Shown here one piece after another: positions 1 through 64,000 of a stretch of DNA of 64,000 bases. Under the pieces are notes generated by a model. That model saw nothing but the letters and a program-made list of their open reading frames with translations. It made no database searches and was not told where the DNA came from. How positions within the stretch are numbered: position 1 is the first letter of the stretch; the number at the start of each line of letters is the position of its first letter. Origin of the DNA: Actinomycetota bacterium (GTDB taxonomy: Bacteria; Actinomycetota; Thermoleophilia; Solirubrobacterales; 70-9); NCBI GenBank assembly GCA_018268675.1, contig JAFDWB010000090.1, positions 1 through 64,000 of the forward strand, written 5' to 3'. Both the position numbers and the translations under genes were made by a program.

Positions 1-111
1 CTCCTCACCGCCACCGACACCACCTTCACGAGCGGCTACGCCGGGATCGCCGGGGCCGGCAACGCCACCCGCCTCACCGAATTCAGGGCCGGGCCGCTGG
101 CGCCGTTCTGA
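1..111 (+). CDS. C-terminal end of a LamG/concanavalin-like secreted protein (partial)
   Basis: An open frame runs in from the left edge and ends with TGA. The last 36 residues include TSGYAGIAGAG and a closing TEFRAGPL, the usual way LamG/ConA-like lectin-glucanase folds end (a Gly-rich turn, then a final strand carrying F-x-A-G). The family binds or cleaves glycans outside the cell. Start, signal peptide and catalytic part lie outside the window, so only the domain type is suggested. Confidence 0.45.
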   Translation, partial: LLTATDTTFTSGYAGIAGAGNATRLTEFRAGPLAPF

Positions 112-528
112 AGGGCCGGAGGGGATGGGCGGGTCGATTCGCCTGGAAGGGTGCGGCCCTCCTTCGGACGATCCATCTCCCAATCTACGTCCGGACCACC
201 CGATGGCCGGGGTGGACCTTCACGCGGCGGGCCGCCCTGGAGCGGGCGAGCGAACGGGTCACCGGGCGTGAGCCTGGCCTGAGTCCCGCCGGCCTGGGCG
301 AACTTGCGGAAGGGGCCTGGTGGCGCCGCGACGATCCCCGGATTGACCGGCGCGCGCGGCTGAGAGCTCTCCAGGGTCTCGTTCCAGTCCTGGCCTCCCG
401 GAAAGACCTCGATTCACGCTCTCGGCAGCAAGCTGACCTACTCGAACGTGATGTCGACGGCGCGACGTCTTCGGGTGAAGTCGGTCAGTGGCTCCAGGAA
501 GCGGCCTCGCCGATCTCGCCCCACCTCG
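112..528. other. Gap with a start-less coding-like forward frame
   Basis: No complete gene is visible. One forward frame (codons starting at positions divisible by 3, best from about 204 to 530) has protein-like composition, for example ALERASERVTGREPG, ELAEGAWWRRDDPRID and RQQADLLERDVDG. It contains no ATG, GTG or TTG after position 111 and stays open to a TGA at 609, inside the convergent gene. It may be a gene remnant without its 5' end, or chance openness of GC-rich DNA. Confidence 0.3.
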
Positions 529-1743
529 TCACCCACCGAGCTCGGGAGGCGGGATCACACCTTGGCTCTCCAACGCCTGGGCGAGCCAGTCGCGCTCGAA
601 GTCGAGGATGAACCCCCAGGCTTCCGCGGCCGCGAGTCCGCCATCGCGGAGTGGAACGACGACGCTCTCGCGGGCTCGCCGTCGATCGATGCGGCGCCTA
701 CGCGCCACGATCCCCCGATCAAGGACGAAGGTGTCCTCCTCGATCTGATCGCGTATCACGGCGGCGCCGTCGGTGATCACCACTCCGAGCAGATGCTCCT
801 CCTCGCCGAGCGCTTCCCGAAAAAGGGAAGCCAGCGCATATGCCTTCGCGGTAAGAGGTTGCCGAGCCCAACCGGTCATGTGCCAAAGGTCGTCAAGCGA
901 ATCGATGACCAGCCAGTCCGCGCGCGATCTGCGCGTCTGATCCGCCTTCTTCCGCAGCCGATTCTTCAACCGTCGGTCGAATGCGACGTGTGGCAGTTGC
1001 AGGCTCCGCTCGCCCCCTGGCCCCTCCGGGGGGGCCACCTCAACCGAAACCTCACCGACGGTGACAGGTGGGAGTTTCACGCCACGGCCAACAAGAGAGG
1101 CACGGCTCCGCAGTTCCTCCAGTAACTCCGTCGTCTCCCGGGGGGAGAGCGCGGCCTCCACCGTGCCACGGAAGTCGACCTTGTGTTCGTCGCCGATCTG
1201 CCGAAGCTCATCGGAGATGCCATCTATCCATTTGTCGGCCGCCAGGGTCTTCTCGTCGCGGAGCTGTGCGAACACCTCGGCGCCGATCCGGGTCCGATCG
1301 TCGGCGATCAGAAGATCGGCCGCGGGACGCTTCCCGTCCTCGAGTCGAGGCTCGAGAGTGACCGTGTAGCCCTTGGCCAACGCCAGACCTGCGAGGCGGA
1401 GTTGCAATCGCGGAGACGCCAGCGCGTCGTCGCGAGAGGTCCGCCTGATGGTGGACCTCAGGCCGGCGATCCCCGGGCGGTCACGTAGAACCGCGAACCC
1501 GAGCGCCAGATCCAGCGTGTAGAGATAGGCGGAGAACAGGAACCAGCACCGGGCTATCTCGGGGGGAGGCTTTCCGGCGCCGCGCCACGCCTTCGGCCAC
1601 GGGGGTCCCAGCGTCTCCTCGAGGACATCAAGTGCCCATACGCCCGCGTCCCGCGCCTGCTCCGACCACGAGGTCGCGAGCATCCTTTCGCGCAGCCAAT
1701 CCCATTCGATCTCCGGTGGACTCGTCGCCGGGGTCGTACTCAC
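529..1743 (-). CDS. Uncharacterised 404-aa protein with a possible restriction-nuclease-like core
   Basis: Unrecognised protein. The middle reads like a PD-(D/E)XK-type fold: a helix ending LALAKGYTVTLEP, then KRPAADLLI, then TRIGAEVFAQ. This matches the D...E-V pattern of several 'conserved hypothetical' nuclease-like families, but the canonical E-x-K lysine is replaced by Phe. A basic region RLKNRLRKKADQTRR and a strand ADWLVIDSLDD follow, and the C-terminus holds a second mixed domain (LLGVVITDGAA). No signal peptide or membrane segment is seen. The ATG lies in a 4-bp overlap with the upstream gene, so the two are probably co-transcribed. Codon use is like the rest of the island. The function is unknown, and nuclease activity is only a fold-level guess. 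Confidence 0.55.
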   Translation of the reverse strand: MSTTPATSPPEIEWDWLRERMLATSWSEQARDAGVWALDVLEETLGPPWPKAWRGAGKPPPEIARCWFLFSAYLYTLDLALGFAVLRDRPGIAGLRSTIRRTSRDDALASPRLQLRLAGLALAKGYTVTLEPRLEDGKRPAADLLIADDRTRIGAEVFAQLRDEKTLAADKWIDGISDELRQIGDEHKVDFRGTVEAALSPRETTELLEELRSRASLVGRGVKLPPVTVGEVSVEVAPPEGPGGERSLQLPHVAFDRRLKNRLRKKADQTRRSRADWLVIDSLDDLWHMTGWARQPLTAKAYALASLFREALGEEEHLLGVVITDGAAVIRDQIEEDTFVLDRGIVARRRRIDRRRARESVVVPLRDGGLAAAEAWGFILDFERDWLAQALESQGVIPPPELGG

Positions 1744-2150
1744 CGAGACGATCCGAGTGGGTCGACCGGGATCGACAGGTCGGAAGGTAGGTGCCCGACG
1801 CTCGCCTCCAGGAGGTCCTCGGCGGCCGACCTCTCCTGTTCCGAGCCCCGCTCGTGTCGCCAGGGCCGCGCACGCACGATTTGCGGCTCCGTGAGCTGAT
1901 CTTCCAGCGAGGGCGCATACTCCTCACCCTCGCGGATCGTCGCCAGCTCCTGCTGGGTGAGGACTTCTGCGACGACCACCGCCAATACGACGGGCGGGTC
2001 GTCACGATCTGCCTTTCTGCCGATCGATCTTCCCCCGGTATTGACCACCGGGTGGTTGCCGAATGCCCGTTGCAAAAGCTCAGTTGCGTCCATGTCCGTC
2101 GGCACGCGTTCCGGCTCGCGCAGCCGAACCGACAACTCCCGCGGTGCCAC
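1740..2150 (-). CDS. Hypothetical protein, 136 aa, possibly 5'-truncated by a frameshift
   Basis: Unrecognised protein. The chosen start is a GTG; its stop overlaps the next ATG by 4 bp, which supports the 3' end. The region RAFGNHPVVNTGGRSI followed by PPVVLAVVVAEVLTQ looks genuinely coding. Just upstream in another frame, a GTG at 2262 opens a convincing N-terminus (MTDASFDVVLVLTVEV, then RPIRLDDLK). This suggests the real gene runs 2262-1740 with one frameshift near 2165-2190, either a sequencing error or gene decay. The product is probably a small soluble alpha/beta protein working with the 404-aa neighbour. The start is uncertain. Confidence 0.4.
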   Translation of the reverse strand: MAPRELSVRLREPERVPTDMDATELLQRAFGNHPVVNTGGRSIGRKADRDDPPVVLAVVVAEVLTQQELATIREGEEYAPSLEDQLTEPQIVRARPWRHERGSEQERSAAEDLLEASVGHLPSDLSIPVDPLGSSR

Positions 2151-2262
2151 CCGGGGCAGAACCTCTCGCCAGCGGGCCCCGCTTCAGGTCATCGAGCCTA
2201 ATTGGGCGGCCCGAGACCTCCACCGTCAGGACAAGTACGACATCGAACGATGCATCGGTCAC

Positions 2263-2586
2263 GCAGTAACCTTACCCTGACCTGGCTCCGATGGGCGGCG
2301 ATTGGGCGACGAACCCGGTTCTGCCTCTCGGACGGCTCGGAATTGAAGGGAAGCGGCGCGAATCCGCTCCCCTGGTGTTCGGCGGCACGCCAGAGACGGC
2401 TCGAATTCCGGACCTGACTTTCTTCGGTCATGTGATCGCGGGCTTCGATCGGCCGTCGACGATCGCCTGGATCCACATCTGCCCCCGATGGTCACCGGCA
2501 ATCGGCGACGCCCGGCTCGACCTGCTCCTCGTCTGCCGCGACCAGCAGCCCCTCGCTGTCATCCGGATCGTCGAGGTCGACCAGCT
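2263..2586. other. Gap of the left island with one orphan reverse frame
   Basis: No convincing complete gene. Reverse-strand positions 2586-2492 carry a protein-like segment (TDLKLVDLDDPDDSEG, then LLVAADEEQVEPG, stop at 2492) with no start of its own. It fits as the continuation of the small gene starting at 2730 if a single frameshift lies near 2600-2620. The remaining 230 bp show no repeat, promoter or hairpin that I can defend. Confidence 0.35.
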
Positions 2587-2730
2587 TCAGATCGGTGGGG
2601 CGAGTCGGGACCCCCGACCTTCGTGCATCGTCATGCCGTCCTCGCCATAGCCGAGCAGTTCCTCGCGCTCGGCCTTGCTCATCGGCCGGTCCACACCACG
2701 ACCATCTCCGTCGCCACGATCGCCCGTCAT
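2587..2730 (-). CDS. Small hypothetical protein, probably frameshifted
   Basis: Short frame starting MTGDRGDGDGRG with an internal MSKAEREELLGYGEDG, closed by TGA after 47 residues. The adjoining frame continues with a charged, protein-like sequence to a stop at 2492, giving a likely original length near 79 residues. The ATG follows GAGGAG directly, with no spacing, so MSKAER (ATG at 2682) is an alternative start. It lies just downstream of the one-TM small protein in the same direction. No family is recognised. Confidence 0.3.
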   Translation of the reverse strand: MTGDRGDGDGRGVDRPMSKAEREELLGYGEDGMTMHEGRGSRLAPPI

Positions 2731-2734
2731 CTCC

Positions 2735-3037
2735 TCACGGCTTCCTCATCCGTCTGTTTCTCGCCGCCCAGCCTCCAGCTCCCGGCAGATCGCCCGGTAG
2801 AGCCTCTCGCCCGCCGCCGAGAGACGTCTGCGAGCCAAGTGGGCGGAAAGGAAGAGCGCGACGGCGCAGATTCGAGCCCGTCGACGTCGACCCCCGGCCC
2901 TCGCCCTGTTCGTCCACCGAGAGCACCACCAGCCACCCCGCCGCGGCGATCATCACCATCAGCATCACGACGGTCGCGCCGAACAGCGAGGTCGCGTGGA
3001 TGAACAGGCGCCTGATGCGTCTCTCCCGTCGATCCAT
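2735..3037 (-). CDS. Small single-pass membrane protein with an apparent frameshift
   Basis: Starts MDRRERRIRRLF, then a clear transmembrane helix at about residues 17-38 (TSLFGATVVMLMVM, then AAAGWLVVLSV): a basic cytoplasmic end and an outward C-terminus. From about residue 55 this frame becomes Arg/Pro-rich and unconvincing. The +1 frame over the same DNA is strongly protein-like (CAVALFLSAHLARRRL, then GERLYRAICRELEAG) and stops at 2746. Either the gene carries a frameshift near 2870, or two small overlapping genes exist. The function is unknown. It lies 105 bp below the regulator run. Confidence 0.35.
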   Translation of the reverse strand: MDRRERRIRRLFIHATSLFGATVVMLMVMIAAAGWLVVLSVDEQGEGRGSTSTGSNLRRRALPFRPLGSQTSLGGGREALPGDLPGAGGWAARNRRMRKP

Positions 3038-3142
3038 CCAGGCGAAGTTAGGCTCTGGCGGAGGCCGGTCGCCAGATCGAGACTTTCGGAGCACCTCCCG
3101 TCACAGGACAGACCGAAATGACGAAGAGGGCGAGAAGAGCGC

Positions 3143-3454
3143 TCAGGACCGACCTCTCCGCCGGACGAGATACCGACCGCCCACCCCACGTGATTCCTCC
3201 GAGGGGACCCAGCTGACGCCCGCGAGCAGCTCGTCGAGGGTCGTGATACCCGGAAGCGAGGCGGCCAGCCTCACCAGGATGTCCACGGTCGCGCCCGCGC
3301 GGCCCTCCTCCACGGAGGCCACCCGTTTCGTCGAGACCGCCGCCCGCGACCCGAGCTCGGCGCGGCCCATCCCGGCCCGGAGACGGCGGACCGTCAGGTT
3401 GTGTCCGAGCCGCTCGCGGGCCCCCCGGGTGAGGCCCCAGTCGGTCGTGTCCAC
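3143..3454 (-). CDS. Small XRE-family transcriptional regulator (last of the regulator run)
   Basis: 103 aa, GTG start. An HTH_3/Cro-like five-helix domain spans about residues 15-70: LGHNLTVRRLRAGMGRAEL, recognition helix around VSTKRVASVEEG, then the LVRLAASLPGITTLDELLAG helix. After the HTH come the short signature GVSWVPSE and a final strand GGRYLV, shared with three neighbouring HTH proteins. There is no effector domain, so it is a DNA-binding subunit that may pair with the others. It is the most distal gene of a ten-gene reverse-strand array, 3 bp from the gene before it. The XRE fold is clear; the target is unknown. Confidence 0.75.
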   Translation of the reverse strand: MDTTDWGLTRGARERLGHNLTVRRLRAGMGRAELGSRAAVSTKRVASVEEGRAGATVDILVRLAASLPGITTLDELLAGVSWVPSEESRGVGGRYLVRRRGRS

Positions 3455-3457
3455 CGC

Positions 3458-3868
3458 CTAGACCTCCGCCTCGGGCGGGCTCCCACGCGGCCTGCCTTCC
3501 TTCAGGGCCGCGACCTCGGCGACCAGGTCGGGGTCGTCCAGGACCTCGAACCGGCCTTCCGCGACGACCACCTCGTAGGGTGCCCACTCGACCCCGGCGA
3601 GGAGGGCGGAGGGCCTGACCGCGAGCGAGCCGGCCAGCCGCAGGGCCAGGCCGATACTCGGCATGTGTCCCCCGGCCTCCTCGATCTCCCGCAGGAGCTC
3701 GACACCGAGACCGGCGCGGGAGGCGAGCTCCTCCAGGGAGAGGCCCTTCTTCTTTCGGATGCGCCGAAGGTTCGTCGCGAGGCGCCTCAGCAGTGGGGAG
3801 GGATCCGGCGCGGCCCGCCGTCGGGCACCGGCCACGGCGGCCTCGGGGGTCCCGGGAGGCCCACTCAC
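3458..3868 (-). CDS. XRE-family transcriptional regulator, 136 aa
   Basis: GTG start inside a 4-bp overlap with the preceding gene. A disordered Ala/Arg/Pro N-terminus of about 25 residues precedes a textbook Cro/CI-type HTH (ATNLRRIRKKKGLSLEELA, ASRAGLGVELLREIEEAG, LALRLAGSLAVRPSALLAG). The shared post-HTH signature GVEWAPYEV and strand EGRFEVLDD follow. The C-terminus (VAEVAALKEGRPRGSPP) is charged and probably unstructured. It is co-translated with the other members of the regulator array. The DNA target and signal cannot be read from the sequence. Confidence 0.8.
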   Translation of the reverse strand: MSGPPGTPEAAVAGARRRAAPDPSPLLRRLATNLRRIRKKKGLSLEELASRAGLGVELLREIEEAGGHMPSIGLALRLAGSLAVRPSALLAGVEWAPYEVVVAEGRFEVLDDPDLVAEVAALKEGRPRGSPPEAEV

Positions 3869-4152
3869 TCCAGGCCCTCCTCGGTCAAGTAGACGCCCCC
3901 GATCGCATGGGTGCCCGGTGCCCAGCGGATCCCCGCCACGAGTTCGGCCGGCTCGACCTCGACGGCCGCGGCGAGCCGGAGCAGGCTGTCGAGCCTGGGC
4001 TCCTGACCGCCCCGCTCATAGAGGCTGATCTCGGTGCGGTGGATCTCGACGACGTTCCCGAGCTCGGCTTGCGACATCCCGGCCAGGAGTCGTGCCCTGG
4101 CGAGCAGCAGGCCGAATCTCCCGCTCGGGCCCGTCACCTGACTCGGACCCAT
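3865..4152 (-). CDS. Small XRE-family transcriptional regulator, 95 aa
   Basis: A minimal Cro-like HTH fills most of the protein: FGLLLARARLLAGMSQAEL, then NVVEIHRTEISLYERGGQ, then LLRLAAAVEVEPAELVAG. It closes with the family signature GIRWAPGTHAIGG and VYLTEEG. The ATG lies inside the 3' end of the previous regulator, and the TGA overlaps the next GTG by 4 bp, so translation is coupled on both sides. It closely resembles the regulator before it (both have IHRTE[VI]SL), which suggests a recent local duplication. Confidence 0.8.
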   Translation of the reverse strand: MGPSQVTGPSGRFGLLLARARLLAGMSQAELGNVVEIHRTEISLYERGGQEPRLDSLLRLAAAVEVEPAELVAGIRWAPGTHAIGGVYLTEEGLE

Positions 4153-4460
4153 CCGCCGGCCACCCAGACGGACCGACGGCCTCCGACCGCCTCCATTTCG
4201 GGCACGGCCCGCACCGGGTCGATGCTCCAGGCCAGCCCCTCGAGCAGCTGCGCCGGCTCCACCTCGACGGCACCGGCCAACCGCACAATGGTGCCGAGCG
4301 TCGGCATCCGCAGCCGCCGCTCGAGCAGGCTGACCTCGGTGCGGTGGATACCCGCCCTGATCGCGACCTCCGTCTGGACGAGACCGGAGCGATGGCGGAG
4401 CACGGTCAGGTTCTCGCCGAACCGGTCGAGGCTGCGGGCGCGCTGGGCACCGTCGATCAT
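4134..4460 (-). CDS. Small XRE-family transcriptional regulator, 108 aa
   Basis: The start MIDGAQRARSLDRFG is chosen because its ATG overlaps the upstream stop by 4 bp. HTH at residues 13-70: ENLTVLRHRSGLVQTEVAI, GIHRTEVSLLERRLRMPTL, IVRLAGAVEVEPAQLLEG. The C-terminal signature is a divergent GLAWSIDPV followed by strands RRSVWVAGGWVRV. It overlaps the next regulator gene by 19 bp. It is a sister of the 95-aa protein; the similarity is concentrated in the recognition helix, so both may read related DNA sites. Confidence 0.78.
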   Translation of the reverse strand: MIDGAQRARSLDRFGENLTVLRHRSGLVQTEVAIRAGIHRTEVSLLERRLRMPTLGTIVRLAGAVEVEPAQLLEGLAWSIDPVRAVPEMEAVGGRRSVWVAGGWVRVR

Positions 4461-4945
4461 CGCCTTGCCTCCCCCTCCTCGGCGTCCGCCCGACCGGGCG
4501 CGCCCGCCAGTCCGTAGCCGACGCCGCGGGCCGTCGCGATCAGCTCGCCTGCCCCGGCCTCGGCCAGTCTCGCCCGCAGCCTCCGCACCGTCGCGGTGAC
4601 CCTCTGCTCGTCGACGCCTACGCGCGGCGCGAATCCCCACACCGCCTCCAGGAGCTCGGCCTTCGTGAACATCCGGTCGGTGCGCCTGACGAGGACCGCG
4701 AACAGGTCGAACTCCCTCCGGCTCAGCCGGACCTCGGTCCCGTCGACCATGACACGGCGGCGCGGGGGGCCGGTCGCGACGCCCCCGCAGACCGCCCGCC
4801 AGAGCTCCCTGATGCCCCCGCGGACGTGCACCGACCACTCACCGTCCGCCGCGCCCGAGGTTTTGACCTGCCCGGCGCCGGTGTCGAGGACCACGGTCGT
4901 CGGCCTGGTCTCCGCGTCCCCGCCGGGGATCGCCTGTCCCTCCAT
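4457..4945 (-). CDS. Stand-alone OmpR/PhoB-type winged-helix DNA-binding protein
   Basis: 162 aa without a receiver domain. The first 65 residues are unassigned (GEWSVHVRGGIRELW). The Trans_reg_C winged helix follows: RRRVMVDGTEVRLSRREFD, LFAVLVRRTDRMFTKAELL, EAVWGFAPRVGVDEQRVTA and wing ATARGVGYGLAG. It aligns with the DNA-binding half of the full response regulator about 2 kb away in the same run. Transcription continues through a 4-bp overlap into the XRE genes. With no phospho-acceptor domain it cannot be switched by a histidine kinase; its input may come through partner proteins. Confidence 0.8.
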   Translation of the reverse strand: MEGQAIPGGDAETRPTTVVLDTGAGQVKTSGAADGEWSVHVRGGIRELWRAVCGGVATGPPRRRVMVDGTEVRLSRREFDLFAVLVRRTDRMFTKAELLEAVWGFAPRVGVDEQRVTATVRRLRARLAEAGAGELIATARGVGYGLAGAPGRADAEEGEARR

Positions 4946-5323
4946 CTAGGACAGCCCCTTCGAGGACCCGGATGCCGGTGGTGGGGTCCGCAGCAGACGC
5001 TCGAACGCGCGGAACGCCTCGTGCCCGGCGACCGCCCGCTCGTATTCGTTTCGCTCGTCGACTTCCTCGGCCAGTCGGTGGAGGGGCTTCCGCGCGCCGC
5101 GGTCGGGCAGGAGCAGGTTGCCGGACGAGAGCGCCGCGGTCAGGCGGGCATGGGCCGCCACCTCCGACACGGCCCTCTCGGGGTGCGGGTTGCGGTCGAG
5201 GTAGGCGAGATCCTGGGCGAGGACGCTCAGCGCGTTGCCGATCTCCTCCTTGAGGATCTCGATCTGGGGCCGGGGGAGATCGACCGCGACCGGATGGATG
5301 GCGACGCGCTTGGGCGGCGTCAC
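4946..5323 (-). CDS. Small helical protein, paralogue of the 139-aa island protein
   Basis: 125 aa, GTG start overlapping the upstream stop by 4 bp. All-helical prediction with the segment IEILKEEIGNALSVLAQDL, then HPERAVSEVAAHARLTAAL, then a loop LLLPDRGARKP and the helix LAEEVDERNEYERAV. The same layout (REVFSALYGRAGNLARLNR, IREVAALGRLAESLQDGG, VRVPDRAA, ADVDDLHAYEQIYERCERA) occurs in the product encoded at 6090-6509. There is no known domain and no membrane segment. Sitting beside a winged-helix protein in both copies, it is a candidate adaptor or sensor subunit (inference). Confidence 0.6.
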   Translation of the reverse strand: MTPPKRVAIHPVAVDLPRPQIEILKEEIGNALSVLAQDLAYLDRNPHPERAVSEVAAHARLTAALSSGNLLLPDRGARKPLHRLAEEVDERNEYERAVAGHEAFRAFERLLRTPPPASGSSKGLS

Positions 5324-6093
5324 CGGCGATCCTCCTCCGCGGCCATGTCGATCGTGGCGTCGCCGTCCGCCTCGCGCGGCAGGCCGCCGATCATCCTGCC
5401 GTCGACCGGCCCCCCGGACGGCGGCGGCCCCGGCGGGAGCAGATCCCCGGCCCCGACCGACAGCGCCTCCGCAAGAGCCGACAGCACGTCGGCGGCAGGC
5501 TCCTCGGCGCCCAGGATGTAGGCGACGATGTTCACCACGTCCATGTCGGCCTCGTCGGCGAGCTCGCCGACCGTCAGGCCCCGGGACCTGCGTGTCGCCT
5601 CCAACCTCCCTCCGAAGGCCCGGAGCCGGCGTCGGAGGGCGGCCTCCTGGTTCAGGTCCCGCCCGAGCCAGCGCCCGGCCGCCATGTCCTTCTGAAGGTT
5701 CCTCACTAGCGCTTCGAGCACCGCCCGGAGCGCGTCGCGGAGCTCGACCTCCCCCTCGTGGCGCGCCCCGTTCATCGCGGCCACGCGATCCTCCATGAAC
5801 TCGACGGCCCCCCTGCCGGGGAGGCCGCCGCCGCGGAGCCAGTCGAGCACGGCCGCGGTCAGGAGGAGTTCCTCCGCCGCCCGCTCCGTGATCCCGCGCG
5901 AGGCGGCGTCGTCGACCAGGCAGTCGAGGTCCCCCTCCAGGGAGTCGACCACCCGGGCGCGGTCCTCCGCGGCCAGGCCGGCGACCCGATCGGCCCCACC
6001 GTCGATGAGATCGCGGCCACGGCCGATCAGCCCCAGGCAACCGTCGAGCAGGGCGACCAAGGCCGACCTGCCGATCGGGAACGATCCGCTCAT
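5320..6093 (-). CDS. Long XRE-like HTH protein, second copy in the island
   Basis: 257 aa starting MSGSFPIGRSALV; its ATG overlaps the upstream stop by 4 bp. The N-terminal half is helical and acidic (ARVVDSLEGDLDCLVDDAA, then TERAAEELLLTAAVLDWLRG). The middle is LGRDLNQEAALRRRLRAFG, and the C-terminal third is a Cro-like HTH (LEATRRSRGLTVGELADEA, DMDVVNIVAYILGAEEP, LAEALSVGAGDLLPPG). The whole layout matches the 272-aa protein encoded at 7276-8094, so these are paralogues from a module duplication. The N-terminal domain is unrecognised and may sense or bind a partner. Confidence 0.65.
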   Translation of the reverse strand: MSGSFPIGRSALVALLDGCLGLIGRGRDLIDGGADRVAGLAAEDRARVVDSLEGDLDCLVDDAASRGITERAAEELLLTAAVLDWLRGGGLPGRGAVEFMEDRVAAMNGARHEGEVELRDALRAVLEALVRNLQKDMAAGRWLGRDLNQEAALRRRLRAFGGRLEATRRSRGLTVGELADEADMDVVNIVAYILGAEEPAADVLSALAEALSVGAGDLLPPGPPPSGGPVDGRMIGGLPREADGDATIDMAAEEDRR

Positions 6094-6509
6094 CGGCGAT
6101 CGCCGCCCGCGTCGGCGTCGCCCGGCCCGCCCCTCGCGTCCCGGTCGGCCTCGCCGAAGAGCCGCACGAGCGCGTGGATCGCATCGTGCTCCCACATCGC
6201 CCGCTCGCAACGCTCATAGATCTGTTCGTAGGCGTGGAGGTCATCGACGTCGGCGGCCAGGCCGACGGCGACCTCCGCGGCCGCCCGGTCGGGGACCCGT
6301 ACACCGCCGTCCTGGAGCGATTCCGCCAGCCGACCGAGCGCGGCGACCTCGCGTATCGCCGCCTTCGGGTCGGGGAGGCGGTTCAGCCTGGCGAGGTTCC
6401 CCGCACGGCCGTAGAGGGCGCTGAAGACCTCCCGCCGCACGAAGGAGATCTGCTCCTCGGACAGCCTCTCGAGCCGGGCCTTGGTATCGCGCTCGCGACG
6501 CCCGCTCAC
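6090..6509 (-). CDS. Small helical protein, 139 aa
   Basis: Charged start MSGRRERDTKARLERLSEE, then three predicted helices and the motif VRVPDRAAAEVAVG also seen in the 125-aa paralogue. The last helix (ERAMWEHDAIHALVRLFGE) corresponds to EYERAVAGHEAFRAFERLL there. The C-terminus is Gly/Asp-rich and probably disordered. It overlaps both neighbours by 4 bp, between the response regulator upstream and the second long HTH protein downstream. No family is recognised; the fixed association with a winged-helix gene suggests a dedicated partner. Confidence 0.6.
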   Translation of the reverse strand: MSGRRERDTKARLERLSEEQISFVRREVFSALYGRAGNLARLNRLPDPKAAIREVAALGRLAESLQDGGVRVPDRAAAEVAVGLAADVDDLHAYEQIYERCERAMWEHDAIHALVRLFGEADRDARGGPGDADAGGDRR

Positions 6510-7279
6510 CCTTCCTCACCGCCCCGATGGTCATCGACGACCGGCCCGGCGTCCTCGACGGACTCGACCAGCCGGTAGCCGACGCCCCAGCAGTTGGCGA
6601 CGAACCGCTTGTGGACGGGGTCGAGTTTGTTCCGGAGCCGGCTCGCGTGGCTGTCGAGGGTCCGGGTCCGCCCGGCCGGGTACCGGAGGCTCCAGACCGC
6701 CCTCATCAGTTCGTCTTTGGAGAAGACGTGGGTCGGATCGGAGGCGAGGGCGCGGAGGAGCACGAACTCTTTCTTCGCAAGGCGGACCTCCCGGTCGCCG
6801 ACGGTCACCCTGCGACGCGGAGGGTCGACGACCAGCTCGCCGAGCCGGAAGACCGCCTCCTCGCGGCTGTGGCGACGCCGCAGGATCGTCCGGATCCGGG
6901 CGTGCAGCTCCTCCAGGGAGAACGGCTTCGCGAGGTAATCGTCGACGCGGGCCAGGGTCTCGCCGTCCCGCAGGGCCGCGAGGTCCTCGCCGGACGCCTT
7001 CCGGTCGGTGAGAAGGAGGACCGCGCCGACCCTCGGGAAGTCCGGATCGGAGATCCGCCCGAGGACGTCCAGTACCACGCCCTCGGGGAAGGCGAGGTCG
7101 AGAACGAGGATCTCGACCCGGACGTACCGGCAGAGCCGCAGTGCGGCGGACCCGTTGGCCGCGGGGAGGGGGCCGAAGCCCGCGTCGCTGAGGAAGTCGG
7201 CGATCGCTTCGAGGAACGGCTCGTTCGGCGAGCAGACGCAGATCGAGGTGGGCTCCTCCGAGATCCTGTCGAGGCTCAT
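6506..7279 (-). CDS. OmpR/PhoB-family response regulator with a degenerate acidic pocket
   Basis: 257 aa. The receiver-like domain (about 10-130) starts ICVCSPNEPFLEAIADFL, where the usual acidic D-D pair is replaced by S-P-N-E. The phospho-acceptor Asp (LVLDLAFPEG), the Thr (LLLTDRK) and the Lys (DDYLAKPFS) are present. The winged helix (about 150-240) has REVRLAKKEFVLLRALA, TRTLDSHASRLRNKL and wing NCWGVGYRLVE. No histidine kinase is nearby. With an altered Mg-binding pocket it may be phosphorylation-independent. It is second in the ten-gene regulator run, overlapping both neighbours by 4 bp. Confidence 0.85.
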   Translation of the reverse strand: MSLDRISEEPTSICVCSPNEPFLEAIADFLSDAGFGPLPAANGSAALRLCRYVRVEILVLDLAFPEGVVLDVLGRISDPDFPRVGAVLLLTDRKASGEDLAALRDGETLARVDDYLAKPFSLEELHARIRTILRRRHSREEAVFRLGELVVDPPRRRVTVGDREVRLAKKEFVLLRALASDPTHVFSKDELMRAVWSLRYPAGRTRTLDSHASRLRNKLDPVHKRFVANCWGVGYRLVESVEDAGPVVDDHRGGEEG

Positions 7280-8094
7280 CGGGCGCCGCCTCCCTCGCCC
7301 GCGTCGCCGGATCGACCCTCCTCTGGCCTCGGTGGACCCGCGTCCTCGTCCTCGTCCAGCATGTCGTCCTCGGCCGGCACGGCGGCCTCGGGGTCGATCT
7401 CATAGACCCCGGCCCCGGGCACCCACCGCACCCCCTCCGAGAACCGGGCCGGGGACACATCCAGCGCTCCCGCCAGACGCATCGCTTCCTCGAAGCGGAT
7501 TTCCTCCAGGCCGAGTAGGAAGGAGATCAGGAGGACGACGTCGTCGATCTCGCTCCGTTCCGCCAGCTCGCCGATCGACATCCCCCGCTCCCGCAGAAGG
7601 CCGCGGAGCCTCCGCCCCTGGAAGGCGAGCACCTTGCCGTATCCGGCGGGGTCGTCCAGGCCCGGCGATCGTCTCCGGATCCGGGACGCCGCCTCCGCGT
7701 CGCCGCCGAGCCCGCCGATCGCCGCGAGGTAGGCGGACCGCCGGGACGCTTCCAAGGCGTTCGGCCTTCGATGGATCGTGCCCAGGCCTCTTTCGAAGTG
7801 CTCCACCGCCGTCGGGCCCGGGGAGGCCCCGCGGCCCTCGAGCCAGAGGATCGTCGCGCGGATCGTGGCCATCTCCTCCGCCCTCTCCTCGCCGACCCCG
7901 CCGTCCTCCGCCTGCCTGCTCAGGTCATCCAGGTCCTCCCCCAGATCGTCGAGCAACAAGGCCCGCTGGTCGTCGTCGATCCCGGACCTCCCGTCGAGTC
8001 GATCGAGCGCGGCGAGCGCGAGGCGCTCCAGGCGTCGCCGCGCGTAAGTCGAGACTCGCGCACGTCCGCCGCCCCAAGCTCCGTTCGTCGTCAT
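7276..8094 (-). CDS. Long XRE-like HTH protein, first gene of the regulator run
   Basis: 272 aa from MTTNGAWGGGRARVSTY; an in-frame upstream extension to 8253 exists but is Arg/Pro-rich and unlikely. The N-terminal helices LERLALAALDRLDGRSGID and AEEMATIRATILWLEGRG match the second copy (VLDWLRGGG). The HTH is RLRGLLRERGMSIGELAER, EIDDVVLLISFLLGLEE, AMRLAGALDVSPARFSEG. It then carries the signature GVRWVPGAGVYEID, shared with the small XRE proteins, and an acidic tail. As the promoter-proximal gene it may control the run. There is 230 bp of non-coding DNA between it and tRNA-fMet. Confidence 0.68.
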   Translation of the reverse strand: MTTNGAWGGGRARVSTYARRRLERLALAALDRLDGRSGIDDDQRALLLDDLGEDLDDLSRQAEDGGVGEERAEEMATIRATILWLEGRGASPGPTAVEHFERGLGTIHRRPNALEASRRSAYLAAIGGLGGDAEAASRIRRRSPGLDDPAGYGKVLAFQGRRLRGLLRERGMSIGELAERSEIDDVVLLISFLLGLEEIRFEEAMRLAGALDVSPARFSEGVRWVPGAGVYEIDPEAAVPAEDDMLDEDEDAGPPRPEEGRSGDAGEGGGAR

Positions 8095-8232
8095 CTTCCG
8101 TCCGCTTCCTTTCTGCCGGCGGACGGCTGGGGTGGTGGCTTCTCCCCGATCGAGACCGCCCGCCGGCACCGCGAACGTGCAGGGCAGGAGGGCCCATCTC
8201 AAGGCCCGGGAGGGAAGTTCCCCGACCCGTTC

Positions 8233-8253
8233 GTGCCCCACACCGTGCCCCAC
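8233..8253. repeat. Two tandem copies of GTGCCCCAC
   Basis: GTGCCCCAC occurs at 8233-8241 and 8245-8253, in a 12-bp period, between the regulator run and the tRNA-fMet terminator. Short direct repeats of this kind are expected near recombinase-bound attachment sites; that reading here is an inference from the tRNA context. The rest of 8095-8290 shows no gene. Confidence 0.35.
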
Positions 8254-8290
8254 GGGTGATTTTGCAGCCCTTTGTCTGCACCCAGAAAAC

Positions 8291-8318
8291 GACGAAAACC
8301 CCGCTTTTGCGGGGCTTT
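8291..8318 (-). terminator. Rho-independent terminator of tRNA-fMet
   Basis: On the reverse strand GCCCCGC-AAAA-GCGGGG is followed by TTTT. The 6-bp all-GC stem lies directly behind the tRNA 3' end, so it ends the tRNA transcript before the island genes. Confidence 0.8.
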
Positions 8319-8325
8319 CGTGAAA

Positions 8326-8399
<74 letters not shown>

Positions 8400-8497
8400 G
8401 CGGTCACTGGATTTTAGCAACGCGGCGTTGAAAATCGGGGCCGGGGTGGGGTCGGGATGGAGGAGAGGTGGTGGGGCGGAGGAAATAGGGTGCGCGG

Positions 8498-9424
8498 ATG
8501 GCGCAGCGGGTGGAGCGGGTCGGGGTGGTCGACATCGGGTCGAACTCGACCCGGTTGTTGGTCGCGGAGGTCGAAGGGGGGCGGGTGCGGCCGGTGGAGC
8601 GGCGGAGCACGGTGACGCGATTGGGGCGGGGCGTGGATCTGAGCGGGCAACTGGCGGCGGAGGCGGTGGAGGCGGCATGTGGGGCGGTCGGTCCATATGT
8701 GGCGATGTTGGGGGAGCTGGGCGTCGAGCGGGTCGATGCGATCGCGACCAGCGCGGTGCGGGACGCGGCGAACGGGGGCGCCTTCGTGGCCGAGCTGCGG
8801 GAGAGATTTGCGCTTTCGGCGCGGGTGCTGGACGGCGAGGAAGAGGCGCGGCTCACTTACCTGGGGGCGACGTCGGAGCATTCGCCGACGGTGCCGACGC
8901 TGGTGGTCGACATCGGTGGCGGCTCGACCGAGCTGATCGTCGGCGAGGGCCGAGAGATCGAGTGGCACGTCTCGCTGCAGGCGGGGGTGGTGCGGCACAC
9001 CGAGCGCCATCTGCTCCACGACCCCCCCACCCCGATGGAGCTGGACGAGCTGGCCGCGGACCTGCAGGGGATGATCGAGGCCGCCACAGCGGCGGCGCCG
9101 AGGGCCGAGGCGGGGATCGCGGTGGCGGGGACGCCGACCTCGCTGGCGGCGATCGAGCTGGAGCTCGAGCCATACGACCCCCTGCGGGTCCACGGGCACG
9201 TGCTCGAGCTGCCCTCGATCCAGCGGATGCTCTCGCGGCTGGCCGCCGCACCGCTCGCCCGGCGGACCGAGATCACCGGGCTGCATGCCGACCGGGCACC
9301 GACGATCGTCGCCGGGGTGGTGACCCTGGTGGAGGCGATGCGGGCGTTCGGCCTCGACCGGATCACCGTCTCCGAGCACGACATCTTGTACGGAGCGGCG
9401 ATTGCGTTATCGGAATCGACTTAA
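8498..9424 (+). CDS. ppx: Exopolyphosphatase / guanosine pentaphosphatase family (Ppx/GppA)
   Basis: 308 aa, the short single-domain form typical of actinobacteria. ASKHA-fold signatures are in order: VVDIGSNSTRLLVAEV (phosphate loop 1), ATSAVRDAANG, LDGEEEARLTYLGA, VVDIGGGSTELIVGE (phosphate loop 2) and VAGTPTSLAAIELEL. The enzyme removes terminal phosphate from polyphosphate or pppGpp in the cytoplasm. There is no C-terminal HD domain. GGAGGAA lies about 15 bp upstream of the ATG. It is monocistronic and divergent from tRNA-fMet; its N-terminus was chosen from the conserved VDIGSNS motif. Confidence 0.9.
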   Translation: MAQRVERVGVVDIGSNSTRLLVAEVEGGRVRPVERRSTVTRLGRGVDLSGQLAAEAVEAACGAVGPYVAMLGELGVERVDAIATSAVRDAANGGAFVAELRERFALSARVLDGEEEARLTYLGATSEHSPTVPTLVVDIGGGSTELIVGEGREIEWHVSLQAGVVRHTERHLLHDPPTPMELDELAADLQGMIEAATAAAPRAEAGIAVAGTPTSLAAIELELEPYDPLRVHGHVLELPSIQRMLSRLAAAPLARRTEITGLHADRAPTIVAGVVTLVEAMRAFGLDRITVSEHDILYGAAIALSEST

Positions 9425-9821
9425 GTAGACTGTCACCGCGTTCGAGATCAATCGACGTACCGGTTGGACACTGGCTGACCGGCCAACAGGACAAACGGGT
9501 GGTCGCGTGGGAACGACCCCCACAAATGGGCTACTCCGCGGCTCGAAAATGGGTAATCCACGCACGAAAGAGTGGACAAATGCCCCCTGCCTTGGCAATA
9601 CTCACGAGCACCGGGGACGAGGAGGGGTAAGTCTCTCCTTGCCCTTGGCATAGGGCTTAGGCGATTGCCGCATCATGGCGCCTCCCGCCGTCTGAGCCCA
9701 TCAATCAAGGGTCCCTGAAGACGTACCCCTGCCCGTCCTGAGGGGCCCGCGCGGATCGCCCGTCAGAGATGACGGGCGATTCTCGTTTCGGGAGACCGCC
9801 TGCGGCGGCGCCCGCCACCGC
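9425..9821. other. 400-bp gap ending in a strong terminator; possible small RNA
   Basis: No convincing protein frame on either strand. GC content is lower than in the flanks in places (for example ACGGGTGGTCGCG then CCCACAAATGGGC). The gap ends in a perfect 11-bp hairpin followed by a T-rich run. Since ppx ends 330 bp earlier, either it has an unusually long 3' UTR or a separate RNA is made here. I could not match it to 6S, SRP, RNase P or tmRNA by eye. Confidence 0.4.
9755..9788 (+). terminator. Rho-independent terminator
   Basis: ATCGCCCGTCA-GAGA-TGACGGGCGAT followed by TCTCGTTTC: an 11-bp perfect stem with a tetraloop and a T-rich tail on the forward strand, facing the convergent ThDP-enzyme gene. 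Confidence 0.75.
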
Positions 9822-11432
9822 TCACGCCAGGTTCGATTTGCGCGGGTAGGCGATCTCGGGGTCGGTGATGACGTTGACCAGGGTCGGAGCACCGGAGGAG
9901 AAGGCCCGCTCCAGCGCCGGGCGCAGCTCGCCCGGCTCGCGCACGACCACTCCGTCGCAGCCGAGCGCCTCGACCAGCTCGTCGTAGCGCGTTTCCGGCC
10001 GCAGCTCCGCCGCCACCGAGTAGCCGTAGAGGAACTTCATCGGGTGGTGCTCGAGACCCCAGATCCCGTTGTTGCCCATCACCCCGACCACGCCGAGGCC
10101 GTGGCGCGCCATCGTGTCGAACTCCATCCCGGCGAAGCCGAACGCCCCGTCGCCGAGCAGCAGGCAGACCTGGCGGTCGGGGTTGGCCACCTTCGCGCCG
10201 ATCGCCTGGCCCGGCCCGGCGCCGAGGCAGCCGAACGGCCCGGGGTCCATCCAGCACCCCGGCTCGTAGGTGTTGATGTAGCGGCCCGCGTAGGAGACGA
10301 AGTCGCCGCCGTCGCCGATCACGATCGCGTCACGGTCGAGCACCTTGTCGAGCTCCCCGTACACGCGCACCGGGTGCAGTGGCGAGCGCGGGTCCTCGAG
10401 CTGCTCACGCTCCGCCGCGCGCGCCTCGGCCTCGACGTTGCCGAGCTGCTCCAGCCACGGTTTCGTCCGCATCCCCTCCTCGGCCGCCGCGGCGAGCGCG
10501 GCGAGCCCGGCGGCGACGTCGCCGACCAGGTCGAGATCCGGCAGGCGGTTGGCGGTGAGCACATTCGGCGCGACATCGAGGCGGATCAGCTTCGTCTCCT
10601 CGCCGAAACTCCCACCGAAGCCGAGCCGGAAGTCGAGCGGCACACCGATCACGAGCGCCACGTCGGCCCCCTGCAACGCGGTCGAGCGGGCGCGGCTGAA
10701 GGCGAGGTCGTGGTCGGCCGGCAGGCAGCCGCGGCCGAGGCCGTTGAGGAAGACCGGGATGCCGAGCGCCTCGGCGAGCGCCCGCATCTCCCCCTCCCCG
10801 CGCGCCCAGTAGAGCCCGGTGCCGGCCATGATCACCGGCCGCTCGGCGGCGGCGAGAAGTGCCGCGGCCTCCTCGACCCCCGCGGGTGCCGCCGCGTCGC
10901 GCGCGGCGGGGGGCGACACCTCGAACTCCGCCTCGGAGAAGACGACGTCCATCGGGTAGTCGACGAAGGTCGGGCCGCTCGGCGCGGCGGCGGCGGTATC
11001 GAGCGCGGCGGCCGTCAGCGCGGCGATCGCGTCGGTGGTCTTCGCCGTCGCCGCCGACTTGACCAGCGGCGCGACGAACGGCACGTGGTCGATCTCCTGC
11101 AGCGAGCCCGAGCCCCAGCGCATCTCGGGCGCCCGCCCGCCGAGGACGACGACCGGAGAGTTGTTCGACTGCGCGCTCGCGATCGCGCTCATCCCGTTGG
11201 TGACGCCGGGCCCGGCGGTCAGCGCCGCGACCCCCACCCCCCGGGTCGCCTTGGCGATCCCCTCGGCGGCGAACGCCGCAGTCTGCTCGTGGCGGACGTC
11301 GAGGATCCGTATCCCCTCCTCCCGACAGCCGTCATAGATGGAGAACAGGTGCCCCCCGGACAGCGTGAACAGAGTCTCCACCCCGCGGGACTTCAGGACT
11401 TTCGCGACGATCCGCCCCCCGTGCTCGGCCAT
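9822..11432 (-). CDS. Thiamine-diphosphate enzyme of the acetolactate synthase / 2-hydroxyacyl-CoA lyase family
   Basis: 536 aa, the full length of the family. The N-terminal PYR domain holds the catalytic Glu in [15 protein letters not shown] and the [12 protein letters not shown] loop. The middle domain begins [13 protein letters not shown]. The C-terminal PP domain has the ThDP motif [12 protein letters not shown] followed by NNGIWG. Family members condense or cleave 2-keto or 2-hydroxyacyl substrates; the exact substrate cannot be read here. No small regulatory subunit gene or ilvC/ilvD genes are adjacent, which argues against biosynthetic IlvB. It lies 32 bp downstream of tRNA-Leu in the same direction. 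Confidence 0.85.
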
Positions 11433-11464
11433 TCGCGAAGCCTATATGCCACGAAGTCATGTAG

Positions 11465-11549
11465 TGCCCGGGGCGGGACTCGAACCCGCGCATCCCTGAG
11501 GGATAGCGCCTTTTAAGGGCGCCGCGTCTGCCAGTTTCGCCACCCGGGC
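11465..11549 (-). tRNA. tRNA-Leu (TAA)
   Basis: 85-nt class II tRNA with an 8-residue-plus variable stem. Acceptor GCCCGGG/CCCGGGC, anticodon loop CTTAAAA giving UAA, T-arm GCGGG-TTCGAGT-CCCGC. CCA is not encoded. Confidence 0.96.
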
Positions 11550-11724
11550 CAGCCGATGGTAACCAGCCGGAGGCGCGCCGGAAGGAGGGCAAAAGGTCGC
11601 TAGGAGCGTGGGAAAAGTCCTGCGACCGCGCAATAAAAGGGCAGTAAAAGTTCGCGGGCCGCAACTCGACCGTTGTTACGGTGTCTGGACAGTCACCGGA
11701 CCAACGCCTTCCCTGGAGGGGAGC

Positions 11725-13386
11725 TTGGAGGCATCAGCACTAACCCACGCCAGTCGCCGCGGGCTCCTCGCCCGCAAGTCGCCGCTGCTCAAGCTGCAGG
11801 GTGACGAGAAGCTGATCGCGATGGCGCGGGGCGGCAATCCGGGGGCCTTCGAGACGATCGTCGACCGCTACCAGGGCCGGCTGCTCGGCTTCTGCCGGCA
11901 GATGCTCGGCTCGACCGAGGACGCCGAAGACGTGCTGCAGGAGGTCTTCGTCAACGCCTACCGGGCGATGCTCGCCGACGAGCGCGAGATCAACCTGCGC
12001 CCCTGGCTCTACCGGATCGCCCGCAACCGCTGCCTCAACCACCTGCGCAAACCGAGCGCCGACGCGCAGGAATCGATGGACATGGTGCCCGAAGTGGAGG
12101 CGGCATCGACCGCGGAGAAGGTCCACAACCGGGAGGAGTTCCGGCAGATCCTCTCCGACGTGAACAAGCTTCCCGAGACGCAGCGCTCGGCGCTTCTGCT
12201 GCGCGAGATGGACGCGCTCTCCTACGAGGAGATCGCCGACGCGATGGAGACGACCGTGCCGTCGGTTAAGTCGCTGCTGGTGCGGGCGCGGATCTCGCTC
12301 GCCGAGGCGAGCCAGGCGCGCCTGCTGACCTGCGGCGAGGTTCGGGTCGAGCTCTCCGAAGCGGCCGAGGGGCTGCGCAAGGCCTCGGCGCCGGTCCGCC
12401 GCCACGTGCGCGAGTGCGACGACTGCGCCGACTTCCGCTCGCAGGTCCGGTCGAACGAGAAGCTGCTGGCGGCGCTCTTCCCGGTCCCGGCACTGCTCGC
12501 CTTCAAGGCTTTCATCGCCTCCAAGCTCGGCCTCGGCGGCGGCTCGGCGGCGAGCGGTGCGGCGGGCAGCGCGGCGGCCGGAGGGGCCGCGGCGGGCGGC
12601 GGCGCGGCTGCCGCGGGCGGGGCGGCGAGCGGCATCGGCGCGGCGCTCGGCGGCTCGGGGGCGGCGAGCGGCCTCGGTGGCCTGGGCGGCGCGATCGGTG
12701 GCGCGATCGGCACCAAGGCGGTGGCCGGCGTCGTCACCGCGGCGGTGATCACCGCGGGGGCCGCGGTCGAGCTGCCGAAGGAACACCACTCGACGCCGAT
12801 CGTCCCGGCCGCGAAGGAAGCACCCGCGCCGGTGCCGGTCGTCTCGGCCCCGGAGACCGGCGGCGTCGAAGCCAACATCGCGACGACCTCGGCTCCCGAA
12901 AGCGGCAAGCCCGCGATCGCGAGCAACGCCGTCGCGGTCGCCCCGACCAAGGCCGAAGAAGCCGAAGAAGCGCAGTTCGCCCTGGCGGCCCCCGAAGAAG
13001 TCCCGGCCGCTCCGGTCGAAACGGAAGCCGCCCCGCCCGGTGAAGCCACCCCGGTCGCGAATCCTCAGGCGGGCGCCTCCGACACCGAAACCTCGGCCGT
13101 GACCGGCGGGATCGAGGTCGAATCCGCCACCCCCGCCAGCCCGACCACGACCGCGGGCGCCCACGGCGGCAAATCGACGGTGACCGTGACCGTGGCGCCC
13201 GAAGCGCCGCCCGCCAAGACCCCGCCGGCCACCACACCGCCGCCCGCGCCCACCGGGCCGGTCGCGTCGAGCCCGCCGTCGAGCCCGGCGCCCGCGTCGA
13301 CGCCGACGAGCATCGAACCGGAAGCGCCGGCCGCCTCGGTCGCATCGCCGGTGGAAGCGCCGGCGGGCGCCGAAGAAGCGCCGTAG
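11725..13386 (+). CDS. ECF sigma factor fused to a zinc-finger, one membrane pass and a long surface tail
   Basis: 553 aa from TTG, chosen because GGAGGGG lies just upstream; a forward extension to 11608 is possible. Residues about 25-185 are an ECF sigma factor: region 2 (FETIVDRYQGRLLGFCRQM, DAEDVLQEVFVNAYRA, NLRPWLYRIARNR) and region 4 (LLLREMDALSYEEIADAM, SVKSLLVRARISLAE). A HVRECDDC anti-sigma-like Cys/His motif follows, then a Gly/Ala-rich spacer, one hydrophobic helix (KAVAGVVTAAVITAG) and about 200 residues of Pro/Ala/Glu/Thr tail. Sigma factor and membrane anchor are thus one polypeptide, so release by proteolysis or signalling through the tail is likely. Glu codons change from GAG to GAA in the tail. 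Confidence 0.85.
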   Translation: MEASALTHASRRGLLARKSPLLKLQGDEKLIAMARGGNPGAFETIVDRYQGRLLGFCRQMLGSTEDAEDVLQEVFVNAYRAMLADEREINLRPWLYRIARNRCLNHLRKPSADAQESMDMVPEVEAASTAEKVHNREEFRQILSDVNKLPETQRSALLLREMDALSYEEIADAMETTVPSVKSLLVRARISLAEASQARLLTCGEVRVELSEAAEGLRKASAPVRRHVRECDDCADFRSQVRSNEKLLAALFPVPALLAFKAFIASKLGLGGGSAASGAAGSAAAGGAAAGGGAAAAGGAASGIGAALGGSGAASGLGGLGGAIGGAIGTKAVAGVVTAAVITAGAAVELPKEHHSTPIVPAAKEAPAPVPVVSAPETGGVEANIATTSAPESGKPAIASNAVAVAPTKAEEAEEAQFALAAPEEVPAAPVETEAAPPGEATPVANPQAGASDTETSAVTGGIEVESATPASPTTTAGAHGGKSTVTVTVAPEAPPAKTPPATTPPPAPTGPVASSPPSSPAPASTPTSIEPEAPAASVASPVEAPAGAEEAP

Positions 13387-13412
13387 GGTCGGGCGCTCCC
13401 CCGGCGGGCGGC

Positions 13413-14339
13413 TCAGCCCAGCCCGATCACTTTGAGCCGCCGCATCAGGCAGGTGGCGGCGAACTGGCGCGTTTCGGCCAGCGAGTAGCCGAAGAGCTCG
13501 AAATCGTCGCCGCCCTCCGCCCAGGGCGGCGAGAAGACGCCGTCGGCGATCGGGAGCGACTGCTCGAGCGTGCGCTGGATCGCCGCCTTGTAGCGGTCGT
13601 CCTCGTGCGCCTTCTCGCGCAGGAAGACCGAGCCGAAGGCGACGTGGCGATGCTCGTCGCGGGCGACGTTGCCGAAACCCTCGACGAAGGCCGGCAGCGT
13701 GCCTTCGCGTTCGTTGAACTCCATGATGAAGTGCTGGCCGGTGAGGGCGAGCATCCCCTCGATCACCATGTGATAGAGCGTCACCGCCTCGACCAGAGCC
13801 TCGGTGTCGCCGGGCTCCTGAGAGAGCCGTTCGGTCCGCGCCCCGAGCATCCCATCGAACAGTTCGCCGAAGTTGTCGTTCAGGTGCGCGGAGGTCTCGG
13901 CCAGCATCTCGCCGAGCCCGTCGGACTCGAGCACGCCGACCTCGCGGTAGAAGCGCTCGAAGAAGCGGACATGCCTGGCCTCGTCGGCGATCTGCGTGCA
14001 GAGGAACACCTTCTGCTCCTCGGTCGGCGCCGCCCGCATGATCGGCCCCAGCTCCTCCGCCACCTTCTGCTCGCCGATGAAGAACGACGACAGCCCGTAC
14101 ATCCGCTGAAAGCGCTCTTCGGGAGAGATCCGCTCGTGCCAGTCCTCCCGGTCGCGGCCGAAATCGAGCTCCTGGGTCTGCCACTGCTGCCGCTCCCAAA
14201 GGTCATAGAGCTCGCCGTACCCGAGCAGCTTGACATCCGCGGTCCGGTCCGCCGCCTCGTTCAGCGCCGGGTCAGCGGTCGCCTGATAGTCCGCCCGCTG
14301 CGTCCGCGACCGGATCCCGGTCGCCTCTCTCGCCTCCAT
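13413..14339 (-). CDS. R2-like (ferritin-fold) di-metal oxidase
   Basis: 308 aa; the ATG (MEAREATGIRSRT) is preceded by GGAGG at 7 bp. It is a ribonucleotide-reductase-R2-like helical bundle with all metal ligands: Glu in FIGEQKVAEEL, E-x-x-H in IADEARHVRFFERF, Glu in YHMVIEGMLALTGQHF and E-x-x-H in VARDEHRHVAFG. The family includes R2-like ligand-binding oxidases, which bind a fatty acid at a Mn/Fe centre; no R1 subunit gene is nearby, so nucleotide reduction is unlikely. It is homologous to the first half of the 428-aa protein at 56091. A CTGGCC-N4-GGCCAG palindrome 46 bp before the ATG is shared with that gene. Confidence 0.85.
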   Translation of the reverse strand: MEAREATGIRSRTQRADYQATADPALNEAADRTADVKLLGYGELYDLWERQQWQTQELDFGRDREDWHERISPEERFQRMYGLSSFFIGEQKVAEELGPIMRAAPTEEQKVFLCTQIADEARHVRFFERFYREVGVLESDGLGEMLAETSAHLNDNFGELFDGMLGARTERLSQEPGDTEALVEAVTLYHMVIEGMLALTGQHFIMEFNEREGTLPAFVEGFGNVARDEHRHVAFGSVFLREKAHEDDRYKAAIQRTLEQSLPIADGVFSPPWAEGGDDFELFGYSLAETRQFAATCLMRRLKVIGLG

Positions 14340-14385
14340 CCCGATCCTCCCTCGCTCGTGGGTCCGAGGCGAGGCTAACACCCGA

Positions 14386-14401
14386 CTGGCCGGCCGGCCA
14401 G
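14386..14401. promoter_or_regulatory. Palindromic operator CTGGCC-N4-GGCCAG
   Basis: CTGGCC-GGCC-GGCCAG, a 16-bp perfect dyad 46 bp upstream of the R2-like oxidase ATG. The same half-sites and spacing occur before the second R2-like oxidase (56023-56038). The size and symmetry suit a TetR-family repressor. Confidence 0.6.
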
Positions 14402-14479
14402 GTGAGATCGGGAGGAAGCCGGCGCCCGAGGGACAAGGGACGGCCCGTGTGTGCGGGGAGAGGCGAAGGGTCGCGGGCC

Positions 14480-14606
14480 TCGTCGGAGGGACGCCGTCCC
14501 TCCAGCTGTTCCTTATGCCGGTATATCGACCATAAGGAACAGCTGGACGGGGCCAGGTTCGGGAAAGGGAGGTCCGTCACGGTTCCTCCCGTCTTCCTCA
14601 GGCGCT
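14480..14606. repeat. About 127-bp dispersed intergenic repeat, copy 1, with a central hairpin
   Basis: Closely resembles 33654-33781: shared CAGCTGTTCCTTATG...CATAAGGAACAGCTG core, then GACGGGG, GGAGGTCCGTCAC and TTCCTCCCGTCTTC in the same order. The inner inverted repeat is 14501-14517 / 14531-14547 (17-bp perfect arms, 13-nt loop). It lies between the R2-like oxidase promoter and the convergent-side hydrolase gene. It is not an IS: no transposase frame. Confidence 0.75.
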
Positions 14607-14643
14607 CGGGACCACCTCGGACAGCCGCCCGCGGCCCCGAGGT

Positions 14644-14686
14644 GCGTTCGCACTTATCCACAACTGTTGTGGATAAGTGCGAACGC
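14644..14686. repeat. 43-bp palindrome containing two inverted DnaA-box-like 9-mers
   Basis: Perfect 21-bp arms around a single central T. Each arm contains TTATCCACA (14654-14662 and, inverted, 14668-14676), the classic DnaA-box consensus. The outer GTTCGCACTT part recurs in palindromes at 22149 and 57443. It lies 15 bp after the stop of the MBL hydrolase, so it could equally serve as its terminator. Confidence 0.75.
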
Positions 14687-14701
14687 GCCGGTGCGGGGGC
14701 G

Positions 14702-15415
14702 CTACGCGCTGAAGCTCTCGCCCGGCTTCAGCACCACCACCGTCCCGGCGCCCGCCGCCTCGACGTCGGCCTTGAAGGCGCTCGCGTCGGTCTCGATCGG
14801 CGGGAAGGTGTCGAAGTGCATCGGGATCACGGTTTCGGCGCCGACGAACTGGGCGGCGGCGACCGCGTCGTGGCGGTCCATCGTGTAGTGGCCGCCGATC
14901 GGGAGGACGAGGATGTCGACCGGGTTGCGTTCGGCGATCAGCTTCATGTCGGAGAAGAGGCAGGTGTCGCCGGTCTGGTAGATCGTCTTGCCGCCGAGGT
15001 TGATGAGGAGGCCGGCGGGGATGCCGACGACGACCCCGGACTCGGCGCTGAACGGGTTCTCGCCGGAGCCTGGCAGCGTGTTGGTGTGCCAGGCGGGGAC
15101 GAGCTTGATCCATCCCCAGTCGAACTGGACGGTGCCGCCGAGGTTGGGGTCGCTGACCCGCTCGACCCCGTGTGACCCGAGCCAGCCGGCGACCTCGACC
15201 ATCGCCACGCACTGGGCGCCGGTCCGGGTGGCGACCGACACCGCGTCGGCGATGTGGTCGGCGTGGCCGTGGGTGATCGCGATCACGTCGGGCTCGACGT
15301 CGGCCGCGGTCGCGACCGCGGCGGGGTTGTTGGGCGCCAGGAACGGGTCGGTCAGGACCGTCGTCTCCCCGTCCGAGTACTCGAAGCAGGCGTGGCCGTG
15401 GAACTTGATCTCCAT
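14702..15415 (-). CDS. Metal-dependent hydrolase, metallo-beta-lactamase fold (UPF0173 type)
   Basis: 237 aa. The MBL metal-binding motif ITHGHADHI (H-x-H-x-D-H) is present, followed by the further ligands VPAWHTNTL, IYQTGDTCLFSD and MHFDTFPPIE. The short N-terminus MEIKFHGHACFEY is typical of UPF0173 L-ascorbate-lactonase-like hydrolases. The substrate is unknown; a cytoplasmic location is expected. AAAGGAAG lies 8 bp before the ATG, which overlaps the upstream stop. It is the last gene of a three-gene reverse operon with a small protein and a zinc-ribbon rhomboid-like membrane protein. Confidence 0.88.
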   Translation of the reverse strand: MEIKFHGHACFEYSDGETTVLTDPFLAPNNPAAVATAADVEPDVIAITHGHADHIADAVSVATRTGAQCVAMVEVAGWLGSHGVERVSDPNLGGTVQFDWGWIKLVPAWHTNTLPGSGENPFSAESGVVVGIPAGLLINLGGKTIYQTGDTCLFSDMKLIAERNPVDILVLPIGGHYTMDRHDAVAAAQFVGAETVIPMHFDTFPPIETDASAFKADVEAAGAGTVVVLKPGESFSA

Positions 15416-15738
15416 CAGGTGTCTTCCTTTCGGTCGTCGTCGCGCAGCTCGTCGTTCAGTGCCCAACCCACCGCGACGCCGACCATCATCCCCATCCGCG
15501 CCTCTTCGGCGAGCAGGCCGCGGACCGCGGCGAGGCGCTCGTCGGGGTCGGGCACGGTGGCGGCGCGCAGGGTCTCGGCTTCGTGCGGCTCGCCGAACCA
15601 GCCGCCCTCGGCGAGCGCCGCCGCCAGCACCTTCTGCAGCTGCGGCGCGGCCTGGGCGACGATCTGCTCGGCGGCGGCGAACCGCTCGGCGTCCATCAGC
15701 CGCTCGATCGCGGCTTCGAGCTCCTTGTCGTCGGGCAT
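15415..15738 (-). CDS. Small hypothetical helical protein, 107 aa
   Basis: Helical, acidic start MPDDKELEAAIERLMDAER, then AAEQIVAQAAPQLQKVLAA, a loop EPHEAETLRAATVPDPDER and a Gly/Met-rich helix MGMMVGVAVGWAL near the end. No known domain. Coupled on both sides: its ATG is adjacent to the rhomboid-like stop and its TGA overlaps the hydrolase ATG. Probably cytoplasmic or peripheral; it could be a partner of either neighbour. Confidence 0.65.
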   Translation of the reverse strand: MPDDKELEAAIERLMDAERFAAAEQIVAQAAPQLQKVLAAALAEGGWFGEPHEAETLRAATVPDPDERLAAVRGLLAEEARMGMMVGVAVGWALNDELRDDDRKEDT

Positions 15739-16518
15739 CTATTCCTTGTGGTGGAGCGTGGTGGCGGCGAGCCCGGCGAGGCCGCCGACGGCGCCGCCGA
15801 CCAGGCAGGCGAAGAAGTTGGCGGTCGGGACGAAGAGCGGCAGCGCGATCAACACGGCGGCCGCGACCCCCACCCCGATCAGGTCGTACTCTTCGTCGAT
15901 CGCGCCGTGGGCTTCGGAGCGGCGGATCGCGAACCAGGCGGCGACCGCGCCGAGCGCGATTCCGTTGCCGCCCGCGATCACCGTGATTTCGCCCTGGGCG
16001 CTGGCGATCCCGCCCGCGGCGAGGACGCCGAGCGCCCCGCAGGCGAGCAGCAGCACCGCGGTCGGCGCGGTCCCGAGCCGGCGCTCCACCCCGGTGGCGA
16101 AGATCGCCAGCCCGACCGCGACGACGAAGAGATAGCCGACGTCGACGTAGGCGAAGGGCGCCGTCAGGTAGCGCCACCACTCGTTGCCGAAGGGGACGAT
16201 CAGCCCGCCGAAGGTCGCCAGCGATTCTCCGGTCGCCTTCTGGACCAGCAGCAGGACCGCCGGCCCGAGGATCATCAGCAGCGTCGCGTAGGGGCGGAAG
16301 GTGTCCGAGCGAGCGAAGCTCACCGGCCGCCCGGGGCGCGGCACGCGCAGCCGCCGGCGCCGCCGGGTCGGGCGCTGCGCCTCGAACTGATCGCCTTTGC
16401 GCTCGAGCTTCGGGGCCCGCTTGCGCAGCCGCGCGCCGCAATACGGGCACTCCGTCACATACGGACTGACCTCCGAACCGCAGTTCTTGCAGATGACGCT
16501 GAGCTCAGTCTCACTCAT
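15739..16518 (-). CDS. Zinc-ribbon plus rhomboid-like membrane protein lacking the catalytic Ser
   Basis: 259 aa. The N-terminal zinc ribbon has CKNCGSEVSPYVTECPYCG (two CxxC knuckles), then a basic linker (RRRRRLRVPRPGR) and about six membrane helices. NEWWRYLTAPFAY and VERRLGTAPTAVLLL match rhomboid L1 and TM2-3. The catalytic position G-x-S-G is replaced by GGNGIALG (Asn for Ser) and the partner His is absent near FFACLVGG. It is therefore probably a pseudoprotease (iRhom/derlin-like role). First gene of the operon, divergent from the aldolase with 91 bp between them. Confidence 0.7.
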   Translation of the reverse strand: MSETELSVICKNCGSEVSPYVTECPYCGARLRKRAPKLERKGDQFEAQRPTRRRRRLRVPRPGRPVSFARSDTFRPYATLLMILGPAVLLLVQKATGESLATFGGLIVPFGNEWWRYLTAPFAYVDVGYLFVVAVGLAIFATGVERRLGTAPTAVLLLACGALGVLAAGGIASAQGEITVIAGGNGIALGAVAAWFAIRRSEAHGAIDEEYDLIGVGVAAAVLIALPLFVPTANFFACLVGGAVGGLAGLAATTLHHKE

Positions 16519-16609
16519 GGGCTCATCCGAGGATACCCGCCTGCGTCGCTCCCCATGGTGGATTCCGCTGCCATACTGGCTCTCCACCCATATTCGAGGA
16601 GGAATCACA

Positions 16610-17530
16610 GTGGAGTTGAAGAGCCTGACCGAGCAGAAATCGCTGCTCGCGACGCTTCCGCCCGGCAAACGCGCCCGTCTGTACCGCCTTCTGTATGAGT
16701 TCGGTCCGGGCAACGGCACGCTGATGTTGCTGCCGATCGACCAGGGCATCGAGCACGGCCCGCGGGACTTCTTCCCCAACCCCGCCTCCAAGGATCCCGA
16801 CTACCAGTTCAGCCTCGCCGCCGAGGCCGGCTACTCGGCCCTCGCCTGCCAGATCGGCATGGCGGAGAAGTATTACCCCGACTACGCGGGCCGCGTGCCG
16901 CTGATCCTCAAGGTCAACGGCAAGACCGACATCCCGAGCTCGGCGCAGGCCTTCTCCTCCTGCAACGCGAGCGTCGAAGACGGCGTGCGCCTCGGCGCCG
17001 ACGCGATCGGCTACACGCTCTACGTCGGCTCCCCGCGCCAGGACGAGGACCTCGCCCAGCTCCGCGAGGTGCGCGAGGAATGCGACCGCTTCGGCATGCC
17101 GCTGGTGGTCTGGTCCTACCCGCGCGGCGAAGCCGTTGAGGCGAAGGGCGGCCAGAACTCCTTCTACGCGATCGATTACGCGGCGCGGATGGCGATGGAG
17201 ATGGGTGCCGACATCGTCAAGCTCAACATGCCGAAGATCGACCCCGACAAGGACAAGGACGCCCCGGCGCCCTACAACGAGATGCAGGTCGACCAGCAGG
17301 AGGCGATCCGCCAGTGCGTCGAATCGGCGGGCCGGGCGCTGGTGGTCCTCTCCGGCGGCTCGAAGGCCGACGACGAGACCGTCCTCCGCAACACCCGCGA
17401 GGTGATGGAGGCGGGCGGCAGCGGCGTGATCTTCGGCCGCAACGTCTGGCAGCGCGAGCACGGCGAGGCGATCGCGATCGTCGAGCAGATCAAGGACAGC
17501 CTGCTCGCCAACGTGCGCCGCACGCCGTAA
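16610..17530 (+). CDS. fbaB: Fructose-bisphosphate aldolase class I, DhnA/FbaB type
   Basis: 306 aa from GTG, which follows GAGGAGGAATCACA; longer in-frame starts run into the opposite gene. The archaeal-type class I barrel is recognised by LLPIDQGIEHGPRDFFPN, the Schiff-base Lys in GADIVKLNMPK and the phosphate-binding strands VVLSGGSKADDET and GSGVIFGRNVWQRE. It cleaves fructose-1,6-bisphosphate in glycolysis or gluconeogenesis; cytoplasmic. Standing alone, with its promoter in the short divergent gap, it may be the sole aldolase. Confidence 0.9.
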   Translation: MELKSLTEQKSLLATLPPGKRARLYRLLYEFGPGNGTLMLLPIDQGIEHGPRDFFPNPASKDPDYQFSLAAEAGYSALACQIGMAEKYYPDYAGRVPLILKVNGKTDIPSSAQAFSSCNASVEDGVRLGADAIGYTLYVGSPRQDEDLAQLREVREECDRFGMPLVVWSYPRGEAVEAKGGQNSFYAIDYAARMAMEMGADIVKLNMPKIDPDKDKDAPAPYNEMQVDQQEAIRQCVESAGRALVVLSGGSKADDETVLRNTREVMEAGGSGVIFGRNVWQREHGEAIAIVEQIKDSLLANVRRTP

Positions 17531-17589
17531 TTGCGGCTTCCCCCGGGGCGAGGGGGGACTGAACGAAGCCCCACCCGGCTTGGGTGGGG

Positions 17590-18132
17590 ATGACGGGACG
17601 CGGGAGCATCGCCCTGCTGCTGATCGCTGCGGCGATCCTCCTGCGCCCGTGGGACCGGGACCCGATCCGACGCTTGTTACCCCATGGGGAACAAGCGTCG
17701 GCGGTGGGGGCGTCGGAGCGGCTGCGGGGACGGGTGGAGCGGGCCGTGGACGGCGACACGCTGGAAGTGGCGCTCGCCCGCGGGGGGACGGAGACGGTGC
17801 GGGTGATCGGCGTCGACACGCCGGAGACGGTGAAGCCGGACACGCCGGTCCAGTGCTTCGGGCCGCGGGCGTCGGCCTTCGAGCACCGGACCGTCGAAGG
17901 GCGGCGGGTGCGCCTCCTGACCGGGGTCGAACCGCGCGACTTCTACGGGCGGTTGCTCGCCTACGTCTGGGTCGAGGGACGCCCGCGCGAGCGCTTCCTC
18001 GAGGACGAACTGCTCCGCCGCGGCCTCGCCCGCACGCTCACCTTTCACCCGAACGACCGTTTCGCGGCCCGCTTCGAAACACTTGAGCAAAAAGCAGCGA
18101 CTGCCGGCAAAGGGCTCTGGAATGCGTGTTAA
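17590..18132 (+). CDS. Thermonuclease-like (SNase) secreted or anchored nuclease
   Basis: 180 aa. The N-terminal hydrophobic segment RGSIALLLIAAAILL is a signal peptide or anchor. The SNase OB-fold begins LRGRVERAVDGDTLEV, with active-site residues in VRVIGVDTPETV and RDFYGRLLAYVWV and a C-terminal helix GLARTLTFHPNDRF. It hydrolyses nucleic acids outside the membrane. Between signal and domain an inverted repeat is translated in frame (IRRLLPHGEQAS). ATG at 17590 is preferred over GTG at 17584. It follows the aldolase by about 60 bp. Confidence 0.88.
   Translation: MTGRGSIALLLIAAAILLRPWDRDPIRRLLPHGEQASAVGASERLRGRVERAVDGDTLEVALARGGTETVRVIGVDTPETVKPDTPVQCFGPRASAFEHRTVEGRRVRLLTGVEPRDFYGRLLAYVWVEGRPRERFLEDELLRRGLARTLTFHPNDRFAARFETLEQKAATAGKGLWNAC
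17667..17701. repeat. Inverted repeat inside the nuclease gene
   Basis: CCGACGCTTGTT (17667-17678) and AACAAGCGTCGG (17690-17701) flank CCCC-AT-GGGG, giving a near-perfect 35-bp palindrome with one bulged base. It is translated in the linker between signal peptide and nuclease domain, where extra residues are tolerated. Confidence 0.8.
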
Positions 18133-18221
18133 GCAACTTCACAATCGGTACCGGAGGGTCTTCTCATCGAGGCTGCAAGATCCTTTGCTACGGTGCCCGC
18201 GACCTTGCGGGGCCACCAGTT

Positions 18222-18461
18222 ATGAAGATGAAACAAAGCATCTCCCAGTTCGAGTCGGCATTCGAACAGGAGACCTCACTCGAGCGTCGTAGGCGCGAGC
18301 AGCTCCGCCGCCGCGCCGCCAACCGCTCCCGCGCCCGCCGGATCGAGCGCACCCAGCAGTCCGGCACGGTGCGCTTCAGCGTCCTCGCGATCTGCCTGAC
18401 GGTGACCGTGATCGTCGTCGCCATCGCGATGTTCGAGGCGCTCTCGCTGCTGATCTCCTGA
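18222..18461 (+). CDS. Small single-pass membrane protein, 79 aa
   Basis: The start MKMKQSISQFESAFEQ is chosen for its sensible polar helix; an upstream in-frame ATG exists at 18126. A strongly basic stretch (ERRRREQLRRRAANRSR) precedes one C-terminal membrane helix (FSVLAICLTVTVIVVAIAM). The topology is a cytoplasmic basic N-terminus and a tail anchor. No family is recognised; the basic region could bind nucleic acid or lipid. The ribosome site is weak. It lies between the nuclease and an acidic protein, all forward. Confidence 0.65.
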   Translation: MKMKQSISQFESAFEQETSLERRRREQLRRRAANRSRARRIERTQQSGTVRFSVLAICLTVTVIVVAIAMFEALSLLIS

Positions 18462-18517
18462 GCGAGCGCCGTGGCGGCGCGCGCCTGCACGCCAGCTTTC
18501 AATAGACTCGCCCGCCG

Positions 18518-19057
18518 ATGCCACGACGCTCTTTGAAGCCACAGCTGAATCAGATCCGCGCCTGGGTCCACCAGGGCCGCACCGACGCCTGGATCGCCCA
18601 CCAACTCGAAATCTCCGCCACCGAGCTGCGCGATTTCCGCCGGCAGTACGAACTCTCGCCCGACGACGAGAACGCCGGCTCGAGCGAGATCGATCTCCGC
18701 GACGAGATCGAAGCGGAGATCGAAGCCGCCACCGCCGAGGAAGAGGCCGAGGAGGCCGACGCCGAGGAGGAGGGGGACGAGGACGAGGACGACGAGGGCA
18801 CGAGCCGCCCGCGCAAACGCCGGCGCCGCGGTCGCCGCGGTGGTCGCGGCCGCCGCAAGGAGTACGAGGCGACCTTCGACCACGGCGAAGACGAGGGCTA
18901 CGGGCTCTGGCTCGACGCCTCGGTCAAGGACAACCCGGTCTACACCGAGCACTGGGCCGGGAACCGCGACGTCACCGTGCGGATCGAGCCCGACCAGATC
19001 GTCATCCGCCGCGCCGGCAGCGAAGCCGACGACGCGGACGACGACGCTGACGAGTAG
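18518..19057 (+). CDS. Acidic/basic low-complexity protein with a small N-terminal helical domain
   Basis: 179 aa. The N-terminal 45 residues (QLNQIRAWVHQGRTDAWIA, HQLEISATELRDFRRQY) resemble a small HTH-like unit. They are followed by an Asp/Glu-rich stretch (about 55-95) and then an Arg-rich stretch (RPRKRRRRGRRGGRGRR, about 97-113). The last 65 residues are a separate compact domain (GYGLWLDASVKDNPVYTEH, VTVRIEPDQIVIRR). The charge layout suggests nucleic-acid or ribosome association, but no function is recognised. Looks conserved rather than random. It ends in a bidirectional hairpin. Confidence 0.7.
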   Translation: MPRRSLKPQLNQIRAWVHQGRTDAWIAHQLEISATELRDFRRQYELSPDDENAGSSEIDLRDEIEAEIEAATAEEEAEEADAEEEGDEDEDDEGTSRPRKRRRRGRRGGRGRRKEYEATFDHGEDEGYGLWLDASVKDNPVYTEHWAGNRDVTVRIEPDQIVIRRAGSEADDADDDADE

Positions 19058-19060
19058 CTT

Positions 19061-19099
19061 CCAACTGGTCGTCTGACCGCCGGTCAGACGGACAGTTGG
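19061..19099. terminator. Bidirectional terminator hairpin
   Basis: CCAACTGGTCGTCTGACC-GCC-GGTCAGACGGACAGTTGG: an 18-bp stem with two mismatched positions and a 3-nt loop between convergent genes. The right arm covers the last codons of the reverse-strand gene. Confidence 0.6.
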
Positions 19100-19407
19100 C
19101 GGCCGCCGGCGAAGTCGCCGGCGTTGCGGAGGTACGCCCAGAACGCGGCGTCGGCGAGGGTCTGAGCCTCGTCGGCGGCCGCCGGGGCGACGTCGATCGC
19201 GATCTGCTGTGCCCAGTCGGTGCCCTCGCCGTAGAGGTCGGCGAGCTCGCCGGCGCTGAAGGTCGGCCCGATTCGGCGCCGCAGCTCGACCCGGATCGCC
19301 TCGATCACCCGGTCGGCGAGGCGCCGGCGCCGTGGGTCGTCGATCGCCGCCAGCTCCCGCGCCCCCTCCTCCCATTGGTACAGCGCGTTGGCGAGTGGAT
19401 AGGCCAC
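19084..19407 (-). CDS. Conserved-looking hypothetical protein, 107 aa
   Basis: Helical protein MAYPLANALYQWEEGAREL with DPRRRRLADRVIEAIRVEL, LRRRIGPTFSAGELADLYG and a C-terminal DEAQTLADAAFWAYLRNAG. Regular amphipathic helices and no low complexity suggest a real gene. There is no signal or membrane segment. Divergent from the tandem TetR gene with 46 bp between starts, so it may be that regulator's target (inference). The stop lies within the terminator hairpin. Confidence 0.7.
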   Translation of the reverse strand: MAYPLANALYQWEEGARELAAIDDPRRRRLADRVIEAIRVELRRRIGPTFSAGELADLYGEGTDWAQQIAIDVAPAAADEAQTLADAAFWAYLRNAGDFAGGRQLSV

Positions 19408-19453
19408 CGCCCGACTGTACCCACACGCCGCCTCCGGCGAATATGGTCGAGAG

Positions 19454-20755
19454 ATGCTGACGACGCCTTGGGGGGACGCGGACGCGCTCCGCGAGCGGCG
19501 ACTGCCACCCGGCCGCAGCGGTGACCGCGAGGCCGCTCGCCGCGAGCAGCGCGAACGGCTGCTCGCGGCGATGGTCGCCAGTTGCGCCCAGCGGGGCTAC
19601 AAGGCGAGCTCGGTCGAGGACCTGCTGCGCATCGCGGGCGTCTCCCGCGCCACCTTCTACGAGCTGTTCGCCGACAAGCTCGACTGCTTCCGCGCCGCCG
19701 AGAACGAGATCGTCGCCGGCGCGATCGCGGCGATCGCCGAGGAGCTCGGCCGCGAGGGCGACCCGGTCGCCCGGTCGCGGGCGGCGCTGGCGGCGTTCGT
19801 CCGCGTGGTCGTCGCCCAGCCCGCCGCCGCGCGCCTCTGCCTGATCGAATCGTATGCGACCGGCGAGGCCGGGATGGAGCCTGTGCGCAGGGCCTTCGAG
19901 TGGGCGGTCCTGCTCGCCCGCGACGCCGCCGAACAGATGCCGGAGCGCGCCGACATGCCGCGCGAGCTGCTGCGCGGGATCGTCGCCGGCATCTACCAGG
20001 TGGTGTACGCGCGGCTGCTGGACCAGCGCGAGAGCGAGCTGCCGAAGCTCGTGCCGCAGCTCTGGGACTGGGCGATGAGCTTCACCGCCCCGCCCCGGCC
20101 TCTGCGCCGCCCCGGCCGGCTGATCGTCGCCCGACCGATCTCGCCCGCGCCGCCCTTCGCCGCCTACAGCCCGCAGCAGCGGATCATCCGCGGCTTCGCC
20201 GCCGCGGTGGCCGAGAAAGGGTACCCGGCGACGACGATCGCCGACATCGCCGGCGCCGCCTCGATCTCGCAGACGACCTTCTACGAACATTTCGACGGCA
20301 AGGAGGACGCGCTGGCCGCGACGCTCGACTCGAGCGGCGCCCAGCTGCTCGCCGCGGTGCTGCCGGCCGCGCGCCGGGCTGACGACTGGCGCACGGCGGC
20401 GCGGATCGGCTTCGAGGAGGTCTGCGGCTTCCTCGCCGCCGAGCCGGCGTTCACGGCGCTGCGGATGGTCGAGGTCTATGCCGCCGGGCCGAACGCGATC
20501 GCCAGCCGTGACGCGACCGGCCGCGAAATCGTCTCCGGCCTCGTCCACCCGCCGGTCGCCGGCGGCCGGGAGACCTCGGCGCTGGTCGTCGAGGCGACGG
20601 TCGGGGCGATCCTCGGCGTCCTCTACGAGGCGGTCCACGAGGGCAAGATCGCCGACCTGCCACGCCTCTCCCCCGTCCTCACCTACTTCGCCCTCGCCCC
20701 GCTGATCGGCGCCGAGGAGGCCTGCGAGGTCGCCACCGGCCGCGGCCGCGCCTGA
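19454..20755 (+). CDS. Tandem TetR protein (two complete TetR repressor units in one chain)
   Basis: 433 aa. First unit: HTH at about 30-75 (LLAAMVASCAQRGYKASSV, DLLRIAGVSRATFYELFAD) with ligand-domain helices to about 205. Second unit from about 235: RIIRGFAAAVAEKGYPATT, DIAGAASISQTTFYEHFDG, ending GAILGVLYEAVHEG. TetR proteins normally dimerise, so a covalent pair can form a pseudo-dimer with two different recognition helices and read an asymmetric operator. The ligand is unknown. ATG follows GAGAG. Convergent with the large membrane protein across a strong hairpin. Confidence 0.88.
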   Translation: MLTTPWGDADALRERRLPPGRSGDREAARREQRERLLAAMVASCAQRGYKASSVEDLLRIAGVSRATFYELFADKLDCFRAAENEIVAGAIAAIAEELGREGDPVARSRAALAAFVRVVVAQPAAARLCLIESYATGEAGMEPVRRAFEWAVLLARDAAEQMPERADMPRELLRGIVAGIYQVVYARLLDQRESELPKLVPQLWDWAMSFTAPPRPLRRPGRLIVARPISPAPPFAAYSPQQRIIRGFAAAVAEKGYPATTIADIAGAASISQTTFYEHFDGKEDALAATLDSSGAQLLAAVLPAARRADDWRTAARIGFEEVCGFLAAEPAFTALRMVEVYAAGPNAIASRDATGREIVSGLVHPPVAGGRETSALVVEATVGAILGVLYEAVHEGKIADLPRLSPVLTYFALAPLIGAEEACEVATGRGRA

Positions 20756-20768
20756 CCGCGCCGTCGAT

Positions 20769-20805
20769 GGGCCGAAAACCGCTCTATATCAGCGGTTTTC
20801 GGCCC
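20769..20805. terminator. Bidirectional terminator, 15-bp perfect stem
   Basis: GGGCCGAAAACCGCT-CTATATC-AGCGGTTTTCGGCCC between convergent genes. The A4/T4 tracts inside the stem and the perfect symmetry suit termination in both directions. It also belongs to the class of long palindromes common in this window. Confidence 0.65.
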
Positions 20806-20806
20806 G

Positions 20807-22984
20807 TCAACGGGAGGGGGTCTTGGGGACTTCGCGCAGGGGGGCGTTGGCGGTGGTGCAGGCGAGCCGGAGCGGGCCGGTGACCTGCCAGACCGTGACC
20901 GGGCCTTCGCGGAAGAGCGGATGCACGCCACCGGCGCCGCGCAGCCAGCGGGCCTCCGGCGAGGGGATCGGGCTGCCGGGGTGGATGAAGTTGAGGAACG
21001 GCGAGGTGACCAGGTAGTTGATTTCGGCGGCGTTCACGGCGGCGCGGAAGCCGCCGCAGGTGGGGATCGCGTTGAAGGCGCCGTGGGGCCCGGTTTCGCC
21101 CAGGTAGATCACCCGGTTGGAGAGGTCGGGACCGTAGAAGCCGTAGCCGGCGAAGCCCGCGGTCGTCCCGGCCAGCCCGATCCGCGCGCCGGTGACGCCG
21201 CGCGCCCAGCGGTAGGCCTTGTCGAGGCTCATGCCGGGGATCGAGGTTTCGGCGGTGAGGTTGGCGAAGCGGTGGTTCAGGTAGTGGCGCTGGACCGGGT
21301 AGCCCAGCCCCACCGCCGCCACTGCCACCGCCGCGAGCGCGGCGGCCACGAGCCGCCCCGACAGGCCGTCGCGACGGGCGAGCCAGATCAGCGTCGGCAC
21401 CGCGACGAAGACGATCACGAAGGCGAGCGCGAAGACGCGGGCCTTGTCGTGGAGGGCCTGGTCGGGACGATCGGTGATCAGGTAGGTGAGGACGAGCGCC
21501 GCGATGAGTCCCCACTGGCGCTTCGGCCCGTCGAGGAGGCGCGGCAGCGGGACCAGGACGAGCGCGACGAGGAGCGCCGGGATGACGAAGCGGACGTTGA
21601 TCGCGAAGCCGACCGGTTCGCCCTCTGCCCCCGCCGCCCCCAGCGGCGTGACGAGGTAGGCGACCAGGCCGAGCAGCGCGACCCCGCCGAGCCAGCGGAC
21701 CAGCTTGTCGCGGCCGGAGAAGATCGCCAGCAGGCAGGCCGCGACGGCGGCGAGGAGCACCAGCGGCCAGAGCACCCCGAAGGCGTCGTGCAGGCCGGGG
21801 GCGAAGTACTGGCGCCAGATCCCGGTGTCGGTGGCGTAGTGGAGGATGTTGAAGTCGGGGCGGCCTTCCTGCAGGCGTTCCGGGTGGGGCAGGGAGATCG
21901 GCCCGAGCTTCGTCACCTCGGGCAACGGGTTGCCGGCGACGATCAGGTTGCGCAGGTACCAGTAACCGCCACCGACGAGCGCCGGGACGAACCACCAGCC
22001 CGCCGCCTTCCAGCGCCTGCCCGAGGGCGCCAGCACGAGGACCGCGACGCTGAGCGCCCCGGCCATCGCCAGCGCCGTCACCTTCGTGCCCGCCGCCAGC
22101 CCGACCGCGAGCCCCGCCGCCGCCAACGGCCACCCGTAGAGCGCGCGCGTTCGCACTTCTCCGCGTATACCGCGGCTTTCTGCGAACTCATCCGCGGGCT
22201 GGGCGTTCCAGGACTCGACCAGGATCGCGATCCCGGCGAGGAGGAGGCTCGCGGCCATCAGGTCGTTCTTGGCGGCGCCCGGCTCGCGCACGACGAGGGT
22301 GTGGCAGCCGGCGACGATCGCCGCCGCGATCACGGCCGGGACACCGCGCCCGTAGGGCCGCCCGACGCAGTAGGCGGCGAGGAAGGCGACCGCGAGCCAG
22401 CCGAAGTTGACGAAGAGGCTGAGCGTGTCGCGGCCGATCAGGAGGAAGCCGATCGCGTGGAGGAGCTCCGAGTTCTGCGGATAGAACCAGTTGACGAACA
22501 CGGTTTCGATGTGGTGCATCCCGGTCGTCGAGTGCGACTGGACCATGTCGGCGGAGAACGGCATGTGGTACCAGAGCGAGTCGAAGTTGAAGATCCCCGC
22601 GTCGAGGGCGTGCTTCGCCGTCACCGCCCAGTCGAAGACGACGATCGCGACCACGGCGATCGCGACCAGCGAGGCCCCGAGGCCGGGATCGACACCGCGC
22701 GCCGTCTGGCCGCCGCCGTGGCTGGTCGGGACCCACCGGACCGCGAGCGCGACGGCGAGGGCGGCGAGGATCAGCCACCCCGCGTAGAGCGCTCCGAACG
22801 TCCCCAGGGTCTCGCCGAGGACGGTCAGCACCCCGAACCCGACCACCCCCTCGACCAGGCGCGCCGGCGCGCCCCGCCAGCCCGGCAGCAGGCGCTCCCG
22901 CAGCGCCCAGGCGGCGTACCCGAGGGCGGCCGCGAGGACGGCGAGCTGGGCGGCCCCCAGGAGGTAGGAGCCGAGGCTAGGCAC
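20807..22984 (-). CDS. Large polytopic membrane protein, glycosyltransferase-like
   Basis: 725 aa from GTG with about 13-15 membrane helices. The loop after the first helices contains FNFDSLWYHMPF and VFVNWFYPQNSE, an acidic-aromatic loop typical of GT-C enzymes (GT39/GT83), which move sugars from polyprenyl-phosphate carriers outside the membrane. A periplasmic C-terminal domain follows (IGLAGTTAGFAGYGFYG). No family name is certain. About residues 265-277 an in-frame palindrome inserts AESRGIRGEVR in a cytoplasmic loop. Last gene of the mfd-surA-eno-divIC string, 6 bp after divIC. Confidence 0.7.
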   Translation of the reverse strand: MPSLGSYLLGAAQLAVLAAALGYAAWALRERLLPGWRGAPARLVEGVVGFGVLTVLGETLGTFGALYAGWLILAALAVALAVRWVPTSHGGGQTARGVDPGLGASLVAIAVVAIVVFDWAVTAKHALDAGIFNFDSLWYHMPFSADMVQSHSTTGMHHIETVFVNWFYPQNSELLHAIGFLLIGRDTLSLFVNFGWLAVAFLAAYCVGRPYGRGVPAVIAAAIVAGCHTLVVREPGAAKNDLMAASLLLAGIAILVESWNAQPADEFAESRGIRGEVRTRALYGWPLAAAGLAVGLAAGTKVTALAMAGALSVAVLVLAPSGRRWKAAGWWFVPALVGGGYWYLRNLIVAGNPLPEVTKLGPISLPHPERLQEGRPDFNILHYATDTGIWRQYFAPGLHDAFGVLWPLVLLAAVAACLLAIFSGRDKLVRWLGGVALLGLVAYLVTPLGAAGAEGEPVGFAINVRFVIPALLVALVLVPLPRLLDGPKRQWGLIAALVLTYLITDRPDQALHDKARVFALAFVIVFVAVPTLIWLARRDGLSGRLVAAALAAVAVAAVGLGYPVQRHYLNHRFANLTAETSIPGMSLDKAYRWARGVTGARIGLAGTTAGFAGYGFYGPDLSNRVIYLGETGPHGAFNAIPTCGGFRAAVNAAEINYLVTSPFLNFIHPGSPIPSPEARWLRGAGGVHPLFREGPVTVWQVTGPLRLACTTANAPLREVPKTPSR
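22149..22187. repeat. Imperfect palindrome inside the large membrane-protein gene
   Basis: Outer arms GTTCGCA / TGCGAAC and inner arms CCGCG / CGCGG around TATAC. Both sides resemble the intergenic palindrome at 57443 (GAGTTCGCAGAAA and GTTCGCA.TT.TCC), so it is a copy of the same element translated in frame. Confidence 0.65.
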
Positions 22985-22990
22985 GGGCGC

Positions 22991-23341
22991 TCAGTTCAGG
23001 CCGTGGAGCACGAACGGGGTTTCGCCCGCCGCGACCATCCCCTGTCGGCGCGCCTCCCCCTCGACCACGGGCGGGTGGTCGGCGGACTGGACGGCCTTGT
23101 GCAGGCGCTTGTTTTCGCGCAGCAGTTCGTGGAATTCGGCTTTTGCCGCGCTGGTCGCCTGGTAGGTCTTGAAGAGGTCGATCGCCGGGTTCAGGTAGGA
23201 GAAGGCGACCGCGAAGAGGACCAGCACCAGGGCGATCCGGCCGACGCGATCCCACTTGATGCGGCTGGCGCCGCTGCGGGCACCGGGACGGCGTTTGCGC
23301 GCCGCGGGGCGCCGTTGCGGGGGGCGACGGTTGGAGGCCAT
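22991..23341 (-). CDS. divIC: Septum formation initiator, FtsB/DivIC family
   Basis: 116 aa. A basic, disordered cytoplasmic N-terminus (RRPAARKRRPGARSG), one membrane helix (RIALVLVLFAVAFSYL), then an extracellular coiled coil (TSAAKAEFHELLRENKRLH) and a short domain with ARRQGMVAAGETPF, the usual DivIC/FtsB end. It bridges FtsL and FtsQ in the divisome. Location immediately after eno is the standard actinobacterial order and supports the call. ATG start. Confidence 0.88.
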   Translation of the reverse strand: MASNRRPPQRRPAARKRRPGARSGASRIKWDRVGRIALVLVLFAVAFSYLNPAIDLFKTYQATSAAKAEFHELLRENKRLHKAVQSADHPPVVEGEARRQGMVAAGETPFVLHGLN

Positions 23342-23377
23342 GCCCGCAGCTACGCTGCCGGCGGGCCATCTCCTTCA

Positions 23378-24685
<1,308 letters not shown>

Positions 24686-24731
24686 CTATTCGGCGCGGGG
24701 GAAACGGTGCCGCGTGGCGGCCGTGAGTGCG

Positions 24732-26138
24732 CTACTTGCCCTTTTCGCCGCCGGAATTCGCCGCGGCTTCTTCAGCCGCTTTGGTCGCGGCTTCCGAGGC
24801 TTCCGGGCTTCCGGCTGCGCCGGCGGCCCCCGCCGCGCCTTCTTTGGCGGATTTCGTCGTTTCTTCCGGATGCGGGCGCTGGACTTTCCGTTCGCCTTCC
24901 GGTTTGCTCACGCTGACCGTGCCGGGCAGGGCGGGCTGGTTCTGGACCACCGGCGCCGGGCATTCTTTGGCCGGCGTTTTCGGATTCGCTTCGTAGCAGG
25001 CTTCGGGGGCACCGGCAGGGTGGCCCGAGCCCTTGTAGTTGGCGCACTGTTCGGTCGTGAAGCCCGCCGCGCACTGGGTCCGCGCGGTCCACTTCGAGCT
25101 GAAGCCGGCGACCCATTCGGAGAAGTGCGTTTCTTCCCTTTTCTGTTTCAGGGTCGATTCGATCGTCGCTTTGACTTCTTCGAAGGTCTGGACTTTTTCC
25201 GGATGGAGCTTCACGACTTCGAGCAGGAGGTAGTTTTTTTCCTGTTTGATCGGCCCGATCAGTTCGCCGGTCGCCGCCTTGAAGATGTCTTTTTTCAGCG
25301 GTTCCGTGAGGAATTCTTCGGAGATTTCTTTCTGCAGCCCGGCCTGTGAGGCGGTCGTCGGCGAGTATTTTTTCGTCGCTTTCTTCCAGCCGGCTTCGGA
25401 GTTGTCGGCTTCCAGCGCTTTCTTCGCCGCTTCGACTTCCTTCTTGTTTTCGTTCACGATCACGCGCACGTCACGCGTCGGTTTTTTCGTGAACTGCGTC
25501 GCCTTTTCGGCTTCGTAGTAGGCCATGAGTTCCGATTCGGTGACCGGCGGCGTTTCTTTGGTGATCTTTTCGCGGATCTTGTTGGAGAGCACCTGGAGTT
25601 CGATTCGCTTCGTCACGTCTTCGTCCGTGAAGTGCGATTTTTCCTTGAATTCCTTGAAGGCTTTTTCCGTTTTGAAGCTTTCTTTTTTGACTTTCGCGAG
25701 TTCAGCTTCGACTTCTTTGTTGGTGACCTTGATCCCCAGTTCTTCCGCCTCGCCGAAGATCCAGGCCGCGTTGATCAGTTCGCCGACCGCGGATTTGTGC
25801 AGTTCTTCGGCTTTTTTCGAGCCTTCTTTCGGCGGTTTTTTCACGCCGGTCTGCGCTTCCTGCTGTTCGAGCGAGTGCTTGTAGTCGGCTTCGGAAATGT
25901 GGCCGATTTCGCTCGGGGGGCCGCTCACCAGTGCGATGTCCCCGGCGGGCACGCTCGGCGCGCCGAGCCCCTCGGCGACCGCGAAGACGACGAAGAGGCC
26001 GACGAAGACGACGGCGAACAGGACCAAGCCGAGGCGCTGCGCGCCGCCGGCGCCGCCGCTGCTCTTGCCCTGCGGCGCGCCTGATCTTTTCGGGCGGCCC
26101 CTGCCGCCAGGTCTATTTCGCCCCGATTTGGCTCCCAC
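24732..26138 (-). CDS. Membrane-anchored SurA/PrsA-like parvulin peptidyl-prolyl isomerase
   Basis: 468 aa. Basic N-terminus, one membrane anchor (RLGLVLFAVVFVGLFVVFA), a SurA-N-like helical region (VGELINAAWIFGEAEELGI), a parvulin/PpiC segment from about residue 205 (RDVRVIVNENKKEVEAAKK ... GLQKEISEEFLTEPL ... IGPIKQEKNYLLLEVVKL), then a Cys-containing region and an Ala/Glu/Lys-rich disordered tail. It assists folding of exported proteins outside the membrane. Lys and Glu are almost all AAA and GAA, lowering local GC well below the neighbours. It sits between mfd and eno in one direction. Confidence 0.85.
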   Translation of the reverse strand: MGAKSGRNRPGGRGRPKRSGAPQGKSSGGAGGAQRLGLVLFAVVFVGLFVVFAVAEGLGAPSVPAGDIALVSGPPSEIGHISEADYKHSLEQQEAQTGVKKPPKEGSKKAEELHKSAVGELINAAWIFGEAEELGIKVTNKEVEAELAKVKKESFKTEKAFKEFKEKSHFTDEDVTKRIELQVLSNKIREKITKETPPVTESELMAYYEAEKATQFTKKPTRDVRVIVNENKKEVEAAKKALEADNSEAGWKKATKKYSPTTASQAGLQKEISEEFLTEPLKKDIFKAATGELIGPIKQEKNYLLLEVVKLHPEKVQTFEEVKATIESTLKQKREETHFSEWVAGFSSKWTARTQCAAGFTTEQCANYKGSGHPAGAPEACYEANPKTPAKECPAPVVQNQPALPGTVSVSKPEGERKVQRPHPEETTKSAKEGAAGAAGAAGSPEASEAATKAAEEAAANSGGEKGK

Positions 26139-26218
26139 CGACGGGGCAGCATAGTGAAAGTCCCTTCGGCTTGGTTAAAAGTCTGCCGAGCGGGCCGAGT
26201 CACCCGGCGCAGGGCCAC

Positions 26219-29200
26219 TCACGCCGCGGCGGGCTCGGCGGCGTGCTTCGCGTCCCGGAGGCCTTCGGCCAGCGCCAGCACCGCCGCCAGCCGTTCGTCC
26301 GGGTCTCCCGGCACGCGCAGCGAGGCGGCCTGCTCGCGCCATTCGTACAGCGCCCCCTCGACCTGCTCGGAGAGCACACCGGCGCCGGTCGAGTCCAGCT
26401 CCACCCCGGTCACGGTCAGTTTGCCGCCGCGGAACTCGACCCTGCGGGCGCCCGCGAGGCCGAGCTCGATCCGCGCCCGCTGCAGCTTCAGCAGGTTCTC
26501 GGCCTGGGGCGGCAGCTGGCCGAAGCGGTCGTCGAGCTCGTCGGCGATCTGGCGCAGCTGCCCCGGCTCGCGCGCCGCGACGATGCGGCGGTGGATGTCG
26601 ATCTTCGCCGCCTCGAAAGGGACGAAGGTGGCGGGCAGGTAGGCGTCCACGGGGACGTCGAGGCGGACCGGCTCCGGCGCCTCCTCGCGCTCGCCGTCCT
26701 CGCCCGCGGCGTCGGCGACGGCCTCGTCGATCATCTGGCAGTAGAGCTCGAAGCCGACCGCGGCGACGTGCCCCGACTGCTCGTCGCCGAGCAGGTTGCC
26801 GGCGCCGCGGATGTCGAGGTCGCGCATCGCGATGCGGAAGCCGGAGCCGAGCTCGGTGTGGTCGGCGAGGGTCGAGAGGCGCGCCGCCGCGTCCTCGGTC
26901 AGCGCCTCGGCGCTCGGGTAGAGCATGTAGGCGTAGGAGCTCTCCTTCGAGCGTCCGACGCGGCCCCGGATCTGGTAGGCCTGGCTGAGACCGAGCTGGT
27001 CGGCGCGCTCGACGATCAGCGTGTTGGCGGTCGGGATGTCGAGGCCGGACTCGATGATCGTCGTCGTCACCAGCACGTCGGCCTCGCCGCGCAGGAAGGC
27101 GAGCATCGTCTCCTCCAGCTGGTGCTCGTCCATCTGCCCGTGCGCTTCGAGGAAGCGGGCGCCCGGGACGAGCGCGCGGAGGCGCTCGGCGACCTCGAAG
27201 AGCGAATCGATCCGGTTGTGGAGGACGAAGGCCTGGCCGCCGCGCTCGACCTCGCGCGAGATCGCCTTCTTCACCAGCGCCTCGTCGTAGGGGCCGACGT
27301 AGGTGCGGACCGGGCGGCGGCCCTCCGGCGGCGTCTCGATCACCGAGATGTCGCGCAGGCCGGCGAGGCTCATCTGCAGGGTGCGCGGGATCGGCGTCGC
27401 CGACATCGCCATCACGTCGACTTTCAGTTTCAGCTGGCGCAGGAGCTCCTTCTGCTTGACCCCGAAGCGCTGCTCCTCGTCGACGATCACGAGGCCGAGC
27501 TGCTTCGCGCGGACGTCGCGCGAGAGCAGGCGGTGGGTGCCGATCAGGATGTCGACCTTGCCCGCCTCGAAGTCGGCGAGGACGGCTTTGGTCTCGGCGG
27601 CGGGGCGCAGGCGGGAGACGCCCTCGACCCGGAAGGGGAGGTCGGCGAGGCGCTCGCGGAAGGTGCCCCAGTGCTGCTGGGCGAGGATCGTGGTCGGCAC
27701 CAGCATCATCACCTGGAGGCCGTCGGCGGCCGCCTTCACCGCCGCGCGCAGCGCCACCTCGGTCTTGCCGAAGCCGACGTCGCCGCAGACGAGGCGGTCC
27801 ATCGGGCGCTCCGACTCCATGTCGCCCTTGACCGCTTCGATCGCCTCGATCTGGTCGGCGGTCTCGCGGTAGGGGAAGTTCGCCTCCATCTCGATCTGCC
27901 ACTCGCCGTCGGGCGGGAAGGCGTGGCCTTTACGGGCGCGGCGCTCGGCGTAGAGGTTGAGCAGTTCGCCCGCCAGCGCGCCGGCCGCTTTGCGGGCGCG
28001 GGCCTTGAGGTTCTGCCAGCGTTTGCCGCCGAGCGCCGAGAGCGCCGGTTCGCCGCCCGCGCCGACATAACGGCTGAGCTTCGCCAGCTGTTCGGTGGGG
28101 ACGTAGACGCGGTCCTCGCCTTTGTATTCGAGGTAGAGGTAGTCGCGGGTGACGCCGCCGATCTCGCGCGTCTCGAAGCCGGCGAAGCGGGCGACGCCGT
28201 GGTCCTCGTGGACGACGTAGTCGCCGACCCGAAGCTCGGAGAAGGCGAGGCGGCCGCGGCCGCCGCCGGTCGCCGGGGTCTCCTCGGCGCGGCGGCGCCG
28301 GTGGACGAGGCGGCGGAAGGGATAGACGGCGAGTTTCAGCTCCGGGGCGACGAAGCCCTCGCGCAGCCGCGCCTCGGCGAAGGCCAGGCCGGGGTCGGGG
28401 GAGAGCCGGCCGCCCGCGAGGATCGTCGCGTCGAGGCGGTCGAGGCCGTAGCGGGCGCGCTCCGCCTCCCCCATACTGTCGAAGGCGACCACCGTGCGGT
28501 AGCCGGAGCGGACGAGTTTCTCCAGCTCCGACTCGGCCTCCTTGATCGACCGGGCGGGGCTCTCGGCGCGGGCGGCGCGGAACGCCTCCGCCTCCTCGTC
28601 GTCCTCGCCGACGGCGGTGAGGGAGAGCGCGGCGCGCTCGGTGAGGGGGGCGGCGACGTCGACATAGAGGCGGCGCGCGTCCTCGTCCTTCATCGAGGTG
28701 GTGGCGTCCTCCCAGACGTCGCGCAGGGCGGGCTCGACGTCCTCGGGGGCGGCGAGGACGACGGCGGCGTCGGCGGGGACGAGGTCGAGCGGGGCGCGGA
28801 ACTGGTCCAGCGGCAGGAGCTCCGCCAGGTCGGTGGCGCCGCCTTCGCCTTCGGCGGCCTCGAGCGCGGCGAGGGCGGCGAGCTCGCGGTGGTCGGCGTC
28901 GAGCTCGGCGGCGGGGGCGAGCTCGACCACCTCGGCCTCGCCGAGGCTCCGCTGGGTGAAGGTCGAGAACCAGCGCATCGACTCGACCTCGTCGCCGAAG
29001 AGCTCGATCCGCACGGCGCGCTCCTCGGTGGCCGGGTAGACGTCGAGGATGCCGCCGCGGACCGCGAACTGGCCGCGCTCCTCGACCTGCTCGGCCCGTT
29101 CGTACCCGGCCGCGACGAGGTCCTCGGCGACGGCGCCGAGGTCAATCTCGTCCCCCTTGGCGATTTCGAAGCCGGCGGGACGGAGCGAGGCGTCCGGGAC

Positions 29201-29608
29201 CGCCTCGGCGAGGGCGACGGCGGAGGCGACGACGATCGCGTCGGCTTCGCGCGTGAGCGCGTCGAGGGCGTCGATTCGGAGGCCGACGAGGTGCGGTGGC
29301 GGGGTGACCGACGAGGCGTACCCGGTGCCGCGCGAGGGGTAGAGGCGGACGCGCCGCGGGGTCAGGTACGCGCGCAGGTCGGCGGCGAGGTCGCGGGCGG
29401 CGCGGTCGTCGGCGGCGACCAGCAGCGCGGGACGCCCGGCGAGGCCTCGATCGTCCTCCAGCAACGCCGCCAGCAGGAGCGGGCGCAGCGTCGTCGAGGC
29501 GCGCAGCGTCACCCCCTCCCCCCCGTCCGCGGCGGCCAGCACCGCGCCAACGAGCGCGTGTACGCGCTCGTTCTCGGCGGCGAGGTCGATCAGTGGGCGA
29601 AGGCTCAT
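26219..29608 (-). CDS. mfd: Transcription-repair coupling factor
   Basis: 1129 aa from ATG at 29608 (TTG at 29617 is possible). Order of domains: UvrB-like damage module (RLYPSRGTGYASSVTPPP, EERGQFAVRGGILDVYP), RNA-polymerase-interacting CarD-like Tudor (LRVGDYVVHEDHGVARFAG, YLYLEYKGEDRVYVPT), helicase (LVCGDVGFGKTEVALRAA Walker A, DEEQRFGVKQKE, SATPIPRTLQM, QIRGRVGRSKESSYAYM) and TRCF C-terminal domain. It removes stalled RNA polymerase at lesions and recruits UvrA. Slightly short for Mfd because of a compact N-terminus. First gene of the mfd-surA-eno-divIC string. Confidence 0.97.
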   Translation of the reverse strand: MSLRPLIDLAAENERVHALVGAVLAAADGGEGVTLRASTTLRPLLLAALLEDDRGLAGRPALLVAADDRAARDLAADLRAYLTPRRVRLYPSRGTGYASSVTPPPHLVGLRIDALDALTREADAIVVASAVALAEAVPDASLRPAGFEIAKGDEIDLGAVAEDLVAAGYERAEQVEERGQFAVRGGILDVYPATEERAVRIELFGDEVESMRWFSTFTQRSLGEAEVVELAPAAELDADHRELAALAALEAAEGEGGATDLAELLPLDQFRAPLDLVPADAAVVLAAPEDVEPALRDVWEDATTSMKDEDARRLYVDVAAPLTERAALSLTAVGEDDEEAEAFRAARAESPARSIKEAESELEKLVRSGYRTVVAFDSMGEAERARYGLDRLDATILAGGRLSPDPGLAFAEARLREGFVAPELKLAVYPFRRLVHRRRRAEETPATGGGRGRLAFSELRVGDYVVHEDHGVARFAGFETREIGGVTRDYLYLEYKGEDRVYVPTEQLAKLSRYVGAGGEPALSALGGKRWQNLKARARKAAGALAGELLNLYAERRARKGHAFPPDGEWQIEMEANFPYRETADQIEAIEAVKGDMESERPMDRLVCGDVGFGKTEVALRAAVKAAADGLQVMMLVPTTILAQQHWGTFRERLADLPFRVEGVSRLRPAAETKAVLADFEAGKVDILIGTHRLLSRDVRAKQLGLVIVDEEQRFGVKQKELLRQLKLKVDVMAMSATPIPRTLQMSLAGLRDISVIETPPEGRRPVRTYVGPYDEALVKKAISREVERGGQAFVLHNRIDSLFEVAERLRALVPGARFLEAHGQMDEHQLEETMLAFLRGEADVLVTTTIIESGLDIPTANTLIVERADQLGLSQAYQIRGRVGRSKESSYAYMLYPSAEALTEDAAARLSTLADHTELGSGFRIAMRDLDIRGAGNLLGDEQSGHVAAVGFELYCQMIDEAVADAAGEDGEREEAPEPVRLDVPVDAYLPATFVPFEAAKIDIHRRIVAAREPGQLRQIADELDDRFGQLPPQAENLLKLQRARIELGLAGARRVEFRGGKLTVTGVELDSTGAGVLSEQVEGALYEWREQAASLRVPGDPDERLAAVLALAEGLRDAKHAAEPAAA

Positions 29609-29790
29609 GGCAGGCAAAGCGGCCGGATCGGGCGATCCGGCCTTCGCCTGATTCTACGAACCCGAGCTTTCGCTCTACGGTGAACCCGAACCCCGCCCCT
29701 GCGGCCGGCTCGGCCTTGAACTGGAACTTGGCCGCGGGTGTCGCGCGGACGGCGAGATACGGGTCGTCGCTCCTTTGGAGGCTCGGGCCT

Positions 29791-29830
29791 TTGCTGAGTT
29801 GAGGGCGCCCGAGCGCCTACAACTCAGCAA
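29791..29830. repeat. Intergenic palindrome between mfd and the enoyl-CoA hydratase gene
   Basis: TTGCTGAGTTG and CAACTCAGCAA (11-bp perfect arms) enclose an inner AGGGCGC/GCGCCT stem. It could terminate the echA transcript; the remaining gap 29609-29893 has no gene. One of many long palindromes in the window. Confidence 0.6.
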
Positions 29831-29893
29831 CCGGCGGGAGGCGTCTACGGAAGCGTGACTTCTTCCGCCTTCCGTCGCTCCTCCCACCTCGCA

Positions 29894-30640
29894 TCAGAAC
29901 CCGAGCCGTCGGACGTGCTCGACCTGGCCGACGCCCTCGGCGGCGGAGCGGCCCTCGATGTCGTCCCACTCGTGGAGCATGCGCTTCAGTCGGGCGACCG
30001 CCTCCGGCGGGTGCGCGGCGACCGAGGCGGCGAGGGCGAGGGCCGACTCCTCGGTGGCGGCGGCGGGGGCGACGCGGTTGACGAGGCCAAGGCGGAGGGC
30101 CTCGTCGGAACCGACCGTGCGGGAGGTGAGCAGGAGGTACTTGGCGGCGGCGAGGCCGCAGAGGGTGACGAGGCGGGCGGGGCCGACCGGCATGCCGAGG
30201 GCGGCGCCGGGGAAGCGCATGCGCAGGTTAGAGCCGCCGACCCGGAGGTCGGAGGCGATCGCGATCTCGGCGCCGCCACCGACGACGTCGCCGTGGCAGG
30301 CGGTGACGGTCGGCTTCGGGAAGGCGACGATCGTGTCGTAGAGGTCCGAGAAGAGCTGCATCCGCCGCACGTGGGCGTCGTGGTCGAGCTCCTCGCGCAC
30401 GTCGGCGCCGGCCGAGAAGCCCATGTGGTCGTCGGAGGAGAAGACGAGCACCCGGACCGCCTCGTCCCCGCGCGCCACCGCCAGGTGCTCGAGCAGCTCG
30501 CTCAGCATCTGCGTGTTGATCGCGTTGCGCGCCCGCGACCGTTCGAGGCGGATGAGCGCGACCCCGTCCTCGGCGACGGCGTAGCTCGTCACCGTCCCCG
30601 GCTCGTCGCCCGCGGCCCCGTTGTCCGGTGCGTCAGTCAT
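29894..30640 (-). CDS. Enoyl-CoA hydratase/isomerase (crotonase) family protein
   Basis: 248 aa; ATG overlaps the pth stop by 4 bp. Crotonase fold: ALIRLERSRARNAINTQML, the oxyanion-hole strand FSAGADVREEL, the second oxyanion loop THACHGDVVGGGAEIAIA-like CHGDVVGGGAEIA, and FPGAALGMPVGPARLV. The second catalytic acidic position (Glu of enoyl-CoA hydratase) is not obvious near GMPVGPAR, so the reaction may differ from hydration. Beta-oxidation or ring catabolism role likely. Translationally coupled to peptidyl-tRNA hydrolase. Confidence 0.82.
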   Translation of the reverse strand: MTDAPDNGAAGDEPGTVTSYAVAEDGVALIRLERSRARNAINTQMLSELLEHLAVARGDEAVRVLVFSSDDHMGFSAGADVREELDHDAHVRRMQLFSDLYDTIVAFPKPTVTACHGDVVGGGAEIAIASDLRVGGSNLRMRFPGAALGMPVGPARLVTLCGLAAAKYLLLTSRTVGSDEALRLGLVNRVAPAAATEESALALAASVAAHPPEAVARLKRMLHEWDDIEGRSAAEGVGQVEHVRRLGF

Positions 30641-31230
30641 CGCCCTCCCCCGGACGCTAGCCGCTCGACCAGCCGTTCGGTCTCCCGGGCGGCGTCGTCG
30701 ACCAGCGCCTCGACTTCGGCTGGGGACTCGCGGAAGCGGCCGAGGACCCAGGCGGCGACGATCTCGGGGTCGGTCGAGTCGGGGCGGCCGACGCCGATGC
30801 GGACGCGCCAGAAGTCGGCCGAGCCGAAGCCGCGTTTGAGGGACTTGAGACCGTTGTGGCCGGCGAGGCCGCCGCCCTCGCGGACGCGGATGTCGCCGAA
30901 GGGGATGTCGATCTCGTCGTGGAGGACGATCGTCCGCTCGAGCGGGGCCTTGAGGGCGCCGCGGGCGGGCCCGGCCGAGTCGCCGACCGCGTTCATGTAG
31001 GTCAGCGGCAGGAGGATCGCGACGCGAGGGCCGCCCGGGCCCGCGCGGCCCTCCCACAGCTCCCCCCTGTACTTGGAGCGCGGCTTGCCGAGGTCCCAGC
31101 GGCCGGCCAGCTCACGGGCGACGTCGAAGCCGATGTTGTGGCGGTCGCGGGCGTGCTCGGGCCCGGGGTTCCCGAGACCGACGATGAGGATCCGCTCGCC
31201 GTCCTCCTGACGACGACCGAAGAGGGACAC
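30637..31230 (-). CDS. pth: Peptidyl-tRNA hydrolase
   Basis: 197 aa. It releases stalled peptides from tRNA. All family motifs are present: ILIVGLGNPGPEHARDRHN (catalytic Asn and His), LLPLTYMNAVGDS (substrate Asn), VLHDEIDIPFGDIRV (catalytic Asp) and GLAGHNGLKSL (Asn). It lies 11 bp below rplY, the usual bacterial pairing, and overlaps echA by 4 bp. Confidence 0.96.
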   Translation of the reverse strand: MSLFGRRQEDGERILIVGLGNPGPEHARDRHNIGFDVARELAGRWDLGKPRSKYRGELWEGRAGPGGPRVAILLPLTYMNAVGDSAGPARGALKAPLERTIVLHDEIDIPFGDIRVREGGGLAGHNGLKSLKRGFGSADFWRVRIGVGRPDSTDPEIVAAWVLGRFRESPAEVEALVDDAARETERLVERLASGGGR

Positions 31231-31241
31231 GGTCGAGAGGG

Positions 31242-31925
31242 CTACTCGCCCTCGGAGTCGCCGCCCGAGTCCCCACCACCGTCGGCGGCCTCGCCGGCAT
31301 CGCCCTCGGCCTCGCCGACGAGCTCGGTCTCCACCTCGACCTCCGGCGCGGCCTCTTCGACGCGCGGCGGCGAGAGGGTGGCGATCGTGATCTCCTCCGG
31401 GTCTTCGACCACGAAGGTGACGCCGGGCGGCGGGGTGACGGCGGAGAGCTGCACGGTGTCGTTGATCTCCATCGCCGAGACGTCGACGAGGATCTTGTCC
31501 GGGATCGCGGTCGGCAGCGCTTCGATCGTGATCTCGCGGGTGACGTGCTCGAGCACGCCGCTCGCCTTCACGCCCGGCGCGTCCTCGACGCCTTCGAGCT
31601 CGAGCGTGACCTCGGCGTGGATCGCCTCGTCGAGTTTGACCTCCTGGAGGTCGATGTGACGCAGCGTCCCTTTCACCGGGTGGAGCTGCTGCTCCTTGAC
31701 CACGACCGGGCGCGCTTTGGCGCCGTCGATCGAGAGGTCGAACAGCGCCGCCCCCTCGGCGATCACGTGCCGCACGTCCCGTTCGGAGACCTGGAAGGCG
31801 GTTGCCTCGGCCCCGCCCGAGTAGACGACGCCTGGGACGATCCCCTCGCGGCGCATGCGGCGGGCCGACCGCGAGCCGAAATCGGCGCGCGGAGCGACGT
31901 TCAGAGTGGTGCGTGCATCAGCCAT
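31242..31925 (-). CDS. rplY: 50S ribosomal protein L25, long CTC form
   Basis: 227 aa. The N-terminal L25 beta-barrel (LNVAPRADFGSRSARRMRR, GIVPGVVYSGGAEATAF) binds 5S rRNA. The C-terminal TL5/CTC domain has VKEQQLHPVKGTLRHIDLQ, VTREITIEALPTAIPDKIL and VSAMEINDTVQLSAV. An acidic Glu/Asp/Gly tail follows. The CTC form is linked to general stress in Gram-positives. ATG; divergent from the ABC1 kinase with 56 bp between starts. Heads rplY-pth-echA. Confidence 0.94.
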   Translation of the reverse strand: MADARTTLNVAPRADFGSRSARRMRREGIVPGVVYSGGAEATAFQVSERDVRHVIAEGAALFDLSIDGAKARPVVVKEQQLHPVKGTLRHIDLQEVKLDEAIHAEVTLELEGVEDAPGVKASGVLEHVTREITIEALPTAIPDKILVDVSAMEINDTVQLSAVTPPPGVTFVVEDPEEITIATLSPPRVEEAAPEVEVETELVGEAEGDAGEAADGGGDSGGDSEGE

Positions 31926-31981
31926 CGGACGCGACAGGATAGGGGATCGGCGCCGAAAGCAGTCTGTGACAAGCTCTGGCC

Positions 31982-33400
31982 GTGGCTGACGAGGCCAAGA
32001 TCCCGAAGGGAAGGTTCCGCCGCTCGGCGAAATTGGGGTCGATCATCGGGACCCAGGGCGCGCGTTACGCGGGCACCAAGGCGGCCAACGTGGCGCGCTC
32101 CGAGGAGGAGGGCAAGGAGCGCCTCGAAGAGCGCCACCTGGAAACCGCGATGAAGATGGTCGGCGCGCTCGGGCAGATGAAGGGCGCGGCGATGAAGCTC
32201 GGCCAGTTCGCCTCGTTCATCGACACCGAGTTCATCCCCGAGGAGTACCGCGAGATCTACCAGGAGCAGCTCGGCAAGCTGCGCAGCGAGGCGCCCGCGA
32301 TGCCCTGGGAGCAGGTCGTCAAGGTGCTGGAAGAGGAGTACGACGGCGAACCGCTGTCGGAGTACTTCGCCGAGATCGAGCGAGAGGCGTTCGCCGCCGC
32401 CTCGATCGGCCAGGTGCACCGGGCGGAGCTGCTGGACGGGCGGCGGGTGGCGGTGAAGATCCAGTACCCCGGGATCGCCGAGGCGCTCGACGCGGACCTG
32501 CGCAACGCGGGGACGATCGTGCGGCTGGCGCGGGCGATCGCGCCGGGCCTCGACGCCAAGGCGATCGCCGAGGAGCTGCGCGAACGGGTGATGGAGGAGC
32601 TCGACTACGAGTTCGAGGCGCAGAACCAGCGCACGTTCTCGCGCGCCTACCGCGAACATCCGTTCATCTACGTGCCGGAAGTCGTGACGCGGATCTCGCG
32701 CCGGCGTGTCCTCGTCACCGAGCTGGTCGAGGGGATCGGCTTCGAGGCGATCAAGGAGCTCCCCCACGACGACCGCAGCCGCTTCGGCGAGATCGTCTTC
32801 CGCGGCAGCTTCGGCTCGATCTACCACCTGCAGCAGTTCAACGCCGACCCCCACCCTGGCAACTACATCCTGATGGAGGACGGGCGGGTCGCCTTCCTCG
32901 ACTTCGGCATGACGAAGAAACTCGATCGCGAGCAGATCCTGCTCGAGCAGCGGGCGTTCGACGCGGCGTCGCGCGACGACCCGGAGGCGTTCCGCGCGGC
33001 GCTCCACGACCTCGGCTTCGTCAAGAGCCCGTCGAAGCTCGACGCCGAACGACTGCTCGACCACATGCACGCGATCGGCGGCTGGTACGTCGAAGACCGC
33101 GAGGTGGAAATCACCGCGCGGATCGTGATGAAGATCATCGAATCGACCAACGACCCGCGCTCGGAGTACTTCGACCTGATGCGGCGCGAGTCGATCCCCG
33201 CCGACGAGCTGATGGGGCGGCGGATGGAGATCGGCGTCGTCGCCGTGCTCGGCCAGCTGCGGGCGAAGCGGAACTGGCACCGGATCCTCCGCGAGTGGGT
33301 CTACGCCGACGCGCCCGCGACCGAGCTCGGGCGCCAGGAGTGGGAATACTTCGAGGAGCGCGGGCTGAAGCGCACGCCGGGCCTCGCCGACACTCCCTGA
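31982..33400 (+). CDS. ABC1/AarF (UbiB) family atypical protein kinase-like protein
   Basis: 472 aa, GTG start. The UbiB fold has the family-specific MKLGQFAS (KxGQ), the Ala-rich loop [11 protein letters not shown], the ATP-binding Lys in [10 protein letters not shown], the catalytic loop [12 protein letters not shown] and the metal-binding FLDFGMTK. No C-terminal membrane helix is evident. Family members act in isoprenoid-lipid or quinone metabolism as ATPases. Standing alone, followed by an unusual 715-bp palindrome-rich gap. Confidence 0.92.
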
Positions 33401-33433
33401 GCGCGGGAAGCTGTCGCCGAAGCACAAAGGACG

Positions 33434-33483
33434 GGCCGTCTCGGCCACGACCCTGGCGGGCTGTGGCCGTGGCCGAGACGGCC
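33434..33483. repeat. Inverted repeat, 16-bp perfect arms
   Basis: GGCCGTCTCGGCCACG and CGTGGCCGAGACGGCC around an 18-nt loop, 34 bp after the ABC1-kinase stop. It could terminate that transcript, though no T-run follows. Confidence 0.7.
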
Positions 33484-33653
33484 GGGTCTGTGGGGAGAGG
33501 AAGGGCCCGCACGGCGCGCAGGAACACACGGCCCGGTGGGGACGGGACGCCGGGTGTGGAGGACGGGTCGCGAGAGCGGGACGGGAGTGGGCACGGGTCC
33601 GTCCCGAGGTGGGCCCACATGACGAAGACGTCGAGAAGGCCGGGACCTTGTCC

Positions 33654-33781
33654 TCGTCCGGGAGGACGCCCTCCGTCCAGCTGTTCCTTATGGCGCCCTG
33701 GCGACCATAAGGAACAGCTGGACGGGGTCGGGCCAGGAACGGGGAGGTCCGTCACTGTTCCTCCCGTCTTCTTCAGACGCT
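33654..33781. repeat. About 128-bp dispersed intergenic repeat, copy 2, with a central hairpin
   Basis: Same layout as 14480-14606: CGTCCAGCTGTTCCTTATGG / CCATAAGGAACAGCTGGACG arms of 20 bp (33674-33693 and 33705-33724, 11-nt loop), then GGAGGTCCGTCAC and TTCCTCCCGTCTTC. Arms remain perfectly paired although the loops differ between copies, which indicates selection or gene conversion on pairing. Confidence 0.75.
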
Positions 33782-33785
33782 TGAC

Positions 33786-33837
33786 ACGCGCTGCAAGGAT
33801 TCAGGTCGCTATAGCGACCTGAATCCTTGCAGCGCGT
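33786..33837. repeat. Perfect 52-bp palindrome without loop
   Basis: 26-bp arms meeting at GCTATAGC, beginning ACGCGCTGCAAGGATTC. With no unpaired loop it is a candidate cruciform or a two-fold protein-binding site rather than an ordinary RNA hairpin. Confidence 0.85.
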
Positions 33838-33958
33838 CCCGTGGTCTCGGTCCCGGGCCTTCACGGGCGCTCCTCTCACAAAGGACGGTCACGGAAAGGA
33901 CGATCACGGGAGTCCGACTTTGTGACAACCCTGAGGCCGCTCCCCCACGGACCCCTCA

Positions 33959-34018
33959 CGTCCTGGGCGTCTCATGGCGGCCACAGCCTGCCTGGGTCGC
34001 CATGAGACGCCCAGGACG
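33959..34018. repeat. Inverted repeat, 21-bp perfect arms
   Basis: Left arm starts CGTCCTGGGCGTCTC, right arm ends GACGCCCAGGACG, with an 18-nt loop. It is intergenic and unrelated in sequence to its neighbours. Confidence 0.8.
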
Positions 34019-34076
34019 CAACTCGGACGGCCACCCGCGCCCCGAACCTCGTCGTCCTTTCCCCTCCTCGCCCCAC

Positions 34077-34117
34077 AGCTGTTCCTTATGCCGACCAGTC
34101 CGGCAAAAGGAACAGCT
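34077..34117. repeat. Third AGCTGTTCCTTATG-family palindrome
   Basis: AGCTGTTCCTTATGCCG and CGGCAAAAGGAACAGCT pair with one mismatch around a 7-nt loop. It shares the core of the copies at 14501 and 33674 but not their flanks. The right arm runs into the gdpD stop codon, so it may also serve as its terminator. Confidence 0.7.
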
Positions 34118-34847
34118 AACCGTCGGGGTCGGGGTCGAGGCGCTGGAAGAGGCGGGGGTCGTTCGAGACCAGGCCGGTGACGCCCAGGTCGAGGAGCTTG
34201 CGCATGCGGGGCTCGTCGTCGACCGTCCAGGCGATCAGCTCGACGCCGCAGCGCCTGCAGATGCCGGCGAGGCGGGGGCTGACCAACGGGTGGTAGACCC
34301 ACATCGCGAAAACATCGAATTGCGGGAGTTTCTCGGCCGCGAGGCCGGGGAGTTGGAGGCGCATCGCGTAGAGGGCCGCGCGGAGGGCCGGCTTCGCCCA
34401 CGGCCGCCGCGTCCAGTCGCGGCTCGTCTTCGGGAAGGTCCAGCCGCGGCGCAGCTTCGGTTCCAGTTCGAGCACACGTTTCAGCGTGTGCATCTCCATC
34501 GTCGAGATCATCGCCCGGTCGATCAGGTCGCGCTCGCGGAGCGCCTCGACGAACTCCTCCTCGCGCCCCGGCAGCTTGACGTCGAGGTCGATCTCGACCC
34601 GGTCGAGGGGCGGCTCGAGGAACGCGTCGAGGGCCTCGGTCAGCTTCAGCGGCGTGCGGCTGTTCGCGTCCTCCCAGTCGTGGGCGACGATCAGCGGGTG
34701 GCGCTGCGCCGGCGGCAGGTGCGCGTCCGCCAGCCACACCACGTCGAACTCGATCGTGTCGACGCCCGCCTCGACCGCGGCCCGGAAGCTCTCCAGCGTG
34801 TTGCCGGGCGCGATCAGGTCGGCCCCCTTGTGGCCGACGCGCCGCAC
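34116..34847 (-). CDS. Glycerophosphodiester phosphodiesterase family protein
   Basis: 243 aa. A GDPD TIM barrel: [19 protein letters not shown] (the His-Lys/Arg-Gly start and E of the family), [24 protein letters not shown] (second catalytic His) and [10 protein letters not shown]. It hydrolyses deacylated phospholipids to sn-glycerol-3-phosphate and alcohols. No signal peptide, so cytoplasmic. Four bp after prs in the same direction, hence the end of a glmU-prs-gdpD operon. Confidence 0.88.
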
Positions 34848-34851
34848 CGGG

Positions 34852-35877
34852 TTAGAAGAGCTGGTTCTCGCCCGCGAAGATCTCGGACACCGAGTCGTCG
34901 GTGAAGATCCGGCGGATCGAGTCGGCGAAGGTGCCGGCGGTGGAGAGCACTGTGATGTTGTCGGGGGCGCCGGGGCGGAGAGGAATGGTGTCGGTGACGA
35001 CGATCCGCTCGATCGGCGAGTCGGCGAGGCGCTCGTAGGCGGCGCCGGAGAAGAGGCCGTGGGTGGCGCAGGCGATCACGCTCGCGGCGCCCTCGTCCAT
35101 CGCCGTCTGGGCCGCGGCGCCGAGGGTGCCGGCGGTGGCGATCATGTCATCGACCAGGACCGCGGTCTTGCCCTTCACGTCGCCGACCACGTAGCCGATC
35201 TCGGCCACCGCCTGGGCGGGCCGCTCCTTCTCCATCACCGCCCACTGGGTGCCGACCCGGCGGGCGAAGTTGCGCGCCGTCTTCACCCGGCCGGCGTCCG
35301 GGGAGACGATCACCAGGTCCTCGGTCAGTTCCTGGTCGATGAACCACTGGGTCAGCATCGGCATCGCCGTCATGTGGTCGACCGGGACGTGGAAGAAGCC
35401 CTGCACCTGGCCCGCGTGGAGGTCCATCGTCAGGACCCGGTCGACGCCGACCGCCTCCAGGCATTTGGCGACGACCCGCGCCGTGATCGGCTCGCGCGGA
35501 GCCGACTTCTTGTCCTGGCGCGCGTACCCGTACCAGGGCATCACGGCGATGATCCGGTGGGCGGAGGCGCCCTGGGCGGCGTCGATCATCGCCAGCAGCT
35601 CGACCAGCGAGTCGTTCGGCGTCATCCCGGTGCTCTCGTTGCCGCACGTGGACTGCACGATGAAGACGTCGGCGCCGCGGATCGACTCCTCGTAGCGGCA
35701 GTAGACCTCGCCGTCGGCGAACGTCTTCAGGGTCACGTTCCCGAGGTCGATTTCGAGTTTGCTCGCGATCTTCGCGGCCAGGTCTTCGGAGCTGCGCCCG
35801 CCGAAGACCATCATCCGCTTCGAGTAGTCGTGGGAGATCGCCGTGGAAGCCATCGGCTTCTCTTCGAGCGTGCTCAC
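34852..35877 (-). CDS. prs: Ribose-phosphate pyrophosphokinase
   Basis: 341 aa. It makes PRPP from ribose-5-phosphate and ATP for nucleotide, His and Trp synthesis. Signatures: [35 protein letters not shown], the ATP/flexible-loop motif [25 protein letters not shown] and the PRPP-binding [14 protein letters not shown]. The start (MSTLEEKPM) overlaps the glmU stop by 4 bp. A later ATG ([11 protein letters not shown]) is possible. Confidence 0.96.
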
Positions 35878-37268
35878 GTGTCCTGCTCCTCTCGCATCTT
35901 CGCCGCCTTGTCTGCCGCGTAGCCGTCGATATTGCGTTGCGCGTTCTCGGACACCGCAAGAGCCCCTTCCGGGACGTCGTCCTTGATCACCGCGCCGGCG
36001 CCAGTGTAAGCGGAGTCGCCGACCTCAACCGGCGCGATCAGCATCGTGTCGACGCCGATCCGCACATCACGACCGATCGTCGTCCGGTTCTTGGTGAAAC
36101 CGTCGTAGTTGGCGGTGATCGTGCCCGCGCCGAGGTTCGAGCCGGCGCCGATGTCGGCGTCGCCGATGTAGGACAGGTGGGGGACCTTGGCGCCCTTGCC
36201 GACGCGCGAGTTCTTGATCTCGACCGAGGCGCCCGCCTTCGCGCCCGCCTCCATCACGGTGCCGGGGCGCAGGTAGGCGAAGGGGCCGACGGTGGCGCCG
36301 TCGCCGATCGCGGCGCCCTCGACGTGGGAGCGCAGGACGACCGCCTCGATGCCGATCTCGGTGTCGATCGCGGTGGTGAGCGGGCCGACGACGGCGCCGG
36401 GACCGACCGTCGTCGCGCCGAGCAGGCTGGTGGCCGGCTCGATGCGGGCGTCCTGGCCGATCTCGACGCCGGCGTCGATCCAGGTCGAGGCCGGGTCGAC
36501 GACGGTGACCCCGGCGAGCATGTGCGCCTCGAGCAGCCGGCGGCGCGCCTCGGCCTCGACCTCGGCGAGCTGGACCCGGTTGTTGACCCCCATCGTCACC
36601 GCGAGGTCGTCGGTGAGGTGGGCGGCGACGGCGTGGCCCGCGGCGCGGATCGCCGGGAAGACGTCGGGGAGGTAGTACTCGCCCTGGGCGTTGTCGTTGG
36701 AGAGGCCCGCGAGGGCGGCGGCGAGCGGCGCCGCGTCGAAGGCGTAGGTGCCGGCGTTGATCTCGCTGATCGCCAGCTGGGACGCGTCGGCGTCGCCGGC
36801 TGCTTTCGCCTCGACCACCTTCTCCACGCCGCCGTCGGCGGTGCGGACGACGCGGCCGTAGGCGCCGGGGTCGTCGAGCTCGATCGTCAGCATCGTCGCC
36901 GCGGCGCCGGAGCTCGCGTGGGACTCGAGCAGGGCAGCGATGGTCTCGGTCGAGATCAGCGGCACGTCGCCGGAGAGAACGAGGACGGTCTCGGCCTCCT
37001 CGATCAGCGCCGCCGCCGCGCGGATCGCGCCGCCAGTGCCGTCGGGCCGGGGCTGCTCGACCGTCTCGACGCCCTCCGGGAGCCCCGCCGAGATGTCGCG
37101 CCCGGGCGAGACGATCGCCGCGACCCGCCCGGCGCCCGCCTCGCGGGCGGCGAGGATCGGCCAGGCGACCATCGGCCGCCCGCACACGGGGTGCAGCATC
37201 TTCGGCGTCGAGGAACGCATCCGCGTTCCCTCGCCGGCCGCCATGACGAGGACCAGAGGGGCTGCCAC
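35874..37268 (-). CDS. glmU: Bifunctional UDP-N-acetylglucosamine pyrophosphorylase / glucosamine-1-phosphate N-acetyltransferase
   Basis: 464 aa, GTG start. N-terminal uridylyltransferase: LVMAAGEGTRMRSSTPKML, EQPRPDGTGGAIRAA, VLSGDVPLIS, SEINAGTYAFD. C-terminal left-handed beta-helix acetyltransferase: RPGTVMEAGAKAGASVEIK, LSYIGDADIGAGSNLGAG, ITANYDGFTKNRT. Supplies UDP-GlcNAc for peptidoglycan. The glmU-prs pairing with overlap is the common actinobacterial and firmicute order. Confidence 0.96.
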   Translation of the reverse strand: MAAPLVLVMAAGEGTRMRSSTPKMLHPVCGRPMVAWPILAAREAGAGRVAAIVSPGRDISAGLPEGVETVEQPRPDGTGGAIRAAAALIEEAETVLVLSGDVPLISTETIAALLESHASSGAAATMLTIELDDPGAYGRVVRTADGGVEKVVEAKAAGDADASQLAISEINAGTYAFDAAPLAAALAGLSNDNAQGEYYLPDVFPAIRAAGHAVAAHLTDDLAVTMGVNNRVQLAEVEAEARRRLLEAHMLAGVTVVDPASTWIDAGVEIGQDARIEPATSLLGATTVGPGAVVGPLTTAIDTEIGIEAVVLRSHVEGAAIGDGATVGPFAYLRPGTVMEAGAKAGASVEIKNSRVGKGAKVPHLSYIGDADIGAGSNLGAGTITANYDGFTKNRTTIGRDVRIGVDTMLIAPVEVGDSAYTGAGAVIKDDVPEGALAVSENAQRNIDGYAADKAAKMREEQDT

Positions 37269-37332
37269 TGCCCTCAGAATATTGGCGCGCGCGACTCGGC
37301 GTCGGGCTGCGGGCGCCGGCGAAACACCCCGC

Positions 37333-37905
37333 TCAGGCCTCGCGCGAGATTTCCTTGCCGACCTGGGCGACCGAGATCAGCGACCAGCCGGCGAAGATCA
37401 GGTCGATGCCGATCAGCAGGCCGATCGCCCAGTCGGCGCTGGAGGGGAACTTGACCAGCACCAGGATGCCGATGATCAAGCCGCAGACGCCGGATAGGCC
37501 GATCCAGCCGGCGTTCGGCCGACCGCGGCCGACGAAGGCGACGATCACCCGGGTCAGCCCCATCAGCAGGAAGTAGATGCCGAGGACCAGGGTGAGGGTG
37601 AGGGTGCCGTTGTGGGGTTCGAGGATCAGCCAGAGGCCGACGACGAAGGTCAGGAGCGCCCAGGCCAGGCGGGCCAGCAGGCTGCCGACGCCGTGCGCGG
37701 TGAACACGGCGGCGGCGAGGAAGGCACTGACGAGGACGAGCACGCAACCCGCGAAGACGGCGGCGCCGAGCGAGAACAACTCGGGCAGCAGGATGGCGAA
37801 GCAGCCGATCACGATCGCGACGATGCCGATCACGCGCAGCGCGCGCCAGGTCTGCGCCAGCCCTTCGCGCACCTCGGGGTCGAGCGATGCTCCTCCGTAC
37901 TCCAT
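37333..37905 (-). CDS. HdeD / DUF308 family integral membrane protein
   Basis: 190 aa with six short membrane helices in the DUF308 pattern of pairs: VIGIVAIVIGCFAILLPEL, AAVFAGCVLVLVSAFLAAA, WALLTFVVGLWLILEP, LGIYFLLMGLTRVIVAF, LSGVCGLIIGILVLVKFP, AIGLLIGIDLIFAGWSLI. HdeD is linked to acid resistance in E. coli; the function of actinobacterial members is not known. Monocistronic, followed by glmU after a 64-bp gap; tRNA-Gln lies just upstream. Confidence 0.85.
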   Translation of the reverse strand: MEYGGASLDPEVREGLAQTWRALRVIGIVAIVIGCFAILLPELFSLGAAVFAGCVLVLVSAFLAAAVFTAHGVGSLLARLAWALLTFVVGLWLILEPHNGTLTLTLVLGIYFLLMGLTRVIVAFVGRGRPNAGWIGLSGVCGLIIGILVLVKFPSSADWAIGLLIGIDLIFAGWSLISVAQVGKEISREA

Positions 37906-37919
37906 GGTCAGAGACTCTA

Positions 37920-37992
37920 TTCCGGGGGAAGGACTCGAACCCTCTCTTCCAGGACCAAAACCTGGCGTGCTGGCCGATTACACCACCCCGGA
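37920..37992 (-). tRNA. tRNA-Gln (TTG)
   Basis: 73-nt cloverleaf with acceptor TCCGGGG/CCCCGGA, anticodon arm CCAGG-TTTTGGT-CCTGG giving UUG, T-arm GAGGG-TTCGAGT-CCTTC with one G-U pair. CCA is not encoded. Confidence 0.96.
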
Positions 37993-38023
37993 GCGGGCCC
38001 GCAGCGTAGCGCCGCGGGCGAAC

Positions 38024-39262
38024 TCAGTCTTCCGACGCCCGCGCGACCTTGCCGCCGCCGGCGCCGGGCTCGAGCGCCGGGCCGCGGGGGGAGGAGATGC
38101 CGAGGACTCGCATCGCTTTGAGGCCGAGGCCGAGCTTCTCGCGGCCCTCGGTGGAGGAGACGTCGTGGCCGCAGAGCTCGCGGACGCGCTCGAGGCGGTA
38201 GCGGATCGTGTGGCGGTGGGTGAAGAGCTGTTTGGCGGTGGCGGCGACGTTGCCGTCGTTGTCGAGGTAGGCCTCGACGGTGTTGACCAGCTCGGTCTCG
38301 TACTGCTCGTCGTAGTCGGCGAGCGGCTGGATCGTCTCGGCGTAGAAGCGTTCGAGCTCGGCCGGGTCGTCGCTCATCGCCGGCAGCAGCAGGCGGTAGG
38401 CGCCGGTGTCCTCGAAGGCGAGCAGGGGGCGGCCCTCGGCCTCGCCGACGTTGACCGCGAGGCGCGCCTCGGAGCCGGCGCGGTAGAGGTCGACCGGGTC
38501 GGCGGAGCGGCGGCTGCGGCCGATCGTGACGTGGAAACCGGAGAGGGCGTCGGCGAGCTCGCGGGCGAGGCCGGCGGCGGCGCGGGCAAGGCGCTCGTCG
38601 TCCTCGGCCGGGACGATCACCGCGATCTCGGCGGCCGCGTCGGCGTTCTCGGCTGTCGCCAGGCTGCCGGAGGCGAGCGCGCGCAGGGCGCGCAGGGCGA
38701 GGGTGAGGACGCGGCCGCGCCACTCGCCGCTCTGGGCGGCGCGCGGGGCGGCGCGCACGACGAGGACGCCGGCGCCGCGGTCGAGGTCGGCGCCGAGCTC
38801 GGCGCCGCGGGCGACGATGTCGCCGCGGTCGGTGACGCGGCGCGAGAGGACGTCGTCGACGAAGGCGCCCGCCACCTCCTCGCTCGCCCACTCGGGCGCC
38901 CGCGAGCGCTCCAGCTCCAGCGCCAGCAGCGTCGTCACCATCCGCGCGATCGCGGGCGGGGGTGGCACCTTGGCGCGGTACCGAAGCTCCCCCACCGCGG
39001 CGTCGGCGACCCGCAGCTCGACCACGGTGACGCCCGCGCCCCCGGACAGCAGCCGTTCCTCCTGGTCCGGCGAGGCCCCCGCCACCGCGAGCACCGCGCT
39101 CGAACGGTCGATCAGCGCCACGCTCGCGTCAAGCACCCGCGCCGCGGCCCGCGCCACCGCCGGCAACCCGGCCCCGGCTTCGACCGCCTCGGAGAGCGCG
39201 TCGAGCAACGTGGGATCTTGCGGCGACAAAGCCGTTTCGGTCTCCTTGGACGTGGCGGTCAC
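38024..39262 (-). CDS. PucR/CdaR-type transcriptional activator
   Basis: 412 aa from GTG (MTATSKETETALSPQ). An N-terminal GAF-like sensor segment (VLDASVALIDRSSAVLAVA), a GGDEF-like middle of the CdaR family (GAGVLVVRAAPRAAQ, VTIGRSRRSADPVDLYRA) and a C-terminal PucR HTH_30 (ELVNTVEAYLDNDGNVAAT, AKQLFTHRHTIRYRLERVR). Family members activate catabolic genes. No obvious target is beside it. The start follows GCGAGG closely, and a -10-like AATAATG lies just upstream, so the transcript may be nearly leaderless. Confidence 0.88.
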   Translation of the reverse strand: MTATSKETETALSPQDPTLLDALSEAVEAGAGLPAVARAAARVLDASVALIDRSSAVLAVAGASPDQEERLLSGGAGVTVVELRVADAAVGELRYRAKVPPPPAIARMVTTLLALELERSRAPEWASEEVAGAFVDDVLSRRVTDRGDIVARGAELGADLDRGAGVLVVRAAPRAAQSGEWRGRVLTLALRALRALASGSLATAENADAAAEIAVIVPAEDDERLARAAAGLARELADALSGFHVTIGRSRRSADPVDLYRAGSEARLAVNVGEAEGRPLLAFEDTGAYRLLLPAMSDDPAELERFYAETIQPLADYDEQYETELVNTVEAYLDNDGNVAATAKQLFTHRHTIRYRLERVRELCGHDVSSTEGREKLGLGLKAMRVLGISSPRGPALEPGAGGGKVARASED

Positions 39263-39369
39263 CCTCGCATTATTCCGACCGCCCAAAGAGTTCAGCCAAG
39301 AGAACCCCCACCCCACCCCCGGCAGCCGGCCCGACGCGAATCCATCGAGCGACCCCTCCGTCCCCCCGA

Positions 39370-39439
39370 GCCCGCTCCCGGGGGAGACCCGCCGGAACCT
39401 CCCCGCTGTTGTTCCGCCGGGTCTCCCCCGGGAGCGGGC
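39370..39439. repeat. Inverted repeat, 29-bp arms with one mismatch
   Basis: Arms 39370-39398 and 39411-39439 (outer part GCCCGCTCCCGGGGGAGACC) around a 12-nt loop. It lies between a reverse operon's end and the PucR-type gene's promoter, so it can act as the terminator of the dedA/pap2 transcript; the length exceeds usual terminators. Confidence 0.75.
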
Positions 39440-39456
39440 GCAACGCCCCGAACGAA

Positions 39457-39708
39457 TCAGCCGCCGATGAATTCGTGAATTTCGGGCCAGTATTTGACGA
39501 CCACCAGCCCGATCACGACCCCGCCGACGATCAGCGCCGCCAACACGAACAGCGACAGCATGCCCGCGGCGGCCTTTTCCCACATCTTCCCGGCGCCGCT
39601 GAGCGCGGGGCTGAGGATCAGGGTCACGTAGGTGATCAGGCAGATCAGCGCGGCGATCCCGAAGAGGACGTACTGATGTTCGATCTTGGCGAGGCCGAAG
39701 GCGATCAC
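39457..39708 (-). CDS. Small two-pass membrane protein, 83 aa
   Basis: GTG start overlapping the DedA/PAP2 stop by 4 bp. Two membrane helices: YVLFGIAALICLITYVTLI and LSLFVLAALIVGGVVIGLV. A short cytoplasmic or periplasmic loop (SPALSGAGKMWEKAAAG) lies between them. No family recognised. Translational coupling suggests it is a partner of the lipid phosphatase/flippase-like protein. Confidence 0.7.
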   Translation of the reverse strand: MIAFGLAKIEHQYVLFGIAALICLITYVTLILSPALSGAGKMWEKAAAGMLSLFVLAALIVGGVVIGLVVVKYWPEIHEFIGG

Positions 39709-41180
39709 GGCTGCGGATTGTGGCGCAATTGGGAGACGACGAGGCCGATCGCCGCGCAGATCGAGAAGCAGGCGGCGCCGAGGGCCCAGCCGCCGCTGAC
39801 GTCGCTTAGGTAGTGGACGTTGAGGTAGACGCGCGAGAGGCCGACGAGCGCGGTGAGGACGAGCCCGGCGACGAACACCAGCGTCGCCCGCGTCATCCCC
39901 GGCCGCAGGCGGACGACGATCGTCGTCGCCAGCCAGACGTAGACCACCGAGTGGGCGGCGTGGCCGCTGGGGAAGGAGGAGCCGTGGGCTTCGACGAGGC
40001 GATCCGGCGGGCGCGGGCGGTTGACCCAGGTCTTGATCTCCGAGAAGCCGACCTGGATCAGTCCCATCGCGACGAGCAGGACGATCGCCTCGGCGAAGCG
40101 CCGGCGCCAGGCGAGCGCCGCCGCGCAGATCACCGTCAGCGGCCAGGTGAAGGCGCCCGAGCCGAGGAAGGTGATGATCTTCGCGACCGTCGTCATGAAG
40201 CCGCCGCGGATCGCTTCGGCGATTTCGATCGCGGTCTGGTCGCCGGGGGTCGGGCCGGGGTTGCCTTCGACCACCACGATGTAGGAGACGAGCACGAAGA
40301 GCGAGACGGCGAGGACCGCCATCAGCGAGGTGACTTCGAGGCCGAAGGTGCCGCCGGGGGTGAGGCGGTCGGCGAGGAAGCGGAGCTGCGTCTCGTAGCG
40401 GCGGCCGAGCCTCGCGATCCAGCGCGTCGCCGCGTGCTCGTCCATCCAGGCGACCGCCGCGACGCGGTTCTCGCGGACGCTCAGGTGGCGGGTCGTCCAG
40501 ATCACGCCGACCACGACGACGATCAAGGTGCCGAGCACGATCGCGCCCTTGCCCGCGTAGTTGATCGCGGTGTCGATCGACTTCGAGAAGACGTAGCCGA
40601 CGACGACCCCGGAGCTCACCCACAATCCGCAGCCGAGCACGCTGTAGGGGAAGAACTGGCGGAAGCGCATGCCGGAGCTGCCGGCGATGAAGGGGGCGAA
40701 GGCGCGGACGAAGCCGACGAAGCGACCGAGGAAGATCGTCTTGCCGCCGTGACGGGAGAAGAAGTCCTCCACCTGGTGGAGGCGCGCGTGGGAAAAGCCG
40801 AAACGGGGGCCGTGCCGGAGCAGGAAATCGCGGCCGAGCCGGCGGCCGAGGAAGAAGCTGGTGACGTCGCCGCCGCAGGCGCCGGCCCAGGCGACGGCGA
40901 TCGTCAGGTAGAGGTTGGTCGCGCCCTGGCCAGCGACGGCGCCGCCGAGCAGCATCACGGTCTCGCCCGGGGCGACCAGGCCGATGAAGGCGCCGGTCTC
41001 GGCGAAGGCGAAGAGGCCGACGAGGAGGTAGGTCCAGGCGCCGAGCGCGTTGGCGACCTTCTCCAGGAGCGACTCGAGGTCGAGGACCTGGGTGAAGAGG
41101 AAGTAGGCGACGGCGATCGCGGCGACGATGGCGATGCGGGTGGCCCATTTGCGTTGGGTCGGGGTGCCGGGGAGCTTCAT
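39705..41180 (-). CDS. DedA-family membrane protein fused to a PAP2 lipid phosphatase
   Basis: 491 aa; ATG (MKLPGTPTQ) preceded by GAGGAG. N-terminal DedA/SNARE-associated domain (about 30-220): FAETGAFIGLVAPGETVML, RHGGKTIFLGRFVGFVRAF, APFIAGSSGM. C-terminal PAP2 phosphatase (about 320-485) with the complete signature KTWVNRPRP, SSFPSGHAAHS and SRVYLNVHYLSD. DedA proteins translocate undecaprenyl phosphate and PAP2 enzymes dephosphorylate undecaprenyl pyrophosphate, so the fusion could couple both steps of carrier recycling (inference). Confidence 0.9.
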   Translation of the reverse strand: MKLPGTPTQRKWATRIAIVAAIAVAYFLFTQVLDLESLLEKVANALGAWTYLLVGLFAFAETGAFIGLVAPGETVMLLGGAVAGQGATNLYLTIAVAWAGACGGDVTSFFLGRRLGRDFLLRHGPRFGFSHARLHQVEDFFSRHGGKTIFLGRFVGFVRAFAPFIAGSSGMRFRQFFPYSVLGCGLWVSSGVVVGYVFSKSIDTAINYAGKGAIVLGTLIVVVVGVIWTTRHLSVRENRVAAVAWMDEHAATRWIARLGRRYETQLRFLADRLTPGGTFGLEVTSLMAVLAVSLFVLVSYIVVVEGNPGPTPGDQTAIEIAEAIRGGFMTTVAKIITFLGSGAFTWPLTVICAAALAWRRRFAEAIVLLVAMGLIQVGFSEIKTWVNRPRPPDRLVEAHGSSFPSGHAAHSVVYVWLATTIVVRLRPGMTRATLVFVAGLVLTALVGLSRVYLNVHYLSDVSGGWALGAACFSICAAIGLVVSQLRHNPQP

Positions 41181-41196
41181 CGGGGCGCTCCTCGGG

Positions 41197-41268
41197 GCGG
41201 GGGTGTCGTGACACCCTCCGGACGCGCCTTCGGCGCTGAGTGTCCGGAGGGTGTCACGACACCCCCGC
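41197..41268. repeat. 72-bp palindrome covering the ispE stop codon and the dedA/pap2 leader
   Basis: Perfect 27-bp arms (41197-41223 and 41242-41268; outer part GCGGGGGTGTCGTGACACC) with an 18-nt loop that holds GCGCCTTCGGCGC. Each arm also contains the small palindrome GTGTCGTGACAC. The right arm encodes the last ispE codons and its TGA. It may terminate or attenuate transcription before dedA/pap2. Confidence 0.85.
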
Positions 41269-42147
41269 CAAGCAGACGATCGCGTCATTGCGGTCGAGGG
41301 AGGTGGTTGCTGCCTCGGCTTCGGAAAGGGTTGGGAACAAGGCGACCGCGGTCGGGCCGGAGCCGCTCAGGAAGACGGCGGGGGCTCCGGTATCGCGGAG
41401 GGCGGCGAGGGCGGTGGCGATGTCGGGGCGGAGGCTGATCGCGGCGGGCTCGAGGTCGTTGATCAAGAGGTCGGCGTAGGCGAGGGGCGAGGCGCCTGCG
41501 CCGGCGGCGGTGCGCAGGCGGCCGGCGATCTCCTCCAGCTCCTCCGGGTCCCGGCCGAGCCCCAGCCGGTCGGCCTCGGCGAAGACCGCCGCGGTCGAGA
41601 GCCCGCCGCCCGAGGGCAGCAGCACCGCCGCGTGCTCCGCGGGCGCCGGCAACGGCTCGACCCGCTCCCCCGCCCCCCGGACCAACGCCAGCCCCGGCCG
41701 CAGCTGCGAAGGCACGTCCGCCCCCAACTCCGCCGCAAGCGCCGAAAGCCCGGCAACACCTACCGTCACGGCTGAAGCATTTTGGTTGTCAGGGGACCAA
41801 AATGCTTCAGCCGGGAAGGTGGTGGCGGGGGACGCGAGGCGCAGGACGGCGGCGGCGTCGGCCGAGCCGCCGCCGAGGCCCGCGGCGACCGGGGTGCGCT
41901 TCTCGATCTCGATCCGCAGCGGCGGCGCGTCCCAGCCGCGCTCGCGGAGCTTCGCCAGTGCCCGGGCGGCGAGGTTCTCGCCCTCGACCCCCGGGCAGAC
42001 GACCTCGTCGCGCTCCGCCTCCTCGACCCGCAGCAGGTCGGCCAGCGCCAGCGGCTCGAAGAGCGAGCACAGCTCGTGCAGGCCGTCGGGGCGAGGGCCG
42101 CCGAGGTAGAGGCCGAGGTTCAGCTTCGCGGGGGCGCGGACCAGCAT
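41254..42147 (-). CDS. ispE: 4-diphosphocytidyl-2-C-methyl-D-erythritol kinase
   Basis: 297 aa. GHMP kinase of the MEP isoprenoid pathway: APAKLNLGLYLGGPRPDG, the ATP loop PVAAGLGGGSADAAAVLRL and the C-terminal VFLSGSGPTAVALFP. Between AAVLRL and LSALAAELGADVP about 16 residues more than usual are present; they are encoded by a 43-bp palindrome (AEAFWSPDNQNASA). The C-terminal codons and stop come from a second palindrome. Last housekeeping gene of metG-tatD-rsmA-ispE. No clear ribosome site before the ATG. Confidence 0.93.
   Translation of the reverse strand: MLVRAPAKLNLGLYLGGPRPDGLHELCSLFEPLALADLLRVEEAERDEVVCPGVEGENLAARALAKLRERGWDAPPLRIEIEKRTPVAAGLGGGSADAAAVLRLASPATTFPAEAFWSPDNQNASAVTVGVAGLSALAAELGADVPSQLRPGLALVRGAGERVEPLPAPAEHAAVLLPSGGGLSTAAVFAEADRLGLGRDPEELEEIAGRLRTAAGAGASPLAYADLLINDLEPAAISLRPDIATALAALRDTGAPAVFLSGSGPTAVALFPTLSEAEAATTSLDRNDAIVCLAGVS
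41770..41812. repeat. 43-bp palindrome translated in frame inside ispE
   Basis: GGCTGAAGCATTTTGGT (41770-41786) and ACCAAAATGCTTCAGCC (41796-41812), perfect 17-bp arms, 9-nt loop. AT content is much higher than in the surrounding ispE sequence, which marks it as an insertion. Confidence 0.85.
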
Positions 42148-42181
42148 CGCGGGAAGGGTTTCACGGCTCTCCCCGGCCGGG

Positions 42182-42961
42182 TCAGGACGCCTCCCGGTGC
42201 AGGATCGCCGACAGGGCGGCGAAGTCGGCGGGCGCCAGGCGCTCGGCCCGCGCGTCCTCGGGCAGGCCGAGCTCCGCCAGCCCCGCGCGGGCGGCGGCGC
42301 GGGGCGTCGAGACGCCGCGCAGGCCCGCGATCTCCAGCGACCGCGCCAGCGTTTTGCGCCGGTGGGCGAAGGCGGCGCGGACGAGGTCACGGGTCGCCGC
42401 GTCGGCGCCCGGCCCGGTGCGACGCAGGCGCAGGATCGCCGAGTCGACCCGCGGGCGCGGCTTGAACACGGCGGGGTCGACCTTGCGCACCAGCTCCACT
42501 TCGCAGGCGAGCTGGGCGATCGCGCTCGGCGCCCCGTAGGTGCGCGAGCCGGGCGCCGCCCGCAGCCGCTCGGCGATCTCCAGCTGCACCATCACGGTCC
42601 AGGCCTCGAGCGAGGGCAGCTCCGCGATCGTCCGCAGGATCACCGGCGTCGCCACCGAGTAGGGCAGGTTGGCGACCATCGCGTCCGGCGCCGGGTCGAG
42701 GCCCGCGAGATCGAGCTTCACCGCATCGCCCCAGTGGAGCGTCACGTTCGGGAGCGCCGCGATCGGCGCCAGCGCCGCCTCCAGCCCGCGGTCGATCTCC
42801 ACCGTGTGCAGGTGGGCGACCCGCGGCGCGAGTCGCGCGCTCAGCACCCCTTCCCCGGCGCCGACCTCGAGCACCACGTCGCCCTCCCCGACGCCCGAGT
42901 CGCGGACGATCGCGTCGAGCAGGTTCGGGTCGGCGAGGAAGTTCTGGCCGAGCCTGACCAC
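42182..42961 (-). CDS. rsmA: 16S rRNA (adenine-1518/1519) dimethyltransferase
   Basis: 259 aa. Rossmann methyltransferase: LGQNFLADPNLLDAIVRDS, SAM motif VVLEVGAGEGVLSARLA, VEIDRGLEAAL and catalytic NLPYSVATPVI, with C-terminal FKPRPRVDSAILRL. Dimethylates two adenines in the helix 45 loop during small-subunit maturation. 7 bp after tatD and 34 bp before ispE, the classic order. Confidence 0.96.
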   Translation of the reverse strand: MVRLGQNFLADPNLLDAIVRDSGVGEGDVVLEVGAGEGVLSARLAPRVAHLHTVEIDRGLEAALAPIAALPNVTLHWGDAVKLDLAGLDPAPDAMVANLPYSVATPVILRTIAELPSLEAWTVMVQLEIAERLRAAPGSRTYGAPSAIAQLACEVELVRKVDPAVFKPRPRVDSAILRLRRTGPGADAATRDLVRAAFAHRRKTLARSLEIAGLRGVSTPRAAARAGLAELGLPEDARAERLAPADFAALSAILHREAS

Positions 42962-42968
42962 GGCGGCG

Positions 42969-43736
42969 CTACCAGCCGAAGAGCGCGCGGGCGTTCGCCT
43001 CGACCGTCCGCTCCAGCTCCGCGTAGGAGACGCCGCGCTCGGCCGCGACCACCTCCGCGGTGGCGACCACGTTGGCGGGCTCGTTGCGTTCGCGGCGGCG
43101 CACCTGCGGGGTGAGGAAGGGCGCGTCGGTCTCGACCAGGATCCGGTCCTCCGGCACCTTCGCCGCCGCGAACCGCAGGTCGGCGGAGCGCGGGTAGGTG
43201 ACGTTCCCGGCGAACGAGCAGTACCAGCCGCGCGCCGCCGCCTCGTCCACCTTCTGCGGCGCCGAAAAGCAGTGGAGGATCACGGTGGCGCCGTCGGCGC
43301 GCGCGTCGAGCGTGGCGAAGATCTCCTCGATCGCGGCGCTCTCGCCGTCCCGGTCGCGGGCGTGGATGACGATCGGCAGGCCGAGCTCGACCGCCACCTC
43401 GATCTGTCCGGCGAAGGCGCGGCGCTGGTCCGCGGGCGTTGCGGTGTCGCGGTAGAAGTCGAGGCCGGTCTCGCCGATCGCGCGCACGTTCGGGTGGGCG
43501 CCGAGCTCGACCAGCGCCGCCTGGGCGGTGTCGTCGAAGCCGCTCGCGTCGTTCGGGTGGCGGCCGACCGCGGCGAAGACCGCCTCCTCGGTCTCGGTGA
43601 GCGCGACGACCTCGGCATTCGTCTCCTCGTCGAGCCCCACGTTCAGCATCCGCCCCACCCCGGCCTCGGCGGCGGCCTCCAGCACCTCGGCGACCGGCTT
43701 CTCGCAGAGGAACAGGTGGGTGTGGGAGTCGATCAC
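42969..43736 (-). CDS. tatD: TatD-family metal-dependent deoxyribonuclease
   Basis: 255 aa. TIM-barrel hydrolase with all metal ligands: MIDSHTHLFL (HxH), AIGETGLDFYRD (Glu), PIVIHARDRDGES (His), VILHCFSAP (His) and ILVETDAPFLTP (Asp). Degrades DNA ends in repair and turnover. Located between metG (10 bp upstream) and rsmA (7 bp downstream). Confidence 0.95.
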   Translation of the reverse strand: MIDSHTHLFLCEKPVAEVLEAAAEAGVGRMLNVGLDEETNAEVVALTETEEAVFAAVGRHPNDASGFDDTAQAALVELGAHPNVRAIGETGLDFYRDTATPADQRRAFAGQIEVAVELGLPIVIHARDRDGESAAIEEIFATLDARADGATVILHCFSAPQKVDEAAARGWYCSFAGNVTYPRSADLRFAAAKVPEDRILVETDAPFLTPQVRRRERNEPANVVATAEVVAAERGVSYAELERTVEANARALFGW

Positions 43737-43746
43737 CGCGCCGCCC

Positions 43747-45261
43747 TCACGCGGGCGTCTCGATCTTCGGGAAGAGCGGCTGGATGCGCTCGACCGTCTG
43801 GCCGCCCGCGCGCGAGCCGAGCTCCGCCAGCCCGCGCCCTCCTTCGCCGAGCCCGGCGAGCAGCGACTCGGCGGTCGCCGGCAGGTAGGGCACCAGCATC
43901 AGGGTGACGACGCGGAGGCCCTCGACCAGGTTGTAGAGGACTTCGTCGAGGCGGGCCGGGTCGGCCTCGTCCTTCGCCAGCACCCACGGCGAGGTTTCCT
44001 CGACGTAGCGGTTGAGGCGCCGGACCAGCGCCCAGACCGTCTCCAGCGCCTGCGAGAGCTCCGCCCGGTCGATCAGCCCGCGGAACCGGTCGAGCGCGCC
44101 TTCGAAGTCCTCGGCGAGCACCGCGTCGACGTGGGCCACCGGCACCACCCCGTCGCGGTAGCGCGCCACCATCGCCAGCGTGCGGCTGGCGAGGTTGCCG
44201 TAGTCGTTGGCGAGCTCGGTCTCGTAGCGCGCCTCGAAGCCCGCGGTCGAGATCGACCCGTCCTGGCCGAAGCTCACCTCGCGGAAGAGGTAGAAGCGCA
44301 GGGCGTCTGAGCCGAAACGGTCGATCACCTCGAAGGGATCAAGGACGTTGCCGAGGCTCTTCGACATCTTTTTCTCGCCCATCAGCAGGAAGCCGTGGAT
44401 CACCATCCGGCGCGGCGGCTCGAGCCCGGCGGCCATGCAGAGCGCGGGCCAGATCACCGCGTGGAACTTGAGGATGTCCTTCGCCATCACGTGCAGGTCG
44501 GCGGGCCAGAAGCGCTCGGTCAGGTCCTCGCCGGGGCGGGCGAAGGTGAGCGCGGTGACGTAGTTGAGGAGCGCGTCGAACCACACGTACATGCGCTGAT
44601 CGGGGTCCCAGGGCAGCGGCAGCCCCCACTTCAGGGTCGGCCGCGACAGCGAGACGTCCTCGAGCCCGCCCTTGATGAACGACACCGCCTCGTTGCGGCG
44701 GAACTCGGGCACGACCAGGTCCGGCTGCTCCTCGTACAGCGCTTCCAGCCTCCCCTGGAACTTGGAGAGCTCGAAGAACCAGTTCTCCTCTTCGACCCAG
44801 TCGAGCGGGATCTCGTGGATCGGGCAGGTGTTCCCCGCCGCCACCTCGCGCTCGGTTTTGAAGTCGGCGCAGCGCGGGCAGTACCACCCTTCATAAGCGC
44901 CCTTGCGCACCCACCCGTTGTCGTACACCCGCTGCATGATCTCGGCGACCTTCGCTTCGTGCCGCGGATCGGACGTCCTGATGAAGAAATCGTTGGTCGC
45001 GTCGATGATCGGCATCAGCGCCTCGAACTTCGCCGCGTTCCGGTCCACCAGCTCCGCCGGCGCGATCCCCTCCGCCGCCGCCGCGTTCTCGATCGGCTCC
45101 CCATGCTCGTCCGTCCCGGTGAGGAAGAACACGTCCTCTCCCCGCTGCCGATGGTGCCGCGCCAGGATGTCCGCCGCCAGCGTCGAGTACGCGTGCCCGA
45201 GATGCGGCTCCGCGTTGACGTAGTAGATCGGCGTGGTGACGTACCAGTTGTCTGTGGACAT
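43747..45261 (-). CDS. metG: Methionyl-tRNA synthetase
   Basis: 504 aa, compact form without the C-terminal tRNA-binding domain. Class I motifs NAEPHLGHAYSTLAADIL (HIGH) and KKMSKSLGNVLDPF (KMSKS). A single knuckle region EGWYCPRCADFKTE ... NTCPIHEIP replaces part of the zinc domain. Anticodon-binding alpha-helical C-terminus. ATG preceded by AGAGGT. Head of metG-tatD-rsmA-ispE. Confidence 0.96.
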   Translation of the reverse strand: MSTDNWYVTTPIYYVNAEPHLGHAYSTLAADILARHHRQRGEDVFFLTGTDEHGEPIENAAAAEGIAPAELVDRNAAKFEALMPIIDATNDFFIRTSDPRHEAKVAEIMQRVYDNGWVRKGAYEGWYCPRCADFKTEREVAAGNTCPIHEIPLDWVEEENWFFELSKFQGRLEALYEEQPDLVVPEFRRNEAVSFIKGGLEDVSLSRPTLKWGLPLPWDPDQRMYVWFDALLNYVTALTFARPGEDLTERFWPADLHVMAKDILKFHAVIWPALCMAAGLEPPRRMVIHGFLLMGEKKMSKSLGNVLDPFEVIDRFGSDALRFYLFREVSFGQDGSISTAGFEARYETELANDYGNLASRTLAMVARYRDGVVPVAHVDAVLAEDFEGALDRFRGLIDRAELSQALETVWALVRRLNRYVEETSPWVLAKDEADPARLDEVLYNLVEGLRVVTLMLVPYLPATAESLLAGLGEGGRGLAELGSRAGGQTVERIQPLFPKIETPA

Positions 45262-45328
45262 ACCTCTGCCGAACGCTACTGGTTCAGCGAAGGACCCCCG
45301 TTCCGGGAGGACCGACACGCGCGACCGT

Positions 45329-45751
45329 TCAGGCGTCCGCAGGCAACAACGTGAACGACCCGCCCTGAAGCGGCGCCACCGCCCGGAAATGGCGCTCGTC
45401 GAAGCTGAGCAGCCGCCGAGTTCCGTAGCGCTCCGCGAGGATGATGACCGCGCAGTCGGCGAGACCGAGGCCGAGATCGGCGTAGCGGGTGTCGAGGTCG
45501 GCGACGGCCCTGTAATCGCCGGGTTCCAGGCACGCGACCTCGTAGCGCTGTGCGGCGAGATCGCTGAGGAAGGCGCGCCGTGCCGCTTCGCCGAAGCGGA
45601 CACCGAGCAGATAGTCGACTTCGGCCGCGACCGGGGCAGGCAGGACCAGTGGACCCTCCTCCTCGTCGCGGATCCGGAGCAGCGCCTCGAGCTGGGGCTC
45701 CCTGGAGTCTGCCGAGGCGACCAGAGGTGCCGCGTCGAGAATCAGGGTCAC
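45329..45751 (-). CDS. vapC: PIN-domain ribonuclease toxin (VapC-like)
   Basis: 140 aa, GTG start overlapping the antitoxin stop by 4 bp. The four acidic PIN residues are visible: MTLILDAAPL (Asp), PVAAEVDYLLG (Glu), GLGLADCAVI (Asp) and LLSFDERHF (Asp). Such toxins cleave tRNA or rRNA when the antitoxin is lost. It lies upstream of metG but is probably independently transcribed with vapB. Confidence 0.9.
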   Translation of the reverse strand: MTLILDAAPLVASADSREPQLEALLRIRDEEEGPLVLPAPVAAEVDYLLGVRFGEAARRAFLSDLAAQRYEVACLEPGDYRAVADLDTRYADLGLGLADCAVIILAERYGTRRLLSFDERHFRAVAPLQGGSFTLLPADA

Positions 45752-45984
45752 TCGCCGAAGCCGCGCATCAGCTCGTCCTCGGGGATCTCCGAGATCGGCC
45801 GGAAGTCGGCGTCGATGCGCTCGAAGTTGCCGGCGAGGGCGAAGTTCCGATCGCGCTTCGGTCTGGGCCGATAGGCGGCGATGGCCTCGCGGACGATCTC
45901 CGCCTGAGGACGGCCCTCCGCTCTGGACAGCCGGGCGAGGCGATCTGCCTGCTCCTCATCCAGGTAGACGCTGGTCTTGTGCAT
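45748..45984 (-). CDS. vapB: Ribbon-helix-helix antitoxin (VapB/CopG-like)
   Basis: 78 aa. N-terminal ribbon-helix-helix: MHKTSVYLDEEQADRLARL, RAEGRPQAEIVREAIAAY, binding the operator as a dimer. The C-terminal half (DADFRPISEIPEDELMRGF) is acidic and extended, suited to fill the PIN active site. ATG follows closely on a -10-like TACAAT, so the mRNA is nearly leaderless. Confidence 0.85.
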   Translation of the reverse strand: MHKTSVYLDEEQADRLARLSRAEGRPQAEIVREAIAAYRPRPKRDRNFALAGNFERIDADFRPISEIPEDELMRGFGE

Positions 45985-45988
45985 GGTG

Positions 45989-46018
45989 CGACCTATTGTA
46001 GGGCAGAACGTAGGGCAC
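45989..46018 (-). promoter_or_regulatory. vapBC promoter with direct-repeat operator
   Basis: On the reverse strand two TGCCCTAC repeats, 12 bp apart start to start, are followed by TACAAT, which ends about 11 bp before the vapB ATG. The repeats are likely antitoxin-binding half-sites overlapping the promoter (autoregulation, inferred from VapBC biology). Confidence 0.5.
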
Positions 46019-46074
46019 CAACTCGGAAGGCCGTGCTCCGCCCGCCGACCCAAGCAGAACGATCGGCGCCCGCC

Positions 46075-46902
46075 TCAGCGGCGCGCCTCGCGGCCGGTCA
46101 GGGCTTTGTAGAGGTCGTTGGCGCGGGTGCCGGTGAGGGCGGCGACGACGGAGGCGGCGGCGCGGGGGCGGGCGCCGGACTGGACGAGGTGGCGGAGGGC
46201 GTCGACGGCGAAGCCGACGTCCTGGCCGTGGCCGGCGGTGGCGGCGGGGCCGATGACGAGGACGATCTCGCCGCGGACGTCGCCGCGGAAGCGGCGGGCC
46301 AGCTCGCCGAGGGTGGCGCGGGCGACCTCCTCGTGGACCTTGGTCAGCTCGCGGCAGACGGCGGCCTCGCGGTCGGGGGCGATCGCGGCGAGGGCGGCGA
46401 GGCTCTCGCCGACGCGGCGCGGGGACTCGAAGCAGACGACGGTCTCGGTCGAGCGCAGGACGCGCTCCATCTCCCCCGCCCGCCGCGGCAGGAAGCCCTC
46501 GAAGCGCCAGCGGTCGGTCGGCAGGCCCGAGGCCACCAGCGCCACCGGCACCACCGAGGGACCGGGCAGCACGGTCAGCTCGAGGTCGCGCTCGATGCAG
46601 CGGCGGATCAGCTTGAAGCCGGGGTCGGAGATGGCCGGCATGCCCGCGTCGGAGACCAGGGCGACGAGGTAGCCGCGCTCGATCTGCTGGGTGAGCTCGA
46701 CCGCCCGCGCCGATTCGTTGCCCTCGTGGAAGGAGACCAGGCGCGGCGCCGGGCGGATCGCCAGCCGGTCGAGGAGCTGGCCGGCCCTGCGGGTGTCCTC
46801 GCAGGCGATGAAGTCGGCGGTGACCAGCGCCTCGCGGACGCGCGGGCTGACATCGTCCACGTTGCCGATCGGGGTCGGGCAGACGACCAGCGCGCCCGCC
46901 AT
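46075..46902 (-). CDS. rsmI: 16S rRNA (cytidine-1402 2'-O) methyltransferase
   Basis: 275 aa. Tetrapyrrole-methylase fold: VVCPTPIGNVDDVSPRV, IACEDTRRAGQLLDRL, LVSFHEGNES, LVSDAGMPAISDPGFKL, VASGLPTDRWRFEGFLPR. C-terminal AAASVVAALTGTRANDLYK is the usual RsmI end. Modifies the P-site base C1402 together with RsmH. ATG overlaps the glucokinase stop. Confidence 0.95.
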   Translation of the reverse strand: MAGALVVCPTPIGNVDDVSPRVREALVTADFIACEDTRRAGQLLDRLAIRPAPRLVSFHEGNESARAVELTQQIERGYLVALVSDAGMPAISDPGFKLIRRCIERDLELTVLPGPSVVPVALVASGLPTDRWRFEGFLPRRAGEMERVLRSTETVVCFESPRRVGESLAALAAIAPDREAAVCRELTKVHEEVARATLGELARRFRGDVRGEIVLVIGPAATAGHGQDVGFAVDALRHLVQSGARPRAAASVVAALTGTRANDLYKALTGREARR

Positions 46903-47858
46903 CAGCGCTTCGTCTCGAGCTGGGTGCGGGCGAGCGCGGCGGCGCCGATCATCCCCGCGTCGTTGCCGAGCGTCGCGGCGAGGATCGGCGTCTCGTTCAT
47001 CGGCCGCAGCGCCCGGGCGCGGACTTCCTTGCGGGCGGGATCGAGCAGCAGGTCGCCGGCCTCGATCACGCCGCCGCCGACCACGATCGCTTCCGGCTCG
47101 AAGATGTTGGCGAAGCTCGCGCAGGCGACGCCGAGGCGGCTGCCGATCAGGTCGAAGACGGCGATCGCGGTCTCGTCCCCGGCCAGCGCCGCCGCGGTGA
47201 CGGCGGGGCCGTCGACCTCCACCCCTTCGGCGTGCAGCTTGCCGAGCGCCGAGTCGGGCGCCGATTCCGCCGCCGCGCGGCCCTCGCGACCGAGCGCGGT
47301 CCCCGAGGCGAGCGCCTCGACGCAGCCGTGGTTGGGGCAGTTGCCCTGGCAGGGCGGGCCGTCGGCCTGGATCACGACGTGGCCGAGCTCCGCTCCCGCC
47401 CCGGTGGCGCCGCGGAAGATCTCGCCGCCGAGGATCAGCCCGCCGCCGATCCCGGTGCCGATCGTCAGCATCACGATCGTCGGCTTGCCGCGGGCGGCGC
47501 CGTAGCGGTACTCGGCGAGCGCCGCGACGTTGGCGTCGTTGTCGAGGAAGACCGGCAGGCCGACCCGCTCGGAGACGACGTCGCGGACCGGCAGGTCGAG
47601 CAGCGGCAGGTTGACCGCGGAGACCGCTTCGCCGCGCTCCTGGTTGATCGTCGCCGGGATGCCGAGGCCGACCGCGACCGCCTCCGGCCGCGCCGCCCGC
47701 GCCGCGTTCACCTCGCGGACGAGGAGCTCGATCAGCTCGTCCTGGTCCTGCCCGCGCGAGGTCTCGCGACTCTCCCACAGGCACTCGACGCCGGCCAGGA
47801 CGCCGACCTGAATCTTCGTCCCGCCGAGGTCGACACCGATCGTCTCGGCCTCACTCAT
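46902..47858 (-). CDS. ROK-family glucokinase
   Basis: 318 aa. Sugar-kinase ASKHA fold: IGVDLGGTKIQVGVL (phosphate 1), FLDNDANVAALAEYRYG (catalytic Asp), MLTIGTGIGGGLILGGE, the ROK zinc site ELGHV and CQGNCPNHGCVEALASG, and IVVGGGVIEAG. No HTH, so a kinase and not a repressor; probably phosphorylates glucose with ATP or polyphosphate. Coupled to rsmI; ATG right at a divergent gap with the LCP gene. Confidence 0.9.
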   Translation of the reverse strand: MSEAETIGVDLGGTKIQVGVLAGVECLWESRETSRGQDQDELIELLVREVNAARAARPEAVAVGLGIPATINQERGEAVSAVNLPLLDLPVRDVVSERVGLPVFLDNDANVAALAEYRYGAARGKPTIVMLTIGTGIGGGLILGGEIFRGATGAGAELGHVVIQADGPPCQGNCPNHGCVEALASGTALGREGRAAAESAPDSALGKLHAEGVEVDGPAVTAAALAGDETAIAVFDLIGSRLGVACASFANIFEPEAIVVGGGVIEAGDLLLDPARKEVRARALRPMNETPILAATLGNDAGMIGAAALARTQLETKR

Positions 47859-47906
47859 GGGGGGCTAGGCTAATCCTCCGCTCGTCGCGGTGTAGCAACG
47901 CCTATC

Positions 47907-47936
47907 CCGCCTGCAGGACGACCACCAAGCAGGCGG
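47907..47936. repeat. Small inverted repeat in the divergent glk/LCP promoter region
   Basis: CCGCCTGC and GCAGGCGG around 14 nt. It could be an operator for either divergent gene; no matching site was noticed elsewhere. Confidence 0.4.
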
Positions 47937-48010
47937 ATCGAGCCATCCGGCGAAGTTCGTTGTTCCTTAGAAACCCCGAGTACGGTTTCGGACCATTTTC
48001 GCGAGAAGAC

Positions 48011-49408
48011 ATGCCTGACGACGGTGAGCAGCGGCCGCAGGGGCCGCCCCAAGGAGGCCCCCAGGGCCAACCCGACTACAAGGTCTACCGCGCCCGGCGG
48101 GGCCTGTTCTCACGCCTGCGCGGTGGCGACGTGCCGGGCTCCGAGAAGGGCTCCGGGGCAGGCGCGGACGCGGGCCGGGCGGGCGGCAGGGGCGGATCGG
48201 AAGGCCCTGGCCGCGGAGGCGGCCTGCCGGACGAACCGGGCCGCACCAATTACGGTCGCGGCGGGCGCGAAGGCCCGCACCTGCCCGCGTTCAAGCCGCC
48301 CTGGAGGCGGCGCCGGGAGCGCGCCGCCCGGGCGGGTCGCCGCCGGCCGCCGGTGCGGCGGATCGCCTTCTGGACGGGGATCGCGATCGTCGGCTGGATC
48401 GCGCTCAGCTTCCTCGCCTTCGCCGTCTCGGCCCAGATCCAGGCGTTCAAGCTCTCCGGCGAAGTGAAGGAAGCCCTGCACGGGAACCCGTTCCTGCTGC
48501 CCAGCGCCCAGACGATCCTCGTGATGGGCACCGACGCGCGCCCGACCGGCACCAAGGAAAAGAACGAAAGCGGCGAAGGCGCCGCCCCGTCCCAGAAGTG
48601 CTACGAACAGCAGGAAAAGGGCGAAAAGCCGCATCCCCCCTGCGAAATCGGCCAGTTCCGCTCCGACACCCTGATGCTGATCCGGGCCGGCGGCGGGACC
48701 TTCAACAAACTCTCGATCCCGCGCGACTCCTTCGCCGAAATCCCCGGCTACCAGCCGGAGAAAATCAACGCCGCCTTCTCCTACGGCGGCGCCGCGCTGA
48801 CGATCAAGACGGTCGAAAAGTTCCTCAACGTCAAGATCGACCACATCGCGATCATCAACTTCACCGGCTTCGAAAACCTGATCGACTCGATCGGCGGGGT
48901 CGAAGTGAACGTGCCGCACCGGATCTGCGGCAAGATCGCCGGCGGCGCCGGGCACGGCCAGGGCGGCTTCAACCTGCACCTGAAGCAGGGCATGAACACG
49001 CTGAACGGCCAGACCGCGCTCGCCTACGCGCGCATGCGCGAGCCGACCGAATGCCCCGGGCCCGGCCCGAGCGCCCTGACCTTCGGCTACAGCGACCTGA
49101 ACCGCGAGAAGGCCCAGCAGGCGGTGATCACCGGGATCAAGGAACGCCTGACCAGCATCTCCCGCCTCCCTTACAACTTCATCAAGGGCCCGATCATCGG
49201 CTGGAACGCGCCGAAAGCGTTCATCAGCGACATGGGCTTCTTCACGATGCCGCAGCTGGTGCTGGCGGCGGCGATCGGCGGCAGCTCGCCCGCCGACGTC
49301 CTCTGCGGCAATCCGGCCAAGGAACACTGCAACCTGAACGGCCCGGAAGGGGCGATCGAAGTGCCCCAGTCGGCGCGGCGCGCCGCGGTCAGGCGGTTGA
49401 TGGGCTGA
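48011..49408 (+). CDS. LytR-CpsA-Psr (LCP) family cell-wall ligase
   Basis: 465 aa from ATG (MPDDGEQRPQG); an earlier in-frame ATG lies at 47960. A 110-residue disordered basic/Gly-rich cytoplasmic N-terminus, one membrane helix (IAIVGWIALSFLAFAVSA), then the LCP domain: ILVMGTDARP, RSDTLMLIRAGG, KLSIPRDSFAEIPG, EKINAAFSYGGA, TALAYARMREP. It attaches teichoic-acid-like or arabinogalactan-like glycans to peptidoglycan. Glu codons switch from GAG to GAA after the membrane helix. A Cys-containing loop (SQKCYEQQEKGEK) is inserted after the first strand. Confidence 0.92.
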   Translation: MPDDGEQRPQGPPQGGPQGQPDYKVYRARRGLFSRLRGGDVPGSEKGSGAGADAGRAGGRGGSEGPGRGGGLPDEPGRTNYGRGGREGPHLPAFKPPWRRRRERAARAGRRRPPVRRIAFWTGIAIVGWIALSFLAFAVSAQIQAFKLSGEVKEALHGNPFLLPSAQTILVMGTDARPTGTKEKNESGEGAAPSQKCYEQQEKGEKPHPPCEIGQFRSDTLMLIRAGGGTFNKLSIPRDSFAEIPGYQPEKINAAFSYGGAALTIKTVEKFLNVKIDHIAIINFTGFENLIDSIGGVEVNVPHRICGKIAGGAGHGQGGFNLHLKQGMNTLNGQTALAYARMREPTECPGPGPSALTFGYSDLNREKAQQAVITGIKERLTSISRLPYNFIKGPIIGWNAPKAFISDMGFFTMPQLVLAAAIGGSSPADVLCGNPAKEHCNLNGPEGAIEVPQSARRAAVRRLMG

Positions 49409-49415
49409 CGCGGCG

Positions 49416-49748
49416 TCAGTCGCTCGAGGAGGAGCTCGAGGACGCGGTGGCCTTCGACTCCGACTTGGACCTCGACCCGGAGTCGGAGCTCGAGCCCGAG
49501 TCCGAGTCCGAGGAGCCCGACGACTTCGACTCCGAGGACCCCTCGCCGCTGCCGTTGGCGCCGCCGCCCTTACGTTTGCCGTAGTCGGTGTTGTAGAAGC
49601 CGGAGCCCTTGAAGTGGACCGCGGGGGCGGTCAGCACGCGGTGGGCGGGGGCGCCGCACTCGACGCACGCCTCGAGCGGCTCCTCCGACATCTTCTGCAT
49701 CACGTCGAAGACGTGGCCGTTGTCGCATTTGTACTCGTAGATCGGCAC
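49416..49748 (-). CDS. FmdB-type zinc-ribbon protein with a Ser-rich tail
   Basis: 110 aa from GTG. Zinc ribbon: PIYEYKCDNGHVFDVMQ and ACVECGAPAHRVLTAP, then the family end HFKGSGFYNTDYG. The remaining 45 residues are Ser/Asp/Glu/Lys repeats, probably disordered. Function of the FmdB family is unclear (regulatory role suggested). Its start is only 36 bp from the divergent glyS ATG. Confidence 0.85.
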   Translation of the reverse strand: MPIYEYKCDNGHVFDVMQKMSEEPLEACVECGAPAHRVLTAPAVHFKGSGFYNTDYGKRKGGGANGSGEGSSESKSSGSSDSDSGSSSDSGSRSKSESKATASSSSSSSD

Positions 49749-49784
49749 GGGACCCGGGATTATCGCAGCCGCTACGGTTCGGGC

Positions 49785-51176
<1,392 letters not shown>

Positions 51177-51235
51177 CGGTCGATTCCTGGGCGCGGGCCC
51201 TGGCGCGTCCGACCGGGCTCTGACAATCTCGCGCC

Positions 51236-51700
51236 ATGGCATACGAGATGCGCATCCCCGATTCGGACCAGCAGGTCAAGATCCGCAACCCGTGGGCGGT
51301 GGCGTTGCTGCCGATCATCACCCTCGGCATCTACCACCTGGTCTGGTGGTACCGGATCAACAAGGAGATGAAGGCCTACGGCGAGTCGAAAGGCTACGAC
51401 CTCGGCCGCAACCCGACCAACTCGCTCCTGGCGCTCTTCCCCGGCGGCCTGATCATCGTCCCGGCGCTGATCACCTACTGGCGGGGGACCCAGCGGGTCC
51501 AAGGGACGGCGGCACTCGCCGACCTCGAGCCGGTCAACGGCTGGCTCGTCCTGATCCTCTACCTCCTCCTCGCACCGGGCATGTGGGCCTACCTCCAGGT
51601 CGCGCTGAACCATGTCTGGGAGAAAGAGGCCGAACCCCTCCCGGGCCAAGGCCCGGTACCGGGCCGCGGCGACGGGCCGATGCCGGCGAAACTCGACTGA
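51236..51700 (+). CDS. DUF4234-type small membrane protein
   Basis: 154 aa. PWAVALLPIITLGIYHLVWWYRINKEMKAYG is the DUF4234 entry (the Trp-Trp-Tyr turn after the first helix), followed by two more helices (LFPGGLIIVPALITYW, LVLILYLLLAPGMWAYL) and the closing ALNHVWEKEA. Pro/Gly-rich tail. Function unknown. Follows glyS by 60 bp, probably as a separate transcript. Confidence 0.82.
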   Translation: MAYEMRIPDSDQQVKIRNPWAVALLPIITLGIYHLVWWYRINKEMKAYGESKGYDLGRNPTNSLLALFPGGLIIVPALITYWRGTQRVQGTAALADLEPVNGWLVLILYLLLAPGMWAYLQVALNHVWEKEAEPLPGQGPVPGRGDGPMPAKLD

Positions 51701-51762
51701 GCGCCGGGCGGCGCAAGGGTCAGAGCGTCGCCGGCCGCCGCCGAGCGACGCCCGTCGACTTC

Positions 51763-51779
51763 TGGGTGCTGGGCACCCA
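51763..51779. terminator. Hairpin between convergent genes
   Basis: TGGGTGC-TGG-GCACCCA, 7-bp stem, flanked by AAAAC on the forward side. It is suited to end the DUF4234 and winged-helix transcripts; without a long T-run it is a moderate call. Confidence 0.5.
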
Positions 51780-51793
51780 AAACTCCACACAGG

Positions 51794-52819
51794 TCAATTC
51801 GACAGATAGGCCTCGACGGCTCGGGCGTCGGCTTCCAGCTCCCCGGTCGCCTTCTTCGTGACGCGCTCGAGGTGTTCGATCTCCACCTGGCCCCGCTGGA
51901 AGCGCCAGGTCGCGACGGCGCGGCCTTTGACCAGGGCGAAGGGACGGAAGAGGCCGTTGTCGGTGACCAGCAGCCTGTGCTCGCCGACGACCGTCTCGCG
52001 CGAGGTCCAGCCGAGAAGCAGCGGGTCGAAGGCGCCGAGGAGGCGCGGCGGCGGGAGCGGCGCGGGCTCCTCGCGGCGGCGGAGGTCGACCAGGCCGTCG
52101 CCCACCTCGACGATCCGGCGCGAGATCGCTGTGAGGCCCGCGCGCGCGTCGCCCAGCGACAGGCCCGCCCAGCGGGCGAGATCGGCGGCGGTGGCCGGGC
52201 CGTGCCCGACCAGATAGCGGCACGCCAGCTCGCCGAGCCCCTCCCCGCGATCGACCTCCGGCTGCTCCCCGAGCCAGTCGCCCACCGCGACGAACGCCTG
52301 CTCGCCGCCGACCATCGGCCCGCGCACGCAGACCCCGTGCAGCGAGGCGTAGAAGAGGACGTGGACGAGTGCCTGTCCGGCGGTCGGCACGCCCGCCGAG
52401 TCGAGCTGCTCGCGCAGCTGTCCCCGCGTCAACGGCCCTTCCTCGGCCAGCGCCTGCGCCACCGTCGCTAACCCGCGCTCCGCCGCATCGCCCACCCCGG
52501 TCTGCCGCAGCCGCCGCTCGCACGAGGTCCAGAGCTGCGGCGTGGTCAGCGCCTGCAGCAACGGATAGTCCTCGGCCCGGATCAGGTGGAGGGTCCCGCG
52601 GTTCACCCAGGTGACGATCAATTCGCGCGCGTCGAGCGCCGCATCCACAGCCGACGCCGCGAGCCCCTCGCTCCGCGCCCGCACCGCCAGCCGCGCCCCG
52701 CGCGGATCCTGCCCCTGGATCGCGAGCAGCCGCTCCGCCACCGCAACCGGATCCCGCCCCGGCCGCCTGCTCAGTCCCTGCGCGGTCAGCCGCAGCGCAT
52801 GAACCTCCCGCGCGTTCAC
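51794..52819 (-). CDS. Winged-helix DNA-binding protein of the AlkZ/HTH_42 family
   Basis: 341 aa. Three tandem winged-helix units: VHALRLTAQGLSRRPG, LAIQGQDPRGARLAVRAR (carrying a Q-x-Q as in AlkZ-type DNA glycosylases), LIVTWVNRGTLHLIRAEDY, LTRGQLREQLDSAGVPT, FVAVGDWLGE and LLGAFDPLLLGWTSRE. AlkZ proteins unhook interstrand crosslinks; for this subfamily the activity is inferred from the fold and the Q-x-Q. Monocistronic. Confidence 0.82.
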   Translation of the reverse strand: MNAREVHALRLTAQGLSRRPGRDPVAVAERLLAIQGQDPRGARLAVRARSEGLAASAVDAALDARELIVTWVNRGTLHLIRAEDYPLLQALTTPQLWTSCERRLRQTGVGDAAERGLATVAQALAEEGPLTRGQLREQLDSAGVPTAGQALVHVLFYASLHGVCVRGPMVGGEQAFVAVGDWLGEQPEVDRGEGLGELACRYLVGHGPATAADLARWAGLSLGDARAGLTAISRRIVEVGDGLVDLRRREEPAPLPPPRLLGAFDPLLLGWTSRETVVGEHRLLVTDNGLFRPFALVKGRAVATWRFQRGQVEIEHLERVTKKATGELEADARAVEAYLSN

Positions 52820-52846
52820 CTACTGTGCCCGCCCCCTCGCCGCCCC

Positions 52847-53215
52847 TCAGCCCTTTCCGGACAGCAAATTCCAGGTCCGCCGCCAGAAGCCCGGCCCCGG
52901 CTCCCCTGCCACGTCGTCCGGCGAGATCTCGATCGAACCCGGGTTCTTCCCCGGTTTGGCCAGCCGCGCCGCCGCCGCGGCGTCGATGTTGAGGATCACG
53001 CCGCGCTCGTAGATCCCCTCGACCTCCGGCGCGTCGACGAATTTGTGGCCGCCCGGCCGGTTGTGCGTGGTGTCGAAGATGATCCCGTCGAAGAGGTCGG
53101 CCTCGGGGGCGTCGAGCACCTCGACCACGGTCCCCAGCTTCACCTCGTCGCTGGAGAAGACGGGGATGCCGCGCTTGGCGACCAGGTAGGAGACTTTCGG
53201 CCCGAGATCCTCCAT
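52847..53215 (-). CDS. PRC-barrel-like small protein, 122 aa
   Basis: YLVAKRGIPVFSSDEVKLG, TVVEVLDAPEADLFDGIIF and ERGVILNIDAAAAARL form a beta-barrel pattern seen in PRC-barrel proteins (RimM/photosynthetic H-subunit fold). The C-terminus (GPGFWRRTWNLLSG) is short and basic-aromatic. Function unknown, possibly an adaptor. ATG divergent from the acyl-CoA synthetase with 76 bp between. Confidence 0.65.
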   Translation of the reverse strand: MEDLGPKVSYLVAKRGIPVFSSDEVKLGTVVEVLDAPEADLFDGIIFDTTHNRPGGHKFVDAPEVEGIYERGVILNIDAAAAARLAKPGKNPGSIEISPDDVAGEPGPGFWRRTWNLLSGKG

Positions 53216-53291
53216 CGCGCGGCGGAGCCTAAACCAAGCGGCCTGCCGGCGCCTAAACTCGGGGCGGGAATCACCGACGGGAAGGGAACGC

Positions 53292-54797
53292 ATGGGAACC
53301 AACTTGGCCTCGATCGTCACCGCGGGCGCCGCGCGGGACGCCGCCGCGCCGGCCGTCCGGCTGGGCGGGCGGACGCTCACCTACGGGGAGCTCGACGAGG
53401 GCAGCGCCCGGGTCGCCGCGCTGCTCCGCGCGCGCGGCCTCGAGCAGGGCGACCGGGTCGGGGTGATGCTGCCGAACGTGCTCGAGTTCCCGCTCGTCTA
53501 CTACGGCGTGCTGCGGGCGGGGGGCATCGTGGTGCCGATGAACGTGCTGCTGAAACGGCGCGAGATCGCCTTCTACCTGGAGGACTCCGGGGCGAAGCTG
53601 CTGCTCGCCTGGCACGGCTTCCTCGCCGAGGCGCAGGACGGCGCGACCGACGCGGGCGCCGAGCTGATCGCGGTCGAGCCGGAGGCGTTCGCGGCGACGC
53701 TCGCCGCGGTCGCGCCCGCCACCGCGATGGCCGAGGTCGACGACGAGGACACCGCGGTGATCCTCTACACCTCCGGCACCACCGGCAAGCCGAAGGGCGC
53801 CGAGCTGTCGCACCGCAACCTCGACCAGAACTCCGACATCGCCTCGCGGACGACCTGCACCGTGGGGCCGGGTGACGTCGTCCTCGGGGCGCTGCCGCTC
53901 TTCCACTCCTTCGGTCAGACGGTCGCGATGAACGCCTCGCTGCGCCAGGGCGCCACCCTCACCCTGGTCCCAAAATTCGACCCCGGCGAGGCGCTGGCGA
54001 CGATGGAGCGCGACGGCGTCACCCACTTCTACGGCGTGCCGACGATGTTCGGGGCGCTCCTCCACCACCCCGGGCGGGAGGGATTCGACACCACGGCGCT
54101 GCGGGTCTGCCTGACCGGCGGGGCGTCGATGCCGATCGAGATCCTGCACGGGTTCGAAGCGGCGTTCGGGGCGGAGCTGATGGAGGGCTACGGGCTCTCG
54201 GAGACCTCGCCGGTCGCCTCCTCCGGCATGCCGGGGCAGCTGCGCAAGCCGGGCTCGATCGGGGTGCCGCTGGAACGGGTCGAGATGCGGATCGTCGACG
54301 AGTCGGGCGAGGAGGTGCCGACCGGCGAGGTCGGCGAGATCGTGATCCGCGGGCACAACATCATGAAGGGGTACTGGCAGCGTCCCGAAGCGACGGCGGA
54401 GGCGATCCGCGGCGGCTGGTTCCACAGCGGCGACCTCGGGCGGGTCGACGAGGACGGCTTCTTCTTCGTCGTCGACCGCAAGAAGGACATGATCATCCGC
54501 GGCGGCTACAACGTCTACCCGCGCGAGGTCGAGGAGCTCCTCTACGAGCACCCGGCGATCCGCGAAGCGGCCGTGGTCGGCATCCCCGACCCCGAGTGGG
54601 GCGAGGAGGTCGGCGCCGCGGTGGTCCTCGAGCCTGGCGTCGACGCCCCCGCCCCGGAGGAGATCAGCGCCTGGGTGCGCGAGCGGATCGCCGCCTACAA
54701 GTACCCCCGCGTCGTCTGGTTCCTCGAGGAGCTGCCCAAAGGCCCGACCGGGAAGATCGTCAAGCGCGAGATCGAGCTGCCGACCGAGGTCAGGTGA
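53292..54797 (+). CDS. Long/medium-chain acyl-CoA synthetase (AMP-forming)
   Basis: 501 aa. ANL superfamily: ILYTSGTTGKPKGAELSHR (P-loop A3), MEGYGLSETSPVAS (A5), GWFHSGDLGRVDEDGFFFV (A7), VDRKKDMIIRGGYNVYPRE (hinge A8) and PTGKIVKRE (A10 Lys). Activates fatty or aromatic acids to CoA thioesters. GCCTAAAC occurs twice (53227, 53251) in its promoter. The last 8 bp overlap the convergent ATPase gene. Confidence 0.92.
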   Translation: MGTNLASIVTAGAARDAAAPAVRLGGRTLTYGELDEGSARVAALLRARGLEQGDRVGVMLPNVLEFPLVYYGVLRAGGIVVPMNVLLKRREIAFYLEDSGAKLLLAWHGFLAEAQDGATDAGAELIAVEPEAFAATLAAVAPATAMAEVDDEDTAVILYTSGTTGKPKGAELSHRNLDQNSDIASRTTCTVGPGDVVLGALPLFHSFGQTVAMNASLRQGATLTLVPKFDPGEALATMERDGVTHFYGVPTMFGALLHHPGREGFDTTALRVCLTGGASMPIEILHGFEAAFGAELMEGYGLSETSPVASSGMPGQLRKPGSIGVPLERVEMRIVDESGEEVPTGEVGEIVIRGHNIMKGYWQRPEATAEAIRGGWFHSGDLGRVDEDGFFFVVDRKKDMIIRGGYNVYPREVEELLYEHPAIREAAVVGIPDPEWGEEVGAAVVLEPGVDAPAPEEISAWVRERIAAYKYPRVVWFLEELPKGPTGKIVKREIELPTEVR

Positions 54798-55938
54798 CCA
54801 ACTCGTCGAGCCACTCGACGAGGAAAGGCTCCATCACCCGGTAGCTCCCGTCAGGCTCCCGTTCGACCAGCTCGCGTTCGACCAAGGCCTTCAGGGCGGT
54901 CTGGGTCGAGCTCGGCCCAGATAGCCGGTGGCGGTTCCTGTAGGCACCGGAGAGCGGCCGGCCTGGCTCGCGGGCGAGAGCTTCGAGCAGGACGCGCTGC
55001 CCTGCCGCGAGGCCGTCCCAGACGAGCGAGAAGTGAGCGTGCTCCGACTGGAGCACGAGCTCGAGGGCGCGGGCGAGAAGATCGTCGTCGGCCTCGCGGT
55101 CGAAGGGCGTCTGCTCCCAGAGCGAGTAACAGAGCTCCTGGGTCGCGTAGGGATGGCCGTGAGTGATGTCGAGCAGCCGATCGCAGACCTCCGCGCGGAG
55201 GGCTTTGTTGGTCGTGTCGAACCGCCGCCGGATGAAGCGGGCAAACTGGGCCGGCGGGATCAGCCCGATCTCCATCTGCTTGGCGCTGCGCCAGAACGGC
55301 TCATTCATGTCGCTGAAGAGATCGCGCATGACATGGCGTCTGCTGCCCAGGTAGATATGGCAGACATCGGGCTGGGCCTGGAAGATCGACCGCAGGAGCT
55401 TTGGAAAGTTCGGATCGAGATCGATGATCTCCTGGAACTCGTCGAGGATCAGGACGACCCGCTGTTCGCGTTCCTCGGCGATCTTCGCGGGCAGTTCGAG
55501 CAACATCTCGATCGTCTTTTCGAGGTCGGCCTCGGCGTTACCGACACCGAACGAGAACCCGAGCCGACCGTCGACCGGGTCGACGGTGATCGTCGGCACG
55601 ATGCGCAGGCCTTGGAACATCGCGAGCGCCTTGTCTTTCAGTTTCGCTTTCGGCGCCGCCACGTCGGCGTAGATGGCTGCCGCCAGGCGCTCGGCAAAGC
55701 GCGCCTTGTTGGGCGTCGTCATCACGTTCAAGTAGGCGACCAGCCCCTTTTTCCGGCGCATCACGGCAGCGGCTTTCAGCACCAAGGAGGACTTGCCGAG
55801 ACGACGCGGCGCGAAGATGACCAGATCCTGTCCGTTCCGCATGTCGGCCTCCACCTCGGCAAGCTCGGCCGTCCGGTCGGCAAACTCGTCGATGACGAAG
55901 TTGCCGAAGCGGAACGGGTTGAGCGGTGGGTCGGGCAT
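54790..55938 (-). CDS. AAA/STAND-type ATPase with winged-helix tail (archaeal ATPase-like)
   Basis: 382 aa. Walker A FAPRRLGKSSLVLKAAA, Walker B RVVLILDEFQEIIDL and sensor 1 CHIYLGSRRHVMRDL; LIPPAQFARFIRRRFD and ITHGHPYATQELCYSLWE are typical of the Arch_ATPase/ORC-like family. A C-terminal winged helix is evident (STQTALKALVERELVERE, GSYRVMEPFLVEWL). Orphan in its neighbourhood, and codon use is slightly less GC-rich. The role (for example conflict or secretion system) is unknown. Confidence 0.85.
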   Translation of the reverse strand: MPDPPLNPFRFGNFVIDEFADRTAELAEVEADMRNGQDLVIFAPRRLGKSSLVLKAAAVMRRKKGLVAYLNVMTTPNKARFAERLAAAIYADVAAPKAKLKDKALAMFQGLRIVPTITVDPVDGRLGFSFGVGNAEADLEKTIEMLLELPAKIAEEREQRVVLILDEFQEIIDLDPNFPKLLRSIFQAQPDVCHIYLGSRRHVMRDLFSDMNEPFWRSAKQMEIGLIPPAQFARFIRRRFDTTNKALRAEVCDRLLDITHGHPYATQELCYSLWEQTPFDREADDDLLARALELVLQSEHAHFSLVWDGLAAGQRVLLEALAREPGRPLSGAYRNRHRLSGPSSTQTALKALVERELVEREPDGSYRVMEPFLVEWLDELVT

Positions 55939-55972
55939 ACCGGCCAGCTTAGCCCATTACGTCTACCTGCGT

Positions 55973-55993
55973 TACGTTAATCGACATAACGTA
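55973..55993. promoter_or_regulatory. TACGTTA palindrome in a divergent promoter
   Basis: TACGTTA-ATCGACA-TAACGTA, with further ACGTAA half-sites at 55966 and 56009, in the gap between the ATPase and the R2-like/SCP2 gene. AT-rich compared with the surroundings; probably an operator for the ATPase promoter. Confidence 0.5.
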
Positions 55994-56020
55994 TCCCGAC
56001 GTAACCATCACGGCCTTTGA

Positions 56021-56040
56021 AACTGGCCAGCCGGCCAGTT
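56021..56040. promoter_or_regulatory. Palindromic operator CTGGCC-N4-GGCCAG (second copy)
   Basis: AACTGGCC-AGCC-GGCCAGTT, a 20-bp dyad ending 50 bp before the R2-like/SCP2 ATG. The central 16 bp have the same half-sites and spacing as 14386-14401, before the other R2-like gene. Confidence 0.65.
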
Positions 56041-56090
56041 GTTCCGCTACGCTCTGCGGGCCGCCGAATACGACACGAAACGGGGTTGAG

Positions 56091-57377
56091 ATGAGCGTCG
56101 CCTCCCAGAGCTTGATGGACAACGTCACCTATGAGGACCTCTACAAGCGCTGGGAGCACGGGAACTGGTCGGCGTACGACATCGACTTCACCGCCGACGT
56201 CGCCGGCTGGGCCGGGCTCTCCGACATCCAGCGCCGTTCGGCGATGTGGATCTACTCGATGTTCTTCTACGGCGAGGACCGGGTGGCCGACACGCTCGCC
56301 CCGTACGTGACGGCGGCGCCGACCGAGGAGCAGTCCTACTTCCTCGCCACGCAGCAGGTCGACGAGGTGCGCCACTCGCTCTTCTTCCACCGCTTCTTCA
56401 AGGAGGTGATCGGGGTCGGCGGCGAGAGCATCGAGGAGACGTTGGCGGCGACGTTGCCGCAGTTGAACTGGGGCTACCGCGGCGTCTTCGACCGGCTCGA
56501 CCGGATGGCGGCGGAACTGCGCAAGGACACCTCGCTGCCGATGTACGCGCAGGCGATCACGCTCTACCACCTGATCGTCGAGGGCAGCCTCGCCCAGCCC
56601 GGCCAGCACTTCATCGAGGATTTCTTCGCCTCACAGGAGACGATGCCGGGGTTCAGCGCCGGGATGGCGAACGTTTCGCGGGACGAGCAGCGCCACATCG
56701 GCTTCGGCGTCAAAGTCCTCTCCGAGCTGCTGGCGCCGGAGCATCCCGCCGCCGGGGAGTGCCGGGCGGCGGTGGTCGAGCTGCTGCGCGAGGTGCTCGC
56801 CTACACCCCGGCCGTCTTCCGCCCGCCGAACCTCGACCGCGCCTACACCGAGTGCTACGGCTTCTCGCTCGAGGACATCTTCGCCTTCGGCCTCAGGCTG
56901 GTGCGGCAGCGCTGGCGGACGATCGGCTTCCCGACCGAGGAGATGCCGCCCGGCGTCTTCCCCTTCAGCCCCGACGCCTCCGAGGAGGACATCGCCGCCA
57001 ACCAGGTGAAGATGATGCTCGGCGGCATCCTCGGGCCGAGCGACGGCGTCGTCCCAAGCACCGATCCCGAGCTGATGCGCCTCTACTTCGACCTCACCGC
57101 CCGCGCCGCCGATCCGGCCGCCGCCGACGGCGCGCCGCTCGTCTTCCAGTGGAAGTTCACCGACGCCGAGCCGTGGCACATCGCCCTCGACAACGGCTCG
57201 ACCCGCGCCGAGCCCGGCCTCGCCCCCGACCCGGCGGTGACGATCGAGGCGACCTGGGCCGACTGGCTCGCCTTCACCAAACCCGACGCCAAACCGCTGA
57301 AGCTCCTGCTGAGCCGCCGCGTCCGCCCCCACGGCAGCCCCCGCAACCTCGCCCGCCTGCGCCGCGTCTTCAACTGA
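56091..57377 (+). CDS. R2-like di-metal oxidase fused to an SCP2 lipid-binding domain
   Basis: 428 aa. Ferritin-fold half (about 1-300) with all ligands: FFYGEDRVADTL (Glu), QQVDEVRHSLFFHRF (ExxH), YHLIVEGSLAQPGQHF (Glu), SRDEQRHIGFG (ExxH). The C-terminal SCP-2 domain (about 335-425) has PLVFQWKFTDAEPWHIAL, PAVTIEATWADWLAFTK and KLLLSRRVRPHGS. R2-like oxidases bind long-chain fatty acids and SCP2 carries lipids, so the fusion may oxidise a lipid presented by its own carrier domain (inference). GGGG before the ATG is a weak ribosome site. Confidence 0.88.
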   Translation: MSVASQSLMDNVTYEDLYKRWEHGNWSAYDIDFTADVAGWAGLSDIQRRSAMWIYSMFFYGEDRVADTLAPYVTAAPTEEQSYFLATQQVDEVRHSLFFHRFFKEVIGVGGESIEETLAATLPQLNWGYRGVFDRLDRMAAELRKDTSLPMYAQAITLYHLIVEGSLAQPGQHFIEDFFASQETMPGFSAGMANVSRDEQRHIGFGVKVLSELLAPEHPAAGECRAAVVELLREVLAYTPAVFRPPNLDRAYTECYGFSLEDIFAFGLRLVRQRWRTIGFPTEEMPPGVFPFSPDASEEDIAANQVKMMLGGILGPSDGVVPSTDPELMRLYFDLTARAADPAAADGAPLVFQWKFTDAEPWHIALDNGSTRAEPGLAPDPAVTIEATWADWLAFTKPDAKPLKLLLSRRVRPHGSPRNLARLRRVFN

Positions 57378-57442
57378 TGGCGCCGCTTGCCGGCTGACGC
57401 CCGTCGGCGCGCCCGCCTCATGCAGAGGGCCCGCCACCCGCA

Positions 57443-57489
57443 GTGAGTTCGCAGAAACCCACACATAGCGTGGATAACTGCGAACTCAC
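57443..57489. repeat. GTTCGCA-family palindrome
   Basis: GTGAGTTCGCAG and CTGCGAACTCAC (12-bp arms) with an inner CCAC/GTGG stem. One side carries TTATCCAC, as in the DnaA-box-like element at 14644, and the other side GAGTTCGCAGAAA, as in the in-gene copy at 22149. Confidence 0.75.
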
Positions 57490-57535
57490 CGGGCCGGGAC
57501 GCAGTGCGGTCGTCCTTTCCCACCGTCTCCCCGAT

Positions 57536-57578
57536 GCGGTCGTCCTGACCCGCGCTATAAGTGGGTTAGGACGACCGC
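57536..57578. repeat. Inverted repeat, 16-bp arms with one mismatch
   Basis: GCGGTCGTCCTGACCC and GGGTTAGGACGACCGC around an 11-nt loop (GCGCTATAAGT). A separate TGCGGTCGTCCT lies 30 bp upstream, suggesting partial duplication. Confidence 0.7.
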
Positions 57579-57647
57579 GCCCCATCCCCTTGCGCCGTCG
57601 GGCGCCGGCCGACCTCGAGGTGTCAGCCCCCGGCCACCGAATCGCCC

Positions 57648-59063
57648 CTACGAGATCGGAGGGCGCAGGTCGGCCCAGGGGCGCTCGGCCTCGATCTGGG
57701 CGGCGAGGGAGAGGAGGAGGGGCTCGCCGGCGGGGCGACCGACGATCTGGATCGCGAGCGGCATGCCGTCGGCGCCGAGGCCGAAGGGGATCGACATCGC
57801 CGGGTTGCCGGTGTGGTTCCAGGGGACGCAGTAGGGATAGAAGCGGCTCATGCCGAGGACGGTGTAGAGGGCGCCGCGGCCCTGCCAGCGGCGGATCGGC
57901 AGCGCGGTCCCGCCCATCACCGGCATCACCAACACATCGACCTCGTCGAAGATCGCGTTGATGCGGGCGATGTCCGCCGGGCGATTCGCCATCGCCTTCT
58001 CGTAGAGCGCGTCGGGCAGCGCGTTGCCGAGCCTGCCGAAGCCGCGGGTCCGCCGTTCGAGGCGCTCCGGCAATGGCACTTCGTCGACGGTCTCCGCGAC
58101 TCCCTTGAGGAAGCGCGCGGTGATCGTGTCGCCGACCCGCCCCCAGTCCGGGTCGCGCGGCGAGACGTCATGGCCGAGCGTGCCGAGGAACGCGGCGGCG
58201 TCGGCGACGGTCTGCTTGACCTCGTCGCTGACGGTCGGCGGCGCCATCGCACGCGGCGCCAGCGTCGACCAGCCGATCCGCAGCCTGCCGGGCGAGTCCT
58301 TGACCGACTCGGCGAAGGGCTTCGCCGGCGGCGCGGGCGCTTCGTCCTCGGTCGAGCCGCCGGCGACGACGTCGAGCCAGAGGGCCGTGTCGAGCACCGA
58401 GCGACTGAGGCAGCCTTCCACCGCGAGCCCGCGCCAGCCTTCCTTGCGCGGCGCCATCGAGACGCGCCCGCGGCTCGGCTTCAGCCCGAAGAGCCCGTTG
58501 CAGGCGGCGGGGATGCGGATCGAACCCGCCCCGTCCCCGGCCGAGGCGACCGGCACCATGCCGGCGGCGACCGCCGCGCCCGAGCCGCCGCTCGAGCCCC
58601 CCGGCGTGCGCTGCCGGTTCCACGGATTGCGCGTCACGCCGTAGGTCGCCGACTCGGTGAAGCCGCAGATCGCCAGCTCCGGCAGCAGGGTCAGGCCGAC
58701 GATGATCGCGCCCGCCTCGCGCAGCCGTCGCACCACCTCGGAGTCGGCCCTGGCGGGCACCTCGTAGGCGTCGGTGCCGTGCGTGTTGACCTCCCCGGCG
58801 ACGTCGATTTCGTCCTTGATCGCGACCGGCACCCCGAGCAGCGGCCGTCGGTCACCGGCGCTCCGTCGCGCCTCCGCCCGCTCCGCTTCCAGCATCGCCT
58901 TCTCGGCGAAGACCTTGCGGAACGCGTTCAGCTCCGGGTCAAGCCGGTCGATCCGTTCCAGCGACTGCCCGACCAGCTCGGTCGGACTGACCTCCCCGGC
59001 GCGGACCATCTCCGCCTGCCGGGCAAGCCCCGCGAACGCAATGTCGTCTCCCCCCTGCGCCAC
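57648..59063 (-). CDS. Amidase signature family hydrolase
   Basis: 471 aa. Ser-Ser-Lys triad: GVPVAIKDEIDVAG (Lys), RTPGGSSGGSGAAVAAG (first Ser) and ASAGDGAGSIRIPAACNG (second Ser). Typical C-terminal end PAMSIPFGLGADGMPLAIQ. It hydrolyses amides; a GatA role is unlikely because no gatB/gatC is nearby. The TetR repressor 90 bp upstream, in the same direction, may regulate it. Confidence 0.92.
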   Translation of the reverse strand: MAQGGDDIAFAGLARQAEMVRAGEVSPTELVGQSLERIDRLDPELNAFRKVFAEKAMLEAERAEARRSAGDRRPLLGVPVAIKDEIDVAGEVNTHGTDAYEVPARADSEVVRRLREAGAIIVGLTLLPELAICGFTESATYGVTRNPWNRQRTPGGSSGGSGAAVAAGMVPVASAGDGAGSIRIPAACNGLFGLKPSRGRVSMAPRKEGWRGLAVEGCLSRSVLDTALWLDVVAGGSTEDEAPAPPAKPFAESVKDSPGRLRIGWSTLAPRAMAPPTVSDEVKQTVADAAAFLGTLGHDVSPRDPDWGRVGDTITARFLKGVAETVDEVPLPERLERRTRGFGRLGNALPDALYEKAMANRPADIARINAIFDEVDVLVMPVMGGTALPIRRWQGRGALYTVLGMSRFYPYCVPWNHTGNPAMSIPFGLGADGMPLAIQIVGRPAGEPLLLSLAAQIEAERPWADLRPPIS

Positions 59064-59154
59064 CGCCGCGATCCTACCCCGCCGCTCCCGCCGAAGTCCG
59101 ATCGCGGTCCTCCTGTACTCGGCTTCTGGCTCCGCTGAGCGGCGGCGCCGCGGC

Positions 59155-59763
59155 TCAGTCGGAGACGAGCAGGTAGCGGGCGCTGGCGGCGCCGGCGTTC
59201 AGGGCGGGGGTGATGTCGCGGCTCGGGTCGGAGAGGGACTGGAGGGCGAAGCCGTCGGCGACGGCGAGGAGGTAGGCGACGACGGCCTCGGCGTCGAAGC
59301 GGAGGCTGAGGATGCCCTCCTCTTCCTTGGCGCGGAAGACGTCGGCGACGTGCGAGCGGGTCGCCTCGAAGAGCTGGCCGACCTCGTGCTGGATCTCGGG
59401 GTTGCGGCGGCCGGCGCTGAAGAGCTCGTAGAGGAGGAGGAAGTAGCCCGGATCGTTGTCGATCATGTCGGTGAGGCTGGAGACGAGGACGTCGAGGACG
59501 GCGTCCGCGGTCTTCGCCTCCGCGAGGAGCTCGTCGAGGCGGGCGATGCGCAGCTGGGTGTCGCGGCGGACGACCTCGACCAGGAGGCGCTCCTTGGTGC
59601 CGAAGTAATAGTGGAGGAGGCCGCGGCTCACCCCCGCCTCGCGGGCGACGTGCTCGAAGGTCGAGCCCGCCGCGCCCCGCCGGGCGACGCTGTCGCGCAT
59701 CGCGTCGACGATGCGCTGCGCCTTCTCGCCGCTGAGCTGACGCTCTTTGGTCGCCGCCTCCAC
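59155..59763 (-). CDS. TetR-family transcriptional repressor
   Basis: 202 aa. N-terminal HTH: RIVDAMRDSVARRGAAGST, EHVAREAGVSRGLLHYYFG, TKERLLVEVVRRD; the motif 'GLLHYYFGTKE' is diagnostic. C-terminal ligand domain of TetR_C type (LRFDAEAVVAYLLAVADGF). Candidate regulator of the adjacent amidase or of the CTGGCC-N4-GGCCAG sites; there is no sequence proof for either. Confidence 0.9.
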   Translation of the reverse strand: MEAATKERQLSGEKAQRIVDAMRDSVARRGAAGSTFEHVAREAGVSRGLLHYYFGTKERLLVEVVRRDTQLRIARLDELLAEAKTADAVLDVLVSSLTDMIDNDPGYFLLLYELFSAGRRNPEIQHEVGQLFEATRSHVADVFRAKEEEGILSLRFDAEAVVAYLLAVADGFALQSLSDPSRDITPALNAGAASARYLLVSD

Positions 59764-59786
59764 CGAGTTAGCCGCCTCCGCCGTGC

Positions 59787-60221
59787 CTAGGCGCCGTTGA
59801 TGCTGCTGGTGCTCGTGTACTCGAACTCCTCTTCGGCCCCGAAGAGCGCGTCGAGCACGGCCTTGCGCGCCCCCTCGCTGACCACGAGGGCGACGACGCC
59901 GCCGATGATCGCGAGCAGGAGGAGCTTGCCGAGCCGGTGCTTCTTCTTGCGCGGCTTCTGCAGGCGTTCGCGCGCTTCCTGCAGCGCCTCGGCGGCCTGG
60001 CGCATCTCCTTCTGGACCTTCTTGTCGGAGGTGACCGCCTTCACCGGGCCCTTGCCGTTGCCGGTGGCGCGGCCGTAGGCCTTCTTCGCCGAGACGAAGG
60101 CGTCCTTGAGGTTCTCGCGCAGAGCTTCATCCTCGATCAGGCGCTGCACATACGGGTTTTCGCGGGCCGCTCCGTACAGGTCTCCGGCGCGATCCGCCGT
60201 GTGGCTCTTGGTCTTCGACAT
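59787..60221 (-). CDS. Small helical protein with one C-terminal membrane helix
   Basis: 144 aa; ATG (MSKTKSHTADRAG) preceded by GGGAGAAGGG. Cytoplasmic helices LYGAARENPYVQRLIEDEA, LRENLKDAFVSAKKAYGRA, VQKEMRQAAEALQEARERL, a basic patch KPRKKKHRLGK and the membrane helix LLLLAIIGGVVALVVSEGA. Short polar tail outside. Not assigned to a family; the style (charged helices then one TM) is common in actinobacterial envelope proteins. Confidence 0.72.
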   Translation of the reverse strand: MSKTKSHTADRAGDLYGAARENPYVQRLIEDEALRENLKDAFVSAKKAYGRATGNGKGPVKAVTSDKKVQKEMRQAAEALQEARERLQKPRKKKHRLGKLLLLAIIGGVVALVVSEGARKAVLDALFGAEEEFEYTSTSSINGA

Positions 60222-60311
60222 CCCTTCTCCCTCGCGATCTAGGCGGTTTCGGTCAGGATATACCCGCGCTTGGCCACGGGACACGCCCGCCGGACGATCG
60301 GGCGACGGCGA

Positions 60312-61850
60312 TCACTCCGGGCCGACGCCGTCCAGCAGCACCCCGGTGGTGCGGAAATCGAGCTTCGCCGAGCGCAGGTGGGGCAGCCGCAGCGGCGCCA
60401 GCCCGGGCGGCTGGAAGCGGTAGCGGCGGATGTAGAGGCGGCCGGTGTCTTCGCGGCCGACCTGCCGGAAGCCGGGCCCGAGCAGGCTGTGCGGCGGCGC
60501 CGGCACCGCCCCGTCGGAGACGAAGTCGACTTCCTTGACCAGCCAGTCGACGTGGTCCTGCGCCCGCACCTGGAACGCCCCGGTCGAGAGGTAGTACCGC
60601 AGCGGCCCCTCGCCGAGCGTCCAGGTGACCGTCGCCCGCGGCCCGCGGGGCGGCCCCATCTGTGCGGCGACCGCGCTCCAGTTCGGCCGCTGGAACTGTT
60701 CGTCGGTGCTCGCGAGGATGCAGAAGCCGAGCGAGTAGGCCACCAGCAGCGCCCCGACGACGGTGCCGAGCCGGCGGGAGGCGGGCGAGGCGAGCGCGAT
60801 CCCGACCGCCGCCAGCAGCGGCACCAGCGCCGGGATCAGGTTGCGGGCGAGGACGAAGTCCGTGCCCACCACGACCAGCGCCACCGGGATCCCGATCGCC
60901 GCCAGGACCAACAGCAGCGGCCGGCGCGCGGCGCGCCGCTCCCGCCCCGCCGGCCGCCGCAGGAGCAGCGCCAGTGCCGCCAAGGTCAAGGCCAGCGGCA
61001 CGAAGGCGAGCCAGGGCCGCTCCGGCCGCGCGATGATGTCGCCGGTCTCCCCGGTGACGAAGGTCGCGGCCGTTTCCCACAGGCGGTTGCCGAGCGAGAA
61101 GTTCCCGATCCACTCGGCGTGGCCGATCGACATCTGGTGGATCGCCAGCGGCGCCACCGCGATCGCGCAGCCGCCGAGGATCGCGATCCCGGCGAGGCTC
61201 CCCCGCAGCCCGCGCCGGCGCAGCAGCATCAGCGCCTCGGCGACGATCGGGAAGGCGGCGAAGTAGTGCGTGCAGATCGCGAGGCCCGACCAGACGCCCC
61301 ACCAGACGAAGTCCCGCCGCGCCCCGCCGCGTTCGGCCCGCAGCCAGTAGAGCACCGAGAGCGCCCCGAAGAGCGTCACCAGCGCGTAGGCGCGCGCCTC
61401 CTGCGAGTACCAGAGCAGCATCGGGTTGACCGCCACCAGCGCCGCCGCCCAGAGCCCGGCACGCCGCCCGCGCAGCTGCACTCCGATCAGGTAGGCGACC
61501 GGCACCGTCGCCACCCCAGCCGCCGCCGAGACCGCCCGCAGCCCGAATTCCCCGGTCCCCGCCAGCTGCGTCCAGAGCCAGGCGAGCGCGTAATAGACCG
61601 GCGGCGTCGACTCGCTGAACCAGACCGCGTCCATCGCGTGGCCGAAGCTGCCGCGAAGCACCCGGCTGGCGGTGACGACCTCGTCGTGGTGGTAGCTCTG
61701 CACGCCGAGCGTGGCGAAGCGCAGGAGCGCCGCCAGGGCGGTCAGCCCGACCACGATCCAGAACGCCCGCGAGCGTTCGCGCGCCCACGCCGCCGGCGAA
61801 CGCCGCGCCGCTCGCGCCCGCCCTGAGCGGCCGAGGGTTGCGACCTCCAT
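60312..61850 (-). CDS. GT39-like polyprenyl-phosphate-sugar glycosyltransferase
   Basis: 512 aa with about 10-11 membrane helices. After the first helix comes the first extracellular loop with LGVQSYHHDEVVTASRVL: the Asp-Glu pair is the catalytic signature of GT-C/ArnT-PMT enzymes. WFSESTPPVYYALAWLWT and LLWYSQEARAYALVTLFGA complete the family motifs. The C-terminal extracytoplasmic domain ends after PPHSLLGPGFRQVGRE. It transfers a sugar from a lipid carrier to an envelope acceptor. Convergent side: lon starts 13 bp beyond its 5' end in the same direction. Confidence 0.85.
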   Translation of the reverse strand: MEVATLGRSGRARAARRSPAAWARERSRAFWIVVGLTALAALLRFATLGVQSYHHDEVVTASRVLRGSFGHAMDAVWFSESTPPVYYALAWLWTQLAGTGEFGLRAVSAAAGVATVPVAYLIGVQLRGRRAGLWAAALVAVNPMLLWYSQEARAYALVTLFGALSVLYWLRAERGGARRDFVWWGVWSGLAICTHYFAAFPIVAEALMLLRRRGLRGSLAGIAILGGCAIAVAPLAIHQMSIGHAEWIGNFSLGNRLWETAATFVTGETGDIIARPERPWLAFVPLALTLAALALLLRRPAGRERRAARRPLLLVLAAIGIPVALVVVGTDFVLARNLIPALVPLLAAVGIALASPASRRLGTVVGALLVAYSLGFCILASTDEQFQRPNWSAVAAQMGPPRGPRATVTWTLGEGPLRYYLSTGAFQVRAQDHVDWLVKEVDFVSDGAVPAPPHSLLGPGFRQVGREDTGRLYIRRYRFQPPGLAPLRLPHLRSAKLDFRTTGVLLDGVGPE

Positions 61851-61863
61851 CAGGAGCCGCCCC

Positions 61864-64000
<2,137 letters not shown>

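What the first reader, a model, noticed from the sequence alone, without database searches (positions are those of the whole stretch)
22149..22187. Copy of an intergenic palindrome family inside a membrane-protein gene
Both sides of this element match the intergenic palindrome at 57443 (GAGTTCGCAGAAA and GTTCGCA.TT.TCC), yet here it is translated as AESRGIRGEVR in a cytoplasmic loop. The same sequence family occurring both between and inside genes is good evidence for mobility.
Basis: seen in the sequence. Interest (0 to 1): 0.7.

Follow-up and report, generated by a model that had tools for sequence, protein, structure and literature searches.

The report
In-frame REP-like palindrome in membrane protein
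A soil bacterium's genome is dotted with more than a hundred short hairpin-forming DNA repeats, and this one sits inside a protein gene without breaking it; related species carry no repeat or quite different repeats at that same spot, so such repeats come and go inside genes and reshape protein loops.

Summary
Window 22149-22187 is a 39-bp dyad of a real dispersed family (F1): 134 exact dyads in the host genome, 0 in the reversed-pattern control, 3 in the window against 0 in 100 shuffles. The host is an uncultured Solirubrobacterales bacterium. The copy lies in frame in a 725-aa GT-C-like membrane protein, in a low-confidence loop between two helices. Three congeneric orthologs lack exactly 13 codons there. 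F1 is otherwise intergenic: of 132 copies fetched, this is the only one inside a called gene. Four other species carry other palindromes in the same loop; three of these recur elsewhere in their genomes. ispE in this window carries a palindrome of another family, where two relatives carry F1. No Y1/RAYT transposase was found in any of 12 congeneric genomes. At shared F1 places the inner cores match no better than random pairs, yet nearly match copies elsewhere in the same genome. I read F1 as an untagged REP-like element that occasionally inserts into genes and whose core is later rewritten. The mobiliser and the rewriting mechanism are unknown.

The parts
22147..22189 (-). The finding: F1 palindrome, 43-bp strict unit (39-bp dyad 22149-22187), read in frame as EFAESRGIRGEVRT on the minus strand
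   Evidence: (58.5 bits to the family model)
20807..22984 (-). Host gene: 725-aa membrane protein, no Pfam or NCBIfam match; model resembles GT-C glycosyltransferases (STT3/OST, AftA, AftB)
   Evidence: orthologs
14644..14686 (.). F1 copy, perfect palindrome, intergenic
57445..57487 (.).
57536..57578 (.). 43-bp palindrome of the GCGGTCGTC family, about 50 bp from the F1 copy
20769..20805 (.). GGGCCGAAAACC-family palindrome just beyond the 3' end of the host gene; G006 and G011 carry the family here with other cores, G003 is empty
41769..41813 (-). Palindrome inside ispE, read in frame; G011 and G008 carry F1 at this place instead
41254..42147 (-). ispE (CDP-ME kinase), second invaded gene in the window
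   Evidence: below the curated equivalog cut-offs; GHMP kinase domains above theirs
17667..17701 (+). CGACGCTTGT-family palindrome inside a nuclease (SNase) gene, ahead of the SNase domain; the G006 ortholog is 30 nt shorter here
38014..38022 (.). Empty site in this genome for an F1 copy carried by G008 and G011, beside a tRNA gene (37920-37992)
33434..34117 (.). Intergenic cluster of five palindromes from several families (33434, 33673, 33786, 33959, 34077)

Best explanation
F1 is a REP-like (untagged) dispersed palindromic element. It has a 43-bp strict unit GMGTTCGCA-N25-TGCGAACKC, usually extended to a ~51-bp hairpin by CGGTG/CACCG flanks. It is amplified within one genus of uncultured Solirubrobacterales and lives mostly just downstream of genes. 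SHOWN: dispersal, intergenic and 3'-end bias, empty sites, in-frame presence in two protein genes (the membrane protein here; ispE in relatives), and other palindromes in the same protein loop in other species of the genus. INFERRED: copies insert as hairpin-forming single strands, through an enzyme acting in trans that is not a Y1/RAYT transposase. Insertions into genes survive only where the frame stays open and the peptide lands in a tolerant loop, so the same loops are hit or kept again and again. After insertion the conserved arms let the inner core be overwritten from other copies in the genome (ectopic template switching or conversion), so each species' copies share core types even at inherited positions.
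For: Family and chance: 134 dyads vs 0 control; family model hits. Range: 6 of 399 genomes of the class, five in the same genus and one in another genus of the family (two F1-rich congeners, G003 and G011, were not in that sample). Location: 65 convergent, 53 tandem, 11 divergent, 2 edge, 1 in-gene of 132; window coding fraction 0.88, so 1 of 132 in genes is far from uniform, and convergent over divergent has p about 5e-10. Empty loop sites in 3 orthologs, net 39 nt. Intergenic empty site, with left junction identical over 21 of 21 bases in G008 and G011. Other palindromes in the same loop in G005, G009, G004, G002; pattern matches of the first three in their genomes: 10, 3 and 9. Tree: at least 4 occupancy and 6 family changes among 14 rows; G008 and G011 sisters, 99/98. 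Cores at orthologous F1 places: G000/G008 mean 14.3 of 25 vs random 14.7 (7 pairs), G008/G011 11.3 vs 12.7 (6 pairs); best own-genome match 24.0, 22.1 and 22.7 in G000, G008, G011. No Y1_Tnp in any of 12 genomes.
Against: No mobiliser was identified. No target duplication was resolved, because flanks are only about 75-95% identical. Base-exact shared junctions were seen at 1 of 10 compared pairs, one of the ten being aligned in the wrong orientation, so most 'shared places' are only the same intergenic interval. The G008 stretches were fetched around F1 copies, which inflates shared places. In contigs not chosen for F1, G011 and G008 share 3 of 3 places, but G011 and G000 only 1 of 4. Core turnover could instead be repeated insertion at favoured sites. 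Some other-family pairs keep their core across species (window 39373 vs L212; L216:13616 vs L213). Gene calls are home-made.
Confidence: 0.66

Rival explanations
1. Independent insertions into hotspots: a trans-acting enzyme repeatedly inserts each species' own palindrome into the same few tolerant or preferred sites (this loop, ispE, 3' intergenic gaps). Core differences then need no rewriting.
For: The loop carries different palindromes in different species and at least 6 family changes are needed. ispE carries one family in G000 and G006 and F1 in G011 and G008. G000, G008 and G011 loop copies do not form one clade (AU p 0.010).
Against: The sister species G008 and G011 share 3 of 3 F1 places in contigs not chosen for F1, one with an identical left junction, yet with unrelated cores.
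Confidence: 0.45
2. Bidirectional transcription terminator or mRNA-end hairpin, kept by selection at 3' ends and spread by conversion rather than transposition.
For: Strong convergent and 3' bias; stable hairpins.
Against: No T-run beside the stem: T is at most 13% at flank positions -15 to -6. A copy inside an open reading frame would stop its own gene. Arms and length are far more conserved than a terminator needs. Absent from several congeners and from 393 of 399 class genomes.
Confidence: 0.15
3. Protein-binding site (for example a nucleoid or DnaA-like protein; one subfamily contains TTATCCACA, which resembles a DnaA box as recalled).
For: Conserved outer arms; some cores hold TTATCCACA on both strands (window 14646).
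Against: Cores differ completely between subfamilies and species while pairing is kept; subfamilies with CCGCG or CGTCG cores have no such box.
Confidence: 0.1
4. Chance dyad or coding coincidence: the 39 bp are a native protein segment that happens to be palindromic.
For: None found beyond the weakness of the 13-mer alone.
Against: 0 expected dyads; exact 13-codon gap in three orthologs; same peptide frame of the family in G011 and G008.
Confidence: 0.01

Closest known systems
REPs (repetitive extragenic palindromes), GTAG- and CGTC-tagged (PMC3733652; abstract, section 15 and passages read)
   Same: Short palindromes in high copy, mostly between convergent and tandem genes and near 3' ends; dimers; a minority read in frame inside genes; stem and loop types vary by species; different REPs at about the same site of recB in two Xanthomonas species.
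   Different: No unpaired GTAG or CGTC tag at the hairpin base; no Y1/RAYT gene in any of 12 genomes; several families share a fixed 43-bp length; the word Actinobacteria does not occur in that paper.
Untagged REP-like families (M. tuberculosis, D. radiodurans, Bordetella, Brucella, cyanobacteria), as named in the conclusions of PMC3733652 (passage read)
   Same: Palindromic, dispersed, no terminal tag.
   Different: Sequence kinship was not tested; no such family for Thermoleophilia came up in the searches.
Rickettsia palindromic elements (RPE)
   Same: Palindromes inserted in frame in protein genes, several families in one genome (94 passages).
   Different: RPE are longer (recalled, not tested) and belong to an obligate intracellular lineage; here almost all copies are intergenic.
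Coding palindromes in nematomorph mitochondrial genes (PMC6649704; passages read)
   Same: Hairpins in coding DNA; arms kept complementary; template switching proposed.
   Different: As far as the passages read show, not a dispersed family with shared arms; here cores match other copies in the genome, which switching between the two arms of one hairpin cannot give.

Membership tests
REP (GTAG- or CGTC-tagged, RAYT-associated) | Short palindrome in high copy, mainly extragenic | tested here: met
   134 exact copies; 131 of 132 fetched outside called genes
REP (GTAG- or CGTC-tagged, RAYT-associated) | Unpaired GTAG or CGTC tetranucleotide at one end of the stem | tested here: not met
   Bases outside the arms are GGTGM on both sides, i.e. 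mostly paired
REP (GTAG- or CGTC-tagged, RAYT-associated) | RAYT (Y1_Tnp, PF01797) in the genome | tested here: not met
   0 of 12 genus genomes; the control rings in 5 of 14 known genomes. CGTC REPs also lack a dedicated transposase (abstract of PMC3733652)
REP-like, untagged | Dispersed palindrome near 3' ends, convergent/tandem bias, dimers | tested here: met
   65/53/11 convergent/tandem/divergent; 10 close pairs spaced 58-60 or 71-74 bp
Rickettsia palindromic element | In-frame insertion in protein genes with empty orthologs | tested here: met
Rickettsia palindromic element | Sequence kinship to an RPE family | not tested
   No RPE sequence was compared
MITE | Target-site duplication and inverted ends shared with an autonomous transposon | tested here: inconclusive
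   Junctions too diverged; a full transposon with F1 ends was not searched for beyond Y1_Tnp
Intrinsic terminator | G+C-rich hairpin followed by a T-run | tested here: not met
   No T-rich flank

The most novel reading that the evidence does not exclude
Hairpin positions are inherited while their inner sequences are rewritten from other copies across the whole genome (concerted evolution of palindrome cores anchored by 9-bp arms). This also happens inside protein genes, ispE among them, so the process writes new loop peptides in step across the proteome without moving the insertion.
Probability: 0.35. Interest if true: 0.82.

Novelty: new variant of a known kind. Interest (0 to 1): 0.62.

Why it matters
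REP palindromes are usually explained by RAYT transposases. Here is a genus with hundreds of REP-like palindromes, several families per genome, and no detectable Y1 enzyme, so it is a place to look for another mobiliser. The empty and differently filled loops in orthologs make two old questions testable by strain resequencing: how untagged palindromes spread, and whether their sequence homogeneity comes from transposition or from conversion between copies. They are also natural experiments in adding a dozen or more residues to working proteins.

Tried and rejected
Y1/RAYT transposase: searched in own genome and genus, none. Rfam: only tRNAs in the window. First in-gene scan with loose thresholds gave three further open-frame candidates with coding scores near zero (L072, L074, L085); dropped as intergenic. 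Palindromes in coding DNA that align without indels between species (for example window 18690, 19537, 54443) are ordinary codon symmetry, not elements. Treating all loop F1 copies as one ancestral insertion: one clade rejected at p 0.010, but a gain with two losses is not excluded. Exact target duplication: looked for; not resolvable. Literature: the searches listed no description of such repeats in Solirubrobacterales or Thermoleophilia; only open-licence papers are held. Read in part: PMC3733652 (abstract, section 15, passages), PMC6649704 (passages), PMC8794818 (abstract and start of text); all others search listings only.

Full report
Observation. The 39-bp dyad at 22149-22187 is there as described and is translated in the gene at 20807-22984 on the minus strand. 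The shared 13-mer is not by itself significant. The dyad is: 3 copies in the window against none in 100 shuffles, and 134 in the genome against none for the reversed pattern. A covariance model from 18 copies (this one included) gives the copy 58.5 bits. In that alignment 88.9% of cells pair, with 20 two-sided changes against a shuffled mean of 11.1.

Anatomy. Of 132 fetched copies 126 are 39 bp, 5 are 38 and 1 is 40. Outside the arms, position -2 is G and -1 is A or C in 99-100% of flanks, then T, G, G, C, C with falling conservation. So the strict unit is 43 bp and the usual hairpin about 51 bp. Cores fall into types (CCGCG, CCACA/CTACA, CGTCG). The two halves often differ just inside the arm (CTT with GTT in 39 copies, CTT with GAA in 32, of 126), so many hairpins carry an internal mismatch and a polarity. 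Ten close pairs have spacings of 58-60 or 71-74 bp. DNA folding supports the nested hairpin.

Where copies lie. With a home-made codon-usage gene caller, 65 copies are between convergent genes, 53 tandem, 11 divergent, 2 at contig edges and 1 inside a gene, the finding. The window is 88% coding. In the frame used here only 38 of 126 copies are free of stops on the strand with this half first, so this copy is one that could be tolerated.

Empty and filled sites. Orthologs or paralogs were found in 44 of 50 genomes of the family. G003, G006 and G007 lack exactly 13 residues in the loop. G008 and G011 carry F1 there with other cores. G005, G009, G004 and G002 carry other palindromes there, and G001 and G010 none. 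The G005, G009 and G004 arms give 10, 3 and 9 pattern matches in their genomes, nearly all 43 bp long; one of the nine G004 matches is a 35-bp one without the typical core. The G002 loop palindrome was not searched genome-wide. By coordinates, a second G002 palindrome and two in G005 lie between matched pieces of paralogs of the same protein; whether they are in frame was not checked. On the protein tree G008 and G011 are sisters (99/98), and the fewest changes are 4 for occupancy and 6 for family among 14 rows.

Other invaded genes. ispE (41254-42147) carries a palindrome read in frame. G006 has a less symmetric version, and G011 and G008 have F1 at that place. A nuclease gene (17584-18132) carries a CGACGCTTGT-family copy. 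In G006, palindromes lie in frame in genes matching a class I tRNA synthetase, a GT87 protein, a GntR-like protein and a nucleotidyltransferase.

Many families. In 449,411 bases of this genome (the window plus F1 neighbourhoods, so not a random sample) 282 palindromes were found, 42 of them in called genes, with about ten recurrent families that are nearly all intergenic and a few clusters of ordinary coding symmetry. In the window 20 palindromes were found against a mean of 3.0 in three block shuffles.

Core turnover. At an intergenic site by a tRNA gene, G008 and G011 share the left junction (21 of 21 bases), while G000 and G006 are empty. Yet the cores match at 7 of 25 positions, and each matches another copy in its own genome at 23. 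Over places with F1 in both species and usable flanks, cores are no more alike than random pairs: G000/G008 14.3 against 14.7 in 7 pairs; G008/G011 11.3 against 12.7 in 6 pairs; G000/G011 14.5 against 12.5 in the 2 pairs used, p 0.18. Best own-genome matches average 24.0, 22.1 and 22.7. The places with F1 in both: 7 of 9 (G000 to G008), 6 of 7 (G011 to G008), 7 of 15 (G008 to G000), 7 of 8 (G008 to G011), 4 of 6 (G000 to G011), 3 of 7 (G011 to G000), 2 of 14 (G000 to G006), 1 of 2 (G006 to G000), 0 of 7 (G008 to G006) and 0 of 6 (G011 to G006). These counts are biased where G008 pieces were fetched because they hold F1. Either the cores are rewritten in place or the same gaps are hit again; both are open, and I lean to rewriting for the sister pair.

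Host protein and taxon. The protein has no Pfam or NCBIfam match. Its model (mean pLDDT 79.7, 22 sequences) finds STT3/OST and AftA structures at E about 3e-4 with TM-scores near 0.4, so it is probably a GT-C glycosyltransferase. Named relatives are Solirubrobacterales MAGs such as 70-9, SZAS-9, SZAS-14, SZAS-15 and RYN_247. F1 with its outer bases is in 6 of 399 genomes sampled from the class, own genome included.

Known or new. This is the REP-like kind of repeat. It fails the tag and the RAYT tests, and intragenic REPs are on record, so it is a new variant of a known kind. The differently filled loop and the core turnover are the parts that would surprise a specialist.

Noticed in passing
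window 33434-34117: One intergenic region between convergent genes holds five palindromes of several families, one of them (33786-33837) a perfect 52-bp palindrome.
   Followed up: partly
window 14646-14684: A perfect F1 palindrome whose core contains TTATCCACA and its complement, resembling DnaA boxes (as recalled).
   Followed up: no
L212:6244-6304 (G008): The F1 palindrome extends symmetrically into flanking DNA (CCAGCGGG...CCCGCTGG), where only the left side matches the sister species G011; it looks like palindrome growth by copying one flank.
   Followed up: partly
L001:1585, L004:1920, L148:2209 and others: Palindrome families with different arms (GGCCGTCTCGG, CGTCCYGGGCG) share an inner sequence close to CACAGCCTGCCAGG, as if cores pass between families.
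   Followed up: no
L237:15773 (G006): A 49-bp CTGTTCCTTATG-family palindrome read in frame in a class I aminoacyl-tRNA synthetase gene.
   Followed up: partly
L061, L079, L112, L127, L140: F1 copies in close pairs often combine one CCGCG-core and one CCACA/CTACA-core element at about 59 or 71 bp spacing, like composite REP dimers.
   Followed up: partly
L042, L154, L217 (G011): Runs of N inside G011 contigs, one of them within the ortholog of the host gene (L042), limit comparison there.
   Followed up: no

What the first reader, a model, noticed from the sequence alone, without database searches (positions are those of the whole stretch)
33401..34115. Dense cluster of unrelated long palindromes in a 715-bp gap
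Five inverted repeats with 16- to 26-bp arms lie between two convergent genes; one is a loop-free, perfect 52-bp palindrome. Their sequences differ, so simple duplication does not explain them. A process that creates or tolerates long palindromes, or a site where such elements collect, seems to act in this genome.
Basis: partly seen in the sequence, partly recalled or inferred. Interest (0 to 1): 0.7.

Follow-up and report, generated by a model that had tools for sequence, protein, structure and literature searches.

The report
Mobile palindromes, some inside essential genes
The cluster of DNA palindromes is one copy of a repeated element that has spread, with a dozen other palindrome families, through one group of actinobacteria, sometimes landing in frame inside essential genes, and its mirror-image arms appear to be kept perfect by one arm being copied onto the other.

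Summary
The five palindromes are real and far beyond chance, but not unrelated. The 715-bp gap holds one copy of a ~550-650-bp composite repeat (hairpins E, A, G, D), found dozens of times in this Solirubrobacterales-like genome. Hairpins 2 and 5 are one family; hairpins 1 and 4 share a 14-nt loop motif in inverted orientation, like terminal inverted repeats. Stems with arms of 16 bp or more occur at 80-123 per Mb in this and two related genomes, against 6-8 in two controls. At the orthologous gap relatives have no such palindrome or a different array. Several families also sit in frame inside conserved genes (ispE in this window, ileS), where relatives are empty or carry another palindrome. 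Arms co-vary without G-U excess. The 52-bp palindrome looks like an imperfect relative whose left arm was rewritten from its right arm. Best reading: non-autonomous mobile palindromic elements, similar to BIME/REP and Rickettsia palindromic elements, with palindromy maintained by arm-to-arm template switching. The mobilising enzyme was not found; Y1 transposase is absent. SbcD is absent too, but also from palindrome-poor relatives, so it does not explain the pattern.

The parts
33401..34075 (+). Composite interspersed element (hairpins E-A-G-D plus conserved linkers), one of dozens of copies in the genome; boundaries approximate
   Evidence: nhmmer and BLAST with the C93 copy; 13-copy alignment
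33425..33492 (+). Left terminal hairpin E; loop motif CCTGGCGGGCTGTG at 33452-33465
   Evidence: loop in forward sense in 22 of 22 E hairpins of this genome
33673..33725 (.). Hairpin A (arms CCGTCCAGCTGTTCCTTATGG); 87 half-sites in the genome
33786..33837 (.). 52-bp perfect loop-free palindrome in slot G; left arm appears rewritten from the right arm
33959..34018 (+). Right terminal hairpin D; loop motif in inverted sense (CACAGCCTGCCTGG at 33982-33995)
   Evidence: inverted sense in 21 of 22 D hairpins
34077..34117 (.). Second A-family hairpin, outside the composite, overlapping the end of the GDPD gene
   Evidence: 81% identical to 33678-33719
31982..33400 (+). ABC1 atypical kinase-like gene flanking the array
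   Evidence: Pfam PF03109
34116..34847 (-). Glycerophosphodiester phosphodiesterase gene flanking the array
   Evidence: Pfam PF03009
41769..41813 (.). Family I palindrome lying in frame inside the ispE-like GHMP kinase gene (41254-42147, - strand)
   Evidence: the site is empty in G004, G005 and G009
14501..14686 (.). Family A palindrome (14501-14547) followed by family B palindrome (14644-14686): another intergenic pair
20769..20805 (.). Family C palindrome
17667..17701 (.). Family J-like palindrome
39370..39439 (.). Family L hairpin (conserved loop, variable arms) next to a gene 3' end

Best explanation
The gap carries a copy of a non-autonomous, hairpin-rich mobile repeat. (1) Shown: many families of palindromes of about 40-75 bp, alone or joined into a composite element of ~550-650 bp, are dispersed through the large-genome members of one genus; they differ in presence at orthologous sites, sit mostly in convergent and tandem gaps, and occasionally lie in frame inside conserved genes. 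(2) Shown: the composite's outer hairpins carry the same 14-nt loop motif in inverted orientation, as terminal inverted repeats would. (3) Supported: arms change in a paired manner without excess of G-U pairs, and symmetric versions match either the left or the right arm of asymmetric relatives, which is the footprint of quasipalindrome correction by template switching in DNA replication. (4) Inferred: an unidentified enzyme acting in trans recognises the hairpin or its exposed loop motif and copies or moves the elements; selection then removes insertions near promoters and out-of-frame insertions.
For: Dispersed families: 87 half-sites of A; 77 of 96 sampled stems fall in families of two or more; composite alignment. 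Density 79.9, 123.2 and 91.3 per Mb in G000, G006 and G008 against 6.2 and 8.3 in G012 and G009. Clade restriction: the loop motif occurs 49, 264, 99, 60, 15 and 6 times in G000, G006, G008, G007, G011 and G003, and once in the other 145 genomes of the order. Loop orientation E forward 22/22, D inverted 21/22. Presence/absence: composite at C82:95.4 kb absent in G006 (534 against 12 bp), and a 1217-bp array in G006 with 7 bp in G000; the focal gap is short and without these hairpins in G001, G002, G004, G005, G007, G009 and G010. In-frame copies: ispE and ileS empty in several relatives. Covariation of the A inner stem: 37 double-changed cells against 13.2 in shuffles, 0/500; same-site paired change in ileS, GCC-A-GGC against CTC-T-GAG. 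No G-U excess on the sense strand, 38 against 46 A-C. Arm rewriting in slot G: asymmetric copies with centre AT have right arms 1-4 differences from the window arm (mostly 1-2) but left arms 4-6. Context: stems in 18.6% of convergent, 5.4% of tandem and 3.0% of divergent gaps.
Against: No mobilising enzyme was found: Y1_Tnp is absent from all 12 genus members, and no multi-copy transposase appeared in the sampled fifth of the genome. No target-site duplication could be defined, because empty sites come from relatives at about 85% DNA identity. Paired changes could also reflect replacement by another subfamily copy or ectopic conversion. Loop orientation is hardly ever inverted (1 of 22 D hairpins), so template switching across the loop must be rare or counter-selected.
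Confidence: 0.7

Rival explanations
1. The hairpins are RNA elements (terminators, 3'-end stabilisers, antisense-blocking structures between convergent genes), conserved because their transcripts fold.
For: They are enriched at gene 3' ends and in convergent gaps. Single-strand folding is far below shuffles, z = -16.8 (DNA parameters). Family L loops near gene 3' ends point in the gene's sense direction in 4 of 4 unambiguous G000 cases.
Against: No G-U excess over A-C on the sense strand; no Rfam match at the gathering cut-off other than tRNA; copies lie inside genes; several tandem hairpins per gap are more than a terminator needs.
Confidence: 0.15
2. Independent palindromes arise locally by replication errors in a genome without palindrome surveillance (SbcCD loss), with no mobility.
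For: SbcD family model has no match over cut-off in this genome; palindromes are very dense.
Against: Most palindromes belong to dispersed sequence families inside a conserved composite; SbcD is equally absent in palindrome-poor relatives.
Confidence: 0.05
3. In ispE and ileS a single old insertion was kept and its sequence rewritten in each lineage, rather than different palindromes having inserted independently at a hotspot (a sub-question of the best explanation).
For: The ileS inserts of G000/G006, G008 and G009 all contain GTTCCTT; G000 and G006 share flanks and outer arm and differ only at the apex.
Against: In ispE, G000/G006 carry family I while G008, G011, G003 and G007 carry family B, with little similarity; the ileS site is empty in five relatives, including G011.
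Confidence: 0.35

Closest known systems
Rickettsia palindromic elements (RPE; Ogata et al. 2000, 2002, cited in PMC10969869)
   Same: Several palindromic families in one genome, intergenic and in frame inside unrelated conserved genes, with related species empty at the site
   Different: RPEs are ~150 bp in obligate intracellular alphaproteobacteria; here 40-75 bp (or a composite of ~550-650 bp), 71% G+C, Actinomycetota, mostly intergenic
REP / BIME (bacterial interspersed mosaic elements) with RAYT transposases (PMC3733652)
   Same: Dense palindromes, several units per intergenic mosaic, preference for convergent and unidirectional gaps, species-specific families
   Different: No GTAG or CGTC tag at the foot, stems much longer than the 8-9 bp reported for CGTC families, no Y1 transposase in the genus, no G-U excess
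MITEs (miniature inverted-repeat transposable elements; PMC10969869)
   Same: Non-autonomous, short, dispersed, inverted ends, intergenic preference
   Different: The inverted ends are themselves hairpins with a conserved loop and changing arms; no parent transposon or target-site duplication found
Quasipalindrome template-switch mutation (PMC8794818, PMC7202029, PMC8604942)
   Same: Arms made identical, several paired changes at once
   Different: There a mutation mechanism at single sites; here it appears combined with dispersed families

Membership tests
Rickettsia palindromic elements | Palindromic element inserted in frame in unrelated conserved protein genes | tested here: met
   ispE, ileS and other genes; empty sites in relatives for ispE and ileS
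Rickettsia palindromic elements | Element length about 150 bp, as reported for RPEs | tested here: not met
   In-gene stems here are 37-68 bp, at 71% G+C
REP/BIME | Unpaired GTAG or CGTC tag at the foot of the stem | tested here: not met
   GTAG 1 of 78 and CGTC 9 of 78 in G000, at background rates
REP/BIME | RAYT (Y1 transposase) in the genome for GTAG REPs | tested here: not met
   PF01797 no match in 12 genus members; positive controls ring
REP/BIME | Extragenic, mostly convergent or unidirectional gaps | tested here: met
   18.6% / 5.4% / 3.0% of convergent / tandem / divergent gaps in G000
MITE | Terminal inverted repeats | tested here: met
   Hairpins E and D carry the loop motif in inverted orientation; only the loop, not the arms, is shared
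MITE | Target-site duplication | tested here: inconclusive
   Empty sites found but flanks too diverged
MITE | Autonomous partner with matching ends | tested here: inconclusive
   None seen in 864 kb of 4.2 Mb
Quasipalindrome template switching | One arm becomes the exact complement of the other in clustered changes | tested here: met
   Slot G copies and the ileS pair; direction of change is inferred, not observed
Known Rfam RNA family | Match over the gathering score | tested here: not met
   Only three tRNAs in the window

The most novel reading that the evidence does not exclude
A new class of bacterial mobile DNA whose ends are hairpins with a conserved exposed loop motif (CCTGGCAGGCTGTG) in inverted orientation, moved by a so far unrecognised enzyme, with arms free to change because template switching restores palindromy after each mutation; the same process feeds in-frame peptide insertions into essential proteins.
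Probability: 0.3. Interest if true: 0.85.

Novelty: new variant of a known kind. Interest (0 to 1): 0.66.

Why it matters
In-frame coding palindromes are chiefly known from Rickettsia and some relatives. Here they occur in a GC-rich actinobacterial clade with many families, and with empty-site and rewritten-site pairs within one genus. That makes two old questions testable: how palindromic repeats stay perfect while their sequence changes, and how new peptide segments enter essential proteins. The arrays also break assemblies: several contigs start in them.

Tried and rejected
Y1/RAYT mobilisation: no match in the genus. SbcD loss as the cause: absent order-wide. REP tags: background level. 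RNA selection by G-U excess: none. Known RNA family: none. Viral carriage: no exact match in viral contigs for the A or E patterns. Multi-copy transposase search in sampled genes: only paralogues and a pair of serine recombinase-like genes. The 52-bp palindrome has no other copy within 3 mismatches of its 38-bp core. One search used a wrong query (an arbitrary 60 bases) and only served to list relatives. The AlphaFold model of the ispE protein is weak (mean pLDDT 65.9); the insert (residues 108-129) is among its low-confidence stretches between two helices, which is compatible with a flexible loop but proves nothing. I first read the palindromes at the ispE and ileS sites as independent insertions, and now leave in-situ rewriting open. 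No paper on such repeats in Solirubrobacterales was found with the terms tried.

Full report
Observation. Window 33401-34115 lies between a + strand ABC1 kinase gene (31982-33400) and a - strand GDPD gene (34116-34847). It holds five inverted repeats, one of them a perfect loop-free 52-bp palindrome. Shuffled windows give 0-1 stems with arms of at least 12 bp.

The repeats are families. The half-site AGCTGTTCCTTATG of repeats 2 and 5 occurs 87 times in this 4.2-Mb genome, often in paired copies at a fixed 27-nt offset. In 864 kb (the window plus stretches of four other contigs) there are 104 stems with perfect arms of at least 13 bp, against 4 in each of two order-3 shuffles, and 77 of 96 stems with arms of at least 14 bp fall into shared sequence families (A, D and E merge there by single linkage). 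Two palindrome-poor genomes, G012 (same family, other genus) and G009 (same genus), have 6-8 stems with arms of at least 16 bp per Mb; G000, G006 and G008 have 80-123. The samples from G002, G003 and G007 are smaller (80-98 kb) and give 50, 10 and 92 per Mb, so the contrast within the genus is graded rather than absolute.

The focal array is one element. A copy on contig C93 (16614-17160) finds the focal array and many others. The alignment of 13 copies shows the order E, A, G, D with conserved linkers; some copies carry an extra family B hairpin, and one lacks hairpin G. E at the left and D at the right have different arms but the same loop motif in opposite orientation: forward in 22 of 22 E hairpins and inverted in 21 of 22 D hairpins of G000, inverted in 13 of 13 D and forward in 6 of 6 E hairpins of G006, and forward in 8 of 9 E hairpins of G008. 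This is the layout of terminal inverted repeats.

Distribution. The loop motif CCTGGCAGGCTGTG occurs 264 times in G006, 99 in G008, 60 in G007, 49 in G000, 15 in G011 and 6 in G003, and once in the other 145 genomes searched in the order. Members of the genus with genomes of 2.4-2.9 Mb have none, and neither does G005 (3.4 Mb), though G005 has 10 family A palindromes. Exact family A palindromes were also found in MAG records titled Solirubrobacterales bacterium and Actinomycetota bacterium, which is the basis for the taxonomic label.

Empty sites. The gene order around the window is kept in all genus members. Between the kinase (or the DUF6159 gene that follows it in most relatives) and GDPD, seven relatives have a short gap without such hairpins, G006 has an orthologous array with another palindrome in slot G, G008 has one unrelated palindrome, and G011 and G003 have D-like hairpins with other or degenerate arms. 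Along 75 kb of synteny with G006, the composite at C82:95.4 kb (534 bp) corresponds to 12 bp in G006, and a 1217-bp array in G006 corresponds to 7 bp in G000. So arrays come and go while genes stay. No target-site duplication could be read from these diverged flanks.

Inside genes. Palindromes lie in frame in ispE (window 41769-41813), ileS, an FAD-linked oxidase and other conserved genes. At the ispE site G004, G005 and G009 are empty, G000 and G006 have family I, and G008, G011, G003 and G007 have intact or decayed family B. At the ileS site five relatives are empty, G000 and G006 have family A, and G008 and G009 have other, decayed palindromes; in the G000 protein the insert lies just before the anticodon-binding domain that starts at residue 699. 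Whether these are repeated insertions at permissive loops or old insertions rewritten in place is open.

How the arms stay perfect. In the ileS pair the outer arms are identical between G000 and G006 while the apex changed on both sides, GCC-A-GGC against CTC-T-GAG. Among 28 distinct family A hairpins from three genomes, the inner four pairs show 37 double changes against 13.2 expected by shuffling and 89% pairing against 54% (0 of 500). The outer 12 bp were fixed by the search pattern, so only the inner pairs are informative, and the sequences were copied from the listings. In slot G, asymmetric copies share a left-arm type and a right-arm type; the window's 52-bp palindrome has the right-arm type on both sides, and another subfamily has the left-arm type on both sides. 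Mismatches in stems of tandem gaps show no excess of G-U over A-C on the sense strand (38 against 46). Together this points to arm-to-arm copying in DNA, the quasipalindrome template-switch process described in PMC8794818, rather than RNA selection, though subfamily replacement is not excluded.

Cause and context. Stems avoid divergent gaps (3.0%) and favour convergent ones (18.6%), as reported for REPs (PMC3733652). REP tags and Y1 transposase are missing. SbcD is missing over the cut-off, but order-wide. The enzyme remains unknown; only about a fifth of the genome was examined for multi-copy genes, with a simple home-made gene caller.

Verdict. The cluster is an ordinary member of an unusual population: mobile palindromic elements of the BIME/RPE kind in a new clade, with hairpin ends, in-frame gene insertions and footprints of arm rewriting. 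The core of this (repeat families, clade restriction, empty sites, in-gene copies) is shown; mobilisation in trans and template switching are inferred.

Noticed in passing
window 39370-39439; C91:30071, 80396, 81797, 101217, 120106, 120657, 155380: Family L hairpins: conserved loop (about GAACAACAGCGGGGAGGTTC) with fully different but complementary arms, mostly 5-40 nt past stop codons; 4 of 4 unambiguous cases in G000 point in the gene's sense direction. Possibly a terminator-like RNA element.
   Followed up: partly
window 41196-41269; L141:10898-10973; G002 C14:5021-5099: A long hairpin at the 3' end of ispE with arms of 28 bp; relatives have similar hairpins with other arms and a related loop.
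   Followed up: no
window 33400-34116 and L139-L150: The DUF6159 gene that follows the kinase in most relatives is missing here and also in G009, G010 and apparently G005; in this genome the array sits where it was.
   Followed up: partly
G000 contigs C25, C42, C55, C65, C67, C84, C93 (first ~100-300 bases): Several contigs of this assembly start inside palindromic elements, so the arrays break the assembly and their number is probably underestimated.
   Followed up: no
genus of the window, G000-G011: Genome size and elements go together: members of 3.4-4.7 Mb carry the palindromes, members of 2.4-2.9 Mb lack the composite's loop motif.
   Followed up: partly
C93:60783-60837 and C93:69648: Two hairpins 8.8 kb apart with a related loop (CCTCGCAAGCTGCG / CCTCGCAGGCTGCG) and similar arms, in the same orientation; perhaps a separate related element.
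   Followed up: no
C82:182009-183550 and C82:269165-270700: Two serine recombinase-like genes, 93% identical at protein level, each preceded by a related gene (80.9% identical): possibly two copies of an integrative element.
   Followed up: no

What the first reader, a model, noticed from the sequence alone, without database searches (positions are those of the whole stretch)
41770..41812. In-frame palindromic insertion in ispE
The 43-bp palindrome is AT-richer than the gene around it and encodes AEAFWSPDNQNASA between two helices, exactly where this enzyme is about 16 residues longer than well-known IspE proteins. The reading frame is kept. This resembles the palindromic elements of Rickettsia that insert into coding genes, which I am not aware of being described in this lineage.
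Basis: partly seen in the sequence, partly recalled or inferred. Interest (0 to 1): 0.8.

Follow-up and report, generated by a model that had tools for sequence, protein, structure and literature searches.

The report
In-frame mobile palindrome in ispE
An actinobacterial lineage carries many families of dispersed DNA palindromes, and one copy sits in frame inside the enzyme gene ispE, adding a floppy loop to the protein; it resembles the Rickettsia elements that insert into genes, but lies in an unrelated phylum and lacks the transposase that usually moves such repeats.

Summary
Window 41770-41812 is a 43-bp palindrome (17-bp perfect arms, 9-nt loop), in frame in ispE. It is one of 17 copies of a dispersed family (F1); the other 16 are intergenic. 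The lineage is Solirubrobacterales genus 70-9 (Actinomycetota). The six palindrome-bearing species form one clade (100% support), and all carry an in-frame insertion at the same ispE loop. Every other genus genome whose site could be read, and the family outgroups, have a short linker. The palindromes differ between species: F1 (G000, G006), F2 (G003, G008, G011), F3 (G007). F2 copies also sit in frame in murC, murT and other genes of G008. At murC two species carry an unrelated palindrome at the same place and one is empty; at murT close relatives are empty. AlphaFold2 gives a confident IspE whose only disordered part is the insert. At least nine palindrome families occur in sampled clade DNA, mostly intergenic. 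No Y1/RAYT transposase was found in nine genomes, and REP tags are at background. Best reading: non-autonomous REP/RPE-like palindromes tolerated in flexible loops, an untagged, RAYT-free variant in a new phylum. How they move, and how families replace each other, is unresolved.

The parts
41770..41812 (.). F1 palindrome core (arms 41770-41786 and 41796-41812, loop 41787-41795)
41758..41823 (-). approximate net 66-bp in-frame insertion relative to empty ispE sites (edges uncertain by a few codons; includes weak outer arms 41762-41769 / 41813-41820)
41254..42147 (-). ispE, 4-diphosphocytidyl-2-C-methyl-D-erythritol kinase, 297 aa
22142..22194 (.). second in-gene palindrome of the window (F2-like, core 22150-22186), in frame in a 725-aa gene at 20807-22984 (-) with no Pfam match; falls in a variable loop, so no clean empty site
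14644..14686 (.). intergenic F2 palindrome
57448..57484 (.). F2 palindrome core between convergent genes
33434..34117 (.). convergent intergenic region with five palindromes of several families; about 737 bp between aligned flanks here, about 60 bp in G009 and G019
41196..41269 (.). 74-bp nested palindrome at the ispE end of the neighbouring gene; same family at the orthologous place in G003, G008, G011; missing in G006 and G007

Best explanation
The palindrome is a copy of a short, non-autonomous, dispersed repeat that inserted in frame into ispE. Shown: it belongs to a family, the site is empty in outgroups, the frame is kept, and the encoded segment is predicted to be a disordered loop between two helices. 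Inferred: copies land widely, and selection removes those that break genes, leaving intergenic copies (especially between convergent genes) and the few that fall in frame in flexible loops. Inferred: such loops are hit or overwritten more than once, which is why the same ispE loop carries F1, F2 or F3 in different species. Most likely the hairpin itself, exposed as single-stranded DNA, is what an unidentified enzyme moves; a RAYT-type Y1 transposase was not found. The insert probably has no benefit for IspE.
For: 17 F1 copies in the own genome and at least 33 F2 copies. All six clade species occupied, all readable outgroups empty, clade support 100%. In-frame F2 copies in MurC, MurT, a GNAT protein, a flavin-oxidoreductase-like protein, a membrane protein and a GT2/TPR protein of G008, seven of 39 copies counting ispE. 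Clean empty MurT sites in G000, G006, G007. MurC: F2 in G008 and G011, another palindrome in G003 and G006, empty in G007. AF2 mean pLDDT 91.3, below 50 only at residues 112-128. Nine families with 3 or more members in sampled clade sequence. Inner F2 stem pairs exceed independence at several positions, e.g. 0.82 against 0.46 and 0.95 against 0.73.
Against: Movement was not observed and no enzyme was identified. No clear target-site duplication was found (and the ispE, murC and murT comparisons). The genomes compared are draft assemblies, most of them metagenome bins. G007 had no strong palindrome in 18 kb, so abundance is uneven in the clade. The F2 copies were found by similarity to a query, so the conservation of TTCGCA/TGCGAA is partly by construction.
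Confidence: 0.82

Rival explanations
1. One insertion in the ancestor of the six species, after which the palindrome was overwritten by each genome's own copies through conversion or template switching at the hairpin.
For: All six species occupied within a few codons. G000 and G006 share flanks of the insert, yet all 5 of 32 arm differences from the F1 consensus are in G006 and none in G000, with 14% nucleotide divergence in the rest of ispE. The G008 ispE core is identical to another copy in G008.
Against: F1, F2 and F3 arms share little sequence, so homologous conversion between families is hard to picture. At murC, unrelated families and an empty site coexist. The 5-against-0 count is only suggestive.
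Confidence: 0.35
2. The palindromes are bidirectional transcription terminators or RNA-stability hairpins, and the ispE copy is a regulatory hairpin kept for its RNA structure.
For: F2 copies are enriched between convergent genes (17 of 33 in G000) and rare inside genes; strong RNA fold; covarying inner stem.
Against: The ispE copy lies mid-gene; its arms have decayed in G006; shared primary sequence across dozens of sites is not needed for a terminator; no Rfam match.
Confidence: 0.1
3. The segment is an ordinary lineage-specific loop that happens to be palindromic.
For: It lies in a loop of variable length.
Against: Same sequence family at 16 other places, five other species with palindromes or decayed palindromes at the same loop, chance expectation 0.0008 per 64 kb.
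Confidence: 0.02

Closest known systems
Rickettsia palindromic elements (RPE)
   Same: Several palindromic repeat families, inserted in frame in unrelated genes, proteins apparently still functional; literature: ten families, 44 integrations in R. conorii (PMC10969869).
   Different: RPEs are given as about 150 bp; these are about 45-70 bp, in Actinomycetota, mostly intergenic, and no sequence relation was shown. Different families occupy the same gene site in sister species.
REP elements (GTAG and CGTC superfamilies), with or without RAYT
   Same: Dispersed hairpins, preference for 3' ends and convergent genes, occasional intragenic copies in several phyla; one reported pair of different REPs at about the same site in recB of two Xanthomonas species (PMC3733652).
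   Different: Published stems are 5-13 bp, here about 17-24 bp; no tag above background; no Y1 transposase in nine genomes.
Coding palindromes of Nematomorpha mitochondria
   Same: Long inverted repeats kept inside protein-coding genes and gained or lost between species (PMC6649704).
   Different: Those are mitochondrial and much longer; the passages read do not describe dispersed family copies of this kind.

Membership tests
Rickettsia palindromic elements | palindromic repeat inserted in frame in unrelated protein-coding genes | tested here: met
   ispE, murC, murT and others
Rickettsia palindromic elements | several distinct families in one genome | tested here: met
Rickettsia palindromic elements | length about 150 bp (PMC10969869) | tested here: not met
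   about 45-70 bp
Rickettsia palindromic elements | sequence relation to a known RPE family | not tested
   no RPE sequences were compared
GTAG/CGTC REP superfamilies | unpaired GTAG or CGTC tag at one end | tested here: not met
   GTAG 6 and CGTC 12 occurrences over 98 copies and both ends, 16-nt flanks; F2 only
GTAG/CGTC REP superfamilies | stem 5-13 bp | tested here: not met
   F1 and F2 stems about 17-24 bp; published range from PMC3733652
GTAG REP mobilised by RAYT | Y1 (PF01797) transposase in the genome | tested here: not met
   none in G000 or eight other genus genomes; control genomes rang; the genomes are incomplete
GTAG/CGTC REP superfamilies | preference for convergent or unidirectional intergenic regions | tested here: met
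   G000 F2: 17 convergent, 12 unidirectional, 3 divergent
MITE | target-site duplication and terminal repeats of a parent insertion sequence | tested here: inconclusive
   no clear duplication in occupied/empty pairs; no parent element sought systematically
Known structured RNA | match to an Rfam family | tested here: not met
   only tRNAs in the window

The most novel reading that the evidence does not exclude
A RAYT-free system spreads long palindromes in an actinobacterial clade and serially replaces one palindrome family by another at the same in-frame sites of essential genes, so that each species carries its own family there.
Probability: 0.35. Interest if true: 0.8.

Novelty: new variant of a known kind. 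Interest (0 to 1): 0.62.

Why it matters
In-frame palindromic elements are best known from Rickettsia, an intracellular lineage, and how they spread is unclear. This lineage is unrelated and offers sister species, empty sites, decayed and fresh copies, and different families at one site, so insertion, replacement and tolerance by proteins can be compared directly. It also gives a natural set of insertions in enzymes of essential pathways (IspE, MurC, MurT) for testing loop tolerance.

Tried and rejected
Y1/RAYT as the mover: no hit in nine genomes. Tagged REP: tags at background. Viral vehicle: the F2 pattern had no match in IMG/VR, and three 17-base F1 matches lacked the second arm. Known RNA family: none. 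Papers on such repeats in Thermoleophilia or Solirubrobacterales: none in the held library. A 13-kb concatenated query was prepared but not sent; single genes were used instead. Target-site duplications: none found in the pairs compared.

Full report
The palindrome is real. At 41770-41812 two perfect 17-base arms flank a 9-base loop inside ispE, on its minus strand. Such a hairpin is expected about 0.0008 times in 64 kb of this composition. It folds far better than shuffles and is 51% GC in a gene otherwise 76% GC.

It is a repeat. The own genome (4.2 Mb, 95 contigs) holds 17 copies of this family, F1, counting ispE. With a simple codon-based gene caller, the ispE copy is the only one inside a gene; the others are intergenic or touch gene ends. 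A second family, F2 (GTGCGTTCGCAGTT...AACTGCGAACGCAC), has at least 33 copies, 17 of them between convergent genes and one inside a gene of this window at 22150-22186. That in-gene copy lies in a loop that also varies in G004, so it has no clean empty site. Clustering strong hairpins from sampled clade DNA gave nine families of three or more members.

Lineage and phylogeny. A tree of five neighbouring proteins, with the insert masked, puts G000, G003, G006, G007, G008 and G011 in one clade with 100% support; relations inside it are unresolved.

The ispE site. All six clade members carry an in-frame insertion of 16 to 22 residues at the same loop. G004, G005, G009, G019 and G031 have the short linker, and G026, G012 and G023 also lack the insert. 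In G001 only a C-terminal fragment of IspE was found, and in G002 and G010 none, so those sites could not be read. The inserts are F1 in G000 and (decayed) G006, F2 in G003, G008 and G011, and F3 in G007. The G008 and G011 ispE cores are closest to copies in their own genomes; for G003 the nearest is a tie with G000.

Other genes. Seven of 39 F2 copies found in G008 are inside genes, all open through the element: MurC, MurT, ispE, a GNAT-domain protein, a GT2/TPR protein, a flavin-oxidoreductase-like protein and a membrane protein without a Pfam match (MurT, flavin oxidoreductase and membrane protein are named from sequence knowledge). At MurC, G011 has a decayed F2, G003 and G006 have an unrelated 70-bp palindrome, and G007 and the outgroups are empty. 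At MurT, G011 has a decayed F2, while G000, G006, G007 and the outgroups lack it; G005 has a longer linker without a palindrome. Survival bias explains why the in-gene copies seen are in frame.

Protein effect. AlphaFold2 gives a confident IspE (mean pLDDT 91.3), and the only stretch below 50 is residues 112-128, between helices 93-103 and 134-141. This fits a tolerated, unstructured insert. Activity was not tested.

Mechanism. The Y1 transposase family that moves REPs elsewhere had no match in nine genus genomes, while control genomes rang. REP tags were not enriched. Inner F2 stem positions covary above independence, which shows that pairing is maintained or regenerated, not why. Whether ispE was hit repeatedly or hit once and overwritten is open. 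Clade-wide occupancy and the pristine G000 arms beside decayed G006 arms favour overwriting; the mix of families and an empty site at MurC favours repeated hits.

Abundance is lineage-specific. In the region around ispE, G000, G006 and G008 carry about 2 to 4 strong palindromes per 10 kb, against none in G004, G009 and G026 and few in the other outgroups; G007 had none at this threshold and part of G011 is masked.

Comparison with known kinds. RPEs share the in-frame habit but are longer and rickettsial. A survey of REPs already reports intragenic copies in several phyla, one pair of different REPs at about the same recB site, and the same intergenic preference. So the kind is known; the phylum, the long untagged stems, the missing RAYT and the six-species site history are what is new here. 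No paper on this lineage was found in the held library.

Noticed in passing
window 33401-34138: Convergent intergenic region of about 737 bp with five palindromes of several families; G009 and G019 have about 60 bp there, so palindromes may contribute to the larger genomes of this clade.
   Followed up: partly
window 41196-41269: 74-bp nested palindrome next to ispE, at the orthologous place in G003, G008 and G011 with changed but still complementary arms; missing in G006 and G007.
   Followed up: partly
L154 (G008), gene 1300-2709: One gene holds two palindromes: an F2 copy and a CTCTGTCCTTTGT...ACAAAGGACAGAG hairpin.
   Followed up: no
L013, L014, L023, L029: Four F1-like copies share extra flank (CAGGATGCCC ... 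AGTTCACAGCGAG.AATTTGACCGGT) and a different right arm, suggesting a longer subfamily or a second element.
   Followed up: no
window 17667-17701: Palindrome CCGACGCTTGTTACCCCATGGGGAACAAGCGTCGG near the start of a weakly scoring predicted gene; may be intergenic.
   Followed up: no
F2 copies, position 16 of the 57-nt alignment: One stem position is G or C on either side independently, paired in 58% of copies, exactly as expected without pairing.
   Followed up: no
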